A stretch of 64,000 nt of DNA from Streptomyces longwoodensis (lineage in GTDB: Bacteria; Actinomycetota; Actinomycetes; Streptomycetales; Streptomycetaceae), in the NCBI RefSeq assembly GCF_001514125.1, contig NZ_KQ948562.1:108229-172228 (forward strand), read 5' to 3'. Numbering within the stretch: position 1 is the stretch's first letter; every line of letters starts with the position of its first letter. A model generated the notes under the pieces. The model ran no database searches, was not told the DNA's origin, and saw nothing but the letters and a program-made list of their open reading frames with translations. This document shows positions 1-64,000 of this stretch, one piece after another. The position numbers and the translations under genes were made by a program.

Positions 1-360
1 GGCAGGCCAAGATCGACGGGATCGAGGTGCCCGACGTGGAGGTGGACGACCCGCACGGCGCCCGCACCCTGGTGCTCGGCTGGGGTTCCACCTACGGGCC
101 GATCACCGCCGCCGTACGCCGGCTGCGCACGGCCGGGGAGTCCATCGCGCAGGCCCACCTGCGCCACCTCAACCCCTTCCCGCGCAACCTCGGGGAGGTG
201 CTCCAGCGGTACGACAAGGTCGTGGTCCCGGAGATGAACCTCGGCCAGCTCGCCACCCTGATCCGGGCGAGGTACCTGGTGGACGCGCAGTCGTACAACC
301 AGGTCAACGGCATGCCGTTCAAGGCGGAACAGCTCGCCACGGCGTTGAAGGAGGCCATCG

Positions 361-368
<8 letters not shown>
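1..368 (+). CDS. korA: 2-oxoacid:ferredoxin oxidoreductase alpha subunit, C-terminal part (5' end outside window)
   Basis: The reading frame is already open at base 3 and runs to TGA at 366-368, so this is only the last ~120 residues. The visible part is the C-terminal domain of the KorA/PorA family: a short strand-turn segment (TLVLGWGSTYGPI), then an LNPFP motif and a VVPEMNLGQL segment. In this family the domain helps hold thiamine diphosphate and coenzyme A at the dimer interface. It overlaps the korB start by 8 bases, which implies translational coupling and a 1:1 complex. The enzyme would oxidatively decarboxylate 2-oxoglutarate (or a related 2-oxoacid) and reduce ferredoxin. The substrate is inferred from family and gene order. 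Confidence 0.9.
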
Positions 369-1440
<1,072 letters not shown>

Positions 1441-1462
1441 GGAAGTCAGCCGCAGCGGTGTG

Positions 1463-1882
1463 TCACGAGGCCCGGGACCTGAGGTCCCGGGCCTCGTCGT
1501 ACGCCCGGCGGGCCTCCTCCACCTGTCCCAGGCGGTCCTGGGTCCACCGGGTGAGCGCGCGCACCTGCTCCGCCGCCTCGCGGCCGAGGTCGGTCAGCGA
1601 GTAGTCGACGCGGGGCGGGATGACCGGGTGGGCGTCGCGGTGGACCATGCCGTCCCGCTCCAGGGTCTGGAGGGTCTGGGTGAGCATCTTCTCGCTGACG
1701 TCCCTGCCGTACCGGCCCACCGCACGGCGCAGCTCGCTGAACCGGTAGGGGCGCTCCAGCAGCTCGACGAGGACGAGGACGCCCCAGCGGCTGGTGACGT
1801 GCTCCAGCACGAGGCGGTGGGGGCACATGCGCTCGGCGCCGGAGGCGGTGACCCCCGGGTTGCTTCGGTTACTTACGGCCAT
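1463..1882 (-). CDS. HxlR-family winged-helix regulator (QorR-like)
   Basis: A 139-residue protein with the HxlR DNA-binding domain across residues ~20-110 (helix-turn-helix around RFSELRRAVG, wing around HRDAHPVIPPRVDYSLT). An N-terminal cysteine sits at the usual place (MCPHRLVLEHVTSRW, C20). In related regulators (YodB, QorR) this residue senses quinones, diamide or other oxidants. The gene is divergent from the NAD(P)H:quinone oxidoreductase-like gene at 1975, the classic arrangement for this family. Imperfect palindromes lie just upstream of its own ATG, so autorepression and control of the neighbour are expected. The redox-sensing role is inferred from family and context. Confidence 0.88.
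   Translation of the reverse strand: MAVSNRSNPGVTASGAERMCPHRLVLEHVTSRWGVLVLVELLERPYRFSELRRAVGRYGRDVSEKMLTQTLQTLERDGMVHRDAHPVIPPRVDYSLTDLGREAAEQVRALTRWTQDRLGQVEEARRAYDEARDLRSRAS
1465..1497. terminator. Bidirectional terminator between korB and the HxlR gene
   Basis: A perfect 15-bp stem (ACGAGGCCCGGGACC, 1465-1479) pairs with 1483-1497 around a TGA loop. It lies 25 bases after the korB stop. It also forms the last codons of the opposing HxlR gene, whose stop codon is at 1463-1465, so it can serve both transcripts. There is no U tract, as is usual in this GC-rich group. Confidence 0.8.
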
Positions 1883-1885
1883 GCC

Positions 1886-1910
1886 AGTACCTTACTTCAA
1901 AGTGGGTACT
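1886..1910. promoter_or_regulatory. Probable operator for the HxlR regulator
   Basis: The intergenic region holds an outer inverted repeat AGTACC (1886-1891) / GGTACT (1905-1910). A nested dyad ACTT-CA-AAGT lies inside it at 1894-1903. It begins four bases upstream of the HxlR start codon and lies 65 bases before the quinone oxidoreductase start. Operators built on ACTT/AAGT half-sites are typical of HxlR regulators. Binding is inferred. Confidence 0.55.
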
Positions 1911-1974
1911 TTCGTTCAGTTAGCGCCAGCTCTAGGGTTAGTGCATCAGCCACCCCCACAAGGAGTTGTGAACC

Positions 1975-2829
1975 ATGGGCATCGTCGTCACCGGAGCCAC
2001 CGGACACCTCGGCCGCCACGTCGTCGAGCAGTTGCTGGAGAAGGTCCCGGCGGAGCAGATCACCGCCGTCGTGCGCGACGAGGCGAAGGCCGCCGACCTC
2101 GCGGCGCGCGGGGTGCGGCTGGCCGTGGCCGACTACAACCGGCCCGAGACCTTCGACGGGGTCGTCGCGGCCGGCGACAAGGTCCTGCTGATCTCGGGCA
2201 ACGAGTTCGACAAGGGCCGCCCCCAGCAGCACCGGGTCGTCATCGACGCGGCCAAGGCCGCCGGCGCCGCGCTCCTCGCGTACACCAGCGCCCCCGGCAC
2301 CCTCACCGCCGCGCTCGCCGACGACCACCGCGCCACCGAGGAGACGCTGCTCGCCTCGGGCCTGCCGTACGTGCTGCTGCGCAACGGCTGGTACCACGAG
2401 AACTACACCGAGAACCTCGCGCCCGTCCTCGAGCACCACGCCGTCGTCGCGGCCGCCGGCGAGGGCCGCGTGTCCTCCGCGTCCCGCGCCGACTACGCAG
2501 CGGCCGCGGTCGCCGTACTGACCGGCGAGGGCCACGAGAACGCGACGTACGAGCTGGGCGGCGACACCGCGTGGAGCTTCGCCGAGTACGCGGCCGAGCT
2601 CAGCGCGCAGACCGGCCAGGAGATCGTCTACAACGCCGTGTCCGCCGAGGCGCTCACCGGCATCCTGACCGGCGCCGGGCTGCCCGCTCCGCTGGCCGAG
2701 GTCTTCGCGGGCGTCGACGCCTCGATCGAGAAGGGCGAGCTGGTCGTCGCCGGCGGCGACCTGTCCCGGCTGATCGGCCGCCCGACGACGCCGCTGTCCG
2801 AGGCGATCGCGGCGGCGCTCAAGGGCTGA
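1975..2829 (+). CDS. NmrA/SDR-type NAD(P)H:quinone oxidoreductase (QorB-like)
   Basis: A 284-residue atypical short-chain dehydrogenase. The N-terminal nucleotide-binding loop is GATGHLG (residues 7-13), followed by a Rossmann fold. YTSAP (~residue 103) and LLRNGWYHENY (~139) match QorB/YtfG-type quinone oxidoreductases. The ribosome-binding site AAGGAG lies just upstream of the ATG. The family reduces quinones with NADPH. Together with the divergent HxlR gene it looks like an inducible quinone or electrophile detoxification unit. Exact substrate unknown. Confidence 0.87.
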   Translation: MGIVVTGATGHLGRHVVEQLLEKVPAEQITAVVRDEAKAADLAARGVRLAVADYNRPETFDGVVAAGDKVLLISGNEFDKGRPQQHRVVIDAAKAAGAALLAYTSAPGTLTAALADDHRATEETLLASGLPYVLLRNGWYHENYTENLAPVLEHHAVVAAAGEGRVSSASRADYAAAAVAVLTGEGHENATYELGGDTAWSFAEYAAELSAQTGQEIVYNAVSAEALTGILTGAGLPAPLAEVFAGVDASIEKGELVVAGGDLSRLIGRPTTPLSEAIAAALKG

Positions 2830-2989
2830 GCCGCGAAGTCGATCACGTCCGTCGATACGTCTGTCGATCACGCTTGAGTGGCTCCCACCCTCGTCGGTCA
2901 TGACCGTATGGCGATACGGGCATGACAGACGGGGGTCCGCGGCGTTACCTTCGACCACGCGTGCGTGCGTGAAGTGAGAAGGAGTGGCC

Positions 2990-4018
2990 GTGGCCGGAAA
3001 GTCCAGGAGCGAGCAGCGCATAGGTCTGCTGAACGGCTTCGCGGCCTATGGCATGTGGGGGCTGGTCCCCCTGTTCTGGCCGCTCCTCAAGCCCGCCGGC
3101 GCGGTGGAGATCCTGGCCCACCGGATGGTGTGGTCGCTCGCCTTCGTCGGCGTCGCCCTCCTCTTCATCCGGCGCTGGGCCTGGGCCGGTGAGCTGCTGC
3201 GGCAGCCACGCAGGCTCGCCCTGCTCACCGTCGCCGCCGCGGTGATCACCGTGAACTGGGGCGTCTACATCTGGGCGGTGAACGCCGGGCACGTCGTCGA
3301 GGCGTCCCTCGGGTACTTCATCAACCCGCTGGTCACCATCGCGATGGGCGTGCTGATCCTCAAGGAGCGGCTGCGGCCCGTGCAGTGGGCGGCGGTCGGT
3401 GTCACTGTCGTCGCCGTGGTCGTCCTGACCGTCGGCTACGGCCGGCCGCCGTGGATCTCCCTGTGCCTGGCCTTCTCGTTCGCCACGTACGGGCTGGTCA
3501 AGAAGAAGGTCAATCTCGGCGGGGTGGAGTCACTGGCCGCGGAGACCGCGATCCAGTTCCTGCCCGCGATGGCCTACCTGACGTGGCTGAGCACCCGCGG
3601 CGAGTCCACGTTCACCTCCGAGGGCGCGGGCCACTCCGCCCTGCTGACCGCGACCGGCGTGGTCACGGCGATCCCGCTGGTCTGCTTCGGCGCGGCGGCG
3701 ATCCGCGTGCCGCTGTCCACCCTGGGGCTGCTGCAGTACCTGGCGCCGGTCTTCCAGTTCCTGCTGGGCATCGCCTACTTTCACGAGGAGATGCCGGCCG
3801 AGCGCTGGGCGGGCTTCGCCCTGGTGTGGCTGGCGCTGTCGATGCTCACCTGGGACGCGCTGCGCACCGCGCGGCGGGCGCGGCGGTGGGAGCCGGTGAG
3901 TGAGCCGGTCGGGTCGCGGGTCGCACCGGCCGTTACGGCCGACACGGCCGCCTCCGCTACCGCTGCGTCCACCGCTACGGCTGCCTCCGCTGCTACGACT
4001 GCGGCGACCGACGCCTGA
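2990..4018 (+). CDS. rarD: RarD-type EamA-family membrane transporter
   Basis: A ten-helix drug/metabolite transporter protein. Hydrophobic segments run from YGMWGLVPLFWPLL near the N terminus to ALVWLALSMLTWDAL near residue 285. The start is set at GTG 2990 because GAAGGAG ends six bases before it; the in-frame GTG at 2984 directly abuts that site. RarD proteins were named from a chloramphenicol-sensitivity locus, and their natural substrate is not established. The last ~45 residues form an unusual Ala/Thr-rich cytoplasmic tail (repeats of ATAAS/TAAS) absent from typical members, apparently from local DNA repeat expansion. It converges on the CGNR gene. Confidence 0.85.
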   Translation: MAGKSRSEQRIGLLNGFAAYGMWGLVPLFWPLLKPAGAVEILAHRMVWSLAFVGVALLFIRRWAWAGELLRQPRRLALLTVAAAVITVNWGVYIWAVNAGHVVEASLGYFINPLVTIAMGVLILKERLRPVQWAAVGVTVVAVVVLTVGYGRPPWISLCLAFSFATYGLVKKKVNLGGVESLAAETAIQFLPAMAYLTWLSTRGESTFTSEGAGHSALLTATGVVTAIPLVCFGAAAIRVPLSTLGLLQYLAPVFQFLLGIAYFHEEMPAERWAGFALVWLALSMLTWDALRTARRARRWEPVSEPVGSRVAPAVTADTAASATAASTATAASAATTAATDA

Positions 4019-4058
4019 CTTGGGGCGGGCGGGCCTGCCGGGTGGGCGGCGAGTCCCG

Positions 4059-4676
4059 CTAGGCGGTCCTGCCGCGGGCCCGGTGCGCCCGCACCTTCGC
4101 CCGGTTCCCGCAGTGCTCCATCGCGCACCACCGCCTGCGGCCCGGGCGTGAGGTGTCCACGAACAGCAGGGAGCAGTCGTGGGCGCCGCACTCGCGGACG
4201 CGCTCGGCGTACGGCCCGGTGAATAGGTCGACCGCGTCGCGCGCGACGGTCGACAGCAGGCCGGTCCCGGTGGCGCCCTGCGCCCACGCGCGCGTGCCGT
4301 CGGCGAGGAGACGGGCCACCAGTGGAGGCGCCGCGGCCGCCGCGTTGACCACCTCGACGTGCCCCGCGTCGAGCGGCCGGCTGTGGGCGCGGTCCGCCGC
4401 CAGGAGGAACAGGGCGTCGCGGACGGCCCGTGCGCGCTCCAGCTCGGCCCCGGAGACGGTGAGATCCAGCCCGTCGGGGAGGCGGCTGCGGGCGGCCCAC
4501 GCCACCAGGTCGGCGGGCTCGTGCAGCACCTCGTACCGCGCGAACGCACCCGGCCCGCCGGTCGTCAGCAGCTCCAGGCAGAGGGCGCCCGGGTCGAAGC
4601 GGTAGGGCTTGCCGTCGTAGGAGACCAGGGTCAGACCGGGTGACCGTTCCGGCGGTTCCGTTGCGCGCTCACTCAC
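4059..4676 (-). CDS. CGNR zinc-finger / ABATE-domain protein, probable regulator
   Basis: A 205-residue protein. The N-terminal ~130 residues match the ABATE domain (LCLELLTTGG..., long helices). The C terminus holds the CGNR zinc finger, with cysteines in ECGAHDCSLLFVDTS, RRWCAMEHCGNRAKVRAHRAR. The start is GTG 4676, giving MSERATEPPERSPG. The codon directly abuts a 21-bp palindrome shared with the divergent VOC gene, so the mRNA may be leaderless. The family is thought to be DNA-binding; here it probably regulates itself and the neighbouring VOC gene. No ligand can be read from sequence. Confidence 0.85.
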   Translation of the reverse strand: MSERATEPPERSPGLTLVSYDGKPYRFDPGALCLELLTTGGPGAFARYEVLHEPADLVAWAARSRLPDGLDLTVSGAELERARAVRDALFLLAADRAHSRPLDAGHVEVVNAAAAAPPLVARLLADGTRAWAQGATGTGLLSTVARDAVDLFTGPYAERVRECGAHDCSLLFVDTSRPGRRRWCAMEHCGNRAKVRAHRARGRTA

Positions 4677-4697
4677 GTAACCAATATAAGTGGTTAC
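4677..4697. promoter_or_regulatory. 21-bp palindrome touching both divergent start codons
   Basis: GTAACCA (4677-4683), a 7-base AT-only-but-one centre (4684-4690) and TGGTTAC (4691-4697) form a perfect 7-bp inverted repeat. The CGNR gene starts at 4676 and the VOC gene at 4698, so nothing else fits between the two start codons. It is the obvious operator candidate for the CGNR protein. It leaves no room for a ribosome-binding site of either gene. Confidence 0.65.
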
Positions 4698-5165
4698 ATG
4701 ACGCAGACCACTCCCGCACCCGTGCACTTCAAGCTCGTCGTCGACTGCGCCGACCCGCACGCCCAGGCCGACTTCTGGGCCGCCGCGCTGCACTACGAGA
4801 CCGAGGACAACAGCGCGCTGATCGAGCGGCTGCTCGCGATGGGCGCACTGCCCGGCGAGGCCACCGTGGAGTTCCACGGCCGCCCCGCCTTCCGCGACCT
4901 GGTCGCCGTACGCCACCCCGACGACCCCGTCGACGCGGACAGCGGCACCGGGCTGGGGCGGCGGCTGCTGTTCCAGCGGGTGCCGGAACCCAAGACCACG
5001 AAGAACCGGCTGCACCTCGACCTGCACGTGGGCGGCGAGCGCCGCGCCGGGGAGGTCGAGCGGCTGACCGCGCTCGGCGCGCGCGTGGAGCGGGAGGTGA
5101 AGGAGCCGTCGGGCCAGTGGGTGGTGATGACGGACCCGGAGGGCAACGAGTTCTGCGTGCAGTGA
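4698..5165 (+). CDS. VOC-superfamily protein (glyoxalase/bleomycin-resistance fold)
   Basis: A 155-residue protein with two beta-alpha-beta-beta-beta units: FKLVVDCADPHAQADFWAAAL at residues ~9-29, and LHLDLHVGGERRAGEVERL then WVVMTDPEGNEFCVQ at the C terminus. The ATG follows the palindrome directly, with no Shine-Dalgarno sequence, which suggests leaderless translation. VOC proteins include glyoxalases, dioxygenases and antibiotic-binding resistance proteins; the metal ligands are not clear enough to choose. The divergent CGNR gene suggests a ligand-controlled stress or detoxification pair. Confidence 0.82.
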   Translation: MTQTTPAPVHFKLVVDCADPHAQADFWAAALHYETEDNSALIERLLAMGALPGEATVEFHGRPAFRDLVAVRHPDDPVDADSGTGLGRRLLFQRVPEPKTTKNRLHLDLHVGGERRAGEVERLTALGARVEREVKEPSGQWVVMTDPEGNEFCVQ

Positions 5166-5203
5166 GGGTGGGCGGGGGCGCTTCGATAGGTGAACTCCGT
5201 GTC

Positions 5204-6290
<1,087 letters not shown>

Positions 6291-6313
6291 CGGGGTGGCG
6301 CTGTCCCCGTAAG

Positions 6314-6345
6314 GGAGCGGAGAGGCCGACCCTCTCTCACGCTCC
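6314..6345. terminator. Bidirectional terminator between convergent genes
   Basis: GGAGCG-GAGAGG (6314-6325) pairs with CCTCTC (6331-6336) and CGCTCC (6340-6345). The loop is CCGAC and a 3-base bulge is the stop codon of the opposing gene. It lies 23 bases past the aminopeptidase stop. Confidence 0.7.
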
Positions 6346-7704
6346 GGCGGTGCGGGCCCGCTGGGCCAGGCGGAGCATACGGGCGCGGGCCGACTCGAGC
6401 TCCTCGGCGTCCTCGGCGGCCGGGCCGTCCTCGGCCGCCAACTCCGTCCACAGCCCGATCAGTTCCGTGCCCAGGTTCAGGCCCTGGAAGGGGTCGCGTA
6501 CGGCACGCCAGGCCGCGGCGGCGCTCTGGACGTTGCCGTACGCGGCCTCGGCGTCGCCCGCGCGGCGGTGGACGCCGGCCAGTTCCAGGGAGACGTGGAA
6601 GGCGCGCAGCGCGTCGCCGGACAAGTAGGCGATGTAGGCGCCCAGTTCGCGGAGCCTCAGCACCTCGGGGTGGGCCGGGCCCAGCGCGCTGGACGCCTCG
6701 GCCACGGTCCGCTCGGCGAGCTGTGCGGCCGCCTCTATGCGGCCCTCCCTGACCGCCTCGTTGATCCGTGCGGTCGGCTCGGCGAGCACCGCGGGCGTCC
6801 CGTCGGTCCCGGTCACCGTCCGGGGGTCCTCCCCGAGCACCGCCTCGGCGACCGCGTCGAACCCCCGCGCGGGCGTGTGCTGGGGCTCCGGGTCGGCCTC
6901 GGCCAGCGCGGGACCCAGCTCCAGACCGAGGTCGCGGGTGGCGGGGGACACCGGGGCGGCGACGGGGGCCGGGGGCTGCGCCGGGTCCGTGGGGACGGCC
7001 GTCGCGTGCTCCGGGGACGGGTCCATCGCGGGGGGCGGGCCGAAGACGCCCGTCGGCTGGGCGACCGTGCCGGGCGCGGGGGCCGCGTCCTGCGCCTCGG
7101 GCACCGCGCGCAGCCGGAACGTCGGCGCGGCGTCCCGCACCGGCTCGGACACGGACCGCAGGAGGTGCGTGGGCTTGTCACGAGCCGGCTCGGAGGACGG
7201 GGGCGGTCCGGGAGTGGTGGAGTGGTCCGACGCGGCCGGGTCCTCGGCGACGTCCGGGTGCTCGGGGACGGGCGCGGGCCTAGGCTCAGGTGAGTGCGGG
7301 GGCGCAGGCGCCGGCGCGCGCTCCGGCGGGGCAACAGGCACCGGCGGCGCCGCCGCCTCCCCCAGCGGTGCCATCCGCGCCGGCTCCCCCGTGAAGTGGC
7401 TCGAACCGTCCGTGTCGACCCGCAGCGGAACGACGTAGCCGATGCGCGTGTCGTGGACGGTGGCGAGCACGGGGTGCCCGGTGGCGAGGGCGATGCGGTG
7501 CAGGTGGCGCAGCACGGCGTGCTGCGTCTCCTCACCGTCGGCCGCGGCGACCGGCACCCCGCCGATCGTCGCGCCGGCCCCGCCCGGTCCCGCACCGGGG
7601 ACGCGGACGTCGAGCGGCACCACGCCGGCCGTCGGACTCCCGGCGGCGAGCATCTGGTCCCGCTTCTTCTCGCGGTTCGTCTTCTCGCGGCTCAGTCGAG
7701 ACAT
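6337..7704 (-). CDS. TPR-like protein with proline-rich central region, function unknown
   Basis: A 455-residue protein. ATG 7704 is chosen because GAGGGA lies four bases upstream; the GTG at 7716 has no such site. The N-terminal ~115 residues are a conserved-looking globular part (TQHAVLRHLHRIALATGHPVLATV). Residues ~115-300 are Pro/Ala/Glu-rich and probably disordered. The C-terminal ~150 residues are helical pairs like tetratricopeptide repeats (AAQLAERTVAEASSALGPAHPEVLRLRELGA...). It has no signal peptide. It is divergent from the Walker-like gene at 7924. I do not recognise a defined family beyond the helical repeats; a scaffolding or regulatory role is only a guess. Confidence 0.7.
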   Translation of the reverse strand: MSRLSREKTNREKKRDQMLAAGSPTAGVVPLDVRVPGAGPGGAGATIGGVPVAAADGEETQHAVLRHLHRIALATGHPVLATVHDTRIGYVVPLRVDTDGSSHFTGEPARMAPLGEAAAPPVPVAPPERAPAPAPPHSPEPRPAPVPEHPDVAEDPAASDHSTTPGPPPSSEPARDKPTHLLRSVSEPVRDAAPTFRLRAVPEAQDAAPAPGTVAQPTGVFGPPPAMDPSPEHATAVPTDPAQPPAPVAAPVSPATRDLGLELGPALAEADPEPQHTPARGFDAVAEAVLGEDPRTVTGTDGTPAVLAEPTARINEAVREGRIEAAAQLAERTVAEASSALGPAHPEVLRLRELGAYIAYLSGDALRAFHVSLELAGVHRRAGDAEAAYGNVQSAAAAWRAVRDPFQGLNLGTELIGLWTELAAEDGPAAEDAEELESARARMLRLAQRARTAGA

Positions 7705-7923
7705 CGGTTCCCTCACACTCGGATGCGTGGGGAAGCCGTAGGGCTCCGCTCCCCAGCGTCACGATCCGGTCCTGCACGTACTGTTGAAGTCTCACCGCTC
7801 GCCCCCGGTGCACACGTCACCACGCTGTCACAGCATCGTTCCAGGAACCCACCGCACCCGGGACGCCGCACCGGACACCGGGGCCCGCGGCGGTTGACGG
7901 CCGACGAGGAGGGGGTACGGCAG

Positions 7924-8445
7924 ATGCGGACGACGGACGCGCGCGGCGGACCGGAGATCTGGCTGCGCGGCCCGGTCGCCCCACCGGAGCCGGGTGCGTA
8001 CGGCCCCGCCGCACCCCCTGGTGCCCCGCGCCGTTTCTCCTGGCTGGGCGCGCACGGCGGCGCCGGCGCCACCACGCTGTCCCGCGTCTACGGCGGCCAC
8101 GACTGCGGCCGCGGCTGGCCCGGCCCCGGCGACCCGGCGTCGGTGCTGCTCGTCGCCCGCACGCACGCGTACGGCATCGAGGCGGCCCTGCGCACCCTGG
8201 AGGTCTTCCGGCGCGGCCAGGCGCCGCGCGGGCTCGACCTGGGCGCGGTGGTGCTGGTCGCGGACGCGCCGGGCCGGCTGCCGCGCCCGCTGGCCCAGGG
8301 TGTGCGGCTGCTCGAGTCCGTCGTGGACGTCCACCGCGTCCCGTGGGTGCCCGCGTGGCGCCTCGGCGACCTCACCGGCCCCCCGCCGCGCGACACGGAC
8401 GCGCTCACCCGCCTCACCGGCGCGCACGCCGGCTGGAGCGGATGA
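7924..8445 (+). CDS. Walker-like protein with degenerate P-loop (DUF6668-like)
   Basis: A 173-residue protein beginning at ATG 7924. Residues ~40-52 read WLGAHGGAGATTLSR. This is the position and shape of a ParA/MinD-type deviant Walker A loop (KGGxGKTT), but both lysines are missing. VLLVARTHAYGIEAAL and LGAVVLVADAPGRLP follow as Rossmann-like strands, and VHRVPWVPAWRLGDL is near the end. Similar actinobacterial proteins occur on plasmid-like elements and in chromosomes. It overlaps the amidase gene by 4 bases (ATGA). Nucleotide hydrolysis seems unlikely without the lysine. Function unknown. Confidence 0.65.
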   Translation: MRTTDARGGPEIWLRGPVAPPEPGAYGPAAPPGAPRRFSWLGAHGGAGATTLSRVYGGHDCGRGWPGPGDPASVLLVARTHAYGIEAALRTLEVFRRGQAPRGLDLGAVVLVADAPGRLPRPLAQGVRLLESVVDVHRVPWVPAWRLGDLTGPPPRDTDALTRLTGAHAGWSG

Positions 8446-9758
8446 CGCCGGAGCGCGGACCCGGGGGTCCCTCGGCCGGCTCCGGCGAGACCGTGGACCA
8501 CGGCACCCACGCCCACTCCCTCGCCGCCGCCGTCCGCGCGGGACGCGTGCGTGCCGTCGATGTCGTCGCCGACGCACTGGAGCGGATCGCCCGTACCGAC
8601 CGGTCCCTGTGCGCCTTCCGCGAGGTGTGGGAGGAGGACGCGCTGCGGCGGGCCGCCGAGGTGGACGCGCGGGTCGCCGCCGGTGAGCGGCTGCCGCTGG
8701 CCGGGGTGCCGTTCGCGGTGAAGGGCCGGCACGGGCTGCGGTCGGCGGGGCCGCTGGTGGCCGCCGGGTGCGTGGCCGTGGGCGCCACCGCCGTACCGGG
8801 GCCGGGCACGCCGTGGCAGACCTGGGGCCTGGGCCGGTACGGCCGCACCGTCAACCCGTGGCGGGCCGACCGTACGCCGGGGGGCTCGTCGGCGGGGGCC
8901 GCGGTGGCCGTGGCCGCGGGAGTGGTCCCCCTCGCGACCGGCGGCGACGGGGCCGGGTCGGTGCGGATACCGGCCGCCTGGTGCGGCGTCCTCGGCCTCA
9001 AGACGACCAACGGCCGCCTGCCCTCCGCCGACCGTACGGGGCTGGCGGCGCCCGGGGTCCTCGTACGGTGCGCCACGGACGCGCGGGCGTGGTGGACGGC
9101 GGTGACGGTGGGGGCGGCCGGGACGACGGGGATGGCGGGGGTGGCGGGGACGGGGGTGGCCGGGGAGGGTGCGGCGGTGAAGCCGCGTCCGCTTCGCGCC
9201 GTCTGGTCACCCGATCTGGGGTTCGCCGACGTCGACCCCGAGCCGGTGGCCGTCGCGCACGCCGCCGCGCTGCGGCTCGCCGACTCCGGGGCCGTACGCA
9301 TCGAACAGGACCTGCCCGGTCCGAGGGATCGGCGCGCTGCAAGGGACCGGCGGGCTCCAAGGGGCCGGCGACCCGCCCCGGAGGGTGCGCCCCTGCGGCT
9401 GGAGGACCCGGCCGACGCCTGGCTGGCCCTGCGGACCGCCTCCGGCGACGACCCCCTCGCTCTCGCCCTCGCCCGCCGGATCCGCGCCGTGAACGACCGG
9501 CGCCTGGACGCGCTGTTCCGGCGGACCGATCTGTTGCTGACGCCGACCACCCCGTGCGCCGCGCACGGCCACAACGGCCCCGGCGAGCGCTATTCGACCG
9601 CGCTGACTTGGTCCTTCAACCTCAGCGGGCATCCGGCGCTCAGCATCCCGGCGGGGTTCGGGTCGGACGGGTGCCCGCTGGGACTCCAGGTGGTCGCTCC
9701 GCGCGGCGGTGAGCGGGCGCTGCTGGACTTCGCGGAGCTTTTACATTCTGACGCATAA
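8442..9758 (+). CDS. Amidase-signature family hydrolase
   Basis: A 438-residue amidase. The Ser-cisSer-Lys triad can be read directly: K94 in PFAVKGRHG, S149 in TPGGSSAG and S173 in GGDGAGSVRIPA, with the usual 24-residue spacing between the two serines. Start ATG 8442 overlaps the previous stop. Two low-complexity stretches interrupt the family pattern: a Gly/Ala/Val/Thr run near residues 222-246 and an Arg/Pro-rich run near residues 288-312. No GatB or GatC lies nearby, so it is probably a stand-alone amide hydrolase rather than part of the tRNA amidotransferase. Substrate unknown. Confidence 0.88.
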   Translation: MTPERGPGGPSAGSGETVDHGTHAHSLAAAVRAGRVRAVDVVADALERIARTDRSLCAFREVWEEDALRRAAEVDARVAAGERLPLAGVPFAVKGRHGLRSAGPLVAAGCVAVGATAVPGPGTPWQTWGLGRYGRTVNPWRADRTPGGSSAGAAVAVAAGVVPLATGGDGAGSVRIPAAWCGVLGLKTTNGRLPSADRTGLAAPGVLVRCATDARAWWTAVTVGAAGTTGMAGVAGTGVAGEGAAVKPRPLRAVWSPDLGFADVDPEPVAVAHAAALRLADSGAVRIEQDLPGPRDRRAARDRRAPRGRRPAPEGAPLRLEDPADAWLALRTASGDDPLALALARRIRAVNDRRLDALFRRTDLLLTPTTPCAAHGHNGPGERYSTALTWSFNLSGHPALSIPAGFGSDGCPLGLQVVAPRGGERALLDFAELLHSDA

Positions 9759-9799
9759 GATGCGTACGCATATGATGGACGTCGATCTGGACGTCGATC
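9751..9799. promoter_or_regulatory. Repeat-rich operator region before the flavin reductase gene
   Basis: A perfect 12-bp palindrome ATGCGTACGCAT (9760-9771) is preceded by another half-site, ACGCAT (9751-9756), giving three alternating arms. It is followed by a perfect tandem 12-bp direct repeat TGGACGTCGATC (9776-9787 and 9788-9799). The block overlaps the end of the amidase gene and ends 19 bases before the next start codon. It looks like a binding region for at least one dimeric regulator. Confidence 0.5.
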
Positions 9800-9818
9800 G
9801 ATCCTCAGGGAGGCCCCC

Positions 9819-10397
9819 GTGACCCGACGTTTCCTGTTCGTGCTGGGCAGCAGTCGCCCGGACGGCAACACCGAACTTCTCGCGCGGACCGCCGCCGAGC
9901 AACTGCCCGCCGGGACCGAGCAGGAGTGGTTCGACCTGGCCGAGCAGCCGCTGCCCGACTTCGTGGACGTGCGGCACGACGCCGAGATACCGCGCCCGGA
10001 GGGCGCCGCGGCACACCTCCTCGACGCGACGCTCGCCGCGACGGACCTCGTGATCGCCTCGCCGCTGTACTGGTATTCGGTGTCCGCGCAGACCAAGCGC
10101 TACCTGGACCACTGGGCGGGCTGGCTGCGCCTGCCCGGCGTCGACTTCAAGGCGCGCATGGCGGGCCGCACGCTGTGGGGCGTCACCGCGCTGGCGCACG
10201 AGGAGTTCGAGGTCGCCGATCCGCTGGTCGGCACCCTGCGCACCTCGGCCGCGTACCTCGGCATGCGGTTCGGCGGGGTGCTGCTCGGGAACGGCAGCAA
10301 GCCCGGTGACGTCCGCACGGACACCGAGGCGCTGGCCCGGGCGAAGACCTTCTTCGCGCAGGAGGCACCCCTCGCGCGCTTCCCGTACGAACGCTGA
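9819..10397 (+). CDS. NADPH-dependent FMN reductase-like flavoprotein
   Basis: A 192-residue flavodoxin-fold protein. The phosphate-binding loop of FMN is at the N terminus (LGSSRPDGNTELLART, residues ~8-23), and SPLYWYSVSAQTKRYLDHW (~residue 77) is the second FMN-contacting segment typical of NAD(P)H-dependent oxidoreductases. The start is GTG 9819 with GGGAGG upstream. It likely reduces FMN, quinones or similar acceptors with NADPH. It sits behind a complex palindrome/direct-repeat region, so tight regulation is likely. It converges with the ABC permease gene. Confidence 0.88.
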   Translation: MTRRFLFVLGSSRPDGNTELLARTAAEQLPAGTEQEWFDLAEQPLPDFVDVRHDAEIPRPEGAAAHLLDATLAATDLVIASPLYWYSVSAQTKRYLDHWAGWLRLPGVDFKARMAGRTLWGVTALAHEEFEVADPLVGTLRTSAAYLGMRFGGVLLGNGSKPGDVRTDTEALARAKTFFAQEAPLARFPYER

Positions 10398-10410
10398 GCC
10401 GTGCCCGGGC

Positions 10411-11298
10411 TCAGGTGGTGATGTCCTTCGTCGTGAAGCGCGCCCAGGCCGCCGAACCGAACACGGCCACGTAGAGGGCCTGGAGGCCGAGGTTCTTCTG
10501 GAGGTCGTCCCAGTAGATGGGCTCGCGCATCAGATCGGCGAAGGACAGCCAATAGTGCGGGAAGAGGTACGGCTGGACCGCGTGCAACTGCGGTATCTGG
10601 TCGACGATCTGCACGGTCGTCAACAGGCCCACGGTCGTCGCCATCGCCGCGATGCCGCTGTTGGTGAGCGTGGAGACGAACAGCCCGAGCGCCGCGACCC
10701 CCAGCAGCGACGCGGCGACGACCAGCGCGATCAGCAGGGCGCGCGCCAGCCCCTCCCCGAACGTGATGCGGGTCCCCGAGATGGTGGTGAGGTCGCCGAG
10801 CGGGAACAGCAGCGCGCCGACCGCCAGGGCGGACACCGCCACCACGAGCGTGGCCAGCAGGCAGAAGGCGACCGTGGTGGCGTACTTGGCGAGCAGCAGG
10901 CGCGTACGGCCGGCCGGGGCGACGAGCAGGTAGCGCAGGGTGCCCGCGCTCGCCTCGCCCGCGATCGCGTCACCGGCGACGACCCCGACGGCCATCGGCA
11001 GGAAGAACGGCAGTGTCGCGGCCAGCGCGGTGAACACCAGGAACAGCCCGTTGTTCGTCACCTGCGCCATGAACGCCGGTCCCGCGCCCCCGTCCCCGCC
11101 ACCGGAGCCCCCGCCCGAGCCGCCGTCCGACTCGATCTTGACGGCGATCCCGACCAGCACCGGCACGGCGGCCAGCACCGCCAGCAGCGCGAGGGTCCGC
11201 CAGCGCCGCAGGGTGACGGTGAACTCTCCGGCGAAGAGCCCGAGGCTCCAGGACCTGCGGACCCGCACGCCCGCGCCCGCGGTGTCAGCCCGCGACAT
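10411..11298 (-). CDS. ABC-2 type transporter permease
   Basis: A 295-residue integral membrane protein with about six hydrophobic segments (for example LALLAVLAAVPVLVGIAV near residue 40 and ATLPFFLPMAVGVVAGDAI near 115). A large glycine/serine/aspartate-rich loop (~residues 58-75) follows the first helix. It overlaps the ATPase gene by 14 bases, so the two are translationally coupled. It belongs to the NatB/ABC-2 group that exports ions, lipids or drugs. With the ATPase and the LolA-like protein upstream it forms a three-gene operon on the minus strand. The exported substrate is unknown. Confidence 0.87.
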   Translation of the reverse strand: MSRADTAGAGVRVRRSWSLGLFAGEFTVTLRRWRTLALLAVLAAVPVLVGIAVKIESDGGSGGGSGGGDGGAGPAFMAQVTNNGLFLVFTALAATLPFFLPMAVGVVAGDAIAGEASAGTLRYLLVAPAGRTRLLLAKYATTVAFCLLATLVVAVSALAVGALLFPLGDLTTISGTRITFGEGLARALLIALVVAASLLGVAALGLFVSTLTNSGIAAMATTVGLLTTVQIVDQIPQLHAVQPYLFPHYWLSFADLMREPIYWDDLQKNLGLQALYVAVFGSAAWARFTTKDITT

Positions 11299-12310
11299 CG
11301 AACCCCTCCCCCGTCAGCGCCACGAACGCGTCCTCCAACGAGGCCTCGCGCACGCCGAAAGCGCGCACCCGGACGCCGGCGGCAACCAACGCGGCGTTCA
11401 GCTCGGCCGGTTCCCGCTCCGGCGGCTCGCCGGTGACCCGGTCGCCCCGCTCCTCCACGACGACGTCGCCGACACCCTGCTCCTTCAGCACGCGCGCGGC
11501 CTCCGCCGTGTCGGGGGTGGTGACGACCAGCCGGCCACGCGCGCGTGCGGCCAGCTCCGCCACGGCGCCCTGCACCAGCAGCCGCCCACGCGCCATCACG
11601 GCCGCGTGCGTGCAGACCTGCTCGATCTCGTCGAGGAGGTGGGAGGACAGGAAGACGGTGGTGCCGTCGGACGCCAGTTCCCGCACCAATGACCTGATCT
11701 CCCGCATGCCCTGCGGGTCGAGTCCGTTGGTGGGCTCGTCCAGGACGAGCAGCCGGCGCGGCTGGAGCAGCGCCGCGGCGAGCCCGAGCCGCTGCTTCAT
11801 GCCGAGCGAGTACGCGCGTGCCCTCTTGCCCGCGGCCGCCGACAGCCCCACCCGCTCCAGCGCCGCTCCGACCCGGGCACGCCGGGTGCGCGGGTCGGCG
11901 GTGGGGTCGGCGGCGTCGTAGCGCAGCAGGTTGTCCCGGCCGGACAGGTGTCCGTACAGGGCGGGCCCCTCGATGAGGGCGCCGACCTGCGGCAGTACGG
12001 TGCGCACGGCCCGGGGCATGGGCTGCCCGAGCACGCGCGCCGTGCCGGAGGTCGGCTCGATCAGCCCCATCAGCATGCGGATGGTGGTGGTCTTGCCGGA
12101 GCCGTTGGGGCCGAGGAAGCCGAAGACGCTCCCCTCGGGGACGGTCAGGTCCAGGCCGTTCACGGCCACGTGCCCGCCGCGGAAGCGCTTGGTGAGGGCA
12201 CGGGTGCGGATGACGGCGGCGTCGGCAAGGTCGCCGTCACTCGGGTGGTCCCCGGCGTCTGCTGGACCGCCGTCCTCGGCGTGGCCGCCGTCCTCCGCTC
12301 CCGTGCCCAT
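11285..12310 (-). CDS. ABC transporter ATP-binding protein
   Basis: A 341-residue ATPase. Walker A is GPNGSGKTTT, the signature is YSLGMKQRLGLAAAL and Walker B is LLVLDEPTNGLD. The family-typical C-terminal domain (ASLEDAFVALTGEG) indicates an ABC-2 export system. Start ATG 12310 has GGGGAG upstream. Its N-terminal ~30 residues are Asp/Gly-rich and not conserved in the family. It lies 26 bases after the LolA-like gene and overlaps the permease. Confidence 0.9.
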   Translation of the reverse strand: MGTGAEDGGHAEDGGPADAGDHPSDGDLADAAVIRTRALTKRFRGGHVAVNGLDLTVPEGSVFGFLGPNGSGKTTTIRMLMGLIEPTSGTARVLGQPMPRAVRTVLPQVGALIEGPALYGHLSGRDNLLRYDAADPTADPRTRRARVGAALERVGLSAAAGKRARAYSLGMKQRLGLAAALLQPRRLLVLDEPTNGLDPQGMREIRSLVRELASDGTTVFLSSHLLDEIEQVCTHAAVMARGRLLVQGAVAELAARARGRLVVTTPDTAEAARVLKEQGVGDVVVEERGDRVTGEPPEREPAELNAALVAAGVRVRAFGVREASLEDAFVALTGEGFDVAG

Positions 12311-12336
12311 CGGCTCCCCGTGTGTCCCGTCCCGGT

Positions 12337-13578
12337 CTACTTCTTCGCCGCCGCGTCGGCGGCCTTCACCAGGGCGTCCTTGGTGACCGCGCCGGCGTAG
12401 ACCTTGCCGTCGTCGGTGATGAGGGCGTTGACCAGGCGCGTCGAGAAGACGGTCCCGGAGCCGAACTTGCCGGTGGCCTTGTCGCCGAAGGAGCCGAGCA
12501 GGTCGCCGAACGCCCCCGCCTCGCCGCCCGACGGCTTGGAGGCGGACGGCAGCTCGCTGCCGGAGCCGGTGTCGAAGGTGGCGATGGAGTCCCATCCGTC
12601 ACCCAGGACGTTCAGCCCGTCGAGGCCGCCGAACCCCTCGCCACCGGGGAGGCCGGCGCCACCCTTGCCCTTGGCCCTGTCCGCCACCGAGTGGCCGGCG
12701 TCGTCGGCCTCGGTGACCTTCGCGCCCTTGGGCGGGGTGAAGTCGAAGGTCGAGGCGGCGGGCTTGGCGAAGCGGACCTGGGTGAAGCCGACGTCCACGA
12801 CGGCGGCGCCGCCACTCTTCGGGGTGAGGGTGAACTTCAGGGGCAGCCCCGTCTTCGCGTCGACGGCGATGCTGATGGCACCGACGGTGGAGTCGGCGTC
12901 CTTCGGCTTGACGAGCAGCTTGTAGGCGTCGCGTCCGGCCACGTGCACCGTGCCGTCCACGGTGACCGACGTCGTGCCGTCGACGGCCTTGAGGGCCTGG
13001 TCGGCGAACTCCTTCGGGGTGGGCGCCTGCTCGGCCCCGGTCCTGCCGCTCTCCTTGCCGTGGGCGTCGGTGCCCTCGGGGGACTTGGAGTGGTACACCT
13101 CGTCGGTGGCGCTGTCGTAGCCCCACACGTCCGCGCCGTTGTGGATGACGCTGTACTCGGCGGCCTTCTCCAGCAGGGAGACCTTCTGCCGGTCGGGGCC
13201 GTCGGCGGCGATCCGCAGGGTGTGCGTGCCGGAGGCGAGTTCGGTCAGCCGCGCGGAGGGGTCGGCCGAGGAGCCGTCCCCCGCGCCGCCGGCGCCACCG
13301 CCGGCGGACGCGAGGCTGCCTGCCAGACCCCCGAGGTCCGGCAGGCCGAGGTCGGTGGTGATCTTCACGGTGCCGGAAAGCTGTTCGACGTCCGAGGCCG
13401 CGATCTTCTCGATCAGCTGCTGTGCCGTGATCTTCGGCAGGTCGGGGTCGCCGGAGTCGGCGAGCGCCGGGACCAGCCCGATGGTCGCCGCCGCCACGCC
13501 CACCACGGTCACGGGGACGACGTACCGCACAGCCTTGCGCCGGCCACTGGTGGTGTCGTCGGATGCGTACGGTGCCAT
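12337..13578 (-). CDS. LolA-like lipoprotein-localization-fold protein, membrane anchored
   Basis: A 413-residue protein. An uncleaved anchor or signal follows the start (AVRYVVPVTVVGVAAATIGLVPALA, residues ~15-40). The rest has the half-barrel pattern of LolA/LppX/RseB proteins (DVEQLSGTVKITTDLGLP, LRIAADGPDRQKVSLL, VWGYDSATDEVYHS, KLLVKPKDADSTVGAISIAVD). Start ATG 13578 has GGAGG nine bases upstream. In diderms LolA carries lipoproteins; in Gram-positive bacteria the fold occurs in lipid-binding and anti-sigma-regulating proteins. Its place as first gene before an ABC-2 exporter suggests it receives or senses a hydrophobic substrate at the outer membrane face. Confidence 0.8.
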   Translation of the reverse strand: MAPYASDDTTSGRRKAVRYVVPVTVVGVAAATIGLVPALADSGDPDLPKITAQQLIEKIAASDVEQLSGTVKITTDLGLPDLGGLAGSLASAGGGAGGAGDGSSADPSARLTELASGTHTLRIAADGPDRQKVSLLEKAAEYSVIHNGADVWGYDSATDEVYHSKSPEGTDAHGKESGRTGAEQAPTPKEFADQALKAVDGTTSVTVDGTVHVAGRDAYKLLVKPKDADSTVGAISIAVDAKTGLPLKFTLTPKSGGAAVVDVGFTQVRFAKPAASTFDFTPPKGAKVTEADDAGHSVADRAKGKGGAGLPGGEGFGGLDGLNVLGDGWDSIATFDTGSGSELPSASKPSGGEAGAFGDLLGSFGDKATGKFGSGTVFSTRLVNALITDDGKVYAGAVTKDALVKAADAAAKK

Positions 13579-14142
13579 GTGTGCCTACCTCCGTAGTCGG
13601 CGGCAACTGCCGCCATTCTCACCCGAATCGGTGAGCAGTGGTGAAGTCCGTGACATCCATCTGACCAAATCCCCCGGCGTTAGGCGTCAACCCGCGGAGC
13701 CAACTCGATGTACGCCTGGGGTATGACGTGAGGGTGGAGGGGGCCCTTAGGGGTAGGCGGGGGAGGTCGCGGCGGCGGGCGCGGGGCGGGGCTGCGGTAG
13801 CGGCGCGACGCCGGGGCGGCCGAGGGGCGCCCGGGGAGGGCGGAGTCCTCGGCCGGGTGCGGAGTCCTGTCGGGAGGGCGGGTCGTCGCAGGGAGGGTGA
13901 GTCCCGGGCTGGATGCGGACCTCTGCCGGGGTGGCGGGTCCGCGTCGGGACGCGGAGCCCTGCGGGGATGCGGGGGCCCTCACCGGGAACCCTCACGGGG
14001 GACGGCCGGGAACCCTCACGGGGGACGGGGAGCCTCCGCCAAGACGCGGGACTCCCGTCGGGATGCGCGGCCTCCGCAAGATGCGGAGCCCTCGCCGTAC
14101 CGGGATGCCGGCGCGAAGCCCCAGGGGCGGGGCGGGGTCGCG
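13579..14142. repeat. 564-bp non-coding stretch with degenerate G-rich repeats and a 23-bp tandem repeat
   Basis: No gene fits here by coding pattern. From about 13790 to 14110 the plus strand is built of degenerate units like GGATGCGGAGCCCT / GGACGCGGGACTCCC. Within it, 13983-14005 and 14006-14028 are identical 23-base copies in tandem (beginning CCGGGAACCCTCACG). The left edge (13579-13620) holds the promoter side of the LolA-like gene. The right side lies downstream of the polyprenyl synthase gene, which ends at 14143. Translation in any frame gives only Arg/Pro/Gly low-complexity text. Confidence 0.75.
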
Positions 14143-15153
14143 TCAGCCCGCCCGGTGGACCACCAGGTCGCACAGCTCCACCAGCGCCCGCTTCGCGTCG
14201 CACTCCGTCAGCGGGGCCAGCGCGGCCCGCGCCTCCTCGGCGTAGCGCACGGTGTCGCGTCGCGCCTGCTCCAGCGCGGGGTGCGCCCGCAGCGCGGCCA
14301 GCGCCTCGGCGTGCCGCGCGTCGTCGCTCAGGTCGGAGTCAAGGAGCTCGCACAGCGCGACGTCCTCGGGGTGCCCCAGCCGGGCCGCCCGCTCGCGCAG
14401 CCGCAGCACCGGCAGCGTGGGGATGCCCTCGCGCAGGTCCGTGCCCGGCGTCTTGCCCGACTCGTGCGAGTCCGAGGCAACGTCCAGCACGTCGTCCGCG
14501 AGCTGGAAGGCGACGCCCAGCCGTTCGCCGTACTGGGTGAGGACGTCCACGACCGTCTCGTCGGCGCCGGACATCATCGCCCCGAACCGGCACGAGACCG
14601 CGACCAGCGACCCGGTCTTGCCGCCGAGGACATCGAGGTAGTGCTCCACGGGATCCCGGCCGTCGGTCGGCCCGGCGGTCTCCAGGATCTGACCGGTCAC
14701 GAGCCGTTCGAACGCGAGCGCCTGCACCCGCACCGCCTCGGGCCCGAGGTCCGCGAGGATCTGCGAGGCACGCGCGAACAGGAAGTCGCCGGTCAGCACG
14801 GCCACCGAGTTGCCCCAGCGGGTGTTCGCGCTGTCCACCCCGCGCCGCACGTGGGCCTCGTCCATGACGTCGTCGTGGTACAGCGTGGCCAGGTGGGTCA
14901 GCTCGACGACGACGGCCGACGGCACGACCCCGGGCGCGTACGGGTCGCCGAACTGCGCCGCGAGCATCACGAGCAGCGGCCGGAACCGCTTCCCGCCCGC
15001 CCGCACGAGGTGCTGCGCGGCCTGCGTGATGAAAGGGACCTCGCTCTTGGTGGCCTCGAGCAAGCCTTCCTCGACAGCCGCCAATCCGCGCTGGACATCG
15101 GCTTCCAGAGCCTGGTCCCGCACGCTCAGCCCGAACGGCCCGACGACGGTCAC
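14143..15153 (-). CDS. Polyprenyl diphosphate synthase (long-chain, trans)
   Basis: A 336-residue trans-prenyltransferase. Both aspartate-rich motifs are present: LYHDDVMDEAHVRRG (first, chain-binding) and FQLADDVLDVASD (second). GGKRFRPLLVML is the upstream isopentenyl diphosphate site. It adds isopentenyl diphosphate units to an allylic primer; family members of this length make C35-C50 chains. In a menaquinone-using actinomycete it most likely makes the MK-9 type side chain. Start GTG 15153 has AGGAG upstream. Chain length cannot be fixed from the residues before the first motif without modelling. Confidence 0.92.
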   Translation of the reverse strand: MTVVGPFGLSVRDQALEADVQRGLAAVEEGLLEATKSEVPFITQAAQHLVRAGGKRFRPLLVMLAAQFGDPYAPGVVPSAVVVELTHLATLYHDDVMDEAHVRRGVDSANTRWGNSVAVLTGDFLFARASQILADLGPEAVRVQALAFERLVTGQILETAGPTDGRDPVEHYLDVLGGKTGSLVAVSCRFGAMMSGADETVVDVLTQYGERLGVAFQLADDVLDVASDSHESGKTPGTDLREGIPTLPVLRLRERAARLGHPEDVALCELLDSDLSDDARHAEALAALRAHPALEQARRDTVRYAEEARAALAPLTECDAKRALVELCDLVVHRAG

Positions 15154-15582
15154 GAGGGATCTCCTGTCTGCTGGTGTCTGCTGGCGCTCACGCGGTTTGT
15201 CGATAGGTCGCTGCCATCACTCAAGTCAGCGTATCCGGTCACCTTTCGATCACCGAGAGGCCCCGGGGCTGCCAGACAGGCGGAAACAGACATTTATCCA
15301 CTTACCGGAAAATAGCAATTTCGATCACGCGGCCACATTCATTAGCCACTAGTTGAGTCTATTGCCCGATTTGCCACTCTTGTCGACGGTGGTGAGTTGG
15401 CTCACTTCCGCCCCTCGGGCCCCTTCCGTCCGACGCCGCGTCTACTTCCTTCCCGGCTCGGCGAGTTGATGCTTGGCAACTGCAAAGGATCAAGCACGCC
15501 AAAAGCCTCAAACAAAGATCAATAGGCCCGAGCTGTGAATCCGCTACTTGTTCCGGACATGTGCTCTCGCATACGTTCCCGG
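15154..15582. other. Non-coding region upstream of the polyprenyl synthase and the riboswitch
   Basis: This 429-bp stretch has no credible gene and is noticeably richer in A and T than its surroundings, especially 15290-15370 and 15470-15540. It must carry the promoter of the minus-strand polyprenyl synthase gene and the promoter of the plus-strand riboswitch transcript. A Crp-type dyad is at 15392-15405. No strong small-RNA structure was recognised. Confidence 0.6.
15392..15405. promoter_or_regulatory. Crp-like dyad GTGA-N6-TCAC
   Basis: GTGAGTTGGCTCAC is a perfect inverted repeat with the half-site order and spacing of cyclic-AMP receptor protein sites (TGTGA-N6-TCACA), lacking only the outermost T/A pair. 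It lies about 190 bases before the riboswitch. Crp is known to act in Streptomyces germination and development; binding here is inferred. Confidence 0.4.
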
Positions 15583-15855
15583 CCGTCGGGCGGACGCCGA
15601 ATCCTGCCACCGCCCGGTCCCACCCATCGACGACCACTCACGCACGGCAGGAGCGGGGGACCCAGGTAGAACGCCGACGCAAACGTCGTACACAGTACGC
15701 AGTGATCAGTGCCGAGCACCCAGTACCCGGCACCGGTCACGCAGTGCGACGCACCGCGCCGGCTTGGGGTGAAGCCGCGTCGCCGTCCCCACGGCGGCCG
15801 GCCGGGCACCTCCCAGCCCGAACCCGACAGCTCACCTCGCAGGCGACGGAGAGGA
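15583..15855 (+). ncRNA. Cyclic di-AMP riboswitch (ydaO/yuaA leader)
   Basis: The leader of the SLT-domain gene carries the conserved blocks of the ydaO class in order: GCCGAATCC (15596-15604), GGGGGACCCAGGTA (15655-15668), TTGGGGTGAAGCCG (15764-15777), CACCTCCCAGCCCGAACCCG (15807-15826) and CAGCTCACCTCGCAGGCG (15828-15845). CCGTCG at 15583-15588 can pair with CGACGG at 15844-15849 to close the outer helix. The ribosome-binding site (GGAGAGGA, 15848-15855) sits on the 3' edge. In Streptomyces this class controls cell-wall hydrolase genes such as rpfA, with ligand binding turning expression down. Boundaries are approximate by a few bases. Confidence 0.85.
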
Positions 15856-15863
15856 ACTTCCCC

Positions 15864-16349
15864 ATGTCCGCAAACGCTCAGCCCCGTCGTGCCCGCATGA
15901 GCCGTCTCAAGCGCACCCTCGTCCTCGCCGGCACCGGCGCGGCCGTGCTCGCCGTCCCGCTGGTCGGTGCGACCAGCGCCTCCGCGGCCACGACCGCCAC
16001 CACCGCCTCGACCACGGTCGCCGGTTACCCGAACAACCTCGACGGCTGGATCCGCGAGTCCCTCGCGATCATGGCCCAGAAGGGCATCCCGGGCAGCTAC
16101 GACGGCATCTACCGCAACATCATGCGCGAGTCCTCCGGCAACCCCAACGCCATCAACCTCTGGGACTCCAACGCCGTCGCGGGCACCCCCTCCAAGGGCC
16201 TGCTCCAGGTGATCGACCCGACCTTCGCCGCCTACCACGTCGACGGCACCTCGTGGGACCCGTACGACCCGGTCGCCAACATCACCGCCGCCTGCAACTA
16301 CGCGGCCGACCGCTACGGCTCGATCGACAACGTGTTCGGCGCGTACTAG
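15864..16349 (+). CDS. Secreted SLT (lytic transglycosylase-like) domain protein
   Basis: A 161-residue precursor. The signal peptide covers residues ~12-43 (RLKRTLVLAGTGAAVLAV... ASAA). The mature domain is a short transglycosylase/lysozyme-like fold: IYRNIMRESSGNPNAIN carries the catalytic glutamate (RES), and KGLLQVIDPTF plus YDPVANITAACNYAADRYGS complete the pattern. It would cut or remodel peptidoglycan outside the membrane. The start ATG 15864 is eight bases after GGAGAGGA. A c-di-AMP riboswitch precedes it, which ties it to osmotic and cell-wall signalling. A hairpin terminator follows. Confidence 0.9.
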   Translation: MSANAQPRRARMSRLKRTLVLAGTGAAVLAVPLVGATSASAATTATTASTTVAGYPNNLDGWIRESLAIMAQKGIPGSYDGIYRNIMRESSGNPNAINLWDSNAVAGTPSKGLLQVIDPTFAAYHVDGTSWDPYDPVANITAACNYAADRYGSIDNVFGAY

Positions 16350-16354
16350 GCCTC

Positions 16355-16378
16355 CCTGCGGCAGCCCTGCCGGAGGGC
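16355..16378 (+). terminator. Terminator after the SLT-domain gene
   Basis: CCCTGCGGCA (16355-16364) pairs with TGCCGGAGGG (16369-16378) with one mismatch and a GCCC loop, six bases after the stop codon. A second small GC hairpin (GCGCG/CGCGC, 16378-16392) follows and may act from the opposite side for the HAD gene. Confidence 0.65.
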
Positions 16379-16416
16379 GCGCGAGCAGCGCGCGCACGGG
16401 TCGGAGCGCCCGCGGG

Positions 16417-17241
16417 TCAGAGGAAGAGACGTTCGAGGACGACGGCCACGCCGTCGTCCTCGTTCGACGTCGTCACCTCGTCGGCCACCGCCTTGAGCTC
16501 CGGATGGGCGTTGGCCATCGCGACCCCGTACCCGGCCCAGTCGAACATCGGCACGTCGTTGGGCATGTCCCCGAAGGCGACCGTGTCGGCCGGGCCGACC
16601 CCGAGGTGCTCGGCGGCCAGTGCCAGTCCCGTCGCCTTGGTGATCCCGCACGGCTGGAGCTCCACCGTACCCGGCCCCGACATGGTGACCGTGGCCAGCG
16701 AGCCCACCACCGAGCGGGCCGTCGCCGCCAGCTCGTCGTCGGACAGGTCGGGGTGGCGCAGCAGCACCTTGCTGATCGGCGCGCACCACAGGTCGTCGCG
16801 CCGCTCGACCCGCAGGGCCGGCAGGGTCGGGTGCGGCATCCGGTAGCCCGGCTCGATGAGCGTCAGCCCGTCGACGCCGTCCTGGTCGACGGCGGCGTAC
16901 ACCTGGCCCACCTCGGCCTCGATCTTGCCCAGCGCGGTCTCCGCCAGCTCCCGGTCCAGGGTGACCGACCACAGCAGGCGATCGGTGCCGGCGTCGTACA
17001 GCTGCGCACCCTGTCCGCACACCGCGAGCCCCCTGCCGCGCAGGTGCTCCAGCAGCGGCCGCACCCGCGGAGCCGGCCGGCCGGTCACCACCAGGTGGCG
17101 GACGCCGGCGTCGGTGACGCGCGCCAGCGCGAGGAGCGACCGGTCGGAGAAGGTGTCGTCGCCGCGGAGCAGCGTTCCGTCCAGGTCGGTGGCGATGAGC
17201 GCGTACGCGGAGCGCCGGGCAGGGGTGAGGGGTGCGGCCAT
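16417..17241 (-). CDS. HAD-superfamily phosphatase of the Cof type
   Basis: A 274-residue protein. Motif I is LIATDLDGTLLRGDD (nucleophile Asp and general-acid Asp), motif II is HLVVTGRP and the C-terminal motif IV is VAFGDMPNDVPMFDWAG. A large cap domain lies between. Members of this subgroup dephosphorylate sugar phosphates, FMN/PLP or similar small molecules; specificity is not readable. Start ATG 17241 gives the expected N terminus. It is divergent from the fumarylacetoacetase gene. Confidence 0.9.
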   Translation of the reverse strand: MAAPLTPARRSAYALIATDLDGTLLRGDDTFSDRSLLALARVTDAGVRHLVVTGRPAPRVRPLLEHLRGRGLAVCGQGAQLYDAGTDRLLWSVTLDRELAETALGKIEAEVGQVYAAVDQDGVDGLTLIEPGYRMPHPTLPALRVERRDDLWCAPISKVLLRHPDLSDDELAATARSVVGSLATVTMSGPGTVELQPCGITKATGLALAAEHLGVGPADTVAFGDMPNDVPMFDWAGYGVAMANAHPELKAVADEVTTSNEDDGVAVVLERLFL

Positions 17242-17277
17242 GATCAGAGAATACGGACATCGCGTCTCGCCGACTCA

Positions 17278-17342
17278 TTTCCGGTTGACGGGAGTTGGGG
17301 CCTGTCTGTCAGCTTTCACTCCCGTCTGACACTGACCGGAAA
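17278..17342. promoter_or_regulatory. Nested inverted repeats in the divergent HAD/fumarylacetoacetase region
   Basis: The 334-bp gap 17242-17575 between divergent genes holds nested dyads. The outer arms are TTTCCGGT (17278-17285) and ACCGGAAA (17335-17342), the inner arms ACGGGAG (17288-17294) and CTCCCGT (17319-17325). An alternative pairing is TGTCAG/CTGACA (17307-17312, 17326-17331). It is upstream of both genes, so it is more likely regulatory than a terminator. The rest of the gap holds nothing recognisable. Confidence 0.4.
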
Positions 17343-17575
17343 AGATCTCCCCCGTCTCGTTTTCCGTCCGTTGCGGCACATCGAGGTGTATGCGGTACTT
17401 CGGCACGCGGCCGTCGCCACGACACCCCAGCGGAACCGACGGCCGGCCCGTCCTTCTCACCGGTGCCGCCCCGTGCCGCTCGTGCCAGGTCAGCCGTAAC
17501 GTGTGGCCCGGCTCCCGCCGACGGCGGGGCACCCGCGAGCACGACATGGCGAACACGAAAGCGAGGCAGCACCCG

Positions 17576-18787
17576 ATGCCCCCGTTCGACCTTCCCGAGG
17601 GCGACCCCTTCGGCCCGCACAACCTCCCGTACGGCGTCTTCTCCCGCCCCGGCAACCCGGAGCGCACGGTCGGCGTGCGGCTCGGCGACCACGTCCTCGA
17701 CGCGGGCGCCGCGGCCCGGGCCCTCGGCTCGCCGCACGCGGTCCTCCTCGCCGCGCCGACCCTCCACCCCCTGCTGGCGGCCGGCCGGCCGACGTGGTCG
17801 CAGGTGCGCGCCGCGCTGCACGCGTGGGTGACCGACCCGGCCCACCGGCCGGTGCTCGAACCGTTGCTGCACCCCCTGTCCTCGGTGACCCTGCACCTGC
17901 CGTTCGAGGTCGCCGACTACGTCGACTTCTACGCTTCCGAGCACCACGCGCGAAACGTCGGCCAGATCTTCCGTCCCGACGCGGCCGACTCCCTCACCCC
18001 GAACTGGAAGCACCTGCCGATCGGCTACCACGGCCGGTCCGGCACGGTCGTGGTGTCCGGCACCGACGTCGTGCGCCCCGCGGGGCAGCGCAAGGGCCCG
18101 GCCGACCCGACCCCGGTGTTCGGCCCGTCCGTCCGGCTCGACATCGAGGCGGAGGTCGGCTTCGTCGTCGGCACGCCCTCGCCGATGGGCAGCCCGGTCG
18201 GCCTGGACGGCTTCCGCGACCACGTCTTCGGCCTGTGCCTGCTGAACGACTGGTCGGCCCGCGACATCCAGGCCTGGGAGTACGTCCCCCTCGGACCGTT
18301 CCTCGGCAAGTCGTTCGCCACGTCGGTGTCCGCCTGGATCACCCCGCTCGAAGCCCTCGACCACGCGCGCGTGGCCCCGCCGGAGCGCACGCACCCCCTG
18401 CTGCCCTACCTGGACGACTCGGCGCAGGAACCCGCCGGCTACGACCTGCGCATCTCCGTCGCGATCAACGGCCACGTGGTCTCCGAACCCCCCTTCTCCA
18501 CCATGTACTGGACCGCGGCCCAGCAGCTCACCCACATGACGGTCAACGGCGCCTCCCTGCGCACCGGCGACCTGTACGGCTCCGGCACCGTGAGCGGCCC
18601 GAGCGAGCGCGAGCGCGGCTCCCTGCTGGAGCTGACCTGGAACGGCCGCGACCCGCTGGAACTCCCCGACGGCAAGCGGACGTTCCTGGAGGACGGCGAC
18701 GTGGTGACCCTGTCGGCGTGGGCCCCGGGCCCCGACGGCCTGCGGGTGTCCCTGGGCGAGGTGACCGGGCGCATCGTCGCGGGCTGA
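17576..18787 (+). CDS. fahA: Fumarylacetoacetase
   Basis: A 403-residue enzyme that hydrolyses fumarylacetoacetate to fumarate and acetoacetate, the last step of tyrosine/homogentisate breakdown. The N-terminal SH3-like domain precedes the catalytic fold. Metal and active-site residues are recognisable: DYVDFYASEHHARNVG (metal Asp, catalytic His), DIEAEVGFV (two metal Glu) and LNDWSARDIQ (metal Asp), then GKSFATSVS. ATG 17576 is chosen because GAGG lies nine bases upstream and family members begin with this MPPFDLPEGDPFG; the in-frame ATG 17546 has a weaker site. The other homogentisate genes are not in this window. Confidence 0.95.
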   Translation: MPPFDLPEGDPFGPHNLPYGVFSRPGNPERTVGVRLGDHVLDAGAAARALGSPHAVLLAAPTLHPLLAAGRPTWSQVRAALHAWVTDPAHRPVLEPLLHPLSSVTLHLPFEVADYVDFYASEHHARNVGQIFRPDAADSLTPNWKHLPIGYHGRSGTVVVSGTDVVRPAGQRKGPADPTPVFGPSVRLDIEAEVGFVVGTPSPMGSPVGLDGFRDHVFGLCLLNDWSARDIQAWEYVPLGPFLGKSFATSVSAWITPLEALDHARVAPPERTHPLLPYLDDSAQEPAGYDLRISVAINGHVVSEPPFSTMYWTAAQQLTHMTVNGASLRTGDLYGSGTVSGPSERERGSLLELTWNGRDPLELPDGKRTFLEDGDVVTLSAWAPGPDGLRVSLGEVTGRIVAG

Positions 18788-18822
18788 CGGACGAGGCGGA
18801 CGGCGTCATACTGGCGGTTACA

Positions 18823-18858
18823 GGCGGCGGGCACGGCCTCCGAGCACGGCTCGCCGCC
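18823..18858 (+). terminator. Probable terminator after fumarylacetoacetase
   Basis: GGCGGCGGGC (18823-18832) pairs with GCTCGCCGCC (18849-18858) with one G-U pair and a 16-base loop, 35 bases past the stop codon. Confidence 0.5.
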
Positions 18859-18942
18859 CCCGCACCGCCAGAGCCGTGTCCCGCCTCGTAGCACCACGCA
18901 CGTCCACAGCAGCTCGTCCCGACCGGATCCGGAGCCCGTGGC

Positions 18943-19881
18943 ATGACCGTCTGCCTGCTCCTGCTGAGCGCCGTCGTCCTCATGGCCGCCTGGCCGGTCC
19001 CCCGCGCCCTCACGCGCGCGTCCTGGCCGGAACAGGAACCGGTCGTCGCCCTGTGGGTCTGGCAGTGCCTGGTCGCCACGGTGCTGCTGTGCTGTCTGAC
19101 GGCCCTGACCCTGGGTGCCGCCGCCGTCTTCCACACCGTCCGCACCCAGGTCTTCGCCCCCGCGCCGCCCGGTGTGGCCGAGGCGTACGACCTCACCACC
19201 GCCCCGGTCTGGGCCGCCAGCCTCACCGTGCTGCTGGCCTGCGGGGCCGCCTGGACCACGGCGATGCTCGCCCGCGAGCTCGTCGAGGCCCGCCGTCGGC
19301 GCGGCCGGGCCCGCGCCCACCTGCGCGAGCGGGCCCCCGACCTGCCCGGCGGTCTGCCGTCCGGCCGCGGCCCCCTGCTGGTCCTGGAGGACGAGTACCC
19401 GGACGCCTGGTGGCTGCCCGGCAGCCCGCCCCAGCTGATCGTCACCACCGGTGCGCTGCACCGCCTCACCTCCCACCAGCTCGACGCCGTCCTCACCCAC
19501 GAACGCGGCCACGCCCGCGCCCACCACGACTGGCTGCTGCACCTGTCGACCGCCCTGGCGACGGGCTTCCCGCGTGTCCCGCTCTTCACCCACTTCTGCG
19601 ACCAGACCCACCGCCTGGTCGAACTCGCCGCCGACGACACGGCCTCCCGCCGCTGCGGCCACCTGACCACCGCCCTCGCCTTGATCGAACTGAACCAGCA
19701 CCGGGGCGTCCTGTCCTGCGCCAACAGCCACCGCCTCCTGGGCGAGCGCGTCGACCGGCTGCTGGAGCCCCCGCCGCGGCTGGACCGACGCCACCGCGCC
19801 CTGACGACGACCGTGGCGTCGCTGGTCCCGCTGCTCCCGCTGTTGATCACATTCGCACCGGGGCTGACGGCACTGGCCTGA
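18943..19881 (+). CDS. M56-family membrane metallopeptidase (BlaR1/MecR1-like)
   Basis: A 312-residue protein with about four membrane segments: residues ~1-20, ~40-68 and ~94-115, and a C-terminal one near 290-310. The zinc site is LDAVLTHERGHARAHHD (HExxH), with the downstream ELAADDTAS carrying the third ligand. BlaR1/MecR1 use this domain to cleave a repressor, but no penicillin-binding sensor domain is attached here and no BlaI-type gene is adjacent. The start ATG 18943 has GGAG upstream. Its target protein cannot be named from the neighbourhood. Confidence 0.87.
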   Translation: MTVCLLLLSAVVLMAAWPVPRALTRASWPEQEPVVALWVWQCLVATVLLCCLTALTLGAAAVFHTVRTQVFAPAPPGVAEAYDLTTAPVWAASLTVLLACGAAWTTAMLARELVEARRRRGRARAHLRERAPDLPGGLPSGRGPLLVLEDEYPDAWWLPGSPPQLIVTTGALHRLTSHQLDAVLTHERGHARAHHDWLLHLSTALATGFPRVPLFTHFCDQTHRLVELAADDTASRRCGHLTTALALIELNQHRGVLSCANSHRLLGERVDRLLEPPPRLDRRHRALTTTVASLVPLLPLLITFAPGLTALA

Positions 19882-19924
19882 GCTCGGCGGCACTGCCCTC
19901 TCATCCGAGGGTGAGCGGGCGGCC

Positions 19925-19954
19925 ACCGGTGTTGCGCCTGACTCAAGCACCGGT
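19925..19954 (+). terminator. Possible terminator after the M56 peptidase gene
   Basis: ACCGGTG (19925-19931) and CACCGGT (19948-19954) form a 7-bp stem with a 16-base loop, 44 bases after the stop. Modest stem; tentative. Confidence 0.4.
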
Positions 19955-20022
19955 TACTTGCCGGGGGCGGCCGCACGGGTCCGGCGGCACCGGCACGAGC
20001 CGGGCCGGGTGGGGCGGTGCCG

Positions 20023-20169
20023 GTGACGACCGGCGCGGCCCGCGCCGATGTGGCGCTTGTCCCGCCGGCAGTGGCAGATCTTGCCGCGAAGGGCAAGGAA
20101 CCGCAGATCAGCGCGCTTGCCGACCTGCCGTCAGGTGGCGCAACACTTCCGCAACACCCCTTTTCCTAG
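20023..20169 (+). CDS. Possible small ORF or decayed gene fragment
   Basis: The 309-bp gap 19882-20190 contains a 48-codon frame from GTG 20023 (or GTG 20017) to TAG 20167-20169. It reads like real protein in the middle (ADVALVPPAVADLAA, KEPQISALADLPSG), with an amphipathic helix. Its codon use is less GC-biased at third positions than neighbours (several CTT, GCA, GAT), which fits a decaying or foreign remnant. I do not recognise the family. It may equally be chance. Confidence 0.25.
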   Translation: MTTGAARADVALVPPAVADLAAKGKEPQISALADLPSGGATLPQHPFS

Positions 20170-20177
20170 CGCCTCGG

Positions 20178-20183
20178 TATGGT
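20178..20183 (+). promoter_or_regulatory. Possible -10 element of a leaderless GntR gene
   Basis: TATGGT ends seven bases before ATG 20191, the spacing expected when transcription starts at the start codon. No ribosome-binding site is visible before this ATG. No clear -35 was found. Confidence 0.35.
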
Positions 20184-20190
20184 TCCAGCC

Positions 20191-20979
20191 ATGCCACCCA
20201 CCGACCGCATCCGGGACCACGCCGGCCAGGGTGCGACCACCGTCGCCGCCCACCGCGCGCGGCGCAGGCTGCGCGCGGATCGGGCACGCCAGCTCGCCGA
20301 CCTGCTCCGCCGCCAACTGCTCACCGACGGCTTCGGGTCCGGCACGCTCCCCCATGAATCACTGCTCGCCACCGACTACCGCACCTCCCGCAACACAGTC
20401 CGCGAAGCGCTCGACCTGCTGCGCTCCGAGGGCCTCGTCGACCGCCTACCGGGCGTCGGCACGGTCGTCGTCGCCCGGAAGTACCCCCACGGGCTCGACC
20501 GGCTGATGGGTCTGGCCGAGACCCTGCACGAACACGGCCGCGTCACCAACGAGGTCCGCACCGTGGGCCCGGTGTCGGCTCCGGCCCCTGTGGCCGACCG
20601 GCTTCACCTCCCGCCCGGCGCCGACGTCCTGTACATCGAACGCCTGCGCCGCCTGAACGGCCTGCCCCTCTCCCTGGACCTCACCTACATCCCCCTCGAC
20701 CTCGGCACCGCCCTGCTCGGCGCCGACCTCGAGAACACCGACGTCTTCCGCCTCCTGGAGTCGATCACCGGCCGCCCCCTCGGCCATGCCGACATCACAC
20801 TGGAGGCGGTGAACGCCGACGCCCACTCCGCCGCCGTCCTGGAGGCACCGCGAGGCGCCGCCGTCCTGATGCTGGAACGCCTGACGCACCTCGCCGACGG
20901 CCGCCCCGTCGACCTGGAGTTCATCCGCTTCCGCGGCGACCGCATCTCGATGAGCGGCCTGCTGCACCGCACCGCCTGA
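20191..20979 (+). CDS. GntR-family regulator with UTRA ligand-binding domain
   Basis: A 262-residue protein. The winged helix covers residues ~27-95 (RQLADLLRRQLLTDGFGSGTLP, then TSRNTVREALDLLRSEGLVDRLPGVGT). The UTRA (HutC-type) effector domain follows from ~110 (VLYIERLRRLNGLPLSLDLTYIPLDL, VLMLERLTHLADGRPVDLEFIRFRGDR). UTRA domains bind small organic molecules or sugar phosphates. It is the first gene of the ferredoxin/ABC/flavoprotein cassette and points the same way, so it is the likely local regulator. An in-frame ATG at 20179 is a less likely start. Confidence 0.88.
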   Translation: MPPTDRIRDHAGQGATTVAAHRARRRLRADRARQLADLLRRQLLTDGFGSGTLPHESLLATDYRTSRNTVREALDLLRSEGLVDRLPGVGTVVVARKYPHGLDRLMGLAETLHEHGRVTNEVRTVGPVSAPAPVADRLHLPPGADVLYIERLRRLNGLPLSLDLTYIPLDLGTALLGADLENTDVFRLLESITGRPLGHADITLEAVNADAHSAAVLEAPRGAAVLMLERLTHLADGRPVDLEFIRFRGDRISMSGLLHRTA

Positions 20980-21127
20980 TCCCGACCGTTCTCATCTGCC
21001 CGTCCCCGTTCGTCAGTTCTTCTCGGCGTTCGCGCTGCCGACGCCTGCACTCCTTCATCGTTCGGCGGGACCTCGTCGGTTCACGACCGGGCGGACCATT
21101 TCGGGAAATCCTTCTCTGGAGACCGCC

Positions 21128-21355
21128 ATGCCCTTGGTGCCCCAGCGGGCCGACGTGCCCGTGACCATCGACGAGTCGAAGTGCATCGACGGCTGCACCC
21201 TCTGCGTGGACATGTGCCCGCTGGACTCGCTGGCCATCGACACCGACAGCGGCAAGGCGTACATGCACGTCGACGAGTGCTGGTACTGCGGCCCGTGCGC
21301 GGCCCGCTGTCCCACCGGAGCCGTCACGGTCAACATGCCCTACCTGCTCCGGTGA
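21128..21355 (+). CDS. Two-cluster [4Fe-4S] ferredoxin, AprB-like
   Basis: A 75-residue protein with eight cysteines in two cluster motifs. The first is CIDGCTLCVDMCP, spaced CX3CX2CX3C rather than the usual CX2CX2CX3C. The second is CWYCGPCAARCP, a regular CX2CX2CX3C. The widened first motif and the ECWYC turn recall the ferredoxin-like core of AprB, the partner of the APS reductase flavoprotein. Start ATG 21128 has GGAG eight bases upstream. It most likely passes electrons to or from the flavoprotein at the end of the cassette, as AprB does for AprA. The partner assignment is inference from gene order. Confidence 0.88.
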   Translation: MPLVPQRADVPVTIDESKCIDGCTLCVDMCPLDSLAIDTDSGKAYMHVDECWYCGPCAARCPTGAVTVNMPYLLR

Positions 21356-21369
21356 AAGGTCTCCCAGCC

Positions 21370-22737
21370 ATGTTCCGCAGGTCCCGAACGTCCCTGCATC
21401 GCAGTGCGGTCGCCTCCGGCACCGCCACGCTGCTGCTTGCGCTGTCCGCGTGCGGCGGCAACGTCGCGGCCGGCGACGGCGGCACGATCACCGTCACCGT
21501 CGGTTACCAGTCCAAGACCATCAACACGGTCACCGCCGGCACGCTGCTGCGCTCCCTCGGCTACTTCGAGGAGCAGCTGAACGCCCTCGGCGACGGGCAC
21601 GACTACAAGGTCGTCTGGCAGGACTACGCCACCGGCGCCCCCATCACCGCCCAGATGACCGCTGGGAAGATCGACATCGGCTCGATGGGTGACTTCCCGC
21701 TGCTCATCAACGCGGCTCGCGGCAAGCAGCTCGGCCGCCCCACCCACCTGGTGTCGGTCACCGGGTACAACCTCCGCGGTGGTCTCAACACCATCGTCAC
21801 GGCCCCCGACTCGAAGCTGACGTCGCTGAAGGACCTCAAGGGGAAGAAGGTCTCCACGAGCGTCGGCTCCGCGGCCGACGGGACGCTGGTGCGTGCGCTG
21901 AAGCGCGCGGGCATCGACGCCGACAAGGGGATCGAGAAGCTCAACCAGCAGCCTGCGGTGGGGGCGTCGGCCCTCTCCGCCGGCAGCGCCGACGCGCTGT
22001 CCCAGTTCGTGGCCTGGCCGGGACTGCTGGCCTACCAGGGCAAGGCGAAGGCCCTCTACGACGGCGCGGAACTGGACCTGCCCACCTTCCACGGCGTCAC
22101 CGCACGCCAGGACTTCGCGAAGAAGCGCCCGTTCGTGCTGGAGGCGTTCCTGAAGGCTCAGGCGCAGGCCACCGACTACCTGAACGCCCACCCGGTCGCA
22201 GCCGCCGAAAAGGTCGCGAAGGCCACCGGACTGCCCCCTGAGGTCGTCTACCTCTACAACGGCGCTCACGGCATCTCGACCTTCGACCCGGCGCTCAAGC
22301 CGCAACTCGTGTCGGCACTGAAGGAGGACGTGTCGATCCTGAAGGCGGCCAAGCTCACGGGTGATGTGGACGTGGACGCGTTCGTCGACGACCAGTACGT
22401 GAAGAAGGCACTCGGCGCGACCTACGCCCAGAAGCTCGCCGCCGCTCCCCCGCCGGCCGCGAGCGAGGTCTGGGCCGAGGGGACCGAGCGAACGCAGACC
22501 TTCACCTCGCCCACCGAGCTGCTCACCTACCTCGCGGCACACCGTGACGGTGTCCGCGCCGCCTACGTCCCGGACGCCACCACCGGCACTCTCTGGTTCG
22601 CCGACAAAGCGGTCTGGGTCGCCGACGGTCAGCAACTGTTGCCCTTCGTCGCCCCGTCCACCGCCCAGGCTTATGTCGACGTCCACAGCGGCGCACGGAT
22701 CGTCACCTACAGCGAGGCGCTCGAGGCGGCCTCATGA
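21370..22737 (+). CDS. Lipoprotein solute-binding protein (SsuA/NrtA/TauA-like) with C-terminal NosL-like domain
   Basis: A 455-residue precursor. The signal ends in the lipobox LSAC (acylated Cys28). Residues ~38-345 have the solute-binding fold of the nitrate/sulfonate/taurine group (VTVGYQSKTINTV, AQMTAGKIDIGSMGDFP, LKDLKGKKVSTSVGSAADG, VGASALSAGSADA). It is ~100 residues longer than usual. Residues ~366-455 (YVPDATTGTLWFADKAVWV, then LLPFVAPSTAQAYVDVHSG and RIVTYSEAL) resemble the NosL domain, known from copper delivery to nitrous oxide reductase, but without cysteine. ATG 21370 has GAAAGG upstream. The gene precedes its permease with a 4-base overlap. The ligand is unknown. Confidence 0.85.
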   Translation: MFRRSRTSLHRSAVASGTATLLLALSACGGNVAAGDGGTITVTVGYQSKTINTVTAGTLLRSLGYFEEQLNALGDGHDYKVVWQDYATGAPITAQMTAGKIDIGSMGDFPLLINAARGKQLGRPTHLVSVTGYNLRGGLNTIVTAPDSKLTSLKDLKGKKVSTSVGSAADGTLVRALKRAGIDADKGIEKLNQQPAVGASALSAGSADALSQFVAWPGLLAYQGKAKALYDGAELDLPTFHGVTARQDFAKKRPFVLEAFLKAQAQATDYLNAHPVAAAEKVAKATGLPPEVVYLYNGAHGISTFDPALKPQLVSALKEDVSILKAAKLTGDVDVDAFVDDQYVKKALGATYAQKLAAAPPPAASEVWAEGTERTQTFTSPTELLTYLAAHRDGVRAAYVPDATTGTLWFADKAVWVADGQQLLPFVAPSTAQAYVDVHSGARIVTYSEALEAAS

Positions 22738-23672
22738 CCCGCCACCCACTGGGTCGCTATGCGCTCCGCCTCGTCGCGCTGCTCACCGCCCTGGGCCTGT
22801 GGCAGCTGCTCACCGCTCTCGACGTGGACATCTGGCTGCGCTTCTCGCAGTTCCCCACCGTCACCGACGTGACTCACGCCTTCGCCGGCCGCCTCACCGG
22901 CAGCGACTACTGGACCGATCTCACCGACAGCCTCACCCGCATCCTTTCCGGCTTCCTGCTGGCCGCCGTCCTGGGTGTGGCCGTGGGCGTGCTCGTGGCG
23001 CGCTCGCGGCTCGCCGAGGACCTGCTCGGTCCGGTCCTGGAGGTGGTCCGCCCTATCCCTGCGATCGCCCTCGTCCCGGTCGCGATCCTGCTGTTCCCGT
23101 CCAACGAGCAGGGCATCGTCTTCATCACCTTCACCGCCGCCTTCTTCCCCGTGCTCGTCTCCACGCGGCACGCGGTCCGTGCGCTCACCCCCGTCTGGGA
23201 AGAGGCGGTGCGCACGATGGGCGGCGGCAGGTGGCGGATCCTGGGGTCGGTGGTCCTGCCCGGCGCACTGCCCGGCATCTTCGGCGGGCTGTCGGTGGGC
23301 ATCGGGGTGTCCTGGATCTGTGTGATCTCCGCCGAGATGATCTCCGGCCAGTACGGCGTCGGCTACCGCACCTGGCAGGACTACACGGTCGTCGACTACC
23401 CGGGCGTGTTCGTCGGCATGGTCACCATCGGCGTCCTCGGCTGGGTGACCTCGACGGCGGTGGAGCTCCTCGGCCGGCGGCTGACGCGTTGGCTGCCCCG
23501 CACCTCGTACGTGCCCGGTGGTCGGTCCCGCTCCGCGGTGCTCCCCGCCACCGCCCCCGTCCCCGGACCCGTCGTGGTGAAGGCCGAGGGCGACTCCCAG
23601 TACCAGTCCGATGCCCAGCAGCAGGGCAGCGGTGAGACCGAGCAGGAGGCGCGCGATGAGCACCTCGTCTGA
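22734..23672 (+). CDS. ABC transporter permease (SsuC/NrtB/TauC-type)
   Basis: A 312-residue membrane protein with six predicted helices and the binding-protein-dependent transport EAA loop (EEAVRTMGGGRWRILGSVVLPGALPGI, written here only in part as motif: EAVRTMGGG...VVLPGALPG). The start ATG 22734 overlaps the binding-protein stop (ATGA). The C-terminal ~50 residues are a hydrophilic Gln/Glu/Ser-rich tail that is not usual in the family. It forms an importer with the preceding lipoprotein and the following ATPase. Confidence 0.92.
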   Translation: MTRHPLGRYALRLVALLTALGLWQLLTALDVDIWLRFSQFPTVTDVTHAFAGRLTGSDYWTDLTDSLTRILSGFLLAAVLGVAVGVLVARSRLAEDLLGPVLEVVRPIPAIALVPVAILLFPSNEQGIVFITFTAAFFPVLVSTRHAVRALTPVWEEAVRTMGGGRWRILGSVVLPGALPGIFGGLSVGIGVSWICVISAEMISGQYGVGYRTWQDYTVVDYPGVFVGMVTIGVLGWVTSTAVELLGRRLTRWLPRTSYVPGGRSRSAVLPATAPVPGPVVVKAEGDSQYQSDAQQQGSGETEQEARDEHLV

Positions 23673-24471
23673 GACCACCGCACCGGCGGCGGCCGTCCCG
23701 GCGCCGACCTCGGCTCCCCGGCTCACAGGCGCAACCGCACCCGGGGCTCGGCTCCGCTTCGACGCCGCCGTGCTCGGCCGTCCCGGTGCCCCTGTGCTGC
23801 ACGACGTGACCCTCGACGTCCGGCCCGGGGAGATCCTCACCGTCGTCGGTCCCTCGGGCTGCGGCAAGTCGACGCTGTTGCGGACGCTCGCCGGGCTGCT
23901 GGCCCCGCTGGCCGGGTCGGTGGAGCAGGACGGCAGGCCGTTGACCGGGCCGTCCGCCGACCGGGCGCTGGTCTTCCAGGAGGACGCGTTGCTGCCCTGG
24001 CGCACGTTGCGCGGCAATGTCGAGCTGCCGCTCGCCATCCAGGGAGTCCCGCGCTCCGGGCGGCGCGAGCAGGCCGGTTCCTGGCTCGCCCGGGTCGGGC
24101 TGGACGCGCAGGCGAAGCAGTTGCCGCACCGGGTGTCGGGCGGGCAGCGCCAGCGCGCCCAGCTGGCCCGCGCCCTGGCCGGTTCCCCGCGTGCCGTCCT
24201 CATGGACGAGCCGTTCGGCGCGCTCGACGCCCAGACCCGGTCCGGCATGCAGGACCTGCTGGTCGAGGTGTTGCGCGGCACGGGTGCGACCGTCGTCTTC
24301 GTCACCCATGACGTGGACGAGGCGCTCTTCCTCGGTGACCGCGTCGCCCTGCTCGCCGCCGGCCGCGTGGCGTCCGTGCGTGACGTGCCGCGCCCGCGCG
24401 ACCGCGGAGCCCTCGACGACCCGGCCCGCGTGGCCCTGCGCCGCGCCGTCCTCTCCTCGCTCGGCACCTGA
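23656..24471 (+). CDS. ABC transporter ATPase (SsuB/NrtD/TauB-type)
   Basis: A 271-residue ATPase. Walker A is GPSGCGKST, Q-loop VFQEDALLPWR, signature VSGGQRQRAQ (Val in place of Leu), Walker B AVLMDEPFGALD and switch VTHDVDEAL. The first ~40 residues are Ala/Pro/Thr-rich and extra. Start ATG 23656 lies inside the permease gene, six bases after AGGAGG, so the two are coupled. It drives import of the unknown substrate of this cassette. Confidence 0.93.
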   Translation: MSTSSETTAPAAAVPAPTSAPRLTGATAPGARLRFDAAVLGRPGAPVLHDVTLDVRPGEILTVVGPSGCGKSTLLRTLAGLLAPLAGSVEQDGRPLTGPSADRALVFQEDALLPWRTLRGNVELPLAIQGVPRSGRREQAGSWLARVGLDAQAKQLPHRVSGGQRQRAQLARALAGSPRAVLMDEPFGALDAQTRSGMQDLLVEVLRGTGATVVFVTHDVDEALFLGDRVALLAAGRVASVRDVPRPRDRGALDDPARVALRRAVLSSLGT

Positions 24472-24482
24472 AAGGTCCCCCG

Positions 24483-27362
24483 GTGACCCCTCCCGTGAAC
24501 GCCCCCGCGCCCGCTCCCCTGGTGATCCCCGCCCTCACCGACGCCGAGGAACTGACCTGCGACGTGCTGGTCATCGGCGGCGGCACCGCCGGCACCATGG
24601 CCGCCCTCACCGCCGCCGAGCACGGCGCGGACGTCCTGCTGCTGGAGAAGGCGCACGTCCGCCACTCCGGCGCGCTCGCCATGGGCATGGACGGAGTCAA
24701 CAACGCGGTCATTCCCGGCCGGGCCGAGCCCGACGACTACGTCGCCGAGATCACGCGCGCCAACGACGGCATCGTCGACCAGTCCACCGTCCGCCAGACG
24801 GCGACCCGGGGCTTCGCGATGGTCCAGCGACTGGAGTCGTACGGGGTCAAGTTCGAGAAGGACGAGTTTGGCGCGTACGCGGTCCGCCAGGTGCACCGCT
24901 CCGGCTCGTACGTACTGCCGATGCCGGAAGGCAAGGACGTCAAGAAGGTCCTGTACCGGCAGCTTCGGCGTCGTGAGATGCGGGAGCGGATACGCATCGA
25001 GAACCGGGTGATGCCGGTGCGCGTGCTGACGGCCGGGGGCGCGGCGGTGGGTGCGGCGGGGTTCAACACCCGTACCGGGGCGTTCGTCACCGTCCGCGCG
25101 GGCGCCGTGGTCCTGGCGACCGGCGCCTGCGGCCGCCTCGGTCTGCCGGCTTCCGGGTACCTGTACGGGACGTACGAGAACCCGACCAACGCCGGTGACG
25201 GTTACGCCATGGCCTACCACGCGGGTGCCGAGCTGACCGGGATCGAGTGCTTCCAGATCAACCCCCTGATCAAGGACTACAACGGGCCCGCGTGCGCGTA
25301 CGTCGCCAATCCCTTCGGCGGCTACCAGGTCAACCGGCACGGCGAGCGTTTCGTCGACTCCGACTACTGGTCCGGGCAGATGATGGCCGAGTTCGCCGCC
25401 GAGGTCGCCAGCGACCGCGGCCCGGTCTACCTGAAGCTCAGCCACCTGCCCGAGGAGTCGGTCTCCGCCCTGGAGTCCATCCTGCACTCCACCGAACGGC
25501 CCACCCGCGGCACGTTCCACGCGGGCCGGGGGCACGACTACCGCACCCATGACGTCGAGATGCACATCTCCGAGATCGGCCTGTGCGGCGGTCACTCCGC
25601 TTCCGGCGTCCGGGTCGACGATCACGCCCGTACGACCGTCCCGCGCCTGTACGCGGCCGGTGACCTGGCCTGCGTCCCGCACAACTACATGATCGGCGCG
25701 TTCGTCTTCGGCGATCTGGCCGGTGCGGACGCCTCCCGGTACACGGCCTACGCAGGGGAGTTGCCGGCCGACCAGCTGCGCGAGGCACACGAGTTGATCT
25801 ACCGCCCGCTGCGCAACCCGGACGGCCCGCCGCAGCCCCAGGTCGAGTACAAGCTGCGCCGCTTCGTCAACGACTACGTGGCCCCGCCGAAGTCGGGCGC
25901 CCGCCTCTCGCTCGCGCTGGAGGCCTTCGAGCGGATGCGCGACGACATCGCCGCCATGGGTGCTCGCACCGCGCACGAACTGATGCGCTGTGCGGAGGTC
26001 ACCTTCATCCGTGACTGCGCCGAGATGGCCGCCCGTGCCTCCCTGGCCCGTACGGAATCCCGTTGGGGCCTCTACCACGACCGGCTGGACCACCCCGAGC
26101 GTGACGACGTCTCCTGGTTCCACCACCTCGACCTGCACAAGTCCCCCTCCGGTGTCATGGAGTTCACGGCTCGTCCCGTAGCTCCGTACCTGGTGCCGGT
26201 GGACGGTTTCGCCCCCACCGGCGGCCCGTCCCGTGCGCTCGGTGAGGTCCACGCCGAGGACGTGGCGACCGCGGGCTCCCGGGACAAAGCCCCGGTCGCC
26301 GCCCGCGCTGCCACGAGCGGAGCCCCCGCCGATGCGCAGGTATCCGAGCCCGTCGGCACGGACGGATCCGCCGGTGCCGGGTCGGTCCCCGTCCCGGGGG
26401 CGAGCACCCTCGTCTCCCACGCGCCGACCGGACCGGCCTCCGACCGGCTCCTGGCGTTGATCGCCCTCGCCGACGAGCAACCCGAACTCGAGGCCCTGCA
26501 CCCCTACCTGTCCGACCCCGACCCCGCCGTCCGGCGCGAGGCCGTCGCCGTGCTGACGGAGACGGTTCCCGTGGGAACCGGGCCCGCCCTCGCCGCCGCC
26601 CTGCGGGATCCCGCGCCTGAGGTGCGCGCCGCTGCGGCCGCTTCCCTGCGCGAGCTCGTCGAGACGCTTCCGCCCGAGCCCGCCCTGGGCGACGGACTGG
26701 CCGCCGCGCTGACCGAGTCCGGTCCGGCCGCCGACCCGGCCGTGCGGGCCGCCGCACTCGACGTCCTGCGGGCACTGCGGTGGGGCGACACCGCGCTGTT
26801 CGCCCCCTCGCTGTCCGACGCCGACACGGCCGTACGGATCGCGGCCGTGCGTGCCCTCGTGTCCGTCGACGCCGTCGACGCCCTGGCCGGCGCCGCACCC
26901 GCCGACCCGTCCCGTGAGGTCCGGGTCACCATCGCCAAGGCCCTCGCCACGGTGACGACGGACCGGCCGGCCACGAAGGACGGTCACGGCCCCGTGCCCA
27001 CTGTCCTGAACGCCCTGACCGCCCTCGCCGACGACCCGGACGCCCTGGTGCGGGCCGCCGCCTACGGCGCGCTCGGCAGCACCGGTTGCCCGGCGCCCCT
27101 CGCCGCCCGTGCCGTCGCGGCCTTGTCCGACCCCGCCTGGCAGGTACGGTCCGGAGCGGCGACCGCGCTGTCCTCGGCGCACCCCGATACGGCCGTCCCC
27201 GCCCTCGCCAAGGCCCTGGCCGACGTGAACGCCGACGTCCGCAAGGCCGCGGTGCTCGCGCTGACCCGGCACCGCGATCTGCCCGAGGCGAGGGCGGCCC
27301 TCGCCACGGTCAGGTCGGACTCCGACGCGGACGTCAGGGCGTACGCCTCCCGCGCGCTGTGA
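24483..27362 (+). CDS. AprA-like FAD-binding oxidoreductase fused to C-terminal HEAT repeats
   Basis: A 959-residue fusion. Residues ~1-575 form a fumarate reductase/succinate dehydrogenase-type flavoprotein: FAD loop VLVIGGGTAGTMAAL (29-43), LLLEKAHVRHSGALAMGMDGV (53-72, close to AprA), NPTNAGDGYAMAYHAGAEL and PRLYAAGDLACV. Residues ~575-645 are a Pro/Ser/Ala-rich linker. From ~650 to the end, about eight short helical repeats (PDPAVRREAVAVL, PEVRAAAAASLREL, VRAAAYGALG, ADVRKAAVLALTRH) match PBS-lyase-type HEAT repeats. Start GTG 24483 follows GAAAGG and lies 11 bases after the ATPase. It likely takes electrons from or gives them to the ferredoxin at 21128. No signal peptide, so cytoplasmic. 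The reaction is unknown. Confidence 0.88.
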   Translation: MTPPVNAPAPAPLVIPALTDAEELTCDVLVIGGGTAGTMAALTAAEHGADVLLLEKAHVRHSGALAMGMDGVNNAVIPGRAEPDDYVAEITRANDGIVDQSTVRQTATRGFAMVQRLESYGVKFEKDEFGAYAVRQVHRSGSYVLPMPEGKDVKKVLYRQLRRREMRERIRIENRVMPVRVLTAGGAAVGAAGFNTRTGAFVTVRAGAVVLATGACGRLGLPASGYLYGTYENPTNAGDGYAMAYHAGAELTGIECFQINPLIKDYNGPACAYVANPFGGYQVNRHGERFVDSDYWSGQMMAEFAAEVASDRGPVYLKLSHLPEESVSALESILHSTERPTRGTFHAGRGHDYRTHDVEMHISEIGLCGGHSASGVRVDDHARTTVPRLYAAGDLACVPHNYMIGAFVFGDLAGADASRYTAYAGELPADQLREAHELIYRPLRNPDGPPQPQVEYKLRRFVNDYVAPPKSGARLSLALEAFERMRDDIAAMGARTAHELMRCAEVTFIRDCAEMAARASLARTESRWGLYHDRLDHPERDDVSWFHHLDLHKSPSGVMEFTARPVAPYLVPVDGFAPTGGPSRALGEVHAEDVATAGSRDKAPVAARAATSGAPADAQVSEPVGTDGSAGAGSVPVPGASTLVSHAPTGPASDRLLALIALADEQPELEALHPYLSDPDPAVRREAVAVLTETVPVGTGPALAAALRDPAPEVRAAAAASLRELVETLPPEPALGDGLAAALTESGPAADPAVRAAALDVLRALRWGDTALFAPSLSDADTAVRIAAVRALVSVDAVDALAGAAPADPSREVRVTIAKALATVTTDRPATKDGHGPVPTVLNALTALADDPDALVRAAAYGALGSTGCPAPLAARAVAALSDPAWQVRSGAATALSSAHPDTAVPALAKALADVNADVRKAAVLALTRHRDLPEARAALATVRSDSDADVRAYASRAL

Positions 27363-27476
27363 CACGCGGGCGGGGCGGCCGAGGGGCGGTGGGGAGAGGA
27401 GGGCCGTTCGGCGGCGGGAAGCCTGGCCACCGGACCCCAGCGGCCAGCGGCCTTCAGACTCCTGGCGAGCTGAGCC

Positions 27477-29510
<2,034 letters not shown>

Positions 29511-29582
29511 CACACCCGTCCCGCCCGTCCCGCCCATCGCCTCGTCCCCCGTACGTCGTCCCTCGACCACTGCGTCCACCAT

Positions 29583-29887
29583 AGGGGCCGGGACCGACAG
29601 CGTCGGAGTTATCCACAGGCTGCGCATCCGGTCACCTGTCCGATGGCCCGCCGATCCTCGTCCGGCCCACACCCGGACCACCGCACAGCCGACCACGGCA
29701 CAGCCGACCACCCGATCGACGCACAAGGCGGTCCACCCATCGGCCGCCCCGCCTGGCACCCCCCCTTCCCCGGCGACATGCTGGCCGGGCGGGGCAGCGG
29801 GAGACTCACGCAACCGTCGCTGCCCAGCGCCGCCGTATCCAACGCTCCCCCACGCCCCGCCCCGCCTCGCCCCGAGGAGTCCCCCCC
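29583..29887. other. Non-coding region between divergent recQ and the secreted protein gene
   Basis: This gap carries the divergent promoters. A 14-bp direct repeat (GCACAGCCGACCAC at 29683-29696 and 29698-29711) is the only repeated element seen. Its plus-strand end (29840-29880) is a C-rich leader ending in GAGGAG before ATG 29888. No RNA gene or operator was recognised. Confidence 0.5.
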
Positions 29888-30493
29888 ATGCCCGTCCGCC
29901 TCGCCAAGACCGCCCTCACCCTGGCCGCCTCGCTCGCCCTCACCCTGCCCGCCGCCTCGTCCGCCATCGCCACCGCGCCCGCCCCCGGCCACCCCGTCGA
30001 CCGCGGAGCACACGCGCGGGCCGCGCGCCCGGATCCCGGCACGCTGCTGGGGCTGACGAAGGCGTACGGGGCGACCATGAAGTACCGGTCCGTGCCACGC
30101 GCGCTCGCTGACGGCTACGAGGAGCATCTGTGCATGGCCCGCGACGAGGGCGGGATGGGCTTCCACTACTTCAACGAGGCACTCTTCGGTTCCCTGGACC
30201 CCGCCAAGCCGGCGGGTCTGCTGTACGAGGACGACGGCCGGGGCGGCCGTCGGCTCGTCGGCGTGGAGTGGGTCGTCCCGGTCGACGCCGCCGGCAGCAC
30301 GCGGCCGCGGCTGTTCGGTCAGGACTTCCAGGGCCCCATGGACGGGCACTACCCGGGCATGCCGCGCCACTACGACCTGCACGCGTGGCTGTACAAGCAG
30401 AACCCGAAGGGCACCTTCGCCCAGTGGAACCCCCGGGTGACGTGCCCGGCCGCGACCGCCTCCGCAAGCACCACGAGCACCTCCCACACCTGA
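29888..30493 (+). CDS. Secreted protein of unknown function with GGMGFHYFN motif
   Basis: A 201-residue precursor with a clear signal peptide ([26 protein letters not shown], residues ~3-28). The mature protein has a striking GGMGFHYFN motif (~residues 87-95), two cysteines that could form a disulfide (EEHLCMARD and RVTCPAA), [30 protein letters not shown] and [22 protein letters not shown]. The His/Tyr/Asp-rich pattern suggests ligand or metal binding outside the cell. I know similar proteins only as uncharacterised. It ends at a strong terminator. Confidence 0.8.
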
Positions 30494-30520
30494 CCCGCAC
30501 CACTCCCGCAGCACGCCGAA

Positions 30521-30553
30521 GGGCCCCGCCCCTCCGAAGAGGAACCGGGGCCC
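30521..30553. terminator. Strong bidirectional terminator between convergent genes
   Basis: GGGCCCCG (30521-30528) pairs with CGGGGCCC (30546-30553). A second stem inside, CCTC-CGAA-GAGG (30531-30542), makes a two-tier hairpin. It is 27 bases past the secreted-protein stop and can also act on the nuo operon from the other side. Confidence 0.75.
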
Positions 30554-30560
30554 CGGCGTC

Positions 30561-30650
30561 GTACGACCCGAACCCGTACGACCCGTACGACCCGTACGAC
30601 CCGTACGACCCGTACGACCCGTACGAGCCACACGACCCGTACGACCGCGC
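30561..30650. repeat. 9-bp tandem repeat CCGTACGAC
   Basis: Five perfect tandem copies of CCGTACGAC start at 30574, 30583, 30592, 30601 and 30610, with a sixth variant copy at 30619 and diverged copies on both sides. Each unit contains the palindrome GTAC and, read as protein, gives Tyr-Asp-Pro on one strand. It lies between two convergent genes and just before the nuoN stop codon. No ribosome-binding site or gene uses it. A simple minisatellite, probably length-variable between strains. Confidence 0.85.
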
Positions 30651-30666
30651 AGCACTCAGCCGCGCC

Positions 30667-32316
30667 TCACCGCACGAACACCCCCGCCTGGCCCGCCAGG
30701 TGCAAGAAGTACTGCGGCGCCACACCCAGCACCAGCGTGACCGCCACACCGACGCCGATCGCCGTCATCGTCAGCGGTGAGGGCACCGCGACGGTCGGGC
30801 CCTCGGGCCGCGGCTCGCTGAAGAACATCAGCACGATCACGCGGATGTAGAAGAACGCCGCGATCGCCGACGAGATCACACCGACCACGACCAGCGGACC
30901 GGCACCGCCCTCCGCGGCGGCCTTGAAGACGGCGAACTTGCCCGCGAAGCCGGACGTCAGCGGGATGCCCGCGAAGGCCAGCAGGAACACCGCGAACACG
31001 GCAGCCACCAGCGGCGAACGCCGGCCGAGCCCCGCCCACTTGGACAGGTGGGTCGCCTCGCCGCCCGCGTCGCGCACCAGGGTGACGACGGCGAAGGCGC
31101 CGATCGTCACGAAGGAGTACGCGGCCAGGTAGAAGAGGACGGACGACACACCGTCGGGGTTGGTGGCGATGACGCCCGCGAGGATGAAGCCCGCGTGCGC
31201 GATCGACGAGTAGGCCAGCAGCCGCTTGATGTCGGTCTGGGTGATCGCGACGATCGCACCGCCGAGCATGGTGATGATCGCCACGCCCCACATGACCGGC
31301 CGCCAGTCCCAGCGCAGGCCGGGCAGGACGACGTACAGGATCCGCAGCAGCGCGCCGAAGGCGGCGACCTTGGTGGCGGCGGCCATGAAGCCGGTGACGG
31401 GGGTCGGGGCGCCCTGGTAGACGTCGGGCGTCCACATGTGGAAGGGCACCGCGCCCACCTTGAACAGCAGGCCCATCACGATCAGCGCGGTGCCGATGAG
31501 CAGCAGCGCGTCATTGCCCATGGTGTCGGCGAGCGCCGGGTCGACAGTGGTCAGGGTGCCGTCGACGACCTGGGAGATCGTCGCGTAGGACACCGAGCCC
31601 GCGTACCCGTAGAGCAGGGCGATGCCGAACAGGGTGAACGCCGAGGCGAACGCGCCGAGCAGGAAGTACTTCACCGCGGCTTCCTGCGACATGAGCCGCT
31701 TGCGGCGGGCCAGGGCGCACAGCAGGTACAGCGGGAGGGAGAAGACCTCCAGGGCCACGAACAGCGTCAGCAGGTCGTTGGCCGCCGGGAAGATCAGCAT
31801 GCCCGTGACCGCGAACAGCAGCAGCGGGAAGACCTCGGTGGTGGTGAAGCCGGCCCGCACGGCGGCCTTCTCGCTGTCGCTGCCGGGGACGGAGGCGGCC
31901 TGGGCGGCGAAGGAGTCGACGTGGTTGCCGTGCGCCTGCGGGTCCAGCTTGCGCTCGGCGAAGGTGAACAGGCCGACCAGCGCGGCCAGCAGGATCGTGC
32001 CCTGCAGGAACAGCGCCGGTCCGTCGACCGCGACGGCGCCCATGGCGGCGATGTGCGCCTTGGTGGTGCCGTAGCCGTCGGCCGCGAGCACGACGACCGC
32101 CGCGAAGGCGGCGCACAGGGCCACGACCGACACGAACAGCTGGGCGTAGTAGCGGGACTTGCGCGGCACGAACGCCTCGACCAGTACTCCGACGATCGCC
32201 GCGCCCACGACGATCAGGGTGGGCGACAGCTGCCCGTATTCGATCTTCGGCGAGTCGATCTTGGTGATCGGACCGGCCGCGGTTGTCCACAGGCTGTGGA
32301 CGGCTACTGCGCTCAC
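30667..32316 (-). CDS. nuoN: NADH-quinone oxidoreductase subunit N
   Basis: A 549-residue antiporter-like membrane subunit of complex I, last gene of the operon. About 14 helices are visible. The family motifs with helix-breaking Pro and key Lys/Glu are in ALEVFSLPLYLLCAL, KVGAVPFHMWTPDVYQGAPTPVTGFMA (shown here in part) and QTDIKRLLAYSSIAHAGF. It pumps protons in the membrane arm. Its start ATG 32316 overlaps the nuoM stop by 4 bases. It ends at the tandem repeat and terminator. Confidence 0.97.
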   Translation of the reverse strand: MSAVAVHSLWTTAAGPITKIDSPKIEYGQLSPTLIVVGAAIVGVLVEAFVPRKSRYYAQLFVSVVALCAAFAAVVVLAADGYGTTKAHIAAMGAVAVDGPALFLQGTILLAALVGLFTFAERKLDPQAHGNHVDSFAAQAASVPGSDSEKAAVRAGFTTTEVFPLLLFAVTGMLIFPAANDLLTLFVALEVFSLPLYLLCALARRKRLMSQEAAVKYFLLGAFASAFTLFGIALLYGYAGSVSYATISQVVDGTLTTVDPALADTMGNDALLLIGTALIVMGLLFKVGAVPFHMWTPDVYQGAPTPVTGFMAAATKVAAFGALLRILYVVLPGLRWDWRPVMWGVAIITMLGGAIVAITQTDIKRLLAYSSIAHAGFILAGVIATNPDGVSSVLFYLAAYSFVTIGAFAVVTLVRDAGGEATHLSKWAGLGRRSPLVAAVFAVFLLAFAGIPLTSGFAGKFAVFKAAAEGGAGPLVVVGVISSAIAAFFYIRVIVLMFFSEPRPEGPTVAVPSPLTMTAIGVGVAVTLVLGVAPQYFLHLAGQAGVFVR

Positions 32317-33884
32317 TTGGCCGCCTCCACCTCGGGCTTGGGGTCGCTCTTGTGTACGTCGGACATGGTCTGCTTGACCGCCGGGTTGACGATGTCCGCG
32401 ACGGGCTTGGGGTAGACGCCGAGGACGATGAGCAGGACGACCAGCGGCCCGACGACCAGCAGCTCACGCATCCGCAGGTCGGGCATCGCCGAGACCTCCG
32501 GCTTGACGGGGCCGGTCATCGTCCGCTGGTACAGGACGAGGGTGTAGAGCGCGGCCAGCACGATGCCGAGGGTGGCGACGATGCCGATCGCCGGGTACCG
32601 CGTGAACGTGCCGACCAGGACCAGGAACTCGCTGACGAACGGCGCGAGTCCCGGCAGCGACAGCGTCGCGAGGCCGCCGATCAGGAACGTGCCCGCGAGC
32701 ACCGGGGCGACCTTCTGCACGCCGCCGTAGTCGGCGATGAGCCGCGAGCCGCGCCGCGAGATCAGGAAGCCGGCGACCAGCATCAGCGCGGCCGTGGACA
32801 GGCCGTGGTTGACCATGTAGAGCGTCGCGCCGGACTGGCCCTGGCTGGTCATCGCGAAGATGCCCATGATGATGAAGCCGAAGTGCGAGATCGACGCGTA
32901 CGCCACCAGCCGCTTGATGTCCCGCTGCCCGACGGCGAGCAGCGCGCCGTAGATGATGCTGATCACGGCGAGCACCAGGATGACGGGCGTCGCCCACTTG
33001 CTGGCCTCCGGGAAGAGCTGGAGGCAGAAGCGGAGCATCGCGAAGGTGCCCACCTTGTCGACGACCGCCGTGATGAGCACGGCGACCGGGGCGGTGGCCT
33101 CACCCATGGCGTTGGGCAGCCAGGTGTGCAGCGGCCACAGGGGTGCCTTCACGGCGAAGGCGAAGAAGAAGCCGAGGAACAGCCAGCGCTCGGTGTTGGT
33201 CGCCATGTCGAGCGAGCCGTTGGCCCGCGCCTGGGCGATCTCCTGCAGGCTGAAGTTCCCGGCGACCACGTACAGCCCGATCACCGCGGCCAGCATGATC
33301 AGGCCGCCGACGAGGTTGTAGAGGAGGAACTTCACGGCCGCGTACGACCGTTGCGTGGACGCCACCTGCTCGCCGTGCGCGTGGGCCCGGTCCCCGAAGC
33401 CGCCGATGAGGAAGTACATCGGGATCAGCATGGCTTCGAAGAAGATGTAGAAGAGGAAGACGTCGGTGGCCTCGAAGGAGAGGATCACCATCGCCTCGAC
33501 GCCGAGGATCAGCGCGAAGAAGCCCTGGGTGGGCCGCCACCGCTTGCTGCCGGTCTCCAGCGGGTCGGCGTCGTGCCAGCCGGCGAGGAGGATGAACGGG
33601 ATCAGCAGGGCGGTCAGCGCGACCAGCGCGACCGCGATGCCGTCGACGCCCAGTTCGTAGCGCACCCCGAAGTCCGCGATCCAGGCGTGCGACTCGGTGA
33701 GCTGGTAACGGCCGCCGTCCGGGTCGAAGCGCACCAGGACGGCGATCGCCAGGGCGAGCGTGCCCAGCGAGAAGAGCAGCGCGAGCACCTTGGCGGCGTC
33801 GCGGCGCGCGGCCGGTACGGCAGCCGTGGCGATCGCCCCGATGGCCGGGAGCACCGCCGTCGCTGTCAGCAGAGGAAAGGACAT
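32313..33884 (-). CDS. nuoM: NADH-quinone oxidoreductase subunit M
   Basis: A 523-residue antiporter-like subunit. The start ATG 33884 (MSFPLLTATAVLPAIG) is set by the hydrophobic N terminus and a 5-base gap after nuoL. Proton-channel residues lie in FYIFFEAMLIPMYFLIG (Glu), KAPLWPLHTWLPNAMGEA (Lys) and QRDIKRLVAYASISHFGF. It forms the second proton pump of the membrane arm. It overlaps nuoN by 4 bases. Confidence 0.97.
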   Translation of the reverse strand: MSFPLLTATAVLPAIGAIATAAVPAARRDAAKVLALLFSLGTLALAIAVLVRFDPDGGRYQLTESHAWIADFGVRYELGVDGIAVALVALTALLIPFILLAGWHDADPLETGSKRWRPTQGFFALILGVEAMVILSFEATDVFLFYIFFEAMLIPMYFLIGGFGDRAHAHGEQVASTQRSYAAVKFLLYNLVGGLIMLAAVIGLYVVAGNFSLQEIAQARANGSLDMATNTERWLFLGFFFAFAVKAPLWPLHTWLPNAMGEATAPVAVLITAVVDKVGTFAMLRFCLQLFPEASKWATPVILVLAVISIIYGALLAVGQRDIKRLVAYASISHFGFIIMGIFAMTSQGQSGATLYMVNHGLSTAALMLVAGFLISRRGSRLIADYGGVQKVAPVLAGTFLIGGLATLSLPGLAPFVSEFLVLVGTFTRYPAIGIVATLGIVLAALYTLVLYQRTMTGPVKPEVSAMPDLRMRELLVVGPLVVLLIVLGVYPKPVADIVNPAVKQTMSDVHKSDPKPEVEAAK

Positions 33885-33889
33885 CGGTA

Positions 33890-35854
33890 TCAGACCGCCC
33901 TCATCAGCAGGGTCGCGGCGACCAGGAGGGCCGCACCGCCGAACATCGAGACCGCGTACGACCGCGCGAAGCCGTTCTGCAGCCTGCGCATCCGCCCGGA
34001 CAGGCCGCCGACGGAAGCCGCCGTGCCGTTGACGACGCCGTCGACCAGGGTGTGGTCGACGTAGACCAGGGACCGGGTGAGGTGCTCGCCGCCGCGCACC
34101 AGGACCACGTGGTTGAAGTCGTCCTGGTACAGGTCGCGGCGGGCGGCCCGGGTGAGCAGCGACCCGCGCGGGGCGACGGCGGGGACCGGGCGGCGGCCGT
34201 ACTGCGCGTACGCGATCGCCACGCCGATCACCAGGACCGCCATGGTGGCCAGGGTGACCGTGAGGGCGCTGACCGGGGAGTCGCCGTGCTCGTAGCCGGT
34301 GACGGGCTCGAGCCAGTGCAGGAAGCGCTCGCCGATGCTGAAGAACGCGCCGGCGAACACGGACCCGACGGCCAGCACGATCATGGGGATCGTCATGACC
34401 TTGGGCGACTCGTGCGGGTGCGGCTCGCTGTGCTCGCCGCGGGTCTCGGCGGCGGGCTCCACGCTGGGCCGGTCCGGCGACGGGGTCGGGGCGTTGCGCC
34501 AGCGCTCCTCGCCGAAGAACGTCATCAGCATCACGCGCGTCATGTAGTACGCGGTGATGGCCGCGCCGAGCAGGGCGCAGGCGCCGAGGATCCAGCCCTC
34601 GGTGCCGCCCTTGGCGAACGCCGCCTCGATGATCTTGTCCTTGGAGAAGAAGCCCGACAGGCCCGGGAAGCCGATGATGGCGAGGTAGCCGAGGCCGAAG
34701 GTGATGAACGTGATCGGCATGTACCGGCGCAGGCCGCCGTAGCGGCGCATGTCGACCTCGTCGTTCATGCCGTGCATGACCGAGCCGGCGCCGAGGAACA
34801 GGCCGGCCTTGAAGAAGCCGTGCGTCACCAGGTGCATGATCGCGAAGGCGTAGCCGATCGGGCCCAGGCCCGCCGCCAGCACCATGTAGCCGATCTGCGA
34901 CATGGTCGAGCCGGCCAGCGCCTTCTTGATGTCGTCCTTGGCGCAACCGACGATCGCACCGAACAGGAGCGTGACGGCGCCGACGACGGTGACGACCAGC
35001 TGTGCGTCGGGCGCGGCGTTGAAGATCGTGCCGGAGCGGACGATCAGGTAGACGCCGGCGGTGACCATGGTCGCCGCGTGGATGAGCGCGGAGACCGGGG
35101 TCGGGCCCTCCATGGCATCGCCGAGCCAGGACTGCAGCGGCACCTGGGCGGACTTGCCGCAGGCGGCGAGCAGCAGCATCAGGGCGATCGCGGTGAGCTT
35201 GCCCTCGCCGGCGCCGCCGACCAGCCCGGGGTCCTCGTGGGTGCCGAGCACCGGCCCGAAGGCGAAGGTCCCGAAGGTGGTGAACATCAGCATGATGGCG
35301 ATCGACAGGCCCACGTCGCCGACGCGGTTGACGAGGAACGCCTTCTTCGCCGCGGTGGCCGCGCTGGGCTTGTGCTGCCAGAAGCCGATGAGCAGGTAGG
35401 AGGCGAGGCCGACGCCCTCCCAGCCGACGTACAGCAGCAGGTAGTTGTCGGCGAGGACGAGCAACAGCATCGCCGCCAGGAACAGGTTGAGGTAGCCGAA
35501 GAAGCGGCGGCGCCGCTCGTCGTGCTCCATGTACCCGACCGAGTACAGGTGGATCAGCGATCCGACGCCCGTGATGAGCAGGACGAACGTCACCGACAGC
35601 TGGTCCAGGCGGAACGCGACGTCCGCCTGGAAGCCCTGGACCGGGATCCAGGTGAACAGGTGCTGGACGAGGGTGCGGTCCGCGGCGTCCTTGCCGAGCA
35701 GGTCGCTGAAGAGGATCAGGCCGAACACGAAGGACACGGCCGACAGGAGCGTGCCGATCCAGTGGCCGACGGCGTCGAGCCGACGGCCGCCGACCAGCAG
35801 GACGGCCGCTCCGAGCAGGGGCGCCGCGATGAGCAGCGCGATCAGGTTCTCCAC
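33890..35854 (-). CDS. nuoL: NADH-quinone oxidoreductase subunit L
   Basis: A 654-residue distal antiporter-like subunit with the long C-terminal lateral-helix region. [18 protein letters not shown] carries the conserved Glu, and [23 protein letters not shown] and [19 protein letters not shown] the Lys/His residues. A hydrophilic Pro/Glu/His stretch ([21 protein letters not shown], shown in part) precedes the last helices. It lies 15 bases after nuoK. Confidence 0.97.
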
Positions 35855-35869
35855 GTTTCTTCCGACCCC

Positions 35870-36169
35870 TTACAGCTTCATCAGGCTGGCGTCGTCGACC
35901 GAGGCCGAGTGGCGGGCGCGGAACACCGACACGATGATCGCGAGTCCGACCACGACCTCCGCGGCGGCGACGACCATCGTGAAGAAGGCGATGATCTGGC
36001 CGTCGAGGTTGCCGTGCATCCGGGAGAACGCGACGAAGGCGAGGTTGCAGGCGTTGAGCATGAGCTCGACGCACATGAACACCACGATCGCGTTGCGCCG
36101 GATGAGCACGCCCGTGGCACCGATCGTGAACAACAGGGCGGCGAGGTAGAGGTAGTTGACCGGGTTCAC
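35870..36169 (-). CDS. nuoK: NADH-quinone oxidoreductase subunit K
   Basis: A 99-residue, three-helix membrane subunit of standard length. The conserved glutamates are in [20 protein letters not shown] and [18 protein letters not shown]. It overlaps nuoJ by 4 bases (ATGA). It is part of the E-channel region linking quinone chemistry to the pumps. Confidence 0.97.
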
Positions 36170-37032
36170 TTCGACGCCTCCTCGGTGCGCTGGGAGGTCC
36201 GCTCGGGGGTCCGCTTGAACAGCGGCGGCTCGACCGCGCCCCGCTCCAGGCGCTCACCGGCGCGCTGTTCGAGGGCCTTGAGGTCGTTGAGCGCCTCGGC
36301 CGACACGTCACGGATCTGGCCGCGCTCGCGCAGCGTCTTGCTGACGGTGAGCTCGGAGGGGGTGCCGTCGGGCAGCAGGCCGGCGATGTCCACGGCGTTG
36401 TGCCGCGCGTACACGCCGGGGGCCGGCAGCGGCGGGATGTACGTGCCCTCGCGGACGCGCTGCTCGGCCAGCTCGCGCTGGGTGCGGGCGCGCTCGGTGC
36501 GCTCGCGGTGGGTGAGCACCATCGCGCCGACGGCGGCCGTGATGAGCAGGGCGCCGGTGATCTCGAAGGCGAAGACGTACTTGGTGAAGATCAGGGCCGC
36601 GAGTCCCTCGACGTTGCCGCCGGAGTTGGCCTGGGTGAGGCCGTTGAACTCCTTCAGGGAGGCGTTGCCGATCCCGGCGAACAGCAGGACGCCGAAGCCG
36701 ACTCCGCACAGCAGGGCCAGCCAGCGCTGGCCCTTGATGGTCTCCTTCAGGGAGTCGGCCGCGGTCACGCCGACGAGCATCACCACGAACAGGAACAGCA
36801 TCATGATCGCGCCGGTGTAGACGACGACCTGCACGATGCCCAGGAAGTAGGCGCCGTTGGCGAGGTAGAAGACCGCCAGGACGATCATCGTGCCGGCGAG
36901 GCAGAGTGCGCTGTGGACGGCCCGCCTCATGAAGACGGTGCACAGGGCGCCGATCACCGCGACGGTGCCGAGGACCCAGAACTGGACGGCCTCGCCGGTG
37001 GAGGTGGAGTAGGCGGCGAGCGGGGTGCTCAT
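36166..37032 (-). CDS. nuoJ: NADH-quinone oxidoreductase subunit J
   Basis: A 288-residue subunit. The five-helix core spans residues ~18-175 ([31 protein letters not shown], shown in part, is the conserved third helix region). The last ~110 residues are a charged hydrophilic tail ([21 protein letters not shown] ... [15 protein letters not shown], in part), a common actinobacterial extension. Start ATG 37032 overlaps nuoI by 4 bases. Confidence 0.96.
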
Positions 37033-37679
37033 CGGCCGGTCACCTCCCGCGACGCCGGCTCGTCCGTCCCGAAGGTGGACGACGCCTCCTGCGGCGCCTC
37101 GCCCTTGGAGAGGGCGGTCTGCCGCTCGGTGCCGGGCGCGGCCTCGGTCACGAGTCCGCGGTAGTAGTCCTGCTCGTCCATGCCGGGGTAGATCGCATGG
37201 GGCGTGTCGACCATGCCCTCGTCGAGCCCGGCGAGCAGCTGCTCCTTGGTGTAGATGAGGTTCGCGCGGCTGGAGTCGGCCAGCTCGAACTCGTTGGTCA
37301 TCGTCAGCGCGCGCGTGGGGCACGCCTCGATGCACAGGCCGCACAGGATGCAGCGGGCGTAGTTGATCTGGTACACGCGCCCGTACCGCTCGCCCGGGGA
37401 GTAGCGCTCCTCCTCCGTGTTGTCCGCGCCCTCGACGTAGATGGCGTCGGCGGGGCAGGCCCAGGCGCACAGCTCGCAGCCGACGCACTTCTCCAGGCCG
37501 TCCGGATGGCGGTTGAGCTGGTGCCGTCCGTGGAACCGCGGAGCCGTGGTCTTCTGCTGCTCCGGGTACTGCTCGGTCAGCCGCTTCTTGAACATGGCCT
37601 TGAAGGTCACGCCGAAGCCGGCGACGGGGTTCATGAAGCCGGGCTTCAACGGCTCGGTCTCCTTCGGCTCCTCAGCCAT
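37029..37679 (-). CDS. nuoI: NADH-quinone oxidoreductase subunit I (two [4Fe-4S] clusters)
   Basis: A 216-residue subunit carrying clusters N6a and N6b: [20 protein letters not shown] and [20 protein letters not shown]. Electrons pass from here to N2 in NuoB. The C-terminal ~60 residues are a hydrophilic actinobacterial extension. Start ATG 37679 lies 8 bases inside the end of nuoH. Confidence 0.97.
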
Positions 37680-39036
37680 CGGACGCCTCCTTTCCCTCCA
37701 GAGATCCGTCACTCTGAGTATCGACCCCACCACTGACAATGAGCTCCCGCTCCCGACGCGGGCGGCGCCTGGGCACCGGCGGCAGCTCCTGTCCGGGCAG
37801 CGGCGGCACGGGGAACCCGCCCGCCATCGGGTCGAAGCCGGGGGGCGGTTCGGCGCCCTGCGCGCTCTCCTTGGACTTCTCGCGGAACATGTCGGCGACG
37901 AAGGAGACGAGCAGCAGGGCCAGCACGGCGCCGCCGACGTAGAGGGCGATGTCGGCGAAGTCGTAGTGCTCGTTGCGCAGGGTCCGTACGGTCGCGACGA
38001 GCATCAGCCAGGTCACGGAGACCGGGATGAGGACCTTCCAGCCGAGCTTCATCAGCTGGTCGTAGCGCACGCGCGGGAGCGTGCCGCGCAGCCAGATGAA
38101 CACGAACAGCAGCAGCTGCACCTTGAGGACGAACCAGAGCATCGGCCACCAGCCGTGGTTCGCGCCCTCCCAGAAGGTGCTGACGGGCCACGGGGCGCGC
38201 CAGCCGCCGAGGAAGAGGGTGGCCGACACCGCCGACACCGTCACCATGTTCGCGTACTCGGCGAGCATGAACAGCGCGAACTTGATCGACGAGTACTCGG
38301 TGTTGAAGCCGCCCACCAGGTCGCCCTCGGACTCGGGCATGTCGAAGGGGGCGCGGTTGGTCTCGCCGACCATGGTGACGATGTAGAGGATGAAGGACAC
38401 CGGCAGCAGCAGGACGTACCAGCGGTCCGTCTGCTGGTCGACGATCGTCGACGTCGACATGGAGCCGGAGTAGAGGAACACCGAGGCGAACGCGGCGCCC
38501 ATGGCGATCTCGTACGAGATCATCTGGGCGCAGGAGCGCAGGCCGCCCAGCAGCGGGTAGGTGGAGCCGGAGCTCCAGCCCGCCAGGACGATGCCGTAGA
38601 TGCCGACCGAGGCGACCGCGAGGATGTACAGCAGCGCGATCGGCAGGTCGGTGAGCTGCATCGTGGTGCGCGTGCCGAAGATCGAGACCTCGTTGTCGGC
38701 CGGGCCGAAGGGGATCACGGCGATCGCCATGAACGCCGGGACGACCGCGATGATCGGCGCGAGGACGTAGACGACCTTGTCCGCGCGCTTGACGACGACG
38801 TCCTCCTTCAGCATCAGCTTCACGCCGTCGGCGAGCGACTGGAGCATGCCCCAGGGGCCGTGCCGGTTGGGGCCGATGCGCAGCTGCATCCAGGCCACGA
38901 CCTTGCGCTCCCACACGATGGAGAACAGCACGGTCACCAGGACGAAGGCGAAGCAGAACACGGCCTTGACGACGATCAGCCACCAGGGGTCACGGCCGAA
39001 CATCGAGAGGTCCTCAGCGGCGACGTACGGGCTCAT
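37672..39036 (-). CDS. nuoH: NADH-quinone oxidoreductase subunit H
   Basis: A 454-residue membrane subunit that forms the quinone entry tunnel. Diagnostic segments are [43 protein letters not shown] and [20 protein letters not shown] (each quoted in part). The C terminus is extended by ~60 hydrophilic residues rich in Pro and Arg. Start ATG 39036 overlaps nuoG by 4 bases. Confidence 0.97.
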
Positions 39037-41537
39037 GCCTCCACCTCCTGGGGGACGTCGGCGGCCGGCGTCGCCGGGCCGATGCGGACGAGGGAGCCGG
39101 GCCGCGCGCCGGTGTCGGAGGCGACGCCCCGGCCGGTGGAGTTGAGCGGCAGCCAGACCACGCGGTCGGGCATCTCGGTGATCTGCAGCGGCAGCTCGAC
39201 CGCTCCGGCCGGCCCGGTGACGGAGAGCAGCTCGCCGTCCGTGACGCCCGCCTCGGCGGCGGTGGCCGACGAGACACGCGCGCGTGCCGCGTGCCGGGTC
39301 CCGGCGAGCGCCTCGTCGCCCTCCTGCAGCAGGCCCTGGTCGAGCAGCAGCCGGTGCCCGGCGAGCACGGCCTCCCCGGCCGCGGGCCGCGGCAGCGCGC
39401 CCGCGGTGTCCAGCGGGTCGGCGGCCCGGCCGCCCTCCCAGGCGCCGAGGCGGTCGATCTCCGCGCGCGTGGTGCGCAGGTCCGGCAGGCCCAGGTGGAC
39501 GTCCATGGCGTCGGCCAGCATCTGCAGCACGCGCGCGTCGGTGGGCGCCAGGCGCCGGGTCATCTGGTCGGGCTTGAGCGCGGCGTCGAAGAAGCGCACC
39601 CTGCCCTCCCAGTTCAGGAAGGCGCCGGGCTTCTCCGCGACCGCGGCGACGGGCAGGACGACGTCGGCGCGCTCGGTGACCTCGCTGGGCCGCAGCTCCA
39701 GCGACACCACGAAGCCCACCTCGTCGAGGGCGGCACGCGCGCGGGCCGGGTCGGGCAGGTCGGCGAGCTCCACACCTGCCACGAGCAGCGCCTGCAGCTC
39801 GCCGTCCGCGGCGGCCTGCACGATCTGGCCGGTGTCGCGGCCGTAGCGCAGCGGCAGTTCGGCGACGCCCCAGACGGCGGCGACCTCGTCGCGCGCGCGG
39901 GGGTCGGTGGCCGGCCGGCCGCCGGGCAGCAGCGACGGCAGGGCGCCCGCCTCGATGGCGCCCCGCTCCCCGGCCCGGCGCGGGATCCACACCAGCCGGG
40001 CACCGGTCGCGGTCGCCGCCCGTACGGCGGCGGTGAGACCGCCGGGCACCGCGGCCAGCCGCTCGCCGACGACGATGACCGCGCCCTCGGTGCGCAGCGC
40101 CGCGCCCGCGAGGGCGCCGTCGCCTTCGAGGCCGACCTGGCCGGCGAGCGCGTCGAGCCAGTCGGTCTCGGTGCCCGGAGCGGCCGGCAGCAGCGTGCCG
40201 CCCGCCTTCTCCAGGCCGCGCGTGGCGTGCGTGGCCAGCGCGAAGACCTTCTGCCCGTGCTTGCGCCAGGCCTTGCGCAGCCGCAGGAAGACGCCTGGCG
40301 CCTCCTCCTCGGCCTCGAACCCGACCAGCAGGACGGCGGGCGCCTCCTCCAGGGCGGTGTACGTGACGCCCGTACCGTCGAGGTCGCGACCGCGGCCGGC
40401 GACCCGGGCCGCGAGGAAGTCGGCCTCCTCGCCGCTGTGCACACGGGCGCGGAAGTCGATGTCGTTGGTGTCGAGCGCCACGCGCGTGAACTTGCTGTAC
40501 GCGTAGGCGTCCTCGACGGTGAGGCGGCCGCCGGTCAGGACGCCGGTGCGGCCGCGCGAGGCGAGCAGCCCCTGGGCGGCGATCTGCAGCGCCTCCGGCC
40601 AGGAGGCCGGCTCCAGCTCGCCCTCCGCGTTGCGCACGAGGGGCGTCTCCAGCCGGTCCTTCTGCTGCGCGTACCGGAACGCGAACCGCCCCTTGTCGCA
40701 GATCCACTCCTCGTTGACCTCGGGGTCGGTGGCCGCGAGGCGCCGCATCACCTTGCCGCGCCGGTGGTCGGTGCGGGTGGCGCAGCCGCCGGAGCAGTGC
40801 TCGCACACCGACGGCGAGGAGACCAGGTCGAACGGGCGGGAGCGGAACCGGTAGGCGGCCGAGGTGAGCGCGCCGACCGGGCAGATCTGGATGGTGTTGC
40901 CGGAGAAGTACGACTCGAACGGGTCGCCCTCGCCGGTGCCGACCTGCTGCAGCGCGCCCCGCTCGATCAGTTCGATCATCGGGTCGCCGGCGACCTGGTT
41001 GGAGAAGCGGGTGCAGCGCGCGCACAGCACGCACCGCTCGCGGTCGAGCAGCACCTGGGTGGAGATCGGCACGGGCTTCTCGTAGGTGCGCTTGCGGCCC
41101 TCGAAGCGGGACTCGGCGTTGCCGTGGGACATCGCCTGGTTCTGCAGCGGGCACTCGCCGCCCTTGTCGCAGACCGGGCAGTCCAGCGGGTGGTTGATGA
41201 GCAGCAGCTCCATCACGCCGTGCTGGGCCTTCTCGGCGACCGGCGAGGTGAGGTGCGTCTTCACCACCATGCCGTCGGTGCAGGTGATGGTGCAGGACGC
41301 CATGGGCTTGCGCTGGCCCTCGACCTCGACGATGCACTGGCGGCAGGCGCCCGCCGGGTCGAGGAGGGGGTGGTCGCAGAAGCGGGGGATCTCGATGCCG
41401 AGCTGTTCGGCGGCCCGGATGACCAGGGTGCCCTTGGGCACGCTGATCCCGATGCCGTCGATCGTCAGCGACACGAGGTCTTCCGGCGGGACCGCCGCCT
41501 CTCCTCCGCCGGAGGGAGCACTGGTGGTCACGGTCAT
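39033..41537 (-). CDS. nuoG: NADH-quinone oxidoreductase subunit G
   Basis: An 834-residue iron-sulfur subunit. The N-terminal [2Fe-2S] N1b ligands run from [16 protein letters not shown] to KPMASC. The N3 site [17 protein letters not shown] uses one His ligand. N4 and its neighbours are in [11 protein letters not shown]. An extra CEHCSGGC...EEWICDKG motif matches the optional N7 cluster. The rest is a molybdopterin-oxidoreductase-like domain without a cofactor role. Start ATG 41537 overlaps nuoF by 4 bases. Confidence 0.97.
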
Positions 41538-42880
41538 GCGTTCACCTCCGGGCGGTCCGCCCAGGCCGTCGACTTGGCCGGGTCGAAGGGGCAGCCCCGG
41601 CCCGTGATGTGCTGCTCGTACTCCTCGCGGAAGTACTTCAGCGAGGAGAAGATCGGCGAGGCGGCGCCGTCGCCGAGGGCGCAGAACGACTTGCCGTTGA
41701 TGTTGTCGGCGATGTCGTTGAGCTTGTCGAGGTCGCTCATGGCGCCCTTGCCGGCCTCGATGTCGCGCAGCAGCTGCACGAGCCAGTAGGTGCCCTCGCG
41801 GCAGGGGGTGCACTTGCCGCAGGACTCGTGGGCGTAGAACTCGGTCCAGCGGGTCACGGCCCGCACCACGCAGGTGGTCTCGTCGAAGCACTGCAGCGCC
41901 TTGGTGCCGAGCATGGAACCGGCGGCGCCCACGCCCTCGTAGTCGAGGGGGACGTCCAGGTGCTCGTCGGTGAACATCGGCGTGGAGGAGCCGCCCGGCG
42001 TCCAGAACTTCAGCCGGTGGCCCGGCCGCATGCCGCCGCTCATCTCCAGCAGCTGGCGCAGGGTGATGCCGAGCGGGGCCTCGTACTGGCCGGGGCTGGC
42101 GACGTGGCCACTGAGCGAGTAGAGCGTGAAGCCCGGGGACTTCTCGCTGCCCATCGAACGGAACCAGTCCTTGCCCCGCTGCAGGATCGCGGGAACCGAC
42201 GCGATCGACTCGACGTTGTTCACGACAGTGGGGCACGCATACAGGCCCGCGACAGCAGGGAAGGGAGGACGGAGCCGCGGTTGACCCCGGCGGCCTTCGA
42301 GGGAGTCCAGCAGCGCGGTCTCCTCACCGCAGATGTACGCGCCCGCGCCCGCGTGCACGGTGAGTTCCAGGTCGAGTCCGCTGCCGAGGATGTTCTCGCC
42401 GAGGAAGCCGGCCTCGTGGGCCTCGCGCACGGCCGCGTGCAACCGCCGCAGGACGGGGACGACTTCACCCCGCAGGTAGATGAACGCGTGCGAGGACCTG
42501 ATGGCGTAGCACGCGATGACGATGCCCTCGATGAGGCTGTGCGGGTTCGCGAAGAGGAGCGGGATGTCCTTGCACGTCCCCGGCTCCGACTCGTCGGCGT
42601 TGACAACAAGATAGTGCGGCTTTCCGTCCCCCTGGGGGATGAACTGCCACTTCATCCCCGTCGGGAACCCCGCGCCGCCGCGGCCGCGCAGACCGGAGTC
42701 CTTCACGTACGCGATCAGGTCGTCCGGTGACATGGCGAGCGCCTTGCGGAGCCCTTCGTACCCCTCGTGCCTCCGATAGACGTCCAGGGTCCAGGACCGG
42801 TCCTCGTCCCAGAAGGCCGACAGCACGGGTGCGAGCAGCTTCTCGGGTCCGGTGTCCTTCAGCTCGGGTGCCAAGGTCAT
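41534..42880 (-). CDS. nuoF: NADH-quinone oxidoreductase subunit F (NADH/FMN site)
   Basis: A 448-residue subunit that oxidises [22 protein letters not shown] is the NADH/FMN-binding glycine loop, [12 protein letters not shown] contacts FMN, and [12 protein letters not shown] with SFCALGDGA supplies the four cysteines of cluster N3. Start ATG 42880 shares one base with the nuoE stop (TGATG). Confidence 0.97.
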
Positions 42881-43752
42881 CACTCCCCCTCCTCGGCGGT
42901 GGGCCCTGCCGGGTGGGCGGGGTCGGAGGCCGACGTGTCCTGCGGCGCGTCGTGCGAACTGAGGTGCTCGTTCGGCGACGGCTCGTGCACCGTGCCGCCG
43001 TGCGGCTCGTCGTGCGGGCCGCCGTCGCGCGGATGGACCACGCGCGCGGGTGCGGCCTCTCCCCTTGCCAGGCGAAGGCCCACCAGCGACGCCGGTCCCG
43101 CACTGCCGCCCGCCTCGACGGCCCCGTCCCGCTCGTCGGGGAAGCCGGCCAGGATCCGCGCGGTCTCCTTGAAGGTGCACAGCGGCGCCCCGCGCGTGGG
43201 CGAGACGGTCCGCCCGGTGCGCAGGTCGTCCACCAGGCGCTTGGCGCTGTGCACGTCCTGGTTGTCGAAGAACTCCCAGTTCACCATCACGACCGGCGCG
43301 AAGTCGCAGGCCGCGTTGCACTCGATGTGCTCCAGGGTGATCTTCCCGTCGTCGGTGGTCTCGCCGTTGCCGACGCCGAGGTGGTCCTGGAGCGCCTCGA
43401 AGATGGCGTCGCCTCCCATCACGGCGCACAGGGTGTTGGTGCAGACGCCCACCTGGTAGTCACCGCTCGGCTTGCGCCGGTACATCGTGTAGAAGGTGGC
43501 GACGGCGGTGACCTCGGCCGTGGTCAGGCCGAGGACGTCCGCGCAGAACTGCATCCCGGTGCGCGTGACGTGGCCCTCCTCCGACTGCACGAGGTGCAGC
43601 AGCGGCAGGAGCGCGGAGCGGGAGTCGGGGTAGCGCGCGATGACCTCGCGCGCGTCCGCCTCGAGCCGGGCGCGGACGTCGTCCGGGTACGCGGGTGCGG
43701 GCAGTTCGGGCATGCCCAGGCTGACGCCCCGCTCCGAAGAACTGGTGGTCAC
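42880..43752 (-). CDS. nuoE: NADH-quinone oxidoreductase subunit E
   Basis: A 290-residue subunit. The thioredoxin-like domain with the N1a [2Fe-2S] cluster has its ligands in [12 protein letters not shown] and [11 protein letters not shown]. After ~residue 205 a long Pro/His/Glu/Asp-rich tail is added ([20 protein letters not shown] and beyond), not seen in E. coli-type NuoE. GTG 43752 is chosen because it overlaps the nuoD stop as GTGA; ATG 43713 is a weaker alternative. Confidence 0.95.
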
Positions 43753-45089
43753 CGGTCGACGCCTCCCATCACGGGGTCGATGGACGCGACGGCGACGATG
43801 ACGTCGGCGACCTGGCCGCCCTCGCACATCGCCGCCATGGCCTGCAGGTTGGTGAAGGACGGGTCACGGAAGTGGACCCGGAAGGGGCGGGTGCCGCCGT
43901 CGGACACGGCGTGCACCCCGAGTTCGCCCTTGGGCGACTCGACGGCCACGTACGCCTGGCCCGGCGGGACCCGGAAGCCCTCGGTGACCAGCTTGAAGTG
44001 GTGGATCAGGGACTCCATGGAGGTGCCCATGATCTGCTTGATGTGGTCCAGGGAGTTACCGAGCCCGTCGGGTCCCAGGGCGAGCTGGGCGGGCCAGGCG
44101 ATCTTCTTGTCGGCGACCATCACCGGGCCGGGCCGGAGCCGGTCCAGGCACTGCTCGATGATCCGCAGCGACTGGCGCATCTCCTCGAGCCGGATGAGGA
44201 AGCGGCCGTAGGCGTCGCAGGACTCGGCGGTCGGGACGTCGAAGTCGTACGTCTCGTAGCCGCAGTACGGCTGCGCCTTGCGCAGGTCGTGCGGCAGGCC
44301 GGTGGCGCGCAGGATGGGCCCGCTGGCGCCGAGGGCCACGCAGCCGGCCAGGTCGAGGTAGCCGACGTCCTGCATGCGGGCCTTGAAGATGGGGTTCCCG
44401 GTGGCGAGCTTGTCGTACTCCGGGAGGTTCCGCTTCATCTTCTTCACGAACTCGCGGACCTGGTCCACCGCGCCGGGCGGCAGGTCCTGGGCGAGTCCGC
44501 CGGGCCGGATGTACGCGTGGTTCATGCGCAGGCCCGTGATGAGCTCGTAGAGGTCGAGAATCATTTCACGATCGCGGAACCCGTAGATCATGATCGTGGT
44601 GGCGCCGAGTTCCATGCCGCCGGTGGCGATGCACACCAGGTGGGAGGAGAGCCGGTTCAGCTCCATCAGGAGCACCCGGACGATCTCGGCCCGCTCGGTG
44701 ATCTGGTCCTCGATGCCGAGGAGCTTCTCGACGGCGAGACAGTAGGCGGTCTCGTTGAAGAAGGACGTCAGGTAGTCCATGCGCGTCACGAACGTGGTGC
44801 CCTGCGTCCAGGTCCGGTACTCGAGGTTCTTCTCGATGCCGGTGTGGAGGTAGCCGATGCCGCAGCGGGCCTCGGTGACCGTCTCGCCCTCGATCTCCAG
44901 GATGAGCCGCAGCACTCCGTGGGTGGAGGGGTGCTGGGGACCCATGTTGACGACGATGCGCTCGTCGTCCGCGCGGACCGCCGACTGGGCGACCTCGTCC
45001 CAGTCGCCGCCGGTGACGGTGTAGACGGTTCCCTCGGTGGTCTCGCGCGCCGAGGCCGCCGATGCGGCGAATGCTGACTGCGTGCTCAC
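43749..45089 (-). CDS. nuoD: NADH-quinone oxidoreductase subunit D
   Basis: A 446-residue quinone-site subunit related to [NiFe]-hydrogenase large subunits. The quinone-binding loop [15 protein letters not shown] has the essential His. [11 protein letters not shown] and [20 protein letters not shown] are conserved. It is separate from NuoC, as in most actinobacteria. Start GTG 45089 overlaps the nuoC stop (GTGA). Confidence 0.97.
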
Positions 45090-46207
45090 GAGTACGACCT
45101 CCGCTGGTCCGGGGCCGGGATCTGGGCGCCCTTGTACTCGACGGGGATGCCGCCGAGGGGATAGTCCTTGCGCTGCGGATGGCCCTGCCAGTCGTCCGGC
45201 ATCATGATCCGCGTCAGGGCCGGGTGACCGTCGAAGACGATGCCGAAGAAGTCGTACGTCTCGCGCTCGTGCCAGTCGTTCGTCGGGTAGACGGAGACCA
45301 GGGACGGGATGCGCGGGTCGGCGTCGGGGGCGCTGACTTCGAGGCGGATCAGCCGGTTGTGGGTGATCGAGCGCAGGTGGTAGACGGCGTGCAGCTCGCG
45401 GCCCTTGTCGTGCGGGTAGTGGACGCCGCTGACGCCGGTGCACAGCTCGAAGCGCAGGGCCGGGTCGTCGCGCAGGGTGCGGGCGACGCGCGGCAGGTGC
45501 TCGCGCTCGATGTGGAAGGTGAGCTCGCCGCGGTCGACGACCGTCTTCTCGATGGCGTTGTCGGGGAGGAGTCCCTGTTCCTCCAGCGCGCCCTCGAGTT
45601 CGTCGGCGACCTCGTCGAACCAGCCGCCGTAGGGCCGGCTCGCCGGGCCGGGGAGCCGCACCGAGCGGACCAGGCCGCCGTAGCCGGAGGTGTCGCCGCC
45701 GTTGTCGGCGCCGAACATGCCGCGCTGGACACGGATCTCCTCGCCGCCGTCGCCGCGCTGGCCGGGGAGGTTGGAGGCGGACAGGTCCTTGTCCGGGTTC
45801 GGCCCGGCCACACCGTGCGCCGCGGCCACGGGTGCCGCCCCGGCCGCGTCGCCCGCCTTGCCCTCGGGCGCCTTCGCACCGGCCGCCCCGGCGGCCTTGG
45901 CACCGGCCGTCCCGGCGGCCGCGGCATCGCCCGCCCCGGCCGTCTTCGCGTCAGCCGTCTTCGCCCCGGCCGGCTCGGGCGCCTTCGCGTCAGCCGTCTT
46001 CGCCCCGGCGGCTTCGTTCGCCGTCGCGCCGCCGCCCGGCTCGCCGGCCTTCGTGCCGTCCGGCTGTCCGACCCCGTCCGGTCCCTTCGTGCCGGGGGCG
46101 CCGTTCGCCCCAGCCGGCCGGTCCGCGCCACCCGGCTGCTTCGTGCCGTCAGGTTCGTTCGCGCCGTCCGGCTGCTTCGGGCCGTGGGTGCCGTTCGCGT
46201 CGCTCAT
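45086..46207 (-). CDS. nuoC: NADH-quinone oxidoreductase subunit C with long low-complexity N-terminal extension
   Basis: A 373-residue subunit. The canonical 30-kDa domain occupies roughly residues 190-373 ([40 protein letters not shown] and [14 protein letters not shown] are diagnostic). The first ~140 residues are Ala/Gly/Pro/Lys-rich, with repeats such as [13 protein letters not shown] / [12 protein letters not shown]. At DNA level 45944-45970 and 45983-46009 are identical. Start ATG 46207 overlaps nuoB by 4 bases, so the extension is translated. Its role is unknown; it lies on the cytoplasmic arm. Confidence 0.94.
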
Positions 46208-46758
46208 CGCAGCAGCCCCTTCATCTCGATCGTGGGCAGGGCCGTGAGCGCCGCTTCCTCCGCCTCGCGGGCCGCCTCCTCGGCGTTCACGCCGAGCTTG
46301 GAGTTCTGGATCTTGTGGTGGAGCTTGAGGATCGCGTCCACCAGCATCTCGGGGCGCGGCGGGCAGCCGGGCAGGTAGATGTCGACCGGGACGACGTGGT
46401 CGACGCCCTGGACGATGGAGTAGTTGTTGAACATGCCGCCGGAGGACGCGCACACGCCCATGGAGATGACCCACTTGGGGTTCGGCATCTGGTCGTAGAC
46501 CTGCCGCAGCACCGGCGCCATCTTCTGGCTGACCCGGCCGGCGACGATCATCAGGTCCGCCTGGCGGGGCGAGCCGCGGAAGACCTCCATACCGAAGCGC
46601 GCCAGGTCGTAGCGCCCGGCGCCGGTGGTCATCATCTCGATCGCGCAGCAGGCGAGTCCGAAGGTGGCGGGGAAGACGGACGCCTTGCGCACCCAGCCCG
46701 CGGCCTGCTCGACGGTGGTCAGCAGGAAGCCGCTCGGCAGCTTTTCTTCGAGTCCCAT
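46204..46758 (-). CDS. nuoB: NADH-quinone oxidoreductase subunit B (cluster N2)
   Basis: A 184-residue subunit holding the terminal [4Fe-4S] cluster N2. The ligands are the tandem cysteines in [10 protein letters not shown], and the cysteines of GVCASSGG and LPGCPPRPE. It delivers electrons to menaquinone at the NuoB/NuoD interface. ATG 46758 lies 13 bases after nuoA. Confidence 0.97.
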
Positions 46759-46771
46759 GTCGTTGAGCCCC

Positions 46772-47131
46772 TCAGTCCCATTCCAGGCCGCCGCGCCGCC
46801 ATACGTACGCGTACGCGACGAAGACGGTGAGCACGAAGAGCAGCATCTCCACGAGCCCGAAGACCCCCAGGGCGTCGAAGGTGACGGCCCAGGGGTAGAG
46901 GAAGACGATCTCGATGTCGAAGACGATGAAGAGCATCGCCGTCAGGTAGTACTTGATGGGGAAGCGCCCGCCGCCGGCCGGCGTGGGGGTCGGCTCGATG
47001 CCGCACTCGTAGGCTTCGAGCTTGGCGCGGTTGTACCGCTTCGGACCGATCAGCGTGGCCATGACCACGGAGAAGATCGCAAAGCCTGCCCCGAGGGCTC
47101 CCAGTACGAGGATGGGCGCATACGCGTTCAC
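46772..47131 (-). CDS. nuoA: NADH-quinone oxidoreductase subunit A
   Basis: A 119-residue three-helix membrane subunit. [13 protein letters not shown] is the conserved loop near the quinone channel (Cys/Glu), and [16 protein letters not shown] is the diagnostic second helix. It is the first gene of the 14-gene operon. Start GTG 47131 has GAGGAG just upstream. A Rex operator and a -10-like TAGGAT lie upstream. Confidence 0.97.
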
Positions 47132-47238
47132 CGCTCCTCGCTCCTCTCAGTCGGCACTGACTGCTGGCGGTTGCGTCCGGCTCACGCCCGCCCCACGCGC
47201 CCCTCGAACCCCGCTCGTCCCGGCGAAGATCGAGAACA

Positions 47239-47254
47239 TGTGAAGCAGGTCACA
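47239..47254. promoter_or_regulatory. Rex operator upstream of the nuo operon
   Basis: TGTGAAGCAGGTCACA fits the Rex operator (TGTGAA-N4-TTCACA) with one mismatch. It lies 108-123 bases upstream of nuoA. Rex senses the NADH/NAD ratio in Streptomyces and represses respiratory genes when NADH is low; the nuo operon of S. coelicolor is a known target. A minus-strand TAGGAT (47276-47271) could be the -10, which would place the operator just downstream of the transcription start. Confidence 0.75.
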
Positions 47255-47869
47255 AGCCCAACTGCCTCGCATCCTATGCCTGCCACTCTGTGATCTGCGA
47301 CACGGGGTATTGCACAAGCTTTGTGATCTCCACCACCTGACGAAGGATCATGAAGTCATATCAGCGGTGATCTTCATACGCGAAGCGTCAGAGTGATCAC
47401 AAGAAGTGACATTCTCGCTCGTCATCGCAGGCAGGAGGGTGCGTCTCCATATCAAGAGGGTTCCCTTGCATGCAAATTGGCGTTGGACGCGGGGCCTTGG
47501 TAGAGGACCGCGTTCACACATCAGAGGGACGCGAGGGGCTGATGTGGACGGCGGACGGCCGCGTGCGCGCGTTCACGAGCGGACCGGGAGGCTCCGCGGG
47601 CCGTCGGACGCGGCCGGCCCGGTGATCGTTCCGTGACCTCCGCCACATGATGAGAGGCGCCTGAGAACCGGGGTTGGCCAACGGTCTCAACCAATGGTAG
47701 GCGGCGGGCAATTCGGGCGTAACAGCGAAAGCCCATGATCACAGGCATGATCACTTGCGTCCGCAATGTCCGTTACGGCGTCAATAAAGAACCACACGCC
47801 GGGGAGTTGGGGCGTGCGTTGAGCAATTGTGGCGCACCACACGTTTCTTGAAGGTATGGAGGAGCCCCT

Positions 47870-47884
47870 GGTACCGCTAGTACC
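47870..47884 (+). promoter_or_regulatory. Small hairpin between ribosome-binding site and start codon of the NlpC/P60 gene
   Basis: GGTAC (47870-47874) and GTACC (47880-47884) form a 5-bp stem with loop CGCTA. It lies between GGAGGAG (47858-47864) and ATG 47886. Unfolded, the ribosome-binding site is 21 bases from the ATG, which is too far. Folded, the gap shrinks to about six bases. The hairpin may therefore be needed for initiation. Confidence 0.4.
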
Positions 47885-47885
47885 C

Positions 47886-48707
47886 ATGTCCCACACCGCT
47901 CACATACGCAGCCACCGGAAACCCCGCTCCCGCACCGCGTCGACGATCGCGATGCGGGCCGGAGTCGCCGGTGGCATCCTCAGCACCGTGGCAGTGGCCG
48001 GAGCCTCGGCCGCGGCGAACGCGGCCGAGCCGGTGACGCAGACGCTCGAACTGCCCACCCTGACGGCCGACCTGTCCGCACAGGTCGCCCAGTCCGCGGA
48101 GGCCACGCAGCTGGCCGCCGCGAACTACCAGCTCCAGGCGGAGCGTGACGCGGCCGCCGCCGCGGCCGCCAAGGAGGCCGCGAAGGACCTCGCCGCCGCC
48201 AAGAAGGCCGAGGCCCGCAAGAAGGCCGCGGAGGAGGCCCGTCAGGCCGCCGCCGAGCGCGCCGCGCGCGACTCCCAGCGCACCACGCTCGCCGCGGCCG
48301 CGGACACCGGTTCCAGCAGCGTCAGCACGTCCACGCACACGTCCACGGCGACCGGTTCGGCCGCGGCCGTCATCGACTTCGTGCGGGCGCAGGTCGGCGA
48401 CGCGTACGTCTCCGGCGGCACCGGCCCCAACTCGTGGGACTGTTCCGGCCTGGTGCAGGCCGCCTTCCGCCAGGTCGGCATCGACCTGCCGCGCGTCTCC
48501 CAGGACCAGTCCACCGCCGGCACCCAGGTGTCGCTGGACAACCTCCAGCCGGGCGACATCCTCTACTGGGGCGGCGCCGGCAGCGCCTACCACGTGGCGG
48601 TGTACGTGGGCGGCGGCATGTTCGTGGGCGCGCAGAACCCGTCCACCGGTGTGGTCGAGAAGCCGCTGTCGTACGACCCGCCGTCCGGCGCGGTGCGGGT
48701 GCTCTGA
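47886..48707 (+). CDS. Secreted NlpC/P60 peptidoglycan endopeptidase
   Basis: A 273-residue precursor if ATG 47886 is used; ATG 47856 and GTG 47829 are in-frame alternatives. The signal region is RAGVAGGILSTVAVAGASAAANA. An Ala/Lys/Glu-rich coiled coil follows at residues ~70-135 (AAKEAAKDLAAAKKAEARKK). The NlpC/P60 domain is C-terminal: NSWDCSGLVQAAFRQVG has the catalytic Cys, and AYHVAVYVGGGMFVGA the His. It would cleave gamma-D-glutamyl-diaminopimelate bonds in the cell wall. A very strong terminator follows. Confidence 0.92.
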   Translation: MSHTAHIRSHRKPRSRTASTIAMRAGVAGGILSTVAVAGASAAANAAEPVTQTLELPTLTADLSAQVAQSAEATQLAAANYQLQAERDAAAAAAAKEAAKDLAAAKKAEARKKAAEEARQAAAERAARDSQRTTLAAAADTGSSSVSTSTHTSTATGSAAAVIDFVRAQVGDAYVSGGTGPNSWDCSGLVQAAFRQVGIDLPRVSQDQSTAGTQVSLDNLQPGDILYWGGAGSAYHVAVYVGGGMFVGAQNPSTGVVEKPLSYDPPSGAVRVL

Positions 48708-48733
48708 CCGGCAGCGGCACGGAAGCACGACGA

Positions 48734-48782
48734 ACACGACGAAGGGTCGCAACCGCCGAGCGGTGGCGACCCTTCGTCGTGT
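48734..48782. terminator. Very strong bidirectional terminator
   Basis: A perfect 17-bp stem (48734-48750 with 48766-48782) carries a second 5-bp stem inside its loop (ACCGC-CGA-GCGGT, 48752-48764). It sits 27 bases after the NlpC/P60 stop and 19 bases before the stop of the opposing reductase gene. Confidence 0.85.
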
Positions 48783-48800
48783 GGTCGTGACGTCGGCGCC

Positions 48801-50210
48801 TCAGGCCTTCGGGGCCACCTTGCTCAGGCCGTTGATGAGGCGGTCCATCGCGTCGCCGCCCGTCGGGTCGGTCAGGTTGGCGAGCAGCTTGAGGGTGAAC
48901 TTCATCAGCATCGGGTGGGTCAGGCCGCGCTGGGCGGCGATCTTCATGACCTTCGGGTTGCCGATGAGCTTCACGAAGGCGCGGCCCAGCGTGTAGTAGC
49001 CGCCGTAGGTGTCCTTGAGGATCCGCGGGTAGCGCTGGAGGGCCAGTTCGCGCTGGCCGGGCGTCGCGCGCGCGTGGGCCTGGACGATGACGTCGGCGGC
49101 GATCTGCCCGGACTCCATGGCGTAGGCGATGCCCTCGCCGTTGAAGGGGTTCACCAGGCCGCCGGCGTCGCCGACGAGGAGCAGGCCCTTGGTGTAGTGC
49201 GGCTGGCGGTTGAAGGCCATGGGCAGGGCGGCGCCGCGGATCGGGCCGGTCATGTTCTCCGGGGTGTAGCCCCAGTCCTCGGGCATCGACGCGCACCAGG
49301 CCTTGAGCACCTCGCGCCAGTCCAGCTCCTTGAAGGAGTCGGAGGTGTTGAGGACGCCGAGGCCGACGTTGGAGGTGCCGTCGCCCATGCCGAAGATCCA
49401 GCCGTAGCCGGGCAGCAGGCGGTCCTCGCCGGGGCCGCGCCGGTCCCACAGCTCCAGCCAGGACTCCAGGTAGTCGTCCTCGTGGCGCGGGGAGGTGAAG
49501 TACGTCCGCACGGCGACGCCCATCGGGCGGTCCTCGCGGCGGTGCAGGCCCATCGCGAGGGACAGGCGGGTGGAGTTGCCGTCGGCGGCGACCACCAGCG
49601 GCGCGTGGAAGGTGACCTCGCGCTTGTCCTCGCCGAGCTTGGCCCGCACTCCGGTGATGCGGCCGGTGCGGTCGTCGACGAGGGGTGCGCCGACGTTGCA
49701 GCGCTCGTACAGGCGGGCGCCCGCCTTCTGCGCCTGGCGGGCGAGCTGCTCGTCGAAGTCGTCGCGCTTGCGGACCAGGCCGTAGTCGGGGAAGGAGGCG
49801 AGGTCCGGCCAGTCCAGCTGGAGCCGGACGCCGCCGCCGATGATGCGCAGGCCCTTGTTGCGCAGCCAGCCGGCCTCCTCGGAGATGTCGATCCCCATGG
49901 CGACGAGCTGCTTCACGGCGCGCGGGGTGAGGCCGTCGCCGCAGACCTTCTCGCGCGGGAACTCGGTCTTCTCCAGGAGCAGGACGTCGAGGCCGGCCTT
50001 GGCGAGGTGGTAGGCCGTGGTGGAACCGGCCGGTCCCGCGCCCACGACGATCACGTCGGCGGTGTTGTTCCCGGCGAACGGCTCGACGGACGACGAGGGC
50101 TCGGCGGAGGAGGAGGGCCCGGCGGGCGACGAGGGCTCGGCGGAGGAGGAGGGCCCGGCGGGCGACGAGGACTCGGAGGGCTCGGGAAGGGGTTCGGTCT
50201 CGACGGTCAC
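48801..50210 (-). CDS. Geranylgeranyl-reductase-family flavoprotein, candidate menaquinone side-chain reductase
   Basis: A 469-residue FAD enzyme. The nucleotide loop is VIVVGAGPAGSTTAYHLA (~residues 53-70), with VCGDGLTPRAVKQL, the conserved VVAADGNSTRLSLAMGL and VGDAGGLVNPFNGEGIAYAMESG segments of the GGR family. The N-terminal ~45 residues are Ser/Pro/Ala/Glu repeats encoded by two identical 36-bp units (50092-50127, 50128-50163). The family reduces isoprenoid double bonds. Next to nuo and menG, and with MK-9(H4/H6/H8) normal in Streptomyces, a MenJ-like role on the menaquinone tail is the best inference. Start GTG 50210 has GGGGAGA upstream. Confidence 0.85.
   Translation of the reverse strand: MTVETEPLPEPSESSSPAGPSSSAEPSSPAGPSSSAEPSSSVEPFAGNNTADVIVVGAGPAGSTTAYHLAKAGLDVLLLEKTEFPREKVCGDGLTPRAVKQLVAMGIDISEEAGWLRNKGLRIIGGGVRLQLDWPDLASFPDYGLVRKRDDFDEQLARQAQKAGARLYERCNVGAPLVDDRTGRITGVRAKLGEDKREVTFHAPLVVAADGNSTRLSLAMGLHRREDRPMGVAVRTYFTSPRHEDDYLESWLELWDRRGPGEDRLLPGYGWIFGMGDGTSNVGLGVLNTSDSFKELDWREVLKAWCASMPEDWGYTPENMTGPIRGAALPMAFNRQPHYTKGLLLVGDAGGLVNPFNGEGIAYAMESGQIAADVIVQAHARATPGQRELALQRYPRILKDTYGGYYTLGRAFVKLIGNPKVMKIAAQRGLTHPMLMKFTLKLLANLTDPTGGDAMDRLINGLSKVAPKA
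50092..50163. repeat. 36-bp perfect tandem duplication in the reductase 5' end
   Basis: Bases 50092-50127 and 50128-50163 are identical, in frame with the reductase (12 codons each), and a partial diverged third copy follows (50164-50176). They encode alternating SSSAEPSS/PAGPSS segments. Confidence 0.9.
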
Positions 50211-50307
50211 GGCGGGATCTCCCCAAGTTCGACATCTGCGTGCCGGCCGGCACTGGACATGGGCAGTCTATTCAGCAGAATTGATCACCCGGCTGAAGGG
50301 CTGCCCC

Positions 50308-50838
50308 GTGAACCGAGCTCTCCCCGTAGTACGGCTGCGCGTCCCCACCGACGAGGACGCGGTCGCCTGGCACCGGGTCTTCGACGACCCCGAGGTGATG
50401 GAGTTCCACGGCGGCCGCTCCGCGGAGCTGTTCGTCTACGAGGAACTCACCGCCCGCCAGCGCCGGCACGACGCCGAGCACGGCTTCTGCCTGTGGACGG
50501 TGCTCGACGAGTCCGACCGGGTCATCGGCTTCACCGGCGCCCAGCCGTGGCCGCGGGACTGGGGTCCCACGGGTGAGATCGAGATCGGCTGGCGGCTCGG
50601 ACGGGAGTTCTGGGGCCGGGGGTACGTCACGGCGGCCGCCCGCATGACCCTGGAACGGGTGCGGGAGGCGGGCGTGCCGACGGTGGTGGCGATGGTCGAC
50701 GCGCGCAACACCCGGTCGATCGCGGTGACCAGGCGGCTGGGGATGCGGCTCGCCGAGGTGTTCACCACGCCGGCCTCGCAGCGGGAGGGCCACTGCTACC
50801 GGCTGGACCTCGCCCCCGCGACTGGTAACGCAGCGTAA
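50308..50838 (+). CDS. GNAT-family N-acetyltransferase (RimJ-like)
   Basis: A 176-residue acetyltransferase. LRVPTDEDAVAWHRVFDDPEV starts the fold (quoted in part), and IEIGWRLGREFWGRGYVTAAA is the acetyl-CoA-binding motif A (R-x-x-G-x-G/A pattern: GREFWGRGY). MVDARNTRSIAVTRRLGM follows. GTG 50308 is chosen for AAGGG seven bases upstream and for the family N terminus. It may acetylate a protein N terminus or small amine. It is divergent from the reductase; no functional link is evident. Confidence 0.85.
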   Translation: MNRALPVVRLRVPTDEDAVAWHRVFDDPEVMEFHGGRSAELFVYEELTARQRRHDAEHGFCLWTVLDESDRVIGFTGAQPWPRDWGPTGEIEIGWRLGREFWGRGYVTAAARMTLERVREAGVPTVVAMVDARNTRSIAVTRRLGMRLAEVFTTPASQREGHCYRLDLAPATGNAA

Positions 50839-50911
50839 CCGACTGTCACAGAAAGCCACTTGGCGCTTCCGGACGGCACCCCGGGCGGCTACCCTGCCAG
50901 TACCGCTGGGG

Positions 50912-51262
50912 GTGACATCTGTGCTCATACCGCCCAAGACTCCCGAAGTGCGCGTGCCCAGGCTCGTCGGTCTCATGGCCGTGGACGCGCGCGAGACGGC
51001 CCTGGCCCACGGCGTGCTGCTGGCCGCGCCCGACCGGCCCGAGTTCGGCCGCACGGTCGTCGACCACGTCGTACGGCAGTACCCGCCACCCGGGGCCGAG
51101 GTACCGCGCGGGGCCGTCGTCACCGTGTGGTTCGACTTCCGCGAGGGGGAGGGCGGTGGCGGCTCGGGCGTGCGCGAACCGCGGGTGCCGAGACCGGGCG
51201 GGGGCGGACTGGAGCGCGAACTGGACCGGCCGGGGGACGCCTTCGAGGCGATCGTCCGCTGA
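50912..51262 (+). CDS. Small cytoplasmic PASTA-domain protein
   Basis: A 116-residue protein that is essentially one PASTA domain: VRVPRLVGLMAVDARETALAHGV, then VVRQYPPPGAEVPRGAVVTVWF (quoted in part), followed by a Gly/Arg-rich tail. PASTA domains normally occur in repeats on penicillin-binding proteins and PknB-type kinases and face outward, but no signal peptide or membrane helix is present here. Start GTG 50912 follows GGGG. It converges with menG through a terminator. Role unknown. Confidence 0.75.
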   Translation: MTSVLIPPKTPEVRVPRLVGLMAVDARETALAHGVLLAAPDRPEFGRTVVDHVVRQYPPPGAEVPRGAVVTVWFDFREGEGGGGSGVREPRVPRPGGGGLERELDRPGDAFEAIVR

Positions 51263-51284
51263 GTCGTCTCCGCGGCGACTCAGC
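51258..51284. terminator. Bidirectional terminator between the PASTA gene and menG
   Basis: GCTGAGTCG (51258-51266) pairs perfectly with CGACTCAGC (51276-51284) around a 9-base loop. It contains both stop codons of the convergent genes. Confidence 0.7.
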
Positions 51285-51975
51285 TCTCCTTGAAGCCCCG
51301 GTGCAGGGCCACGACCCCGCCCGTGAGGTTCCGCCACGCGACCCGCGACCAGCCGGCCCCGCGCAGCCTCTCGGCCAGGGCGGGCTGGTCGGGCCAGGCG
51401 CGGATGGACTCGGCGAGGTAGACGTAGGCGTCGGGGTTGGAGGAGACCGCGCGGGCGACCGGGGGCAGCGCGCGCATCAGGTACTCGGTGTAGACGGTGC
51501 GGAAGGGCGCCCAGGTGGGGTGGGAGAACTCGCAGATGACGACCCGCCCGCCGGGCCGCGTCACGCGGTGCATCTCGCGCAGGGCGGCGTCGAAGTCCTG
51601 CACGTTGCGCAGCCCGAAGGAGATGCTCACGGCGTCGAACGTGTCGTCCTTGAACGGCAGCCGGGTCGCGTCGCCCGCGGTGAACGGCAGCCAGGGCTGG
51701 CGCTTCTTGCCGACCTGGAGCATGCCGAGCGAGAAGTCGCAGGGGACGACGTAGGCGCCGGTCCGGGCGAAGGGCAGCGAGGAGGTCGCCGTGCCGGCCG
51801 CGAGGTCGAGGACCTTCTGCGCGGGGCGCGCGTCGACCGCCCGCGCCACCTCCTTGCGCCAGCGCCGGTCCTGTCCCAGGGACAGCACGTCGTTGGTCAG
51901 GTCGTACCGTTCCGCCACGTTGTCGAACATCGAAGCGACTTCGTGCGGCTGCTTGTCCAGGGATGCGCGGGTCAC
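51280..51975 (-). CDS. menG: Demethylmenaquinone methyltransferase
   Basis: A 231-residue SAM-dependent methyltransferase of standard length. [16 protein letters not shown] is the SAM-binding motif, [15 protein letters not shown] the UbiE/MenG signature, and [18 protein letters not shown] follows. It adds the ring methyl group in the last step of menaquinone synthesis and is shared by the classical and futalosine routes. Start GTG 51975. It lies 23 bases after the acyltransferase gene and may be read from the same transcript. Confidence 0.95.
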
Positions 51976-51998
51976 GGGCCCATTGTTGCAGCCCGGTC

Positions 51999-53147
51999 TC
52001 ACGGCAGGAGCCGGGGCTTCCTGCGCGCCGCGACGTCCTCCACCCAGCCGCACAGCAGCACGAACAGCGCGATCAGCACCCAGCCGACGCCGAACAGGAA
52101 CCACTGGCTGTCCAGCGGCAGGTGCGCGGCCAGGGCGGGCACGTCCCAGAACCGGTCGATCACCGGGACGGCGAGGACCAGGGCGATCTCGTGCCAGAGG
52201 TAGATCGTCACCGCGCGCGCGTTGAAGACGGTGACGGTCCGGTCCAGGCGGCGGTAGCGGGTGAGCCAGGCGAAGTCGACGCGGAAGTACGCCTTCGCCC
52301 ACATCAGCAGCAGCACGGCGCCCGCCGACCAGAAGGCCTGGGCGAGCGGGTCCTCGTCCAGGTCGTACGTGCCGTACACCGCCTGGTGGGAGACGGCGTA
52401 CCAGCCGCCGTACGCCATCGCGGCCAGCGCCGGCAGCACCACCGCCGCCGGCCCCAGCCGCCGCAGGACGCCGTCGCGGTGCGCGAAGCCCGCCAGCCAG
52501 CAGCACAGGTACGTCGCCAGGTCCCACAGGGCGCTGCCCACCCGGCCGTCCGGGCCGGCCCAGATGAACTGGAGCACCACGACCGGCACGAGGGACAGGG
52601 CCAGCACGGGCGGCGGGGCCAGGCGGAACACCCGCAGCAGCAGCGGCGACAGCAGCACGAACCACAGGTAGGTGCGCAGGTACCAGAGGATCTCCCAGGC
52701 CTGCTCGCCCCACGCGTTGCCCGGCGGGTCGCCCAGCGGCACGATCCAGAGGACGATCTCCCGGCCGGGCATCCAGCCGTGGACCAGCATCGCGGCGACG
52801 ACGAAGACGCCCCAGAACCAGAACGGCGGCAGCAGCCTGCGCAGCCGGCCGCGGACCACGGTGGGCGCGGGGCGCTCCAGGGACTTCGCCATCAGGCTGC
52901 CGGCCAGGCCGAACATGATCCCCATGGAGGGGAACACCAGGCCCGCCCAGGCCCAGCCGAAGGTGTGGTACGCGACGACCCGGACGAGGGCCAGCGCCCG
53001 CAGGGTGTCGAAGTAGCGGTCCCGGCCGGCGGGCGGCCGGGCCGCGTGCCGGGCCGGGGGTTTCCGCTCGTCGGCTGCCTTCACCTGCGGCTGCGGCTGC
53101 GCCTCCGCCGCGGAGGGATGCGCGTACCCCTGCTGTTCCCAGGTCAC
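51999..53147 (-). CDS. Acyltransferase-3 family integral membrane protein
   Basis: A 382-residue protein with ~10 membrane helices. The N-terminal family signature is [22 protein letters not shown], where the His is the catalytic candidate. Later helices include [17 protein letters not shown] and the helix around [15 protein letters not shown]. The family O-acylates sugars or lipids at the membrane. A GTGA overlap joins it to the upstream deacetylase-glycosyltransferase gene, so it probably decorates the polysaccharide made there. Start GTG 53147. Confidence 0.88.
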
Positions 53148-55372
53148 GAGCCCACCCCGGCCGGGGTGCCGACCTCGCCCGTGCGCTCCAGCTTCTGCCA
53201 GCGCAGCCGGCCGCCGGTCAGCGCCGTGACGCAGGAGTGGATCAGCACGAGGTACATCATCTGCCGGTAGGCGAGCTGCTGGAGCGGCATCATCAGCAGG
53301 TAGCGGTACATCTCCCGGTCGAGGCGGAAGGCGTAGGCCGCGCACAGGAGTTGGACGCCGAGCACGGCCAGCCAGGCGAGCAGGGCCGCCCGGAGGTCGA
53401 CGAAGACCATCGAGTAGACGGTGAACACGTCGATCAGCGGCGCGAAGACGGGCGTGACCACCTGGAACAGCACCACCAGCGGCATGCCGACCCGGCCGAA
53501 GCGCCCCGAAGGCCCCTTGTCCGTCAGCGACCCGCGGTGCTTCCACAGCGCCTGCATGGTGCCGTAGGACCAACGGTAGCGCTGCGACCACAGCTGCTTC
53601 AGGGAGCCCGGCGCCTCGGTCCACGCGCGCGCGTGCTCCTCGTAGACGACCTGCCAGCCCGCCCGGTGCAGGGCGATGGTGATGTCGGTGTCCTCGGCGA
53701 GGGTGTCCTCGCTCATCCCGCCGGCCTCCAGCACCGCCTCCCGCCGGAACGCGCCGATCGCGCCCGGGATCGTGGGCATGCAGCGCAGCAGGTCGTACAT
53801 GCGGCGGTCGAGGTTGAAGCCCATCACGTACTCGATGTGCTGCCAGGCGCCGATGAGGGTGTCGCGGTTGCCGACCTTGGCGTTGCCGGCGACGGCGCCG
53901 ACGCGCGGGTCGGCGAAGGGCTGCACGAGCTGCCGTACGGTGTCCGGTTCGAAGACGGTGTCGCCGTCCATCATCACCACGATGTCGTGACGGGCGCTGC
54001 GGACGCCGTTGTTGAGGGCGGCGGGTTTGCCGACGTTCTCCTGGCGGACGATCCGGACGTTGCGCATGCCGAGCCGGTCGGCGGCGGCCCGCGCGATCTG
54101 CGAGGTGCCGTCGGTGGAGCCGTCGTCGACGACGAGGACCTCGATCGGGTGGGTGCTGCGCGCCAGCGACTCCAGGGTGTGGGCGATGCACTCCTTCTCG
54201 TTGTACGCCGGGACGATCACGCTGACCGGCCGGGTGACGGCCGGACCCCAGCTGAAGCGGCGTCTGTTGCGCTGCCGGTGGTGGCGGCGGGCGAGGACGA
54301 GCATCATCGCGAAGCGGCCCAGGACCGCGACGCCGACGACCACCAGGCCCACACTCAGCGCCGGCACCGTCCACTCGGCGACCGCGACCGCCGCGACCAG
54401 CGCCTTGCCCTCGTAGAGGGTGACGCCGGTGGCCGGGCGGTGGGCGGCCTGGAGCCGACCGGTGGTCCCGCCGACGGCCCGGGCCCCGCCGCGCTGCTCC
54501 TCCAGGGCCCCGCTGACGGTGGTGAAGGTGTAGCCCTTCGCCTTCATCTTCTCGATGTACTTGGGCAGCGCCGCGATCGTCTGGGAGCGTTCGCCGCCCG
54601 CGTCGTGGAACAGCACCGAGGCGCCCTCGCCGTCCTCGGGCGTGGCCCACCGGACGATCTTCGAGACGCCCGGCCTCTTCCAGTCGTCGCTGTCGGTGTC
54701 GACGAAGACGCTGGTGTAGCCCTCCTCGCCGAGCGTGCGGTAGACGGGCCAGCTGTAGTTGTCGATGGCGTCCGTCTGGGAGGAGTAGGGCGCGCGGAAC
54801 AGGGTCGTCGTGATGCCCGCCGCGCCGGCCAGCGCGAGCTGGGTCTGGGTGATCTCGCGCCGGACGCGGGCGTCGCCCTGGTACGACAGGTCGACGTGCG
54901 TGAAGGTGTGGATGCCGACCTCGTTGCCCTGGCGCACCAGGTCCCGCACCACACCCGGGTAGCGGGACACCATGGAGCCGACCAGGAAGAACGTGCCCGG
55001 CACGTCGTACTTCTCCAGGACGGCCAGCACCCGGGGCGTCCAGGTGGGGTCGGGGCCGTCGTCGAAGGTGAGCGCGATCGTCTTGTCGGGGACGGAGACG
55101 GTCGTGGCCCGTCCGCCCCGGAAGGTGAGGATCGGGCCGCCGTCGAGGACCGCGTCGGGCACCTCGCTGGAACTGGCCCCGGTGCGCACGCGCTGGTCGC
55201 CGCCGACCTCGGCGCGCAGGTAGCCGTCGAGGAGCAGCACGCTGGTCAGCGCCAGCAGGAGCAGCGCGGCGAGGATGACGCGCGGTTTCTGGAGCGCCGC
55301 GGCCCGGCCCGCCGCCCGTTCGATGCGGCTGGGGGCGCGGCGGCGGCCGCGGGAGGACGTCGTCGTGGTCAT
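53144..55372 (-). CDS. Polysaccharide deacetylase - GT2 glycosyltransferase fusion
   Basis: A 742-residue bifunctional protein. After a membrane anchor (~residues 31-50), a NodB deacetylase domain carries [12 protein letters not shown] (102-113), HTFTH (155-159), RAPYSS and [10 protein letters not shown] helix pair near 330-350 leads into a processive GT2 domain: [41 protein letters not shown] and QRYRW, followed by membrane helices. This is the architecture of MatB of Streptomyces, which makes a poly-N-acetylglucosamine-like matrix. It likely polymerises and partly deacetylates an amino-sugar polymer. Whether this is matB itself or a paralogue is open. Confidence 0.9.
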
Positions 55373-55392
55373 GGTGGTGGTGTGCGTTCCCG

Positions 55393-55767
55393 TCAGTCGG
55401 CGGCCGCGGGGGCAGCGGTGGGGACCGTGTCGGAGGTGGGTGCCGCGGTGGGCGCGCCCGACGGCCGGCCGGCCGGATCGCCGTAGCCGCCTGCGGGGCG
55501 GAGGCCTCCGGGGCCGCCCCGGGCGCTGTCGCCGAACGGCAGCAGCGACGACGGTGCCAGGTCCGTGCCCCAGCCCATGAAGGCGGCGCCGAGGACGGCC
55601 GCGTAGGCGAGGCACCCGGCTCCCAGGAGCAGGCCGATGCGCCGCAGCACCTTCGAACGGCGGCCGGAGGTGTCGACGAAGACGGGACCCTCCACGGAGT
55701 CGTTCCCGCGTTTGCGACGGCGACCGCGCGGGGCGGCGCGGTGTGCGAGGGCAGGCTCGGATTGCAT
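55393..55767 (-). CDS. Small single-pass membrane protein of the polysaccharide locus
   Basis: A 124-residue protein. A basic cytoplasmic N terminus (RAAPRGRRRKRG) precedes one membrane helix (IGLLLGAGCLAYAAVLGAAFMGW, ~residues 44-66) and an Ala/Pro/Thr/Gly-rich outer tail. It starts at ATG 55767 and ends 20 bases before the deacetylase-glycosyltransferase gene. By position it is comparable to MatA, the small partner of MatB. I infer a partner or chaperone role; no catalytic motif is visible. Confidence 0.7.
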   Translation of the reverse strand: MQSEPALAHRAAPRGRRRKRGNDSVEGPVFVDTSGRRSKVLRRIGLLLGAGCLAYAAVLGAAFMGWGTDLAPSSLLPFGDSARGGPGGLRPAGGYGDPAGRPSGAPTAAPTSDTVPTAAPAAAD

Positions 55768-55935
55768 GCCCCGGACAGTAGGCGCGTTTGTGTGCCGGGA
55801 ACTCTGCTCACGTTGTGAGCGAGCCGTGAGAAAGGGCCTGACCTGTCACTTCCCTGAGAAAATGAACTGCGGGCCGCTCTGGTGTGAGAGATTTCCGGTC
55901 GCGGGACGGACGTCACGAGAGCGGGTGCATGCGCA

Positions 55936-56916
55936 ATGAGGAGTTCCCTGAGGCCGTTGGCCGGGCTCACCTGTCTGTTCGCACTGGCGACGGCTGGATG
56001 CTCCGGGACGGCGGAGCACGAGAGCCAGGAGCACCAGAGCCCGACCGCGTACGCGCCGTACGTCGACGCCACCGAGGCGTCCGCCCACGACGCGGCCGGT
56101 TCACCGACGACGTACAACCTGGCCTTCGTGATCTCGGACGACAGCGCCTGCACACCCCGCTGGAACGGCACGCACGCCGTGGACGACGCGACCGTGGCCT
56201 CCCGGATCGGCGCGCTGAAGAAGAACGGCGCGCGGGTCCGCGTCTCCTTCGGCGGCGCCTCCGGCAAGGAGCTCGCGGCGACCTGCGACAGCGTCTCCGC
56301 GCTGGCCGAGGCGTACGGCGCGGCCCTGGACGCGGCCGGCTCCACGCAGGCCGACTTCGACATCGAGGGGGACGCGTTGACCGACTCCGCCTCGGTCGCG
56401 CTGCGTTCACGGGCGATCGCCCGCCTCCAGCGGGAACGGCCCGGTCTCGGCGTGACCTTCACCCTGCCGGTGATGCCGTCCGGGCTCGACGCGGACGGCC
56501 TGGCACTGCTCGCCTCGGCGAACACGTACGACGTCCAGGTCTCCACGGTCAACCTGATGACCATGAACTACGGCGAGTCGTACGACGGCGACATGGGCGA
56601 CTACGCGATCACCTCGGCGACCGCCGCGCACGCTCAACTGGCCGAGGTGTTCGGCACGTCCGGGGCGGCGGCCTGGAAGGGCATGGCCCTCACCTCGATG
56701 ATCGGCGTCAACGACGTCGCCGGCGAGACGTTCACCCTGTCCGACGCGGCCCAGGTGCGCACGTTCGCCGAGGGCGAGGGGATGGGCTGGGTGTCGATGT
56801 GGTCGGCGTTCCGCGACCAGCAGTGCGGCGCGGACGCCTCCACCGAGGACGCGTTGACCACGTGCAGCGGGGTGCGGCAGGGAAGCGGCGCGTTCGCCAA
56901 GGCGTTCAGTCGGTAG
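55936..56916 (+). CDS. GH18 (chitinase-like) secreted protein, probable lipoprotein
   Basis: A 326-residue precursor. The N terminus is a signal ending at ATAGC, an imperfect lipobox (Cys22). The mature barrel matches GH18: VRVSFGGASGKEL is the second conserved strand, and TQADFDIEGD is the catalytic segment, with the D-x-D-x-E end of DxxDxDxE kept. VNLMTMNYG and MGWVSMWSAFRDQ are further strands. It would hydrolyse beta-linked GlcNAc polymers or act as a lectin. It is divergent from the polysaccharide-synthesis genes, suggesting matrix trimming. Start ATG 55936 has only a weak ribosome-binding site. Confidence 0.83.
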   Translation: MRSSLRPLAGLTCLFALATAGCSGTAEHESQEHQSPTAYAPYVDATEASAHDAAGSPTTYNLAFVISDDSACTPRWNGTHAVDDATVASRIGALKKNGARVRVSFGGASGKELAATCDSVSALAEAYGAALDAAGSTQADFDIEGDALTDSASVALRSRAIARLQRERPGLGVTFTLPVMPSGLDADGLALLASANTYDVQVSTVNLMTMNYGESYDGDMGDYAITSATAAHAQLAEVFGTSGAAAWKGMALTSMIGVNDVAGETFTLSDAAQVRTFAEGEGMGWVSMWSAFRDQQCGADASTEDALTTCSGVRQGSGAFAKAFSR

Positions 56917-56981
56917 CCGTTCAGCCGGTGGCCGTTCGGCCGTGGCCGCCGGGGAACCGTCGCCGCCGGACCCCGGCGCGC

Positions 56982-57587
56982 TCAGCGCCCGCGGTACACC
57001 AGCCGGCCGCCGACCACCGTCGCCACGCACGTCCCCGCCCCGCGTTCCGCGAGCTCGGACTCGTCGCGCACGTCGAACACGGCGAAGCGGGCGGCGGACC
57101 CCCGCACGCGGGGCGGCGGGAACTCGACGGGCAGGCCCGAGGCGTAGGGGTCGAGCGACGGCACCCCGCCGGGGCGCCCGATGCGGCCCACCACGCCGAG
57201 CCCGGTGCGCCACACGGCGTCCCGCACCGCGCGGTTGCGCAGCTCCTCGCAGGCCGCGGCGACCGTGCCGTGGGCCAGCATCCGCTGCACCCCGCGCCGG
57301 GCGCTCGCGCCCCAACGGGCGTCGTCCGGCGCGAGGTCGGCGAGCGCGTCGCCGGTCAGCGGCTCGGTGCCCAGGGTGTCGGCCTCGCGCGGATCCGGGT
57401 GGTACGCCTCCTCCAGCAGCTCCGTGCCGTGCAGGTTGACCAGCCCGGGGGTGAGGATGCCGGGCCACTCCCGCACGCGCGCGTGCGGGTGCGCCGCGAC
57501 CACGTCCGCCAGGGGCCCGGCGTCCGCGATCCACTCGCCCCGCACGGCGAGCGCGTGCCCGCGGGCGTCCGCGTGGATCGTCAGCAC
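56982..57587 (-). CDS. Degenerate, truncated amidohydrolase next to mqnC
   Basis: A 201-residue protein with the beta-sandwich and start of an amidohydrolase barrel (WPGILTPGLVNLHGTELLEEAYH). The usual metal-binding HxH after the PGLVNxH segment is lost (LHGTEL). The C-terminal half of the barrel, with its remaining His and Asp ligands, is replaced by a short return to the sandwich (GAGTCVATVVGGRLVYRGR). Normal members have ~400-450 residues. It starts seven bases after mqnC. Family aminofutalosine deaminases (MqnX) are amidohydrolases, so it may be a vestige or a regulatory relative. Catalysis looks unlikely. Confidence 0.7.
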   Translation of the reverse strand: MLTIHADARGHALAVRGEWIADAGPLADVVAAHPHARVREWPGILTPGLVNLHGTELLEEAYHPDPREADTLGTEPLTGDALADLAPDDARWGASARRGVQRMLAHGTVAAACEELRNRAVRDAVWRTGLGVVGRIGRPGGVPSLDPYASGLPVEFPPPRVRGSAARFAVFDVRDESELAERGAGTCVATVVGGRLVYRGR

Positions 57588-57594
57588 GGACCGC

Positions 57595-58809
57595 TCAGTT
57601 GGGGGCGAGGAGCTTGAGCTCCGGGTGGGCCGTGCCGCCCTCGATGGCGGTCGAGGAGATGTGGGAGACCACGCGGTCGTCGACCGGGTCGTTCGCCGGG
57701 TCGTCGTGCACGACGAGGTGCTCGTACGTCGTCGCGCGCTGGGCCGGCACGCGTCCCGCCTTGCGGATCAGGTCGATGATCTCCAGGCGGTTGGAGCGGT
57801 GCTTGGCGCCGGCCGAGGAGACGACGTTCTCCTCCAGCATGATCGAGCCGAGGTCGTCCGCGCCGTAGTGCAGGGACAGCTGGCCGATCTCCTTGCCGGT
57901 CGTCAGCCAGGAGCCCTGGATGTGCCGGACGTTGTCGAGGAACAGCCGGGCGATGGCGATCATCCGCAGGTACTCGAAGATCGTCGCCTGGGTGCGGCCC
58001 TTGAGGTGGTTGTTCTCGGGCTGGTAGGTGTACGGGATGAAGGCCCGGAAGCCCCCGGTGCGGTCCTGGACGTCGCGGATCATCCGCAGGTGCTCGATGC
58101 GCTCGGCGTTGGTCTCGCCGGTGCCCATCAGCATGGTGGAGGTGGACTCCACGCCCAGCCGGTGCGCGGTCTCCATGATCTCCAGCCAGCGCTCGCCGCT
58201 CTCCTTCAGCGGGGCGATGGCCTTCCGCGGCCGCTCGGGCAGCAGTTCGGCGCCCGCGCCGGCGAAGGAGTCCAGTCCGGCCTCGTGGATGCGGGTGATG
58301 GCCTCCTCGACCGACACCCCGCTGATCCGGGCCATGTGCTCGACCTCGGAGGCGCCCAGCGAGTGGATCACCAGCTGCGGGAAGGCCTCCTTGATGGCCC
58401 GGAAGTGCGACTCGTAGTACTCGACGCCGTAGTCCGGGTGGTGGCCGCCCTGGAACATGATCTGCGTGCCGCCGAGTTCGACGGTCTCGGCGCAGCGCCG
58501 CAGGATGTCGTCGAGGTCGCGCGTCCAGCCCTTGGCGGTGTCCTTGGGGGCGGCGTAGAAGGCGCAGAACTTGCACGCCGTGACGCACACGTTCGTGTAG
58601 TTGATGTTCCGCTCGATGATGTACGTCGCGATGTGCTCGGTCCCCGCGTACAGGCGGCGGCGCACGGCGTCGGCGGCGGCGCCCAGCGCGTGCAGGGGCG
58701 CGTCGCGGTAGAGGACGAGCGCCTCCTCGGGGGTGATCCGCCCCCCGGCGGCGGCACGGTCGAGGACGGCTGTGACATCGATGGGGGTGAGGTCGGCCTT
58801 CTCGGTCAC
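57595..58809 (-). CDS. mqnC: Cyclic dehypoxanthine futalosine synthase
   Basis: A 404-residue radical SAM enzyme of the futalosine menaquinone pathway; it cyclises dehypoxanthine futalosine. The [4Fe-4S]/SAM motif is CVTACKFCAF (CX3CX2C), followed by GGTQIMFQGGHHPDYGVEYY and MLMGTGETNAERIEHL (quoted in parts). GTG 58809 is chosen because AAAGGGA lies six bases upstream; ATG 58833 is an in-frame alternative with no such site. The degenerate amidohydrolase follows after 7 bases. Confidence 0.96.
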   Translation of the reverse strand: MTEKADLTPIDVTAVLDRAAAGGRITPEEALVLYRDAPLHALGAAADAVRRRLYAGTEHIATYIIERNINYTNVCVTACKFCAFYAAPKDTAKGWTRDLDDILRRCAETVELGGTQIMFQGGHHPDYGVEYYESHFRAIKEAFPQLVIHSLGASEVEHMARISGVSVEEAITRIHEAGLDSFAGAGAELLPERPRKAIAPLKESGERWLEIMETAHRLGVESTSTMLMGTGETNAERIEHLRMIRDVQDRTGGFRAFIPYTYQPENNHLKGRTQATIFEYLRMIAIARLFLDNVRHIQGSWLTTGKEIGQLSLHYGADDLGSIMLEENVVSSAGAKHRSNRLEIIDLIRKAGRVPAQRATTYEHLVVHDDPANDPVDDRVVSHISSTAIEGGTAHPELKLLAPN

Positions 58810-58887
58810 CGGCGTCCCTTTCGCAAGGTTCACAAGGGTTGTGGACGGACTGAGCCAGCCTACGCCAGCCCGCTCGGGCGCCCGAGG

Positions 58888-59670
58888 TCAGGCCGCACCG
58901 GCGCCGACCAGGACGCCCACGAGCGTCCCCGCGAGCAGGAACGGGCCGAACGGGATCACCGTGCCGCGGTCCGCCCGCCGCGCCAGGACCAGCGCCCCGC
59001 CATACAGCGCGCCGAGCACGAACGCGGCGAGCGTGCCGAGCATCACCGTCGGCCAGCCGTACCAGCCGAGCACGGCCCCCGCCCCGAGCGACAGCTTCAC
59101 GTCCCCGAAGGCCATCCCGGAGGGGTTGAGGAGGTGCAGCACCAGGTAGGCGCCGCCGAGCGCGACCGTGCCGAGCAGGGCCGTCGTCCAGTCCCCGGCG
59201 TGCTCGGGCAGCAGGGCGGCCGCGCCGAGCAGCGCGGGGGCGGCCACGGCGAGCGGCAGGGTGAGCGGGTCCGGCAGCCGGTGCACCGCCAGGTCGACGG
59301 CCGCGAGCAGCACGCCCACGGGCGCGAGCAGCAGCCAGACCGCCAGCTCGGGCCGCGTCCCGGTCGCGGCGGCGAGAACGGCGCAGAGCAGGGCGGTGAC
59401 GACGGCGAACGGGAGGGGGCGGGGGCCGTACGCCACCCCGCCGCACGGCGCGCAGCGCGCGGGCCCGAGCCAGCCCCGGACCGGGTGCCCGCCGGGACAC
59501 GCGTCCCGCCAGCCGTACCCCCAGACAGCCTCCGCCTCTGTCCCCTCCGGTTCAGGCTCCGGAAGGGCCACGGAGAACCGGTGGGCCGGGCGCGGCAGCA
59601 GGGCTCCGGCCACCGCGCCCCACAGCGCGGCGGCCAGGACCAGCAGCGGGTCGACGGGCACGCCGCTCAC
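58888..59670 (-). CDS. A24-type prepilin peptidase
   Basis: A 260-residue polytopic membrane protease. The two catalytic aspartates are in LLAAVDLAVHRLPDPLTLPL and SGMAFGDVKLSLG (GxGD-type). A cysteine pair, ARCAPCGG, near residue 75 recalls the CxxC tetrad of methylating prepilin peptidases. It would cut leader peptides of type IV/Tad-type pilins. No pilin or secretion gene is in the window. Start GTG 59670 overlaps the kinase stop as GTGA, so the two are translated together; GTG 59661 is the alternative. Confidence 0.85.
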   Translation of the reverse strand: MSGVPVDPLLVLAAALWGAVAGALLPRPAHRFSVALPEPEPEGTEAEAVWGYGWRDACPGGHPVRGWLGPARCAPCGGVAYGPRPLPFAVVTALLCAVLAAATGTRPELAVWLLLAPVGVLLAAVDLAVHRLPDPLTLPLAVAAPALLGAAALLPEHAGDWTTALLGTVALGGAYLVLHLLNPSGMAFGDVKLSLGAGAVLGWYGWPTVMLGTLAAFVLGALYGGALVLARRADRGTVIPFGPFLLAGTLVGVLVGAGAA

Positions 59671-61481
59671 CCGACCCGTGCCATGCGGGCGACGGGCTCG
59701 CCCTCCGCCGCACTGTCCGAGCGGTACGTCAGGTCCTCGCCCGTGGGCACCAGTCGTACGGTGTGCGGGGTCGGGTTGCAGCCGCCGTGGTTGGACGCGG
59801 CGCCGGTCGAGGTGGCCACCACCTCGCTCGCGGTGACCTGCTTCAGGGTGAGCAGGTCGACGCAGACCGAGCCGAGCACGTCGGTCTGGCGCAGCTCGCC
59901 GATCCGCTGACCCACCGCGGCCTTGTGGAGCGTCACCCGGAACGTCCCCATGGGCAGGGTCCCCCCGAGCCCGCTGCCCTCGCCCTCCCAGGTGCCGGCG
60001 TACCGGGCGGGCAGCGCGCCGGAGGCCGTCGGCCCGGGGCTGGACGCGCCCGGACTGGAGGCGCCCGAACTGGAGTCGCTGGGACCGGACGGGCCGCCGG
60101 TGCTCGGGCCGGGCCGGTCGGAGCCGTCCGCCGGGGGCGACGACGGCGCGCCCGCGGCCCCGCTGTCGCGGTCGTGGTCCCCGCCGGGCACGAGGTCGAA
60201 GAGGACCGTCGAGCCGAGCGTCACGGCGGCCAGCGCCCCGGCCACCGCGAGCGCGACCGTGCAGCTCATCCGCCGCCCGCGGCCGCCCTCCCCGGGCGCC
60301 ACCCCGGCGGCGACGGTGACGGACACCTTGCCGGGCTTGTCCTCCCGCGGCGCCGGTACGACGGTGGACGCGCCGCCGTGCGGCACCGACGGGGCGTCCG
60401 CGGGCGTCCGGGACCCGGGCATCACCGGCGGCGGCCCGAACGTGCCGTGGGTCGCGGCCCGGTCGGCGGCCGGACCCGTCCCGCGGCCCCCCGTCGCCGT
60501 CGTCCCGTCCGACTCCACCGCCACCCCGTCGAAGCCGACCGGTCCCGACGCCACCGGCGCGGCGCCCGGGCCGGTGGCCGCGCCCTCCAGGTTGAGCAGC
60601 TGGACGGCACTGCGGCCCACCTGTTCCACCAGCGGCCCCGGCAGCCAGCCGGCCGTCACCAGCCGGGCCGCGCCCTGCGGGGCGAGCCGCCGGGCCGCCT
60701 CGGCGGGGGTGGGCCGCGCGGCCGGGTCCTTGGCCAGGCACGCCTCGACGACGTCCCGCAGCTCGCCCGGGGGCAGCTCCCCCAGCTCCGGCTGCTCGTG
60801 CACCACCTTGTAGAGGAGCGCGGCCGAGGTGTCGCCCCGGAAGGGCGGCGCGCCGGCCGCCGCGTACGCGAGGACGGCGCCCAGGGAGAAGACGTCGGCC
60901 GCGCCGGAGGCGCCCTTGCCGAGGATCTGCTCGGGGGCCATGTAGCCGGGCGAGCCGACGGAGACGCCCGTGGAGGTGAGGGAGGCCGTGCCGTCGGTGG
61001 CACGGGCGATGCCGAAGTCGATCAGCAGGGGGCCGTCCATGGTGAGCAGCACGTTGGACGGCTTCACGTCGCGGTGGACAAGGCCCAGGTCGTGCACGGC
61101 GGTCAGCGCCTCGGCGAGGCCCGCGCCCAGGACCCGCACGGTGTGCCCGGGCAGCGGCTCGCCGTGCGGGCCGACCGCGGCGGCCAGGGACGGCCCGGCC
61201 GCGTACGCCGTGGCGACCCAGGGCACCGCGGCGTCCGGGTCGGCGTCCAGCACCGGCGCGGTCCAGGCGCCGCCCACCCGGCGTGCCGCGTCCACCTCGC
61301 GCCGGAAGCGGGCGCGGAACTCCTCGTCCAGCGCGAAGTGCGGGTGCACGATCTTCACGGCGACCGTGCGTCCGCCCGCGCTGCGCCCCAGGTAGACCCG
61401 GCCCATGCCGCCGGCCCCGAGCCGGCCGAGCAGCCGGTAGGGCCCGACGACCGTGGGCTCGTCCGCTCCGAGCGGCTGCAT
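59667..61481 (-). CDS. Membrane serine/threonine protein kinase
   Basis: A 604-residue PknB-type kinase. The glycine loop is LGAGGMGRVYLG, the lysine VAVKIV, the catalytic loop VHRDVKPSNVLL, then LIDFGIARA and GSPGYMAPEQ. The kinase domain ends near residue 270. A Pro/Gly/Thr-rich linker leads to one membrane helix (CTVALAVAGALAAVTLGSTVLF, ~residue 405) and an outer domain of ~150 residues (YAGTWEGEGSGLGG, with cysteines in VLGSVCVDLL and NHGGCNPTPH). There are no PASTA repeats. ATG 61481 is preferred over GTG 61490 because of GGAGG spacing. The stimulus is unknown. Confidence 0.92.
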   Translation of the reverse strand: MQPLGADEPTVVGPYRLLGRLGAGGMGRVYLGRSAGGRTVAVKIVHPHFALDEEFRARFRREVDAARRVGGAWTAPVLDADPDAAVPWVATAYAAGPSLAAAVGPHGEPLPGHTVRVLGAGLAEALTAVHDLGLVHRDVKPSNVLLTMDGPLLIDFGIARATDGTASLTSTGVSVGSPGYMAPEQILGKGASGAADVFSLGAVLAYAAAGAPPFRGDTSAALLYKVVHEQPELGELPPGELRDVVEACLAKDPAARPTPAEAARRLAPQGAARLVTAGWLPGPLVEQVGRSAVQLLNLEGAATGPGAAPVASGPVGFDGVAVESDGTTATGGRGTGPAADRAATHGTFGPPPVMPGSRTPADAPSVPHGGASTVVPAPREDKPGKVSVTVAAGVAPGEGGRGRRMSCTVALAVAGALAAVTLGSTVLFDLVPGGDHDRDSGAAGAPSSPPADGSDRPGPSTGGPSGPSDSSSGASSPGASSPGPTASGALPARYAGTWEGEGSGLGGTLPMGTFRVTLHKAAVGQRIGELRQTDVLGSVCVDLLTLKQVTASEVVATSTGAASNHGGCNPTPHTVRLVPTGEDLTYRSDSAAEGEPVARMARVG

Positions 61482-61552
61482 GCCGTCCACCCCTCCCCCG
61501 TACGGCGCCCCGTGCCACCGCGCGCGGCGCCCTGTGAGAACTCAGAGGCAGG

Positions 61553-62410
<858 letters not shown>

Positions 62411-62513
62411 CTAGACCCCATCCGATAGGCTGTGAGCTTCGCCCCCCGCCGCCGGGCGACGTCAACCACTCGGGCACGGTTCAAACATCCGAGTGATGTG
62501 ATCTTGACCCCTG

Positions 62514-62541
62514 TTGCTTTCGGCTGCCCGCGTGCTAGGCT
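62514..62541 (+). promoter_or_regulatory. Probable promoter of the cold-shock gene
   Basis: TTGCTT (62514-62519) and TAGGCT (62536-62541) are spaced by 16 bases. Transcription would start near 62548 and leave a ~150-base untranslated leader, a length typical of cold-shock mRNAs. Confidence 0.5.
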
Positions 62542-62699
62542 CGCCGCAAGTTGCAGTTTGGTTTCCCTTGCAGTACAGAGCCTGCGGAGCATGTGACCGC
62601 GGGCTCTCGTCGTTTTCAGACGTACGCAGTTGTGCAGAACATCGTCTTCACACTTGCTGGTTCTGGAGCAGGGCAACCCTTTGGGCCCAAGGAGGGCTT

Positions 62700-62903
62700 A
62701 TGGCTACCGGAACCGTGAAGTGGTTCAACGCCGAAAAGGGCTTTGGCTTCATCGCCCAGGAAGGCGGCGGCCCGGACGTCTTCGTCCACTACTCCGCGAT
62801 CAACTCGACCGGCTTCCGGTCCCTCGAGGAGAACCAGCAGGTGTCCTTCGACGTCACGCAGGGCCCGAAGGGCCCGCAGGCGGAGAACGTCACCCCCGTC
62901 TGA
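62700..62903 (+). CDS. Cold-shock domain protein (CspA family)
   Basis: A 67-residue single OB-fold protein. The RNA-binding motifs are KGFGFI (RNP1) and VFVHYS (RNP2), within [17 protein letters not shown] and [13 protein letters not shown]. It binds single-stranded RNA/DNA and melts mRNA structure. Start ATG 62700 has AGGAGG seven bases upstream. A long leader and a strong terminator surround it, so it is a single-gene transcript. Confidence 0.97.
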
Positions 62904-62950
62904 TCCGGGGCTGACCAGGCCCTGAGCACAGACACCGAGTGCAGTACCCA

Positions 62951-62983
62951 AGGAGCCCCGCGCCGCAAGGCGACGGGGCTCCT
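62951..62983 (+). terminator. Strong terminator after the cold-shock gene
   Basis: AGGAGCCCCG (62951-62960) pairs perfectly with CGGGGCTCCT (62974-62983). The loop contains a second small stem (GCC/GGC). It is followed by TTTG, close to a classic factor-independent terminator. Confidence 0.8.
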
Positions 62984-63053
62984 GCCTTTGCACCGTCCGG
63001 CCCCGTCCGTCCGGGCGGAAATCCGCCCACGCCCCTCCGAGGAGGCCCCTGGA

Positions 63054-63524
63054 ATGGCTTACGAGCTGAGCGCGGTGATCGCCGGCGAGGAGGTCCTGCG
63101 CACGGCCGCCCGGGGTCTGCCCGCCGTCCGTACGGCGGCGCTCGGCCGGGGTCTGTCGCTGCTGCCGATGACGGAGGCCCTGTTCCACGCCGTCGCCGAC
63201 GGCCGCGGCCGGGGCGCCCTGGGCTTCCGGGAGGTGCCCGAAGGGTTCGACCGGGTGCTCGCCGTCTGGTCGGCCGGCGGACCGGTGGCCTACGTGGAGG
63301 CCGAGTACTTCGGCGGCGCGGGCGAGCAGCGGGCGGCCGTCTGGGAGGGCGGCTCCCTCGTCCTGGGTCCGCTCCGGGTCGAGGAGGGCGAGCCGTTCCC
63401 GCCGGCCGGCAGCCCGGTCTCCCGGGCGCTGCGCCGGCTGGGGGTCACGGCGCGGCCCGGCGAGGACGAGTTCGCCACCGCCGGCCTGCACCGGCACCGG
63501 AACACCGGGGACTGGGTGGCCTGA
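63054..63524 (+). CDS. Conserved-looking protein of unknown function
   Basis: A 156-residue soluble protein starting at ATG 63054, with GAGGAG nine bases upstream. It has no signal peptide, helix anchor or known motif. The N terminus is AYELSAVIAGEEVLRTAARG, and later YVEAEYFGGAGEQRAAVWEGG suggests an alpha/beta fold with a conserved acidic-aromatic strand. It lies alone after the cold-shock gene and converges with the partial gene at 63552. I do not recognise the family. Confidence 0.7.
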   Translation: MAYELSAVIAGEEVLRTAARGLPAVRTAALGRGLSLLPMTEALFHAVADGRGRGALGFREVPEGFDRVLAVWSAGGPVAYVEAEYFGGAGEQRAAVWEGGSLVLGPLRVEEGEPFPPAGSPVSRALRRLGVTARPGEDEFATAGLHRHRNTGDWVA

Positions 63525-63551
63525 CGGCGCGTCGGCCCCGGGGGCGCGTCC

Positions 63552-64000
63552 CTACGAACAGGTCCCCGGCTGCTCGCCCTCCAGCGGGTCCCGGTCCAGC
63601 GTCGGCGCCGACGCCAGGGCCCTCTCGTACGAGGTGCGGGCGAAGGTGAACGGGCCCAGGGGCAGGGTGCCCCACCGGGGCCGGTGGGGCTGGCGGAACC
63701 CGGTCCAGGTGACCGACTCCGCGGTCACGCCGACGGCGGCCAGCAGGGGCCAGCAGCCCCAGATGCCGCAGGAACAGCCCAGGACCGGGGTGCTGTCCTT
63801 CGGGGTCAGGAAGTGGGCGGGGGCGAACTCCGTCGTGGGCAGACCGGCGTGCTGGGTCAGGAGGAGTTCCTCCTCCTCACGCTCCTGGTCCTCGAACTGG
63901 TCCGCCAGCTCCGGGTGCCACAGGGCGCGGGTCGCGTCCGCCACCCGCCGGCGCAGGTCCACGCCGTCGACGCGCACGGCCCACAGGTGGGCGGAGGGGT
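63552..64000 (-). CDS. Unknown protein, C-terminal part (5' end outside window)
   Basis: The minus-strand frame is open to the window edge (HLWAVRVDGVDLRRRV...), so the start is not visible; a GTG at 63977 is possible but the reading continues convincingly upstream. About 149 residues are seen. GCSCGIWGCWPLLAAVGV contains a tight cysteine cluster (CSCGIWGC) that could bind metal or form disulfides. WTGFRQPHRP and PFTFARTSYERAL follow. Similar actinobacterial proteins are uncharacterised. Stop codon at 63552-63554. Confidence 0.65.
   Translation of the reverse strand, partial: PSAHLWAVRVDGVDLRRRVADATRALWHPELADQFEDQEREEEELLLTQHAGLPTTEFAPAHFLTPKDSTPVLGCSCGIWGCWPLLAAVGVTAESVTWTGFRQPHRPRWGTLPLGPFTFARTSYERALASAPTLDRDPLEGEQPGTCS

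Follow-up and report, generated by a model that had tools for sequence, protein, structure and literature searches.

The window analysed here, a 64,000-nt stretch of Streptomyces longwoodensis DNA, carries on its forward strand (15864..16349) a gene for a secreted protein of 161 amino acids. Its N-terminus resembles a signal peptide, and residues 82-158 form an SLT transglycosylase domain (PF01464, E 1.7e-8); a phmmer search found no solved relative of the protein. On the upstream side, a polyprenyl synthetase gene (14143-15153, reverse strand) is transcribed away from the leader of the SLT gene, and on the downstream side a HAD hydrolase gene (16417-17241, reverse strand) faces it; as its neighbours are divergent or facing, the SLT gene is probably monocistronic. 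A sigma-70-like promoter, TTGTTC-N18-TACGTT (15548..15577, forward strand), lies in a block running from CTTGTTCC to GACATGTGCTCTCGCATACGTTCC that is near-identical in orthologous leaders; though conserved, it was not flagged by a generic sigma-70 promoter scan. The transcript is predicted to start at about 15584, at the helix that we call P0. Some 60-70 nt upstream of the promoter, near 15482-15494, stands a motif, GCAAAGGATCAAG, that is conserved in the SLT-gene leaders L009-L029 and could be a regulator site.

Between promoter and gene lies a leader that the earlier note had assigned to the ydaO class and bounded at 15583-15855. Inspection of the sequence and its relatives bears this out: the conserved blocks GCGGGGGACCCA (from 15653) and then TTGGGGTGAAGCC stand in the expected order on the forward strand, and the RF00379 blocks GGGGGAMCC, GGGGUGAA and GAACCCGNCAGCUNACC are all found. 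The covariance-model search that the same note had proposed as a check supports it: the match to RF00379 (c-di-AMP, ydaO/yuaA; cmscan, 701 bases) is significant (E 7.3e-7), though its 36.6 bits fall just below the gathering score of 38, and a covariance-model scan of the whole 64,000-nt window placed neither RF00379 nor any other family at gathering score. The score is low because two enlarged loops, that of P2 and the variable arm, lead the model to misplace helices P1 and P2; in the printed alignment it sets both helices about 30 nt too far 3', pairing bases near 15625-15650, and the original boundaries are the better placement. The P2 loop, which separates the two strands of P2, measures 37 nt against 6 nt in the Rfam consensus, and the variable arm 107 nt against a median of 44 nt in relatives by the same count. 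The Rfam model has no P0, and this accounts in part for the sub-cut-off scores of members like the present leader. A sub-threshold score could also mark a degenerate leader that has lost c-di-AMP binding, but we consider this very improbable, since every conserved block and helix is intact and kept in orthologues and the loop insertions account for the score. At the level of sequence, we regard it as confirmed that this is a genuine ydaO-type leader, with chance excluded and c-di-AMP as its presumed ligand.

Read 5' to 3' on the forward strand, the leader begins with the 5' strand of P0 (GTCGGGCGG, 15585..15593), which is complementary, with covariation, to 15610-15618. It is followed by the 5' strand of P1 (CGCC, 15595..15598), which belongs to the Rfam consensus and pairs with 15842-15845, and by that of P2 (TCCTGCC, 15602..15608). 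The 3' strand of P0 (CCGCCCGGT, 15610..15618) sits within the enlarged P2 loop, ahead of the P2 3' strand GGCAGGA (15646..15652). The 5' strand of the core helix, GCGGGG (15653..15658), pairs with CCTCGC (15835-15840) and leads into a conserved GGACCCA, after which the variable arm (15666..15767, about 100 nt) forms an imperfect hairpin; this arm contains repeat-like CAGTGA/CAGTGC/CAGTAC segments and tops the range of 31-107 nt measured among relatives. A further hairpin, GGGC-ACCTCCCA-GCCC (15804..15819), presents in its loop the pseudoknot 5' strand CTCC (15810-15813), the invariant block GAACCCGACAGCTCACCTCGCAGGCG (15820..15845) holds the 3' strands of the core helix and P1, and GGAGAGG (15848..15854) is both the Shine-Dalgarno sequence and the pseudoknot 3' strand. 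Standard pairs form at all 4 positions of P1, at 7 positions of P2 and at 6 of the core helix. The P1/tail region runs into the ribosome-binding site, as had been said of the 3' edge of the outer helix. A possible outer extension, CCGTCG (15583-15588) with CGACGG (15844-15849), overlaps P0 and P1 and is left out of this anatomy. Minimum free energy (MFE) folding of the whole leader (z -1.25) was uninformative, which is no surprise in an RNA that is GC-rich and contains pseudoknots.

The 8.36-Mb genome contains seven RF00379 sites including that of the window, all of them before cell-wall hydrolases (M23, M23, NlpC/P60, RpfA-type with LysM, LysM-M23, NlpC/P60 and SLT); the six others score 39 to 92 bits, and a gene with a diadenylate cyclase (DAC) domain is present. 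RF00379 sites occur in all 101 genomes sampled from the genus, mostly 3 to 8 per genome. That the class precedes rpfA and related genes in Streptomyces, as the earlier note stated, holds for this genome, whose seven sites include one of the rpfA type, and PF01464 in the downstream gene supports its placing of a ydaO-type leader before a short SLT-domain protein. The tally agrees with that of S. coelicolor, where, according to PMC10117811, which cites Haiser 2009 and St-Onge 2015 and 2017, seven cell-wall hydrolase genes, rpfA among them, have ydaO-like leaders.

The pairing between the hairpin loop and the 3' tail was examined in a set of about 220 related leaders. It covaries strongly: across 152 distinct loop/tail combinations, loops score 14.56 with their own tails, and exchanging the tails among loci lowers this to 12.40 (sd 0.18); here and below, helix scores are simple contiguous-pair scores, and the swap controls preserve base composition, not relatedness. 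Pseudoknot pairs within this genome include CCUUCC/GGAAGG, UCUCC/GGAGA, CUUCG/CGAAG, CUCA/UGAG and CUCC/GGAG. Against the case for the window itself, its own pseudoknot is short (4 contiguous pairs, CTCC 15810-15813 with GGAG 15848-15851), loop and tail are nearly invariant in its close orthologues, and most of the covariation is contributed by paralogues and by other genera. With start codons picked by a simple rule, not from annotation, 198 of 210 loci have one no more than 45 nt past the end of P1. Of these 198, 176 have a pseudoknot 3' strand that shares one nucleotide or more with the best Shine-Dalgarno match, and in 106 the shared stretch is at least 3 nt long. The tail of actinobacterial loci corresponds to the purine-rich sequence just ahead of the start codon, and orthologues of the SLT gene have the same leader with 26-28 nt between CAGCTNACC and the ATG. 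These comparisons of sequence suggest that the ribosome-binding site is covered by the pseudoknot of the switch itself. A pseudoknot is present in the crystallised ydaO RNA (PMC5393176), in whose printed sequence we read a hairpin loop, CUCCUUCG, that pairs with a 3' tail, CGAAGGAG. With RF00379 and its crystal structures 4QLM/4QLN the window leader shares all conserved blocks, the helices P1, P2 and core, and the hairpin-loop/3'-tail pseudoknot; it differs from them in its extra P0 helix, its arm of about 100 nt, a pseudoknot tail strand that doubles as Shine-Dalgarno sequence, and the lack of a terminator.

We consider it likely that the leader is a ydaO/yuaA c-di-AMP riboswitch of an actinobacterial, enlarged-P2 form, which acts on the translation initiation of a secreted muralytic protein with an SLT domain. 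Binding of c-di-AMP would stabilise P1 together with the pseudoknot between hairpin loop and tail; the tail strand GGAGAGG being the Shine-Dalgarno sequence, the ligand would hide the ribosome-binding site and turn the enzyme off, and at low c-di-AMP the site would be free and the SLT enzyme made. P0 would tie the 5' end of the transcript to the P2 loop and so brace the aptamer or, alternatively, compete with P1 and P2. The earlier note had allowed for translational control beside termination. The translational half of that proposal is supported by the tail lying on the Shine-Dalgarno sequence, but the termination half is not, as no terminator-like site, of the intrinsic kind by which B. subtilis-type ydaO switches act, was found in 15300-16460. 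With no terminator found, translation appears to be the chief point of control, not a second one beside termination, and shut-off through direct occlusion is the best-supported reading.

Published work on S. coelicolor rpfA counts against such a translational reading, its reported mechanism being premature termination (review PMC10117811) and ligand-dependent termination in vitro being cited for it in PMC9960051 and PMC10117811, whereas the anatomy of the window leader points to translation. c-di-AMP could accordingly end transcription early, in or just after the aptamer and without a canonical terminator, with translation secondary; a five-fold rise of the rpfA transcript in an S. venezuelae disA mutant, given in the same review, is in keeping with this. 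Such a course nevertheless seems improbable for the SLT gene. Besides the missing terminator-like site, the aptamer ends only about 10 nt ahead of the start codon, where its tail runs into the Shine-Dalgarno sequence, and a drop in transcript could also result from lost translation. PMC9960051 describes the S. coelicolor element as Rho-independent and without a canonical terminator, and measured no effect of c-di-AMP on the transcript in Corynebacterium glutamicum. There, the riboswitch of nlpC was measured to act on translation, and the authors speculated about a CTCC/GGAG pseudoknot with the ribosome-binding site; the nlpC and SLT leaders are alike in having a cell-wall enzyme as target and no terminator. 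The study concerns one locus, and its available part contains neither P0 nor a covariation test.

P0, formed by the 5' end of the leader (GTCGGGCGG, 15585-15593) and a strand in the P2 loop (CCGCCCGGT, 15610-15618), keeps its complementarity where its strands differ: GTCAGACG/CGTCTGAC (L012), TTCGAGCGG/CCGCTCGAA (L020) and CCGACCACC/GGTGGTCGG (L119), and also CCTCGCGCG/CGCGCGAGG (L194, Cellulomonas), CCCCCCGCG/CGCGGGGGG (L156, Marmoricola) and CGGTCCGC/GCGGACCG (L131, Nocardia). It is also found in the leaders of mycobacterial and nocardial relatives. Among 69 leaders whose P2 reads TCCTGC(C/T), 6.52 of 7 P0 positions pair, against 5.46 (sd 0.085) when strands are swapped. The helix follows the size of the P2 loop: loops of at least 22 nt (101 leaders) give a P0 score of 18.8 against 13.6 (sd 0.32) swapped, and loops of at most 20 nt (65 leaders) give 12.05 against 12.5 (sd 0.30), that is, P0 is absent from them. 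In a diverse, gapless alignment of 30 rows, 68.8% of P0 cells are paired against 51.3% (sd 2.6), and the covariation of 0.445 against 0.198 (sd 0.031) was reached by 0 of 500 shuffles, a control that carries the caveat of related sequences. For P0, and for P0 only, relatedness is answered by a slide control, in which the covariation peaks sharply at slide 0 and slid versions, with relatedness kept, do not exceed 0.242. The alignment underestimates P0 pairing because it fixes a single register, and some leaders, that of the window included, use the next.

Because P0 crosses both P1 and P2, it has to form a pseudoknot or else act as an anti-aptamer hairpin. The linkers are near-fixed, with 0-2 nt from P0 to P1 and 0-1 nt from P0 to P2 in most of the 69 leaders, which speaks for an H-type pseudoknot with P0 coaxially stacked on P2; most likely, P0 would brace the aptamer in this way. 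Alternatively, P0 may be a 5' anti-aptamer hairpin, the first to form during transcription, which parts the 5' strands of P1 and P2 until the ligand displaces it and so acts as the ON element of the expression platform. This role, which we rate as possible but somewhat doubtful, is favoured by the impossibility of holding P0 together with P1 and P2 in a nested fold, by the predicted transcript start at P0, and by the energies in the window, where the P0 hairpin by itself (-12.5 kcal/mol) beats P2 by itself (-10.5) and unconstrained MFE folding yields a P0-type helix without P1 or P2. Over 76 leaders, however, neither the fold with P0 nor that with P1/P2 has a clear advantage in energy (P0 is the favoured one in 55%, and the mean gap is 0.8 kcal/mol), the near-fixed linkers suit a stacked pseudoknot, and P0 is lacking from the short-P2 class of the same genome (L001, L002 and L003). 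An anti-aptamer P0 and an occluded ribosome-binding site could go together.

Already known were this class of riboswitch and its ligand, the link to cell-wall hydrolases in Streptomyces, the pseudoknot of the aptamer and, in one actinobacterium, an action on translation. As far as the open literature shows, two things are new: the pseudoknot covaries broadly with the ribosome-binding region, and a P0 helix divides the leaders of Actinobacteria into a long-P2 and a short-P2 architecture; we met no description of P0 there, in a coverage that stops short of Haiser 2009 and St-Onge 2015 and 2017. On balance, we favour the existence of two actinobacterial ydaO architectures, one of them double-pseudoknotted, with P0 reaching into the enlarged P2 loop and the 3' pseudoknot strand being the ribosome-binding site. 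If so, the double-pseudoknot aptamer would itself be the expression platform, at both ends. How terminator-less c-di-AMP switches act in Actinobacteria is unsettled in the literature, with termination proposed for rpfA and translation for nlpC, and the covariation of pseudoknot and ribosome-binding region across actinobacterial loci offers a simple, testable answer; P0, for its part, offers two clean mutants with which to probe the switch.

Leaders of the M23 class have a second purine-rich, Shine-Dalgarno-like stretch 3' of the pseudoknot strand, so that occlusion there would be partial, and in the M23 and NlpC/P60 leaders of the same genome (L001, L002, L003) the mechanism may differ between paralogues. 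In L172 (Geodermatophilaceae), 12 contiguous pairs join loop and tail (CCGTTCTTCCAC/GTGGAAGAACGG), by far the longest such complementarity.
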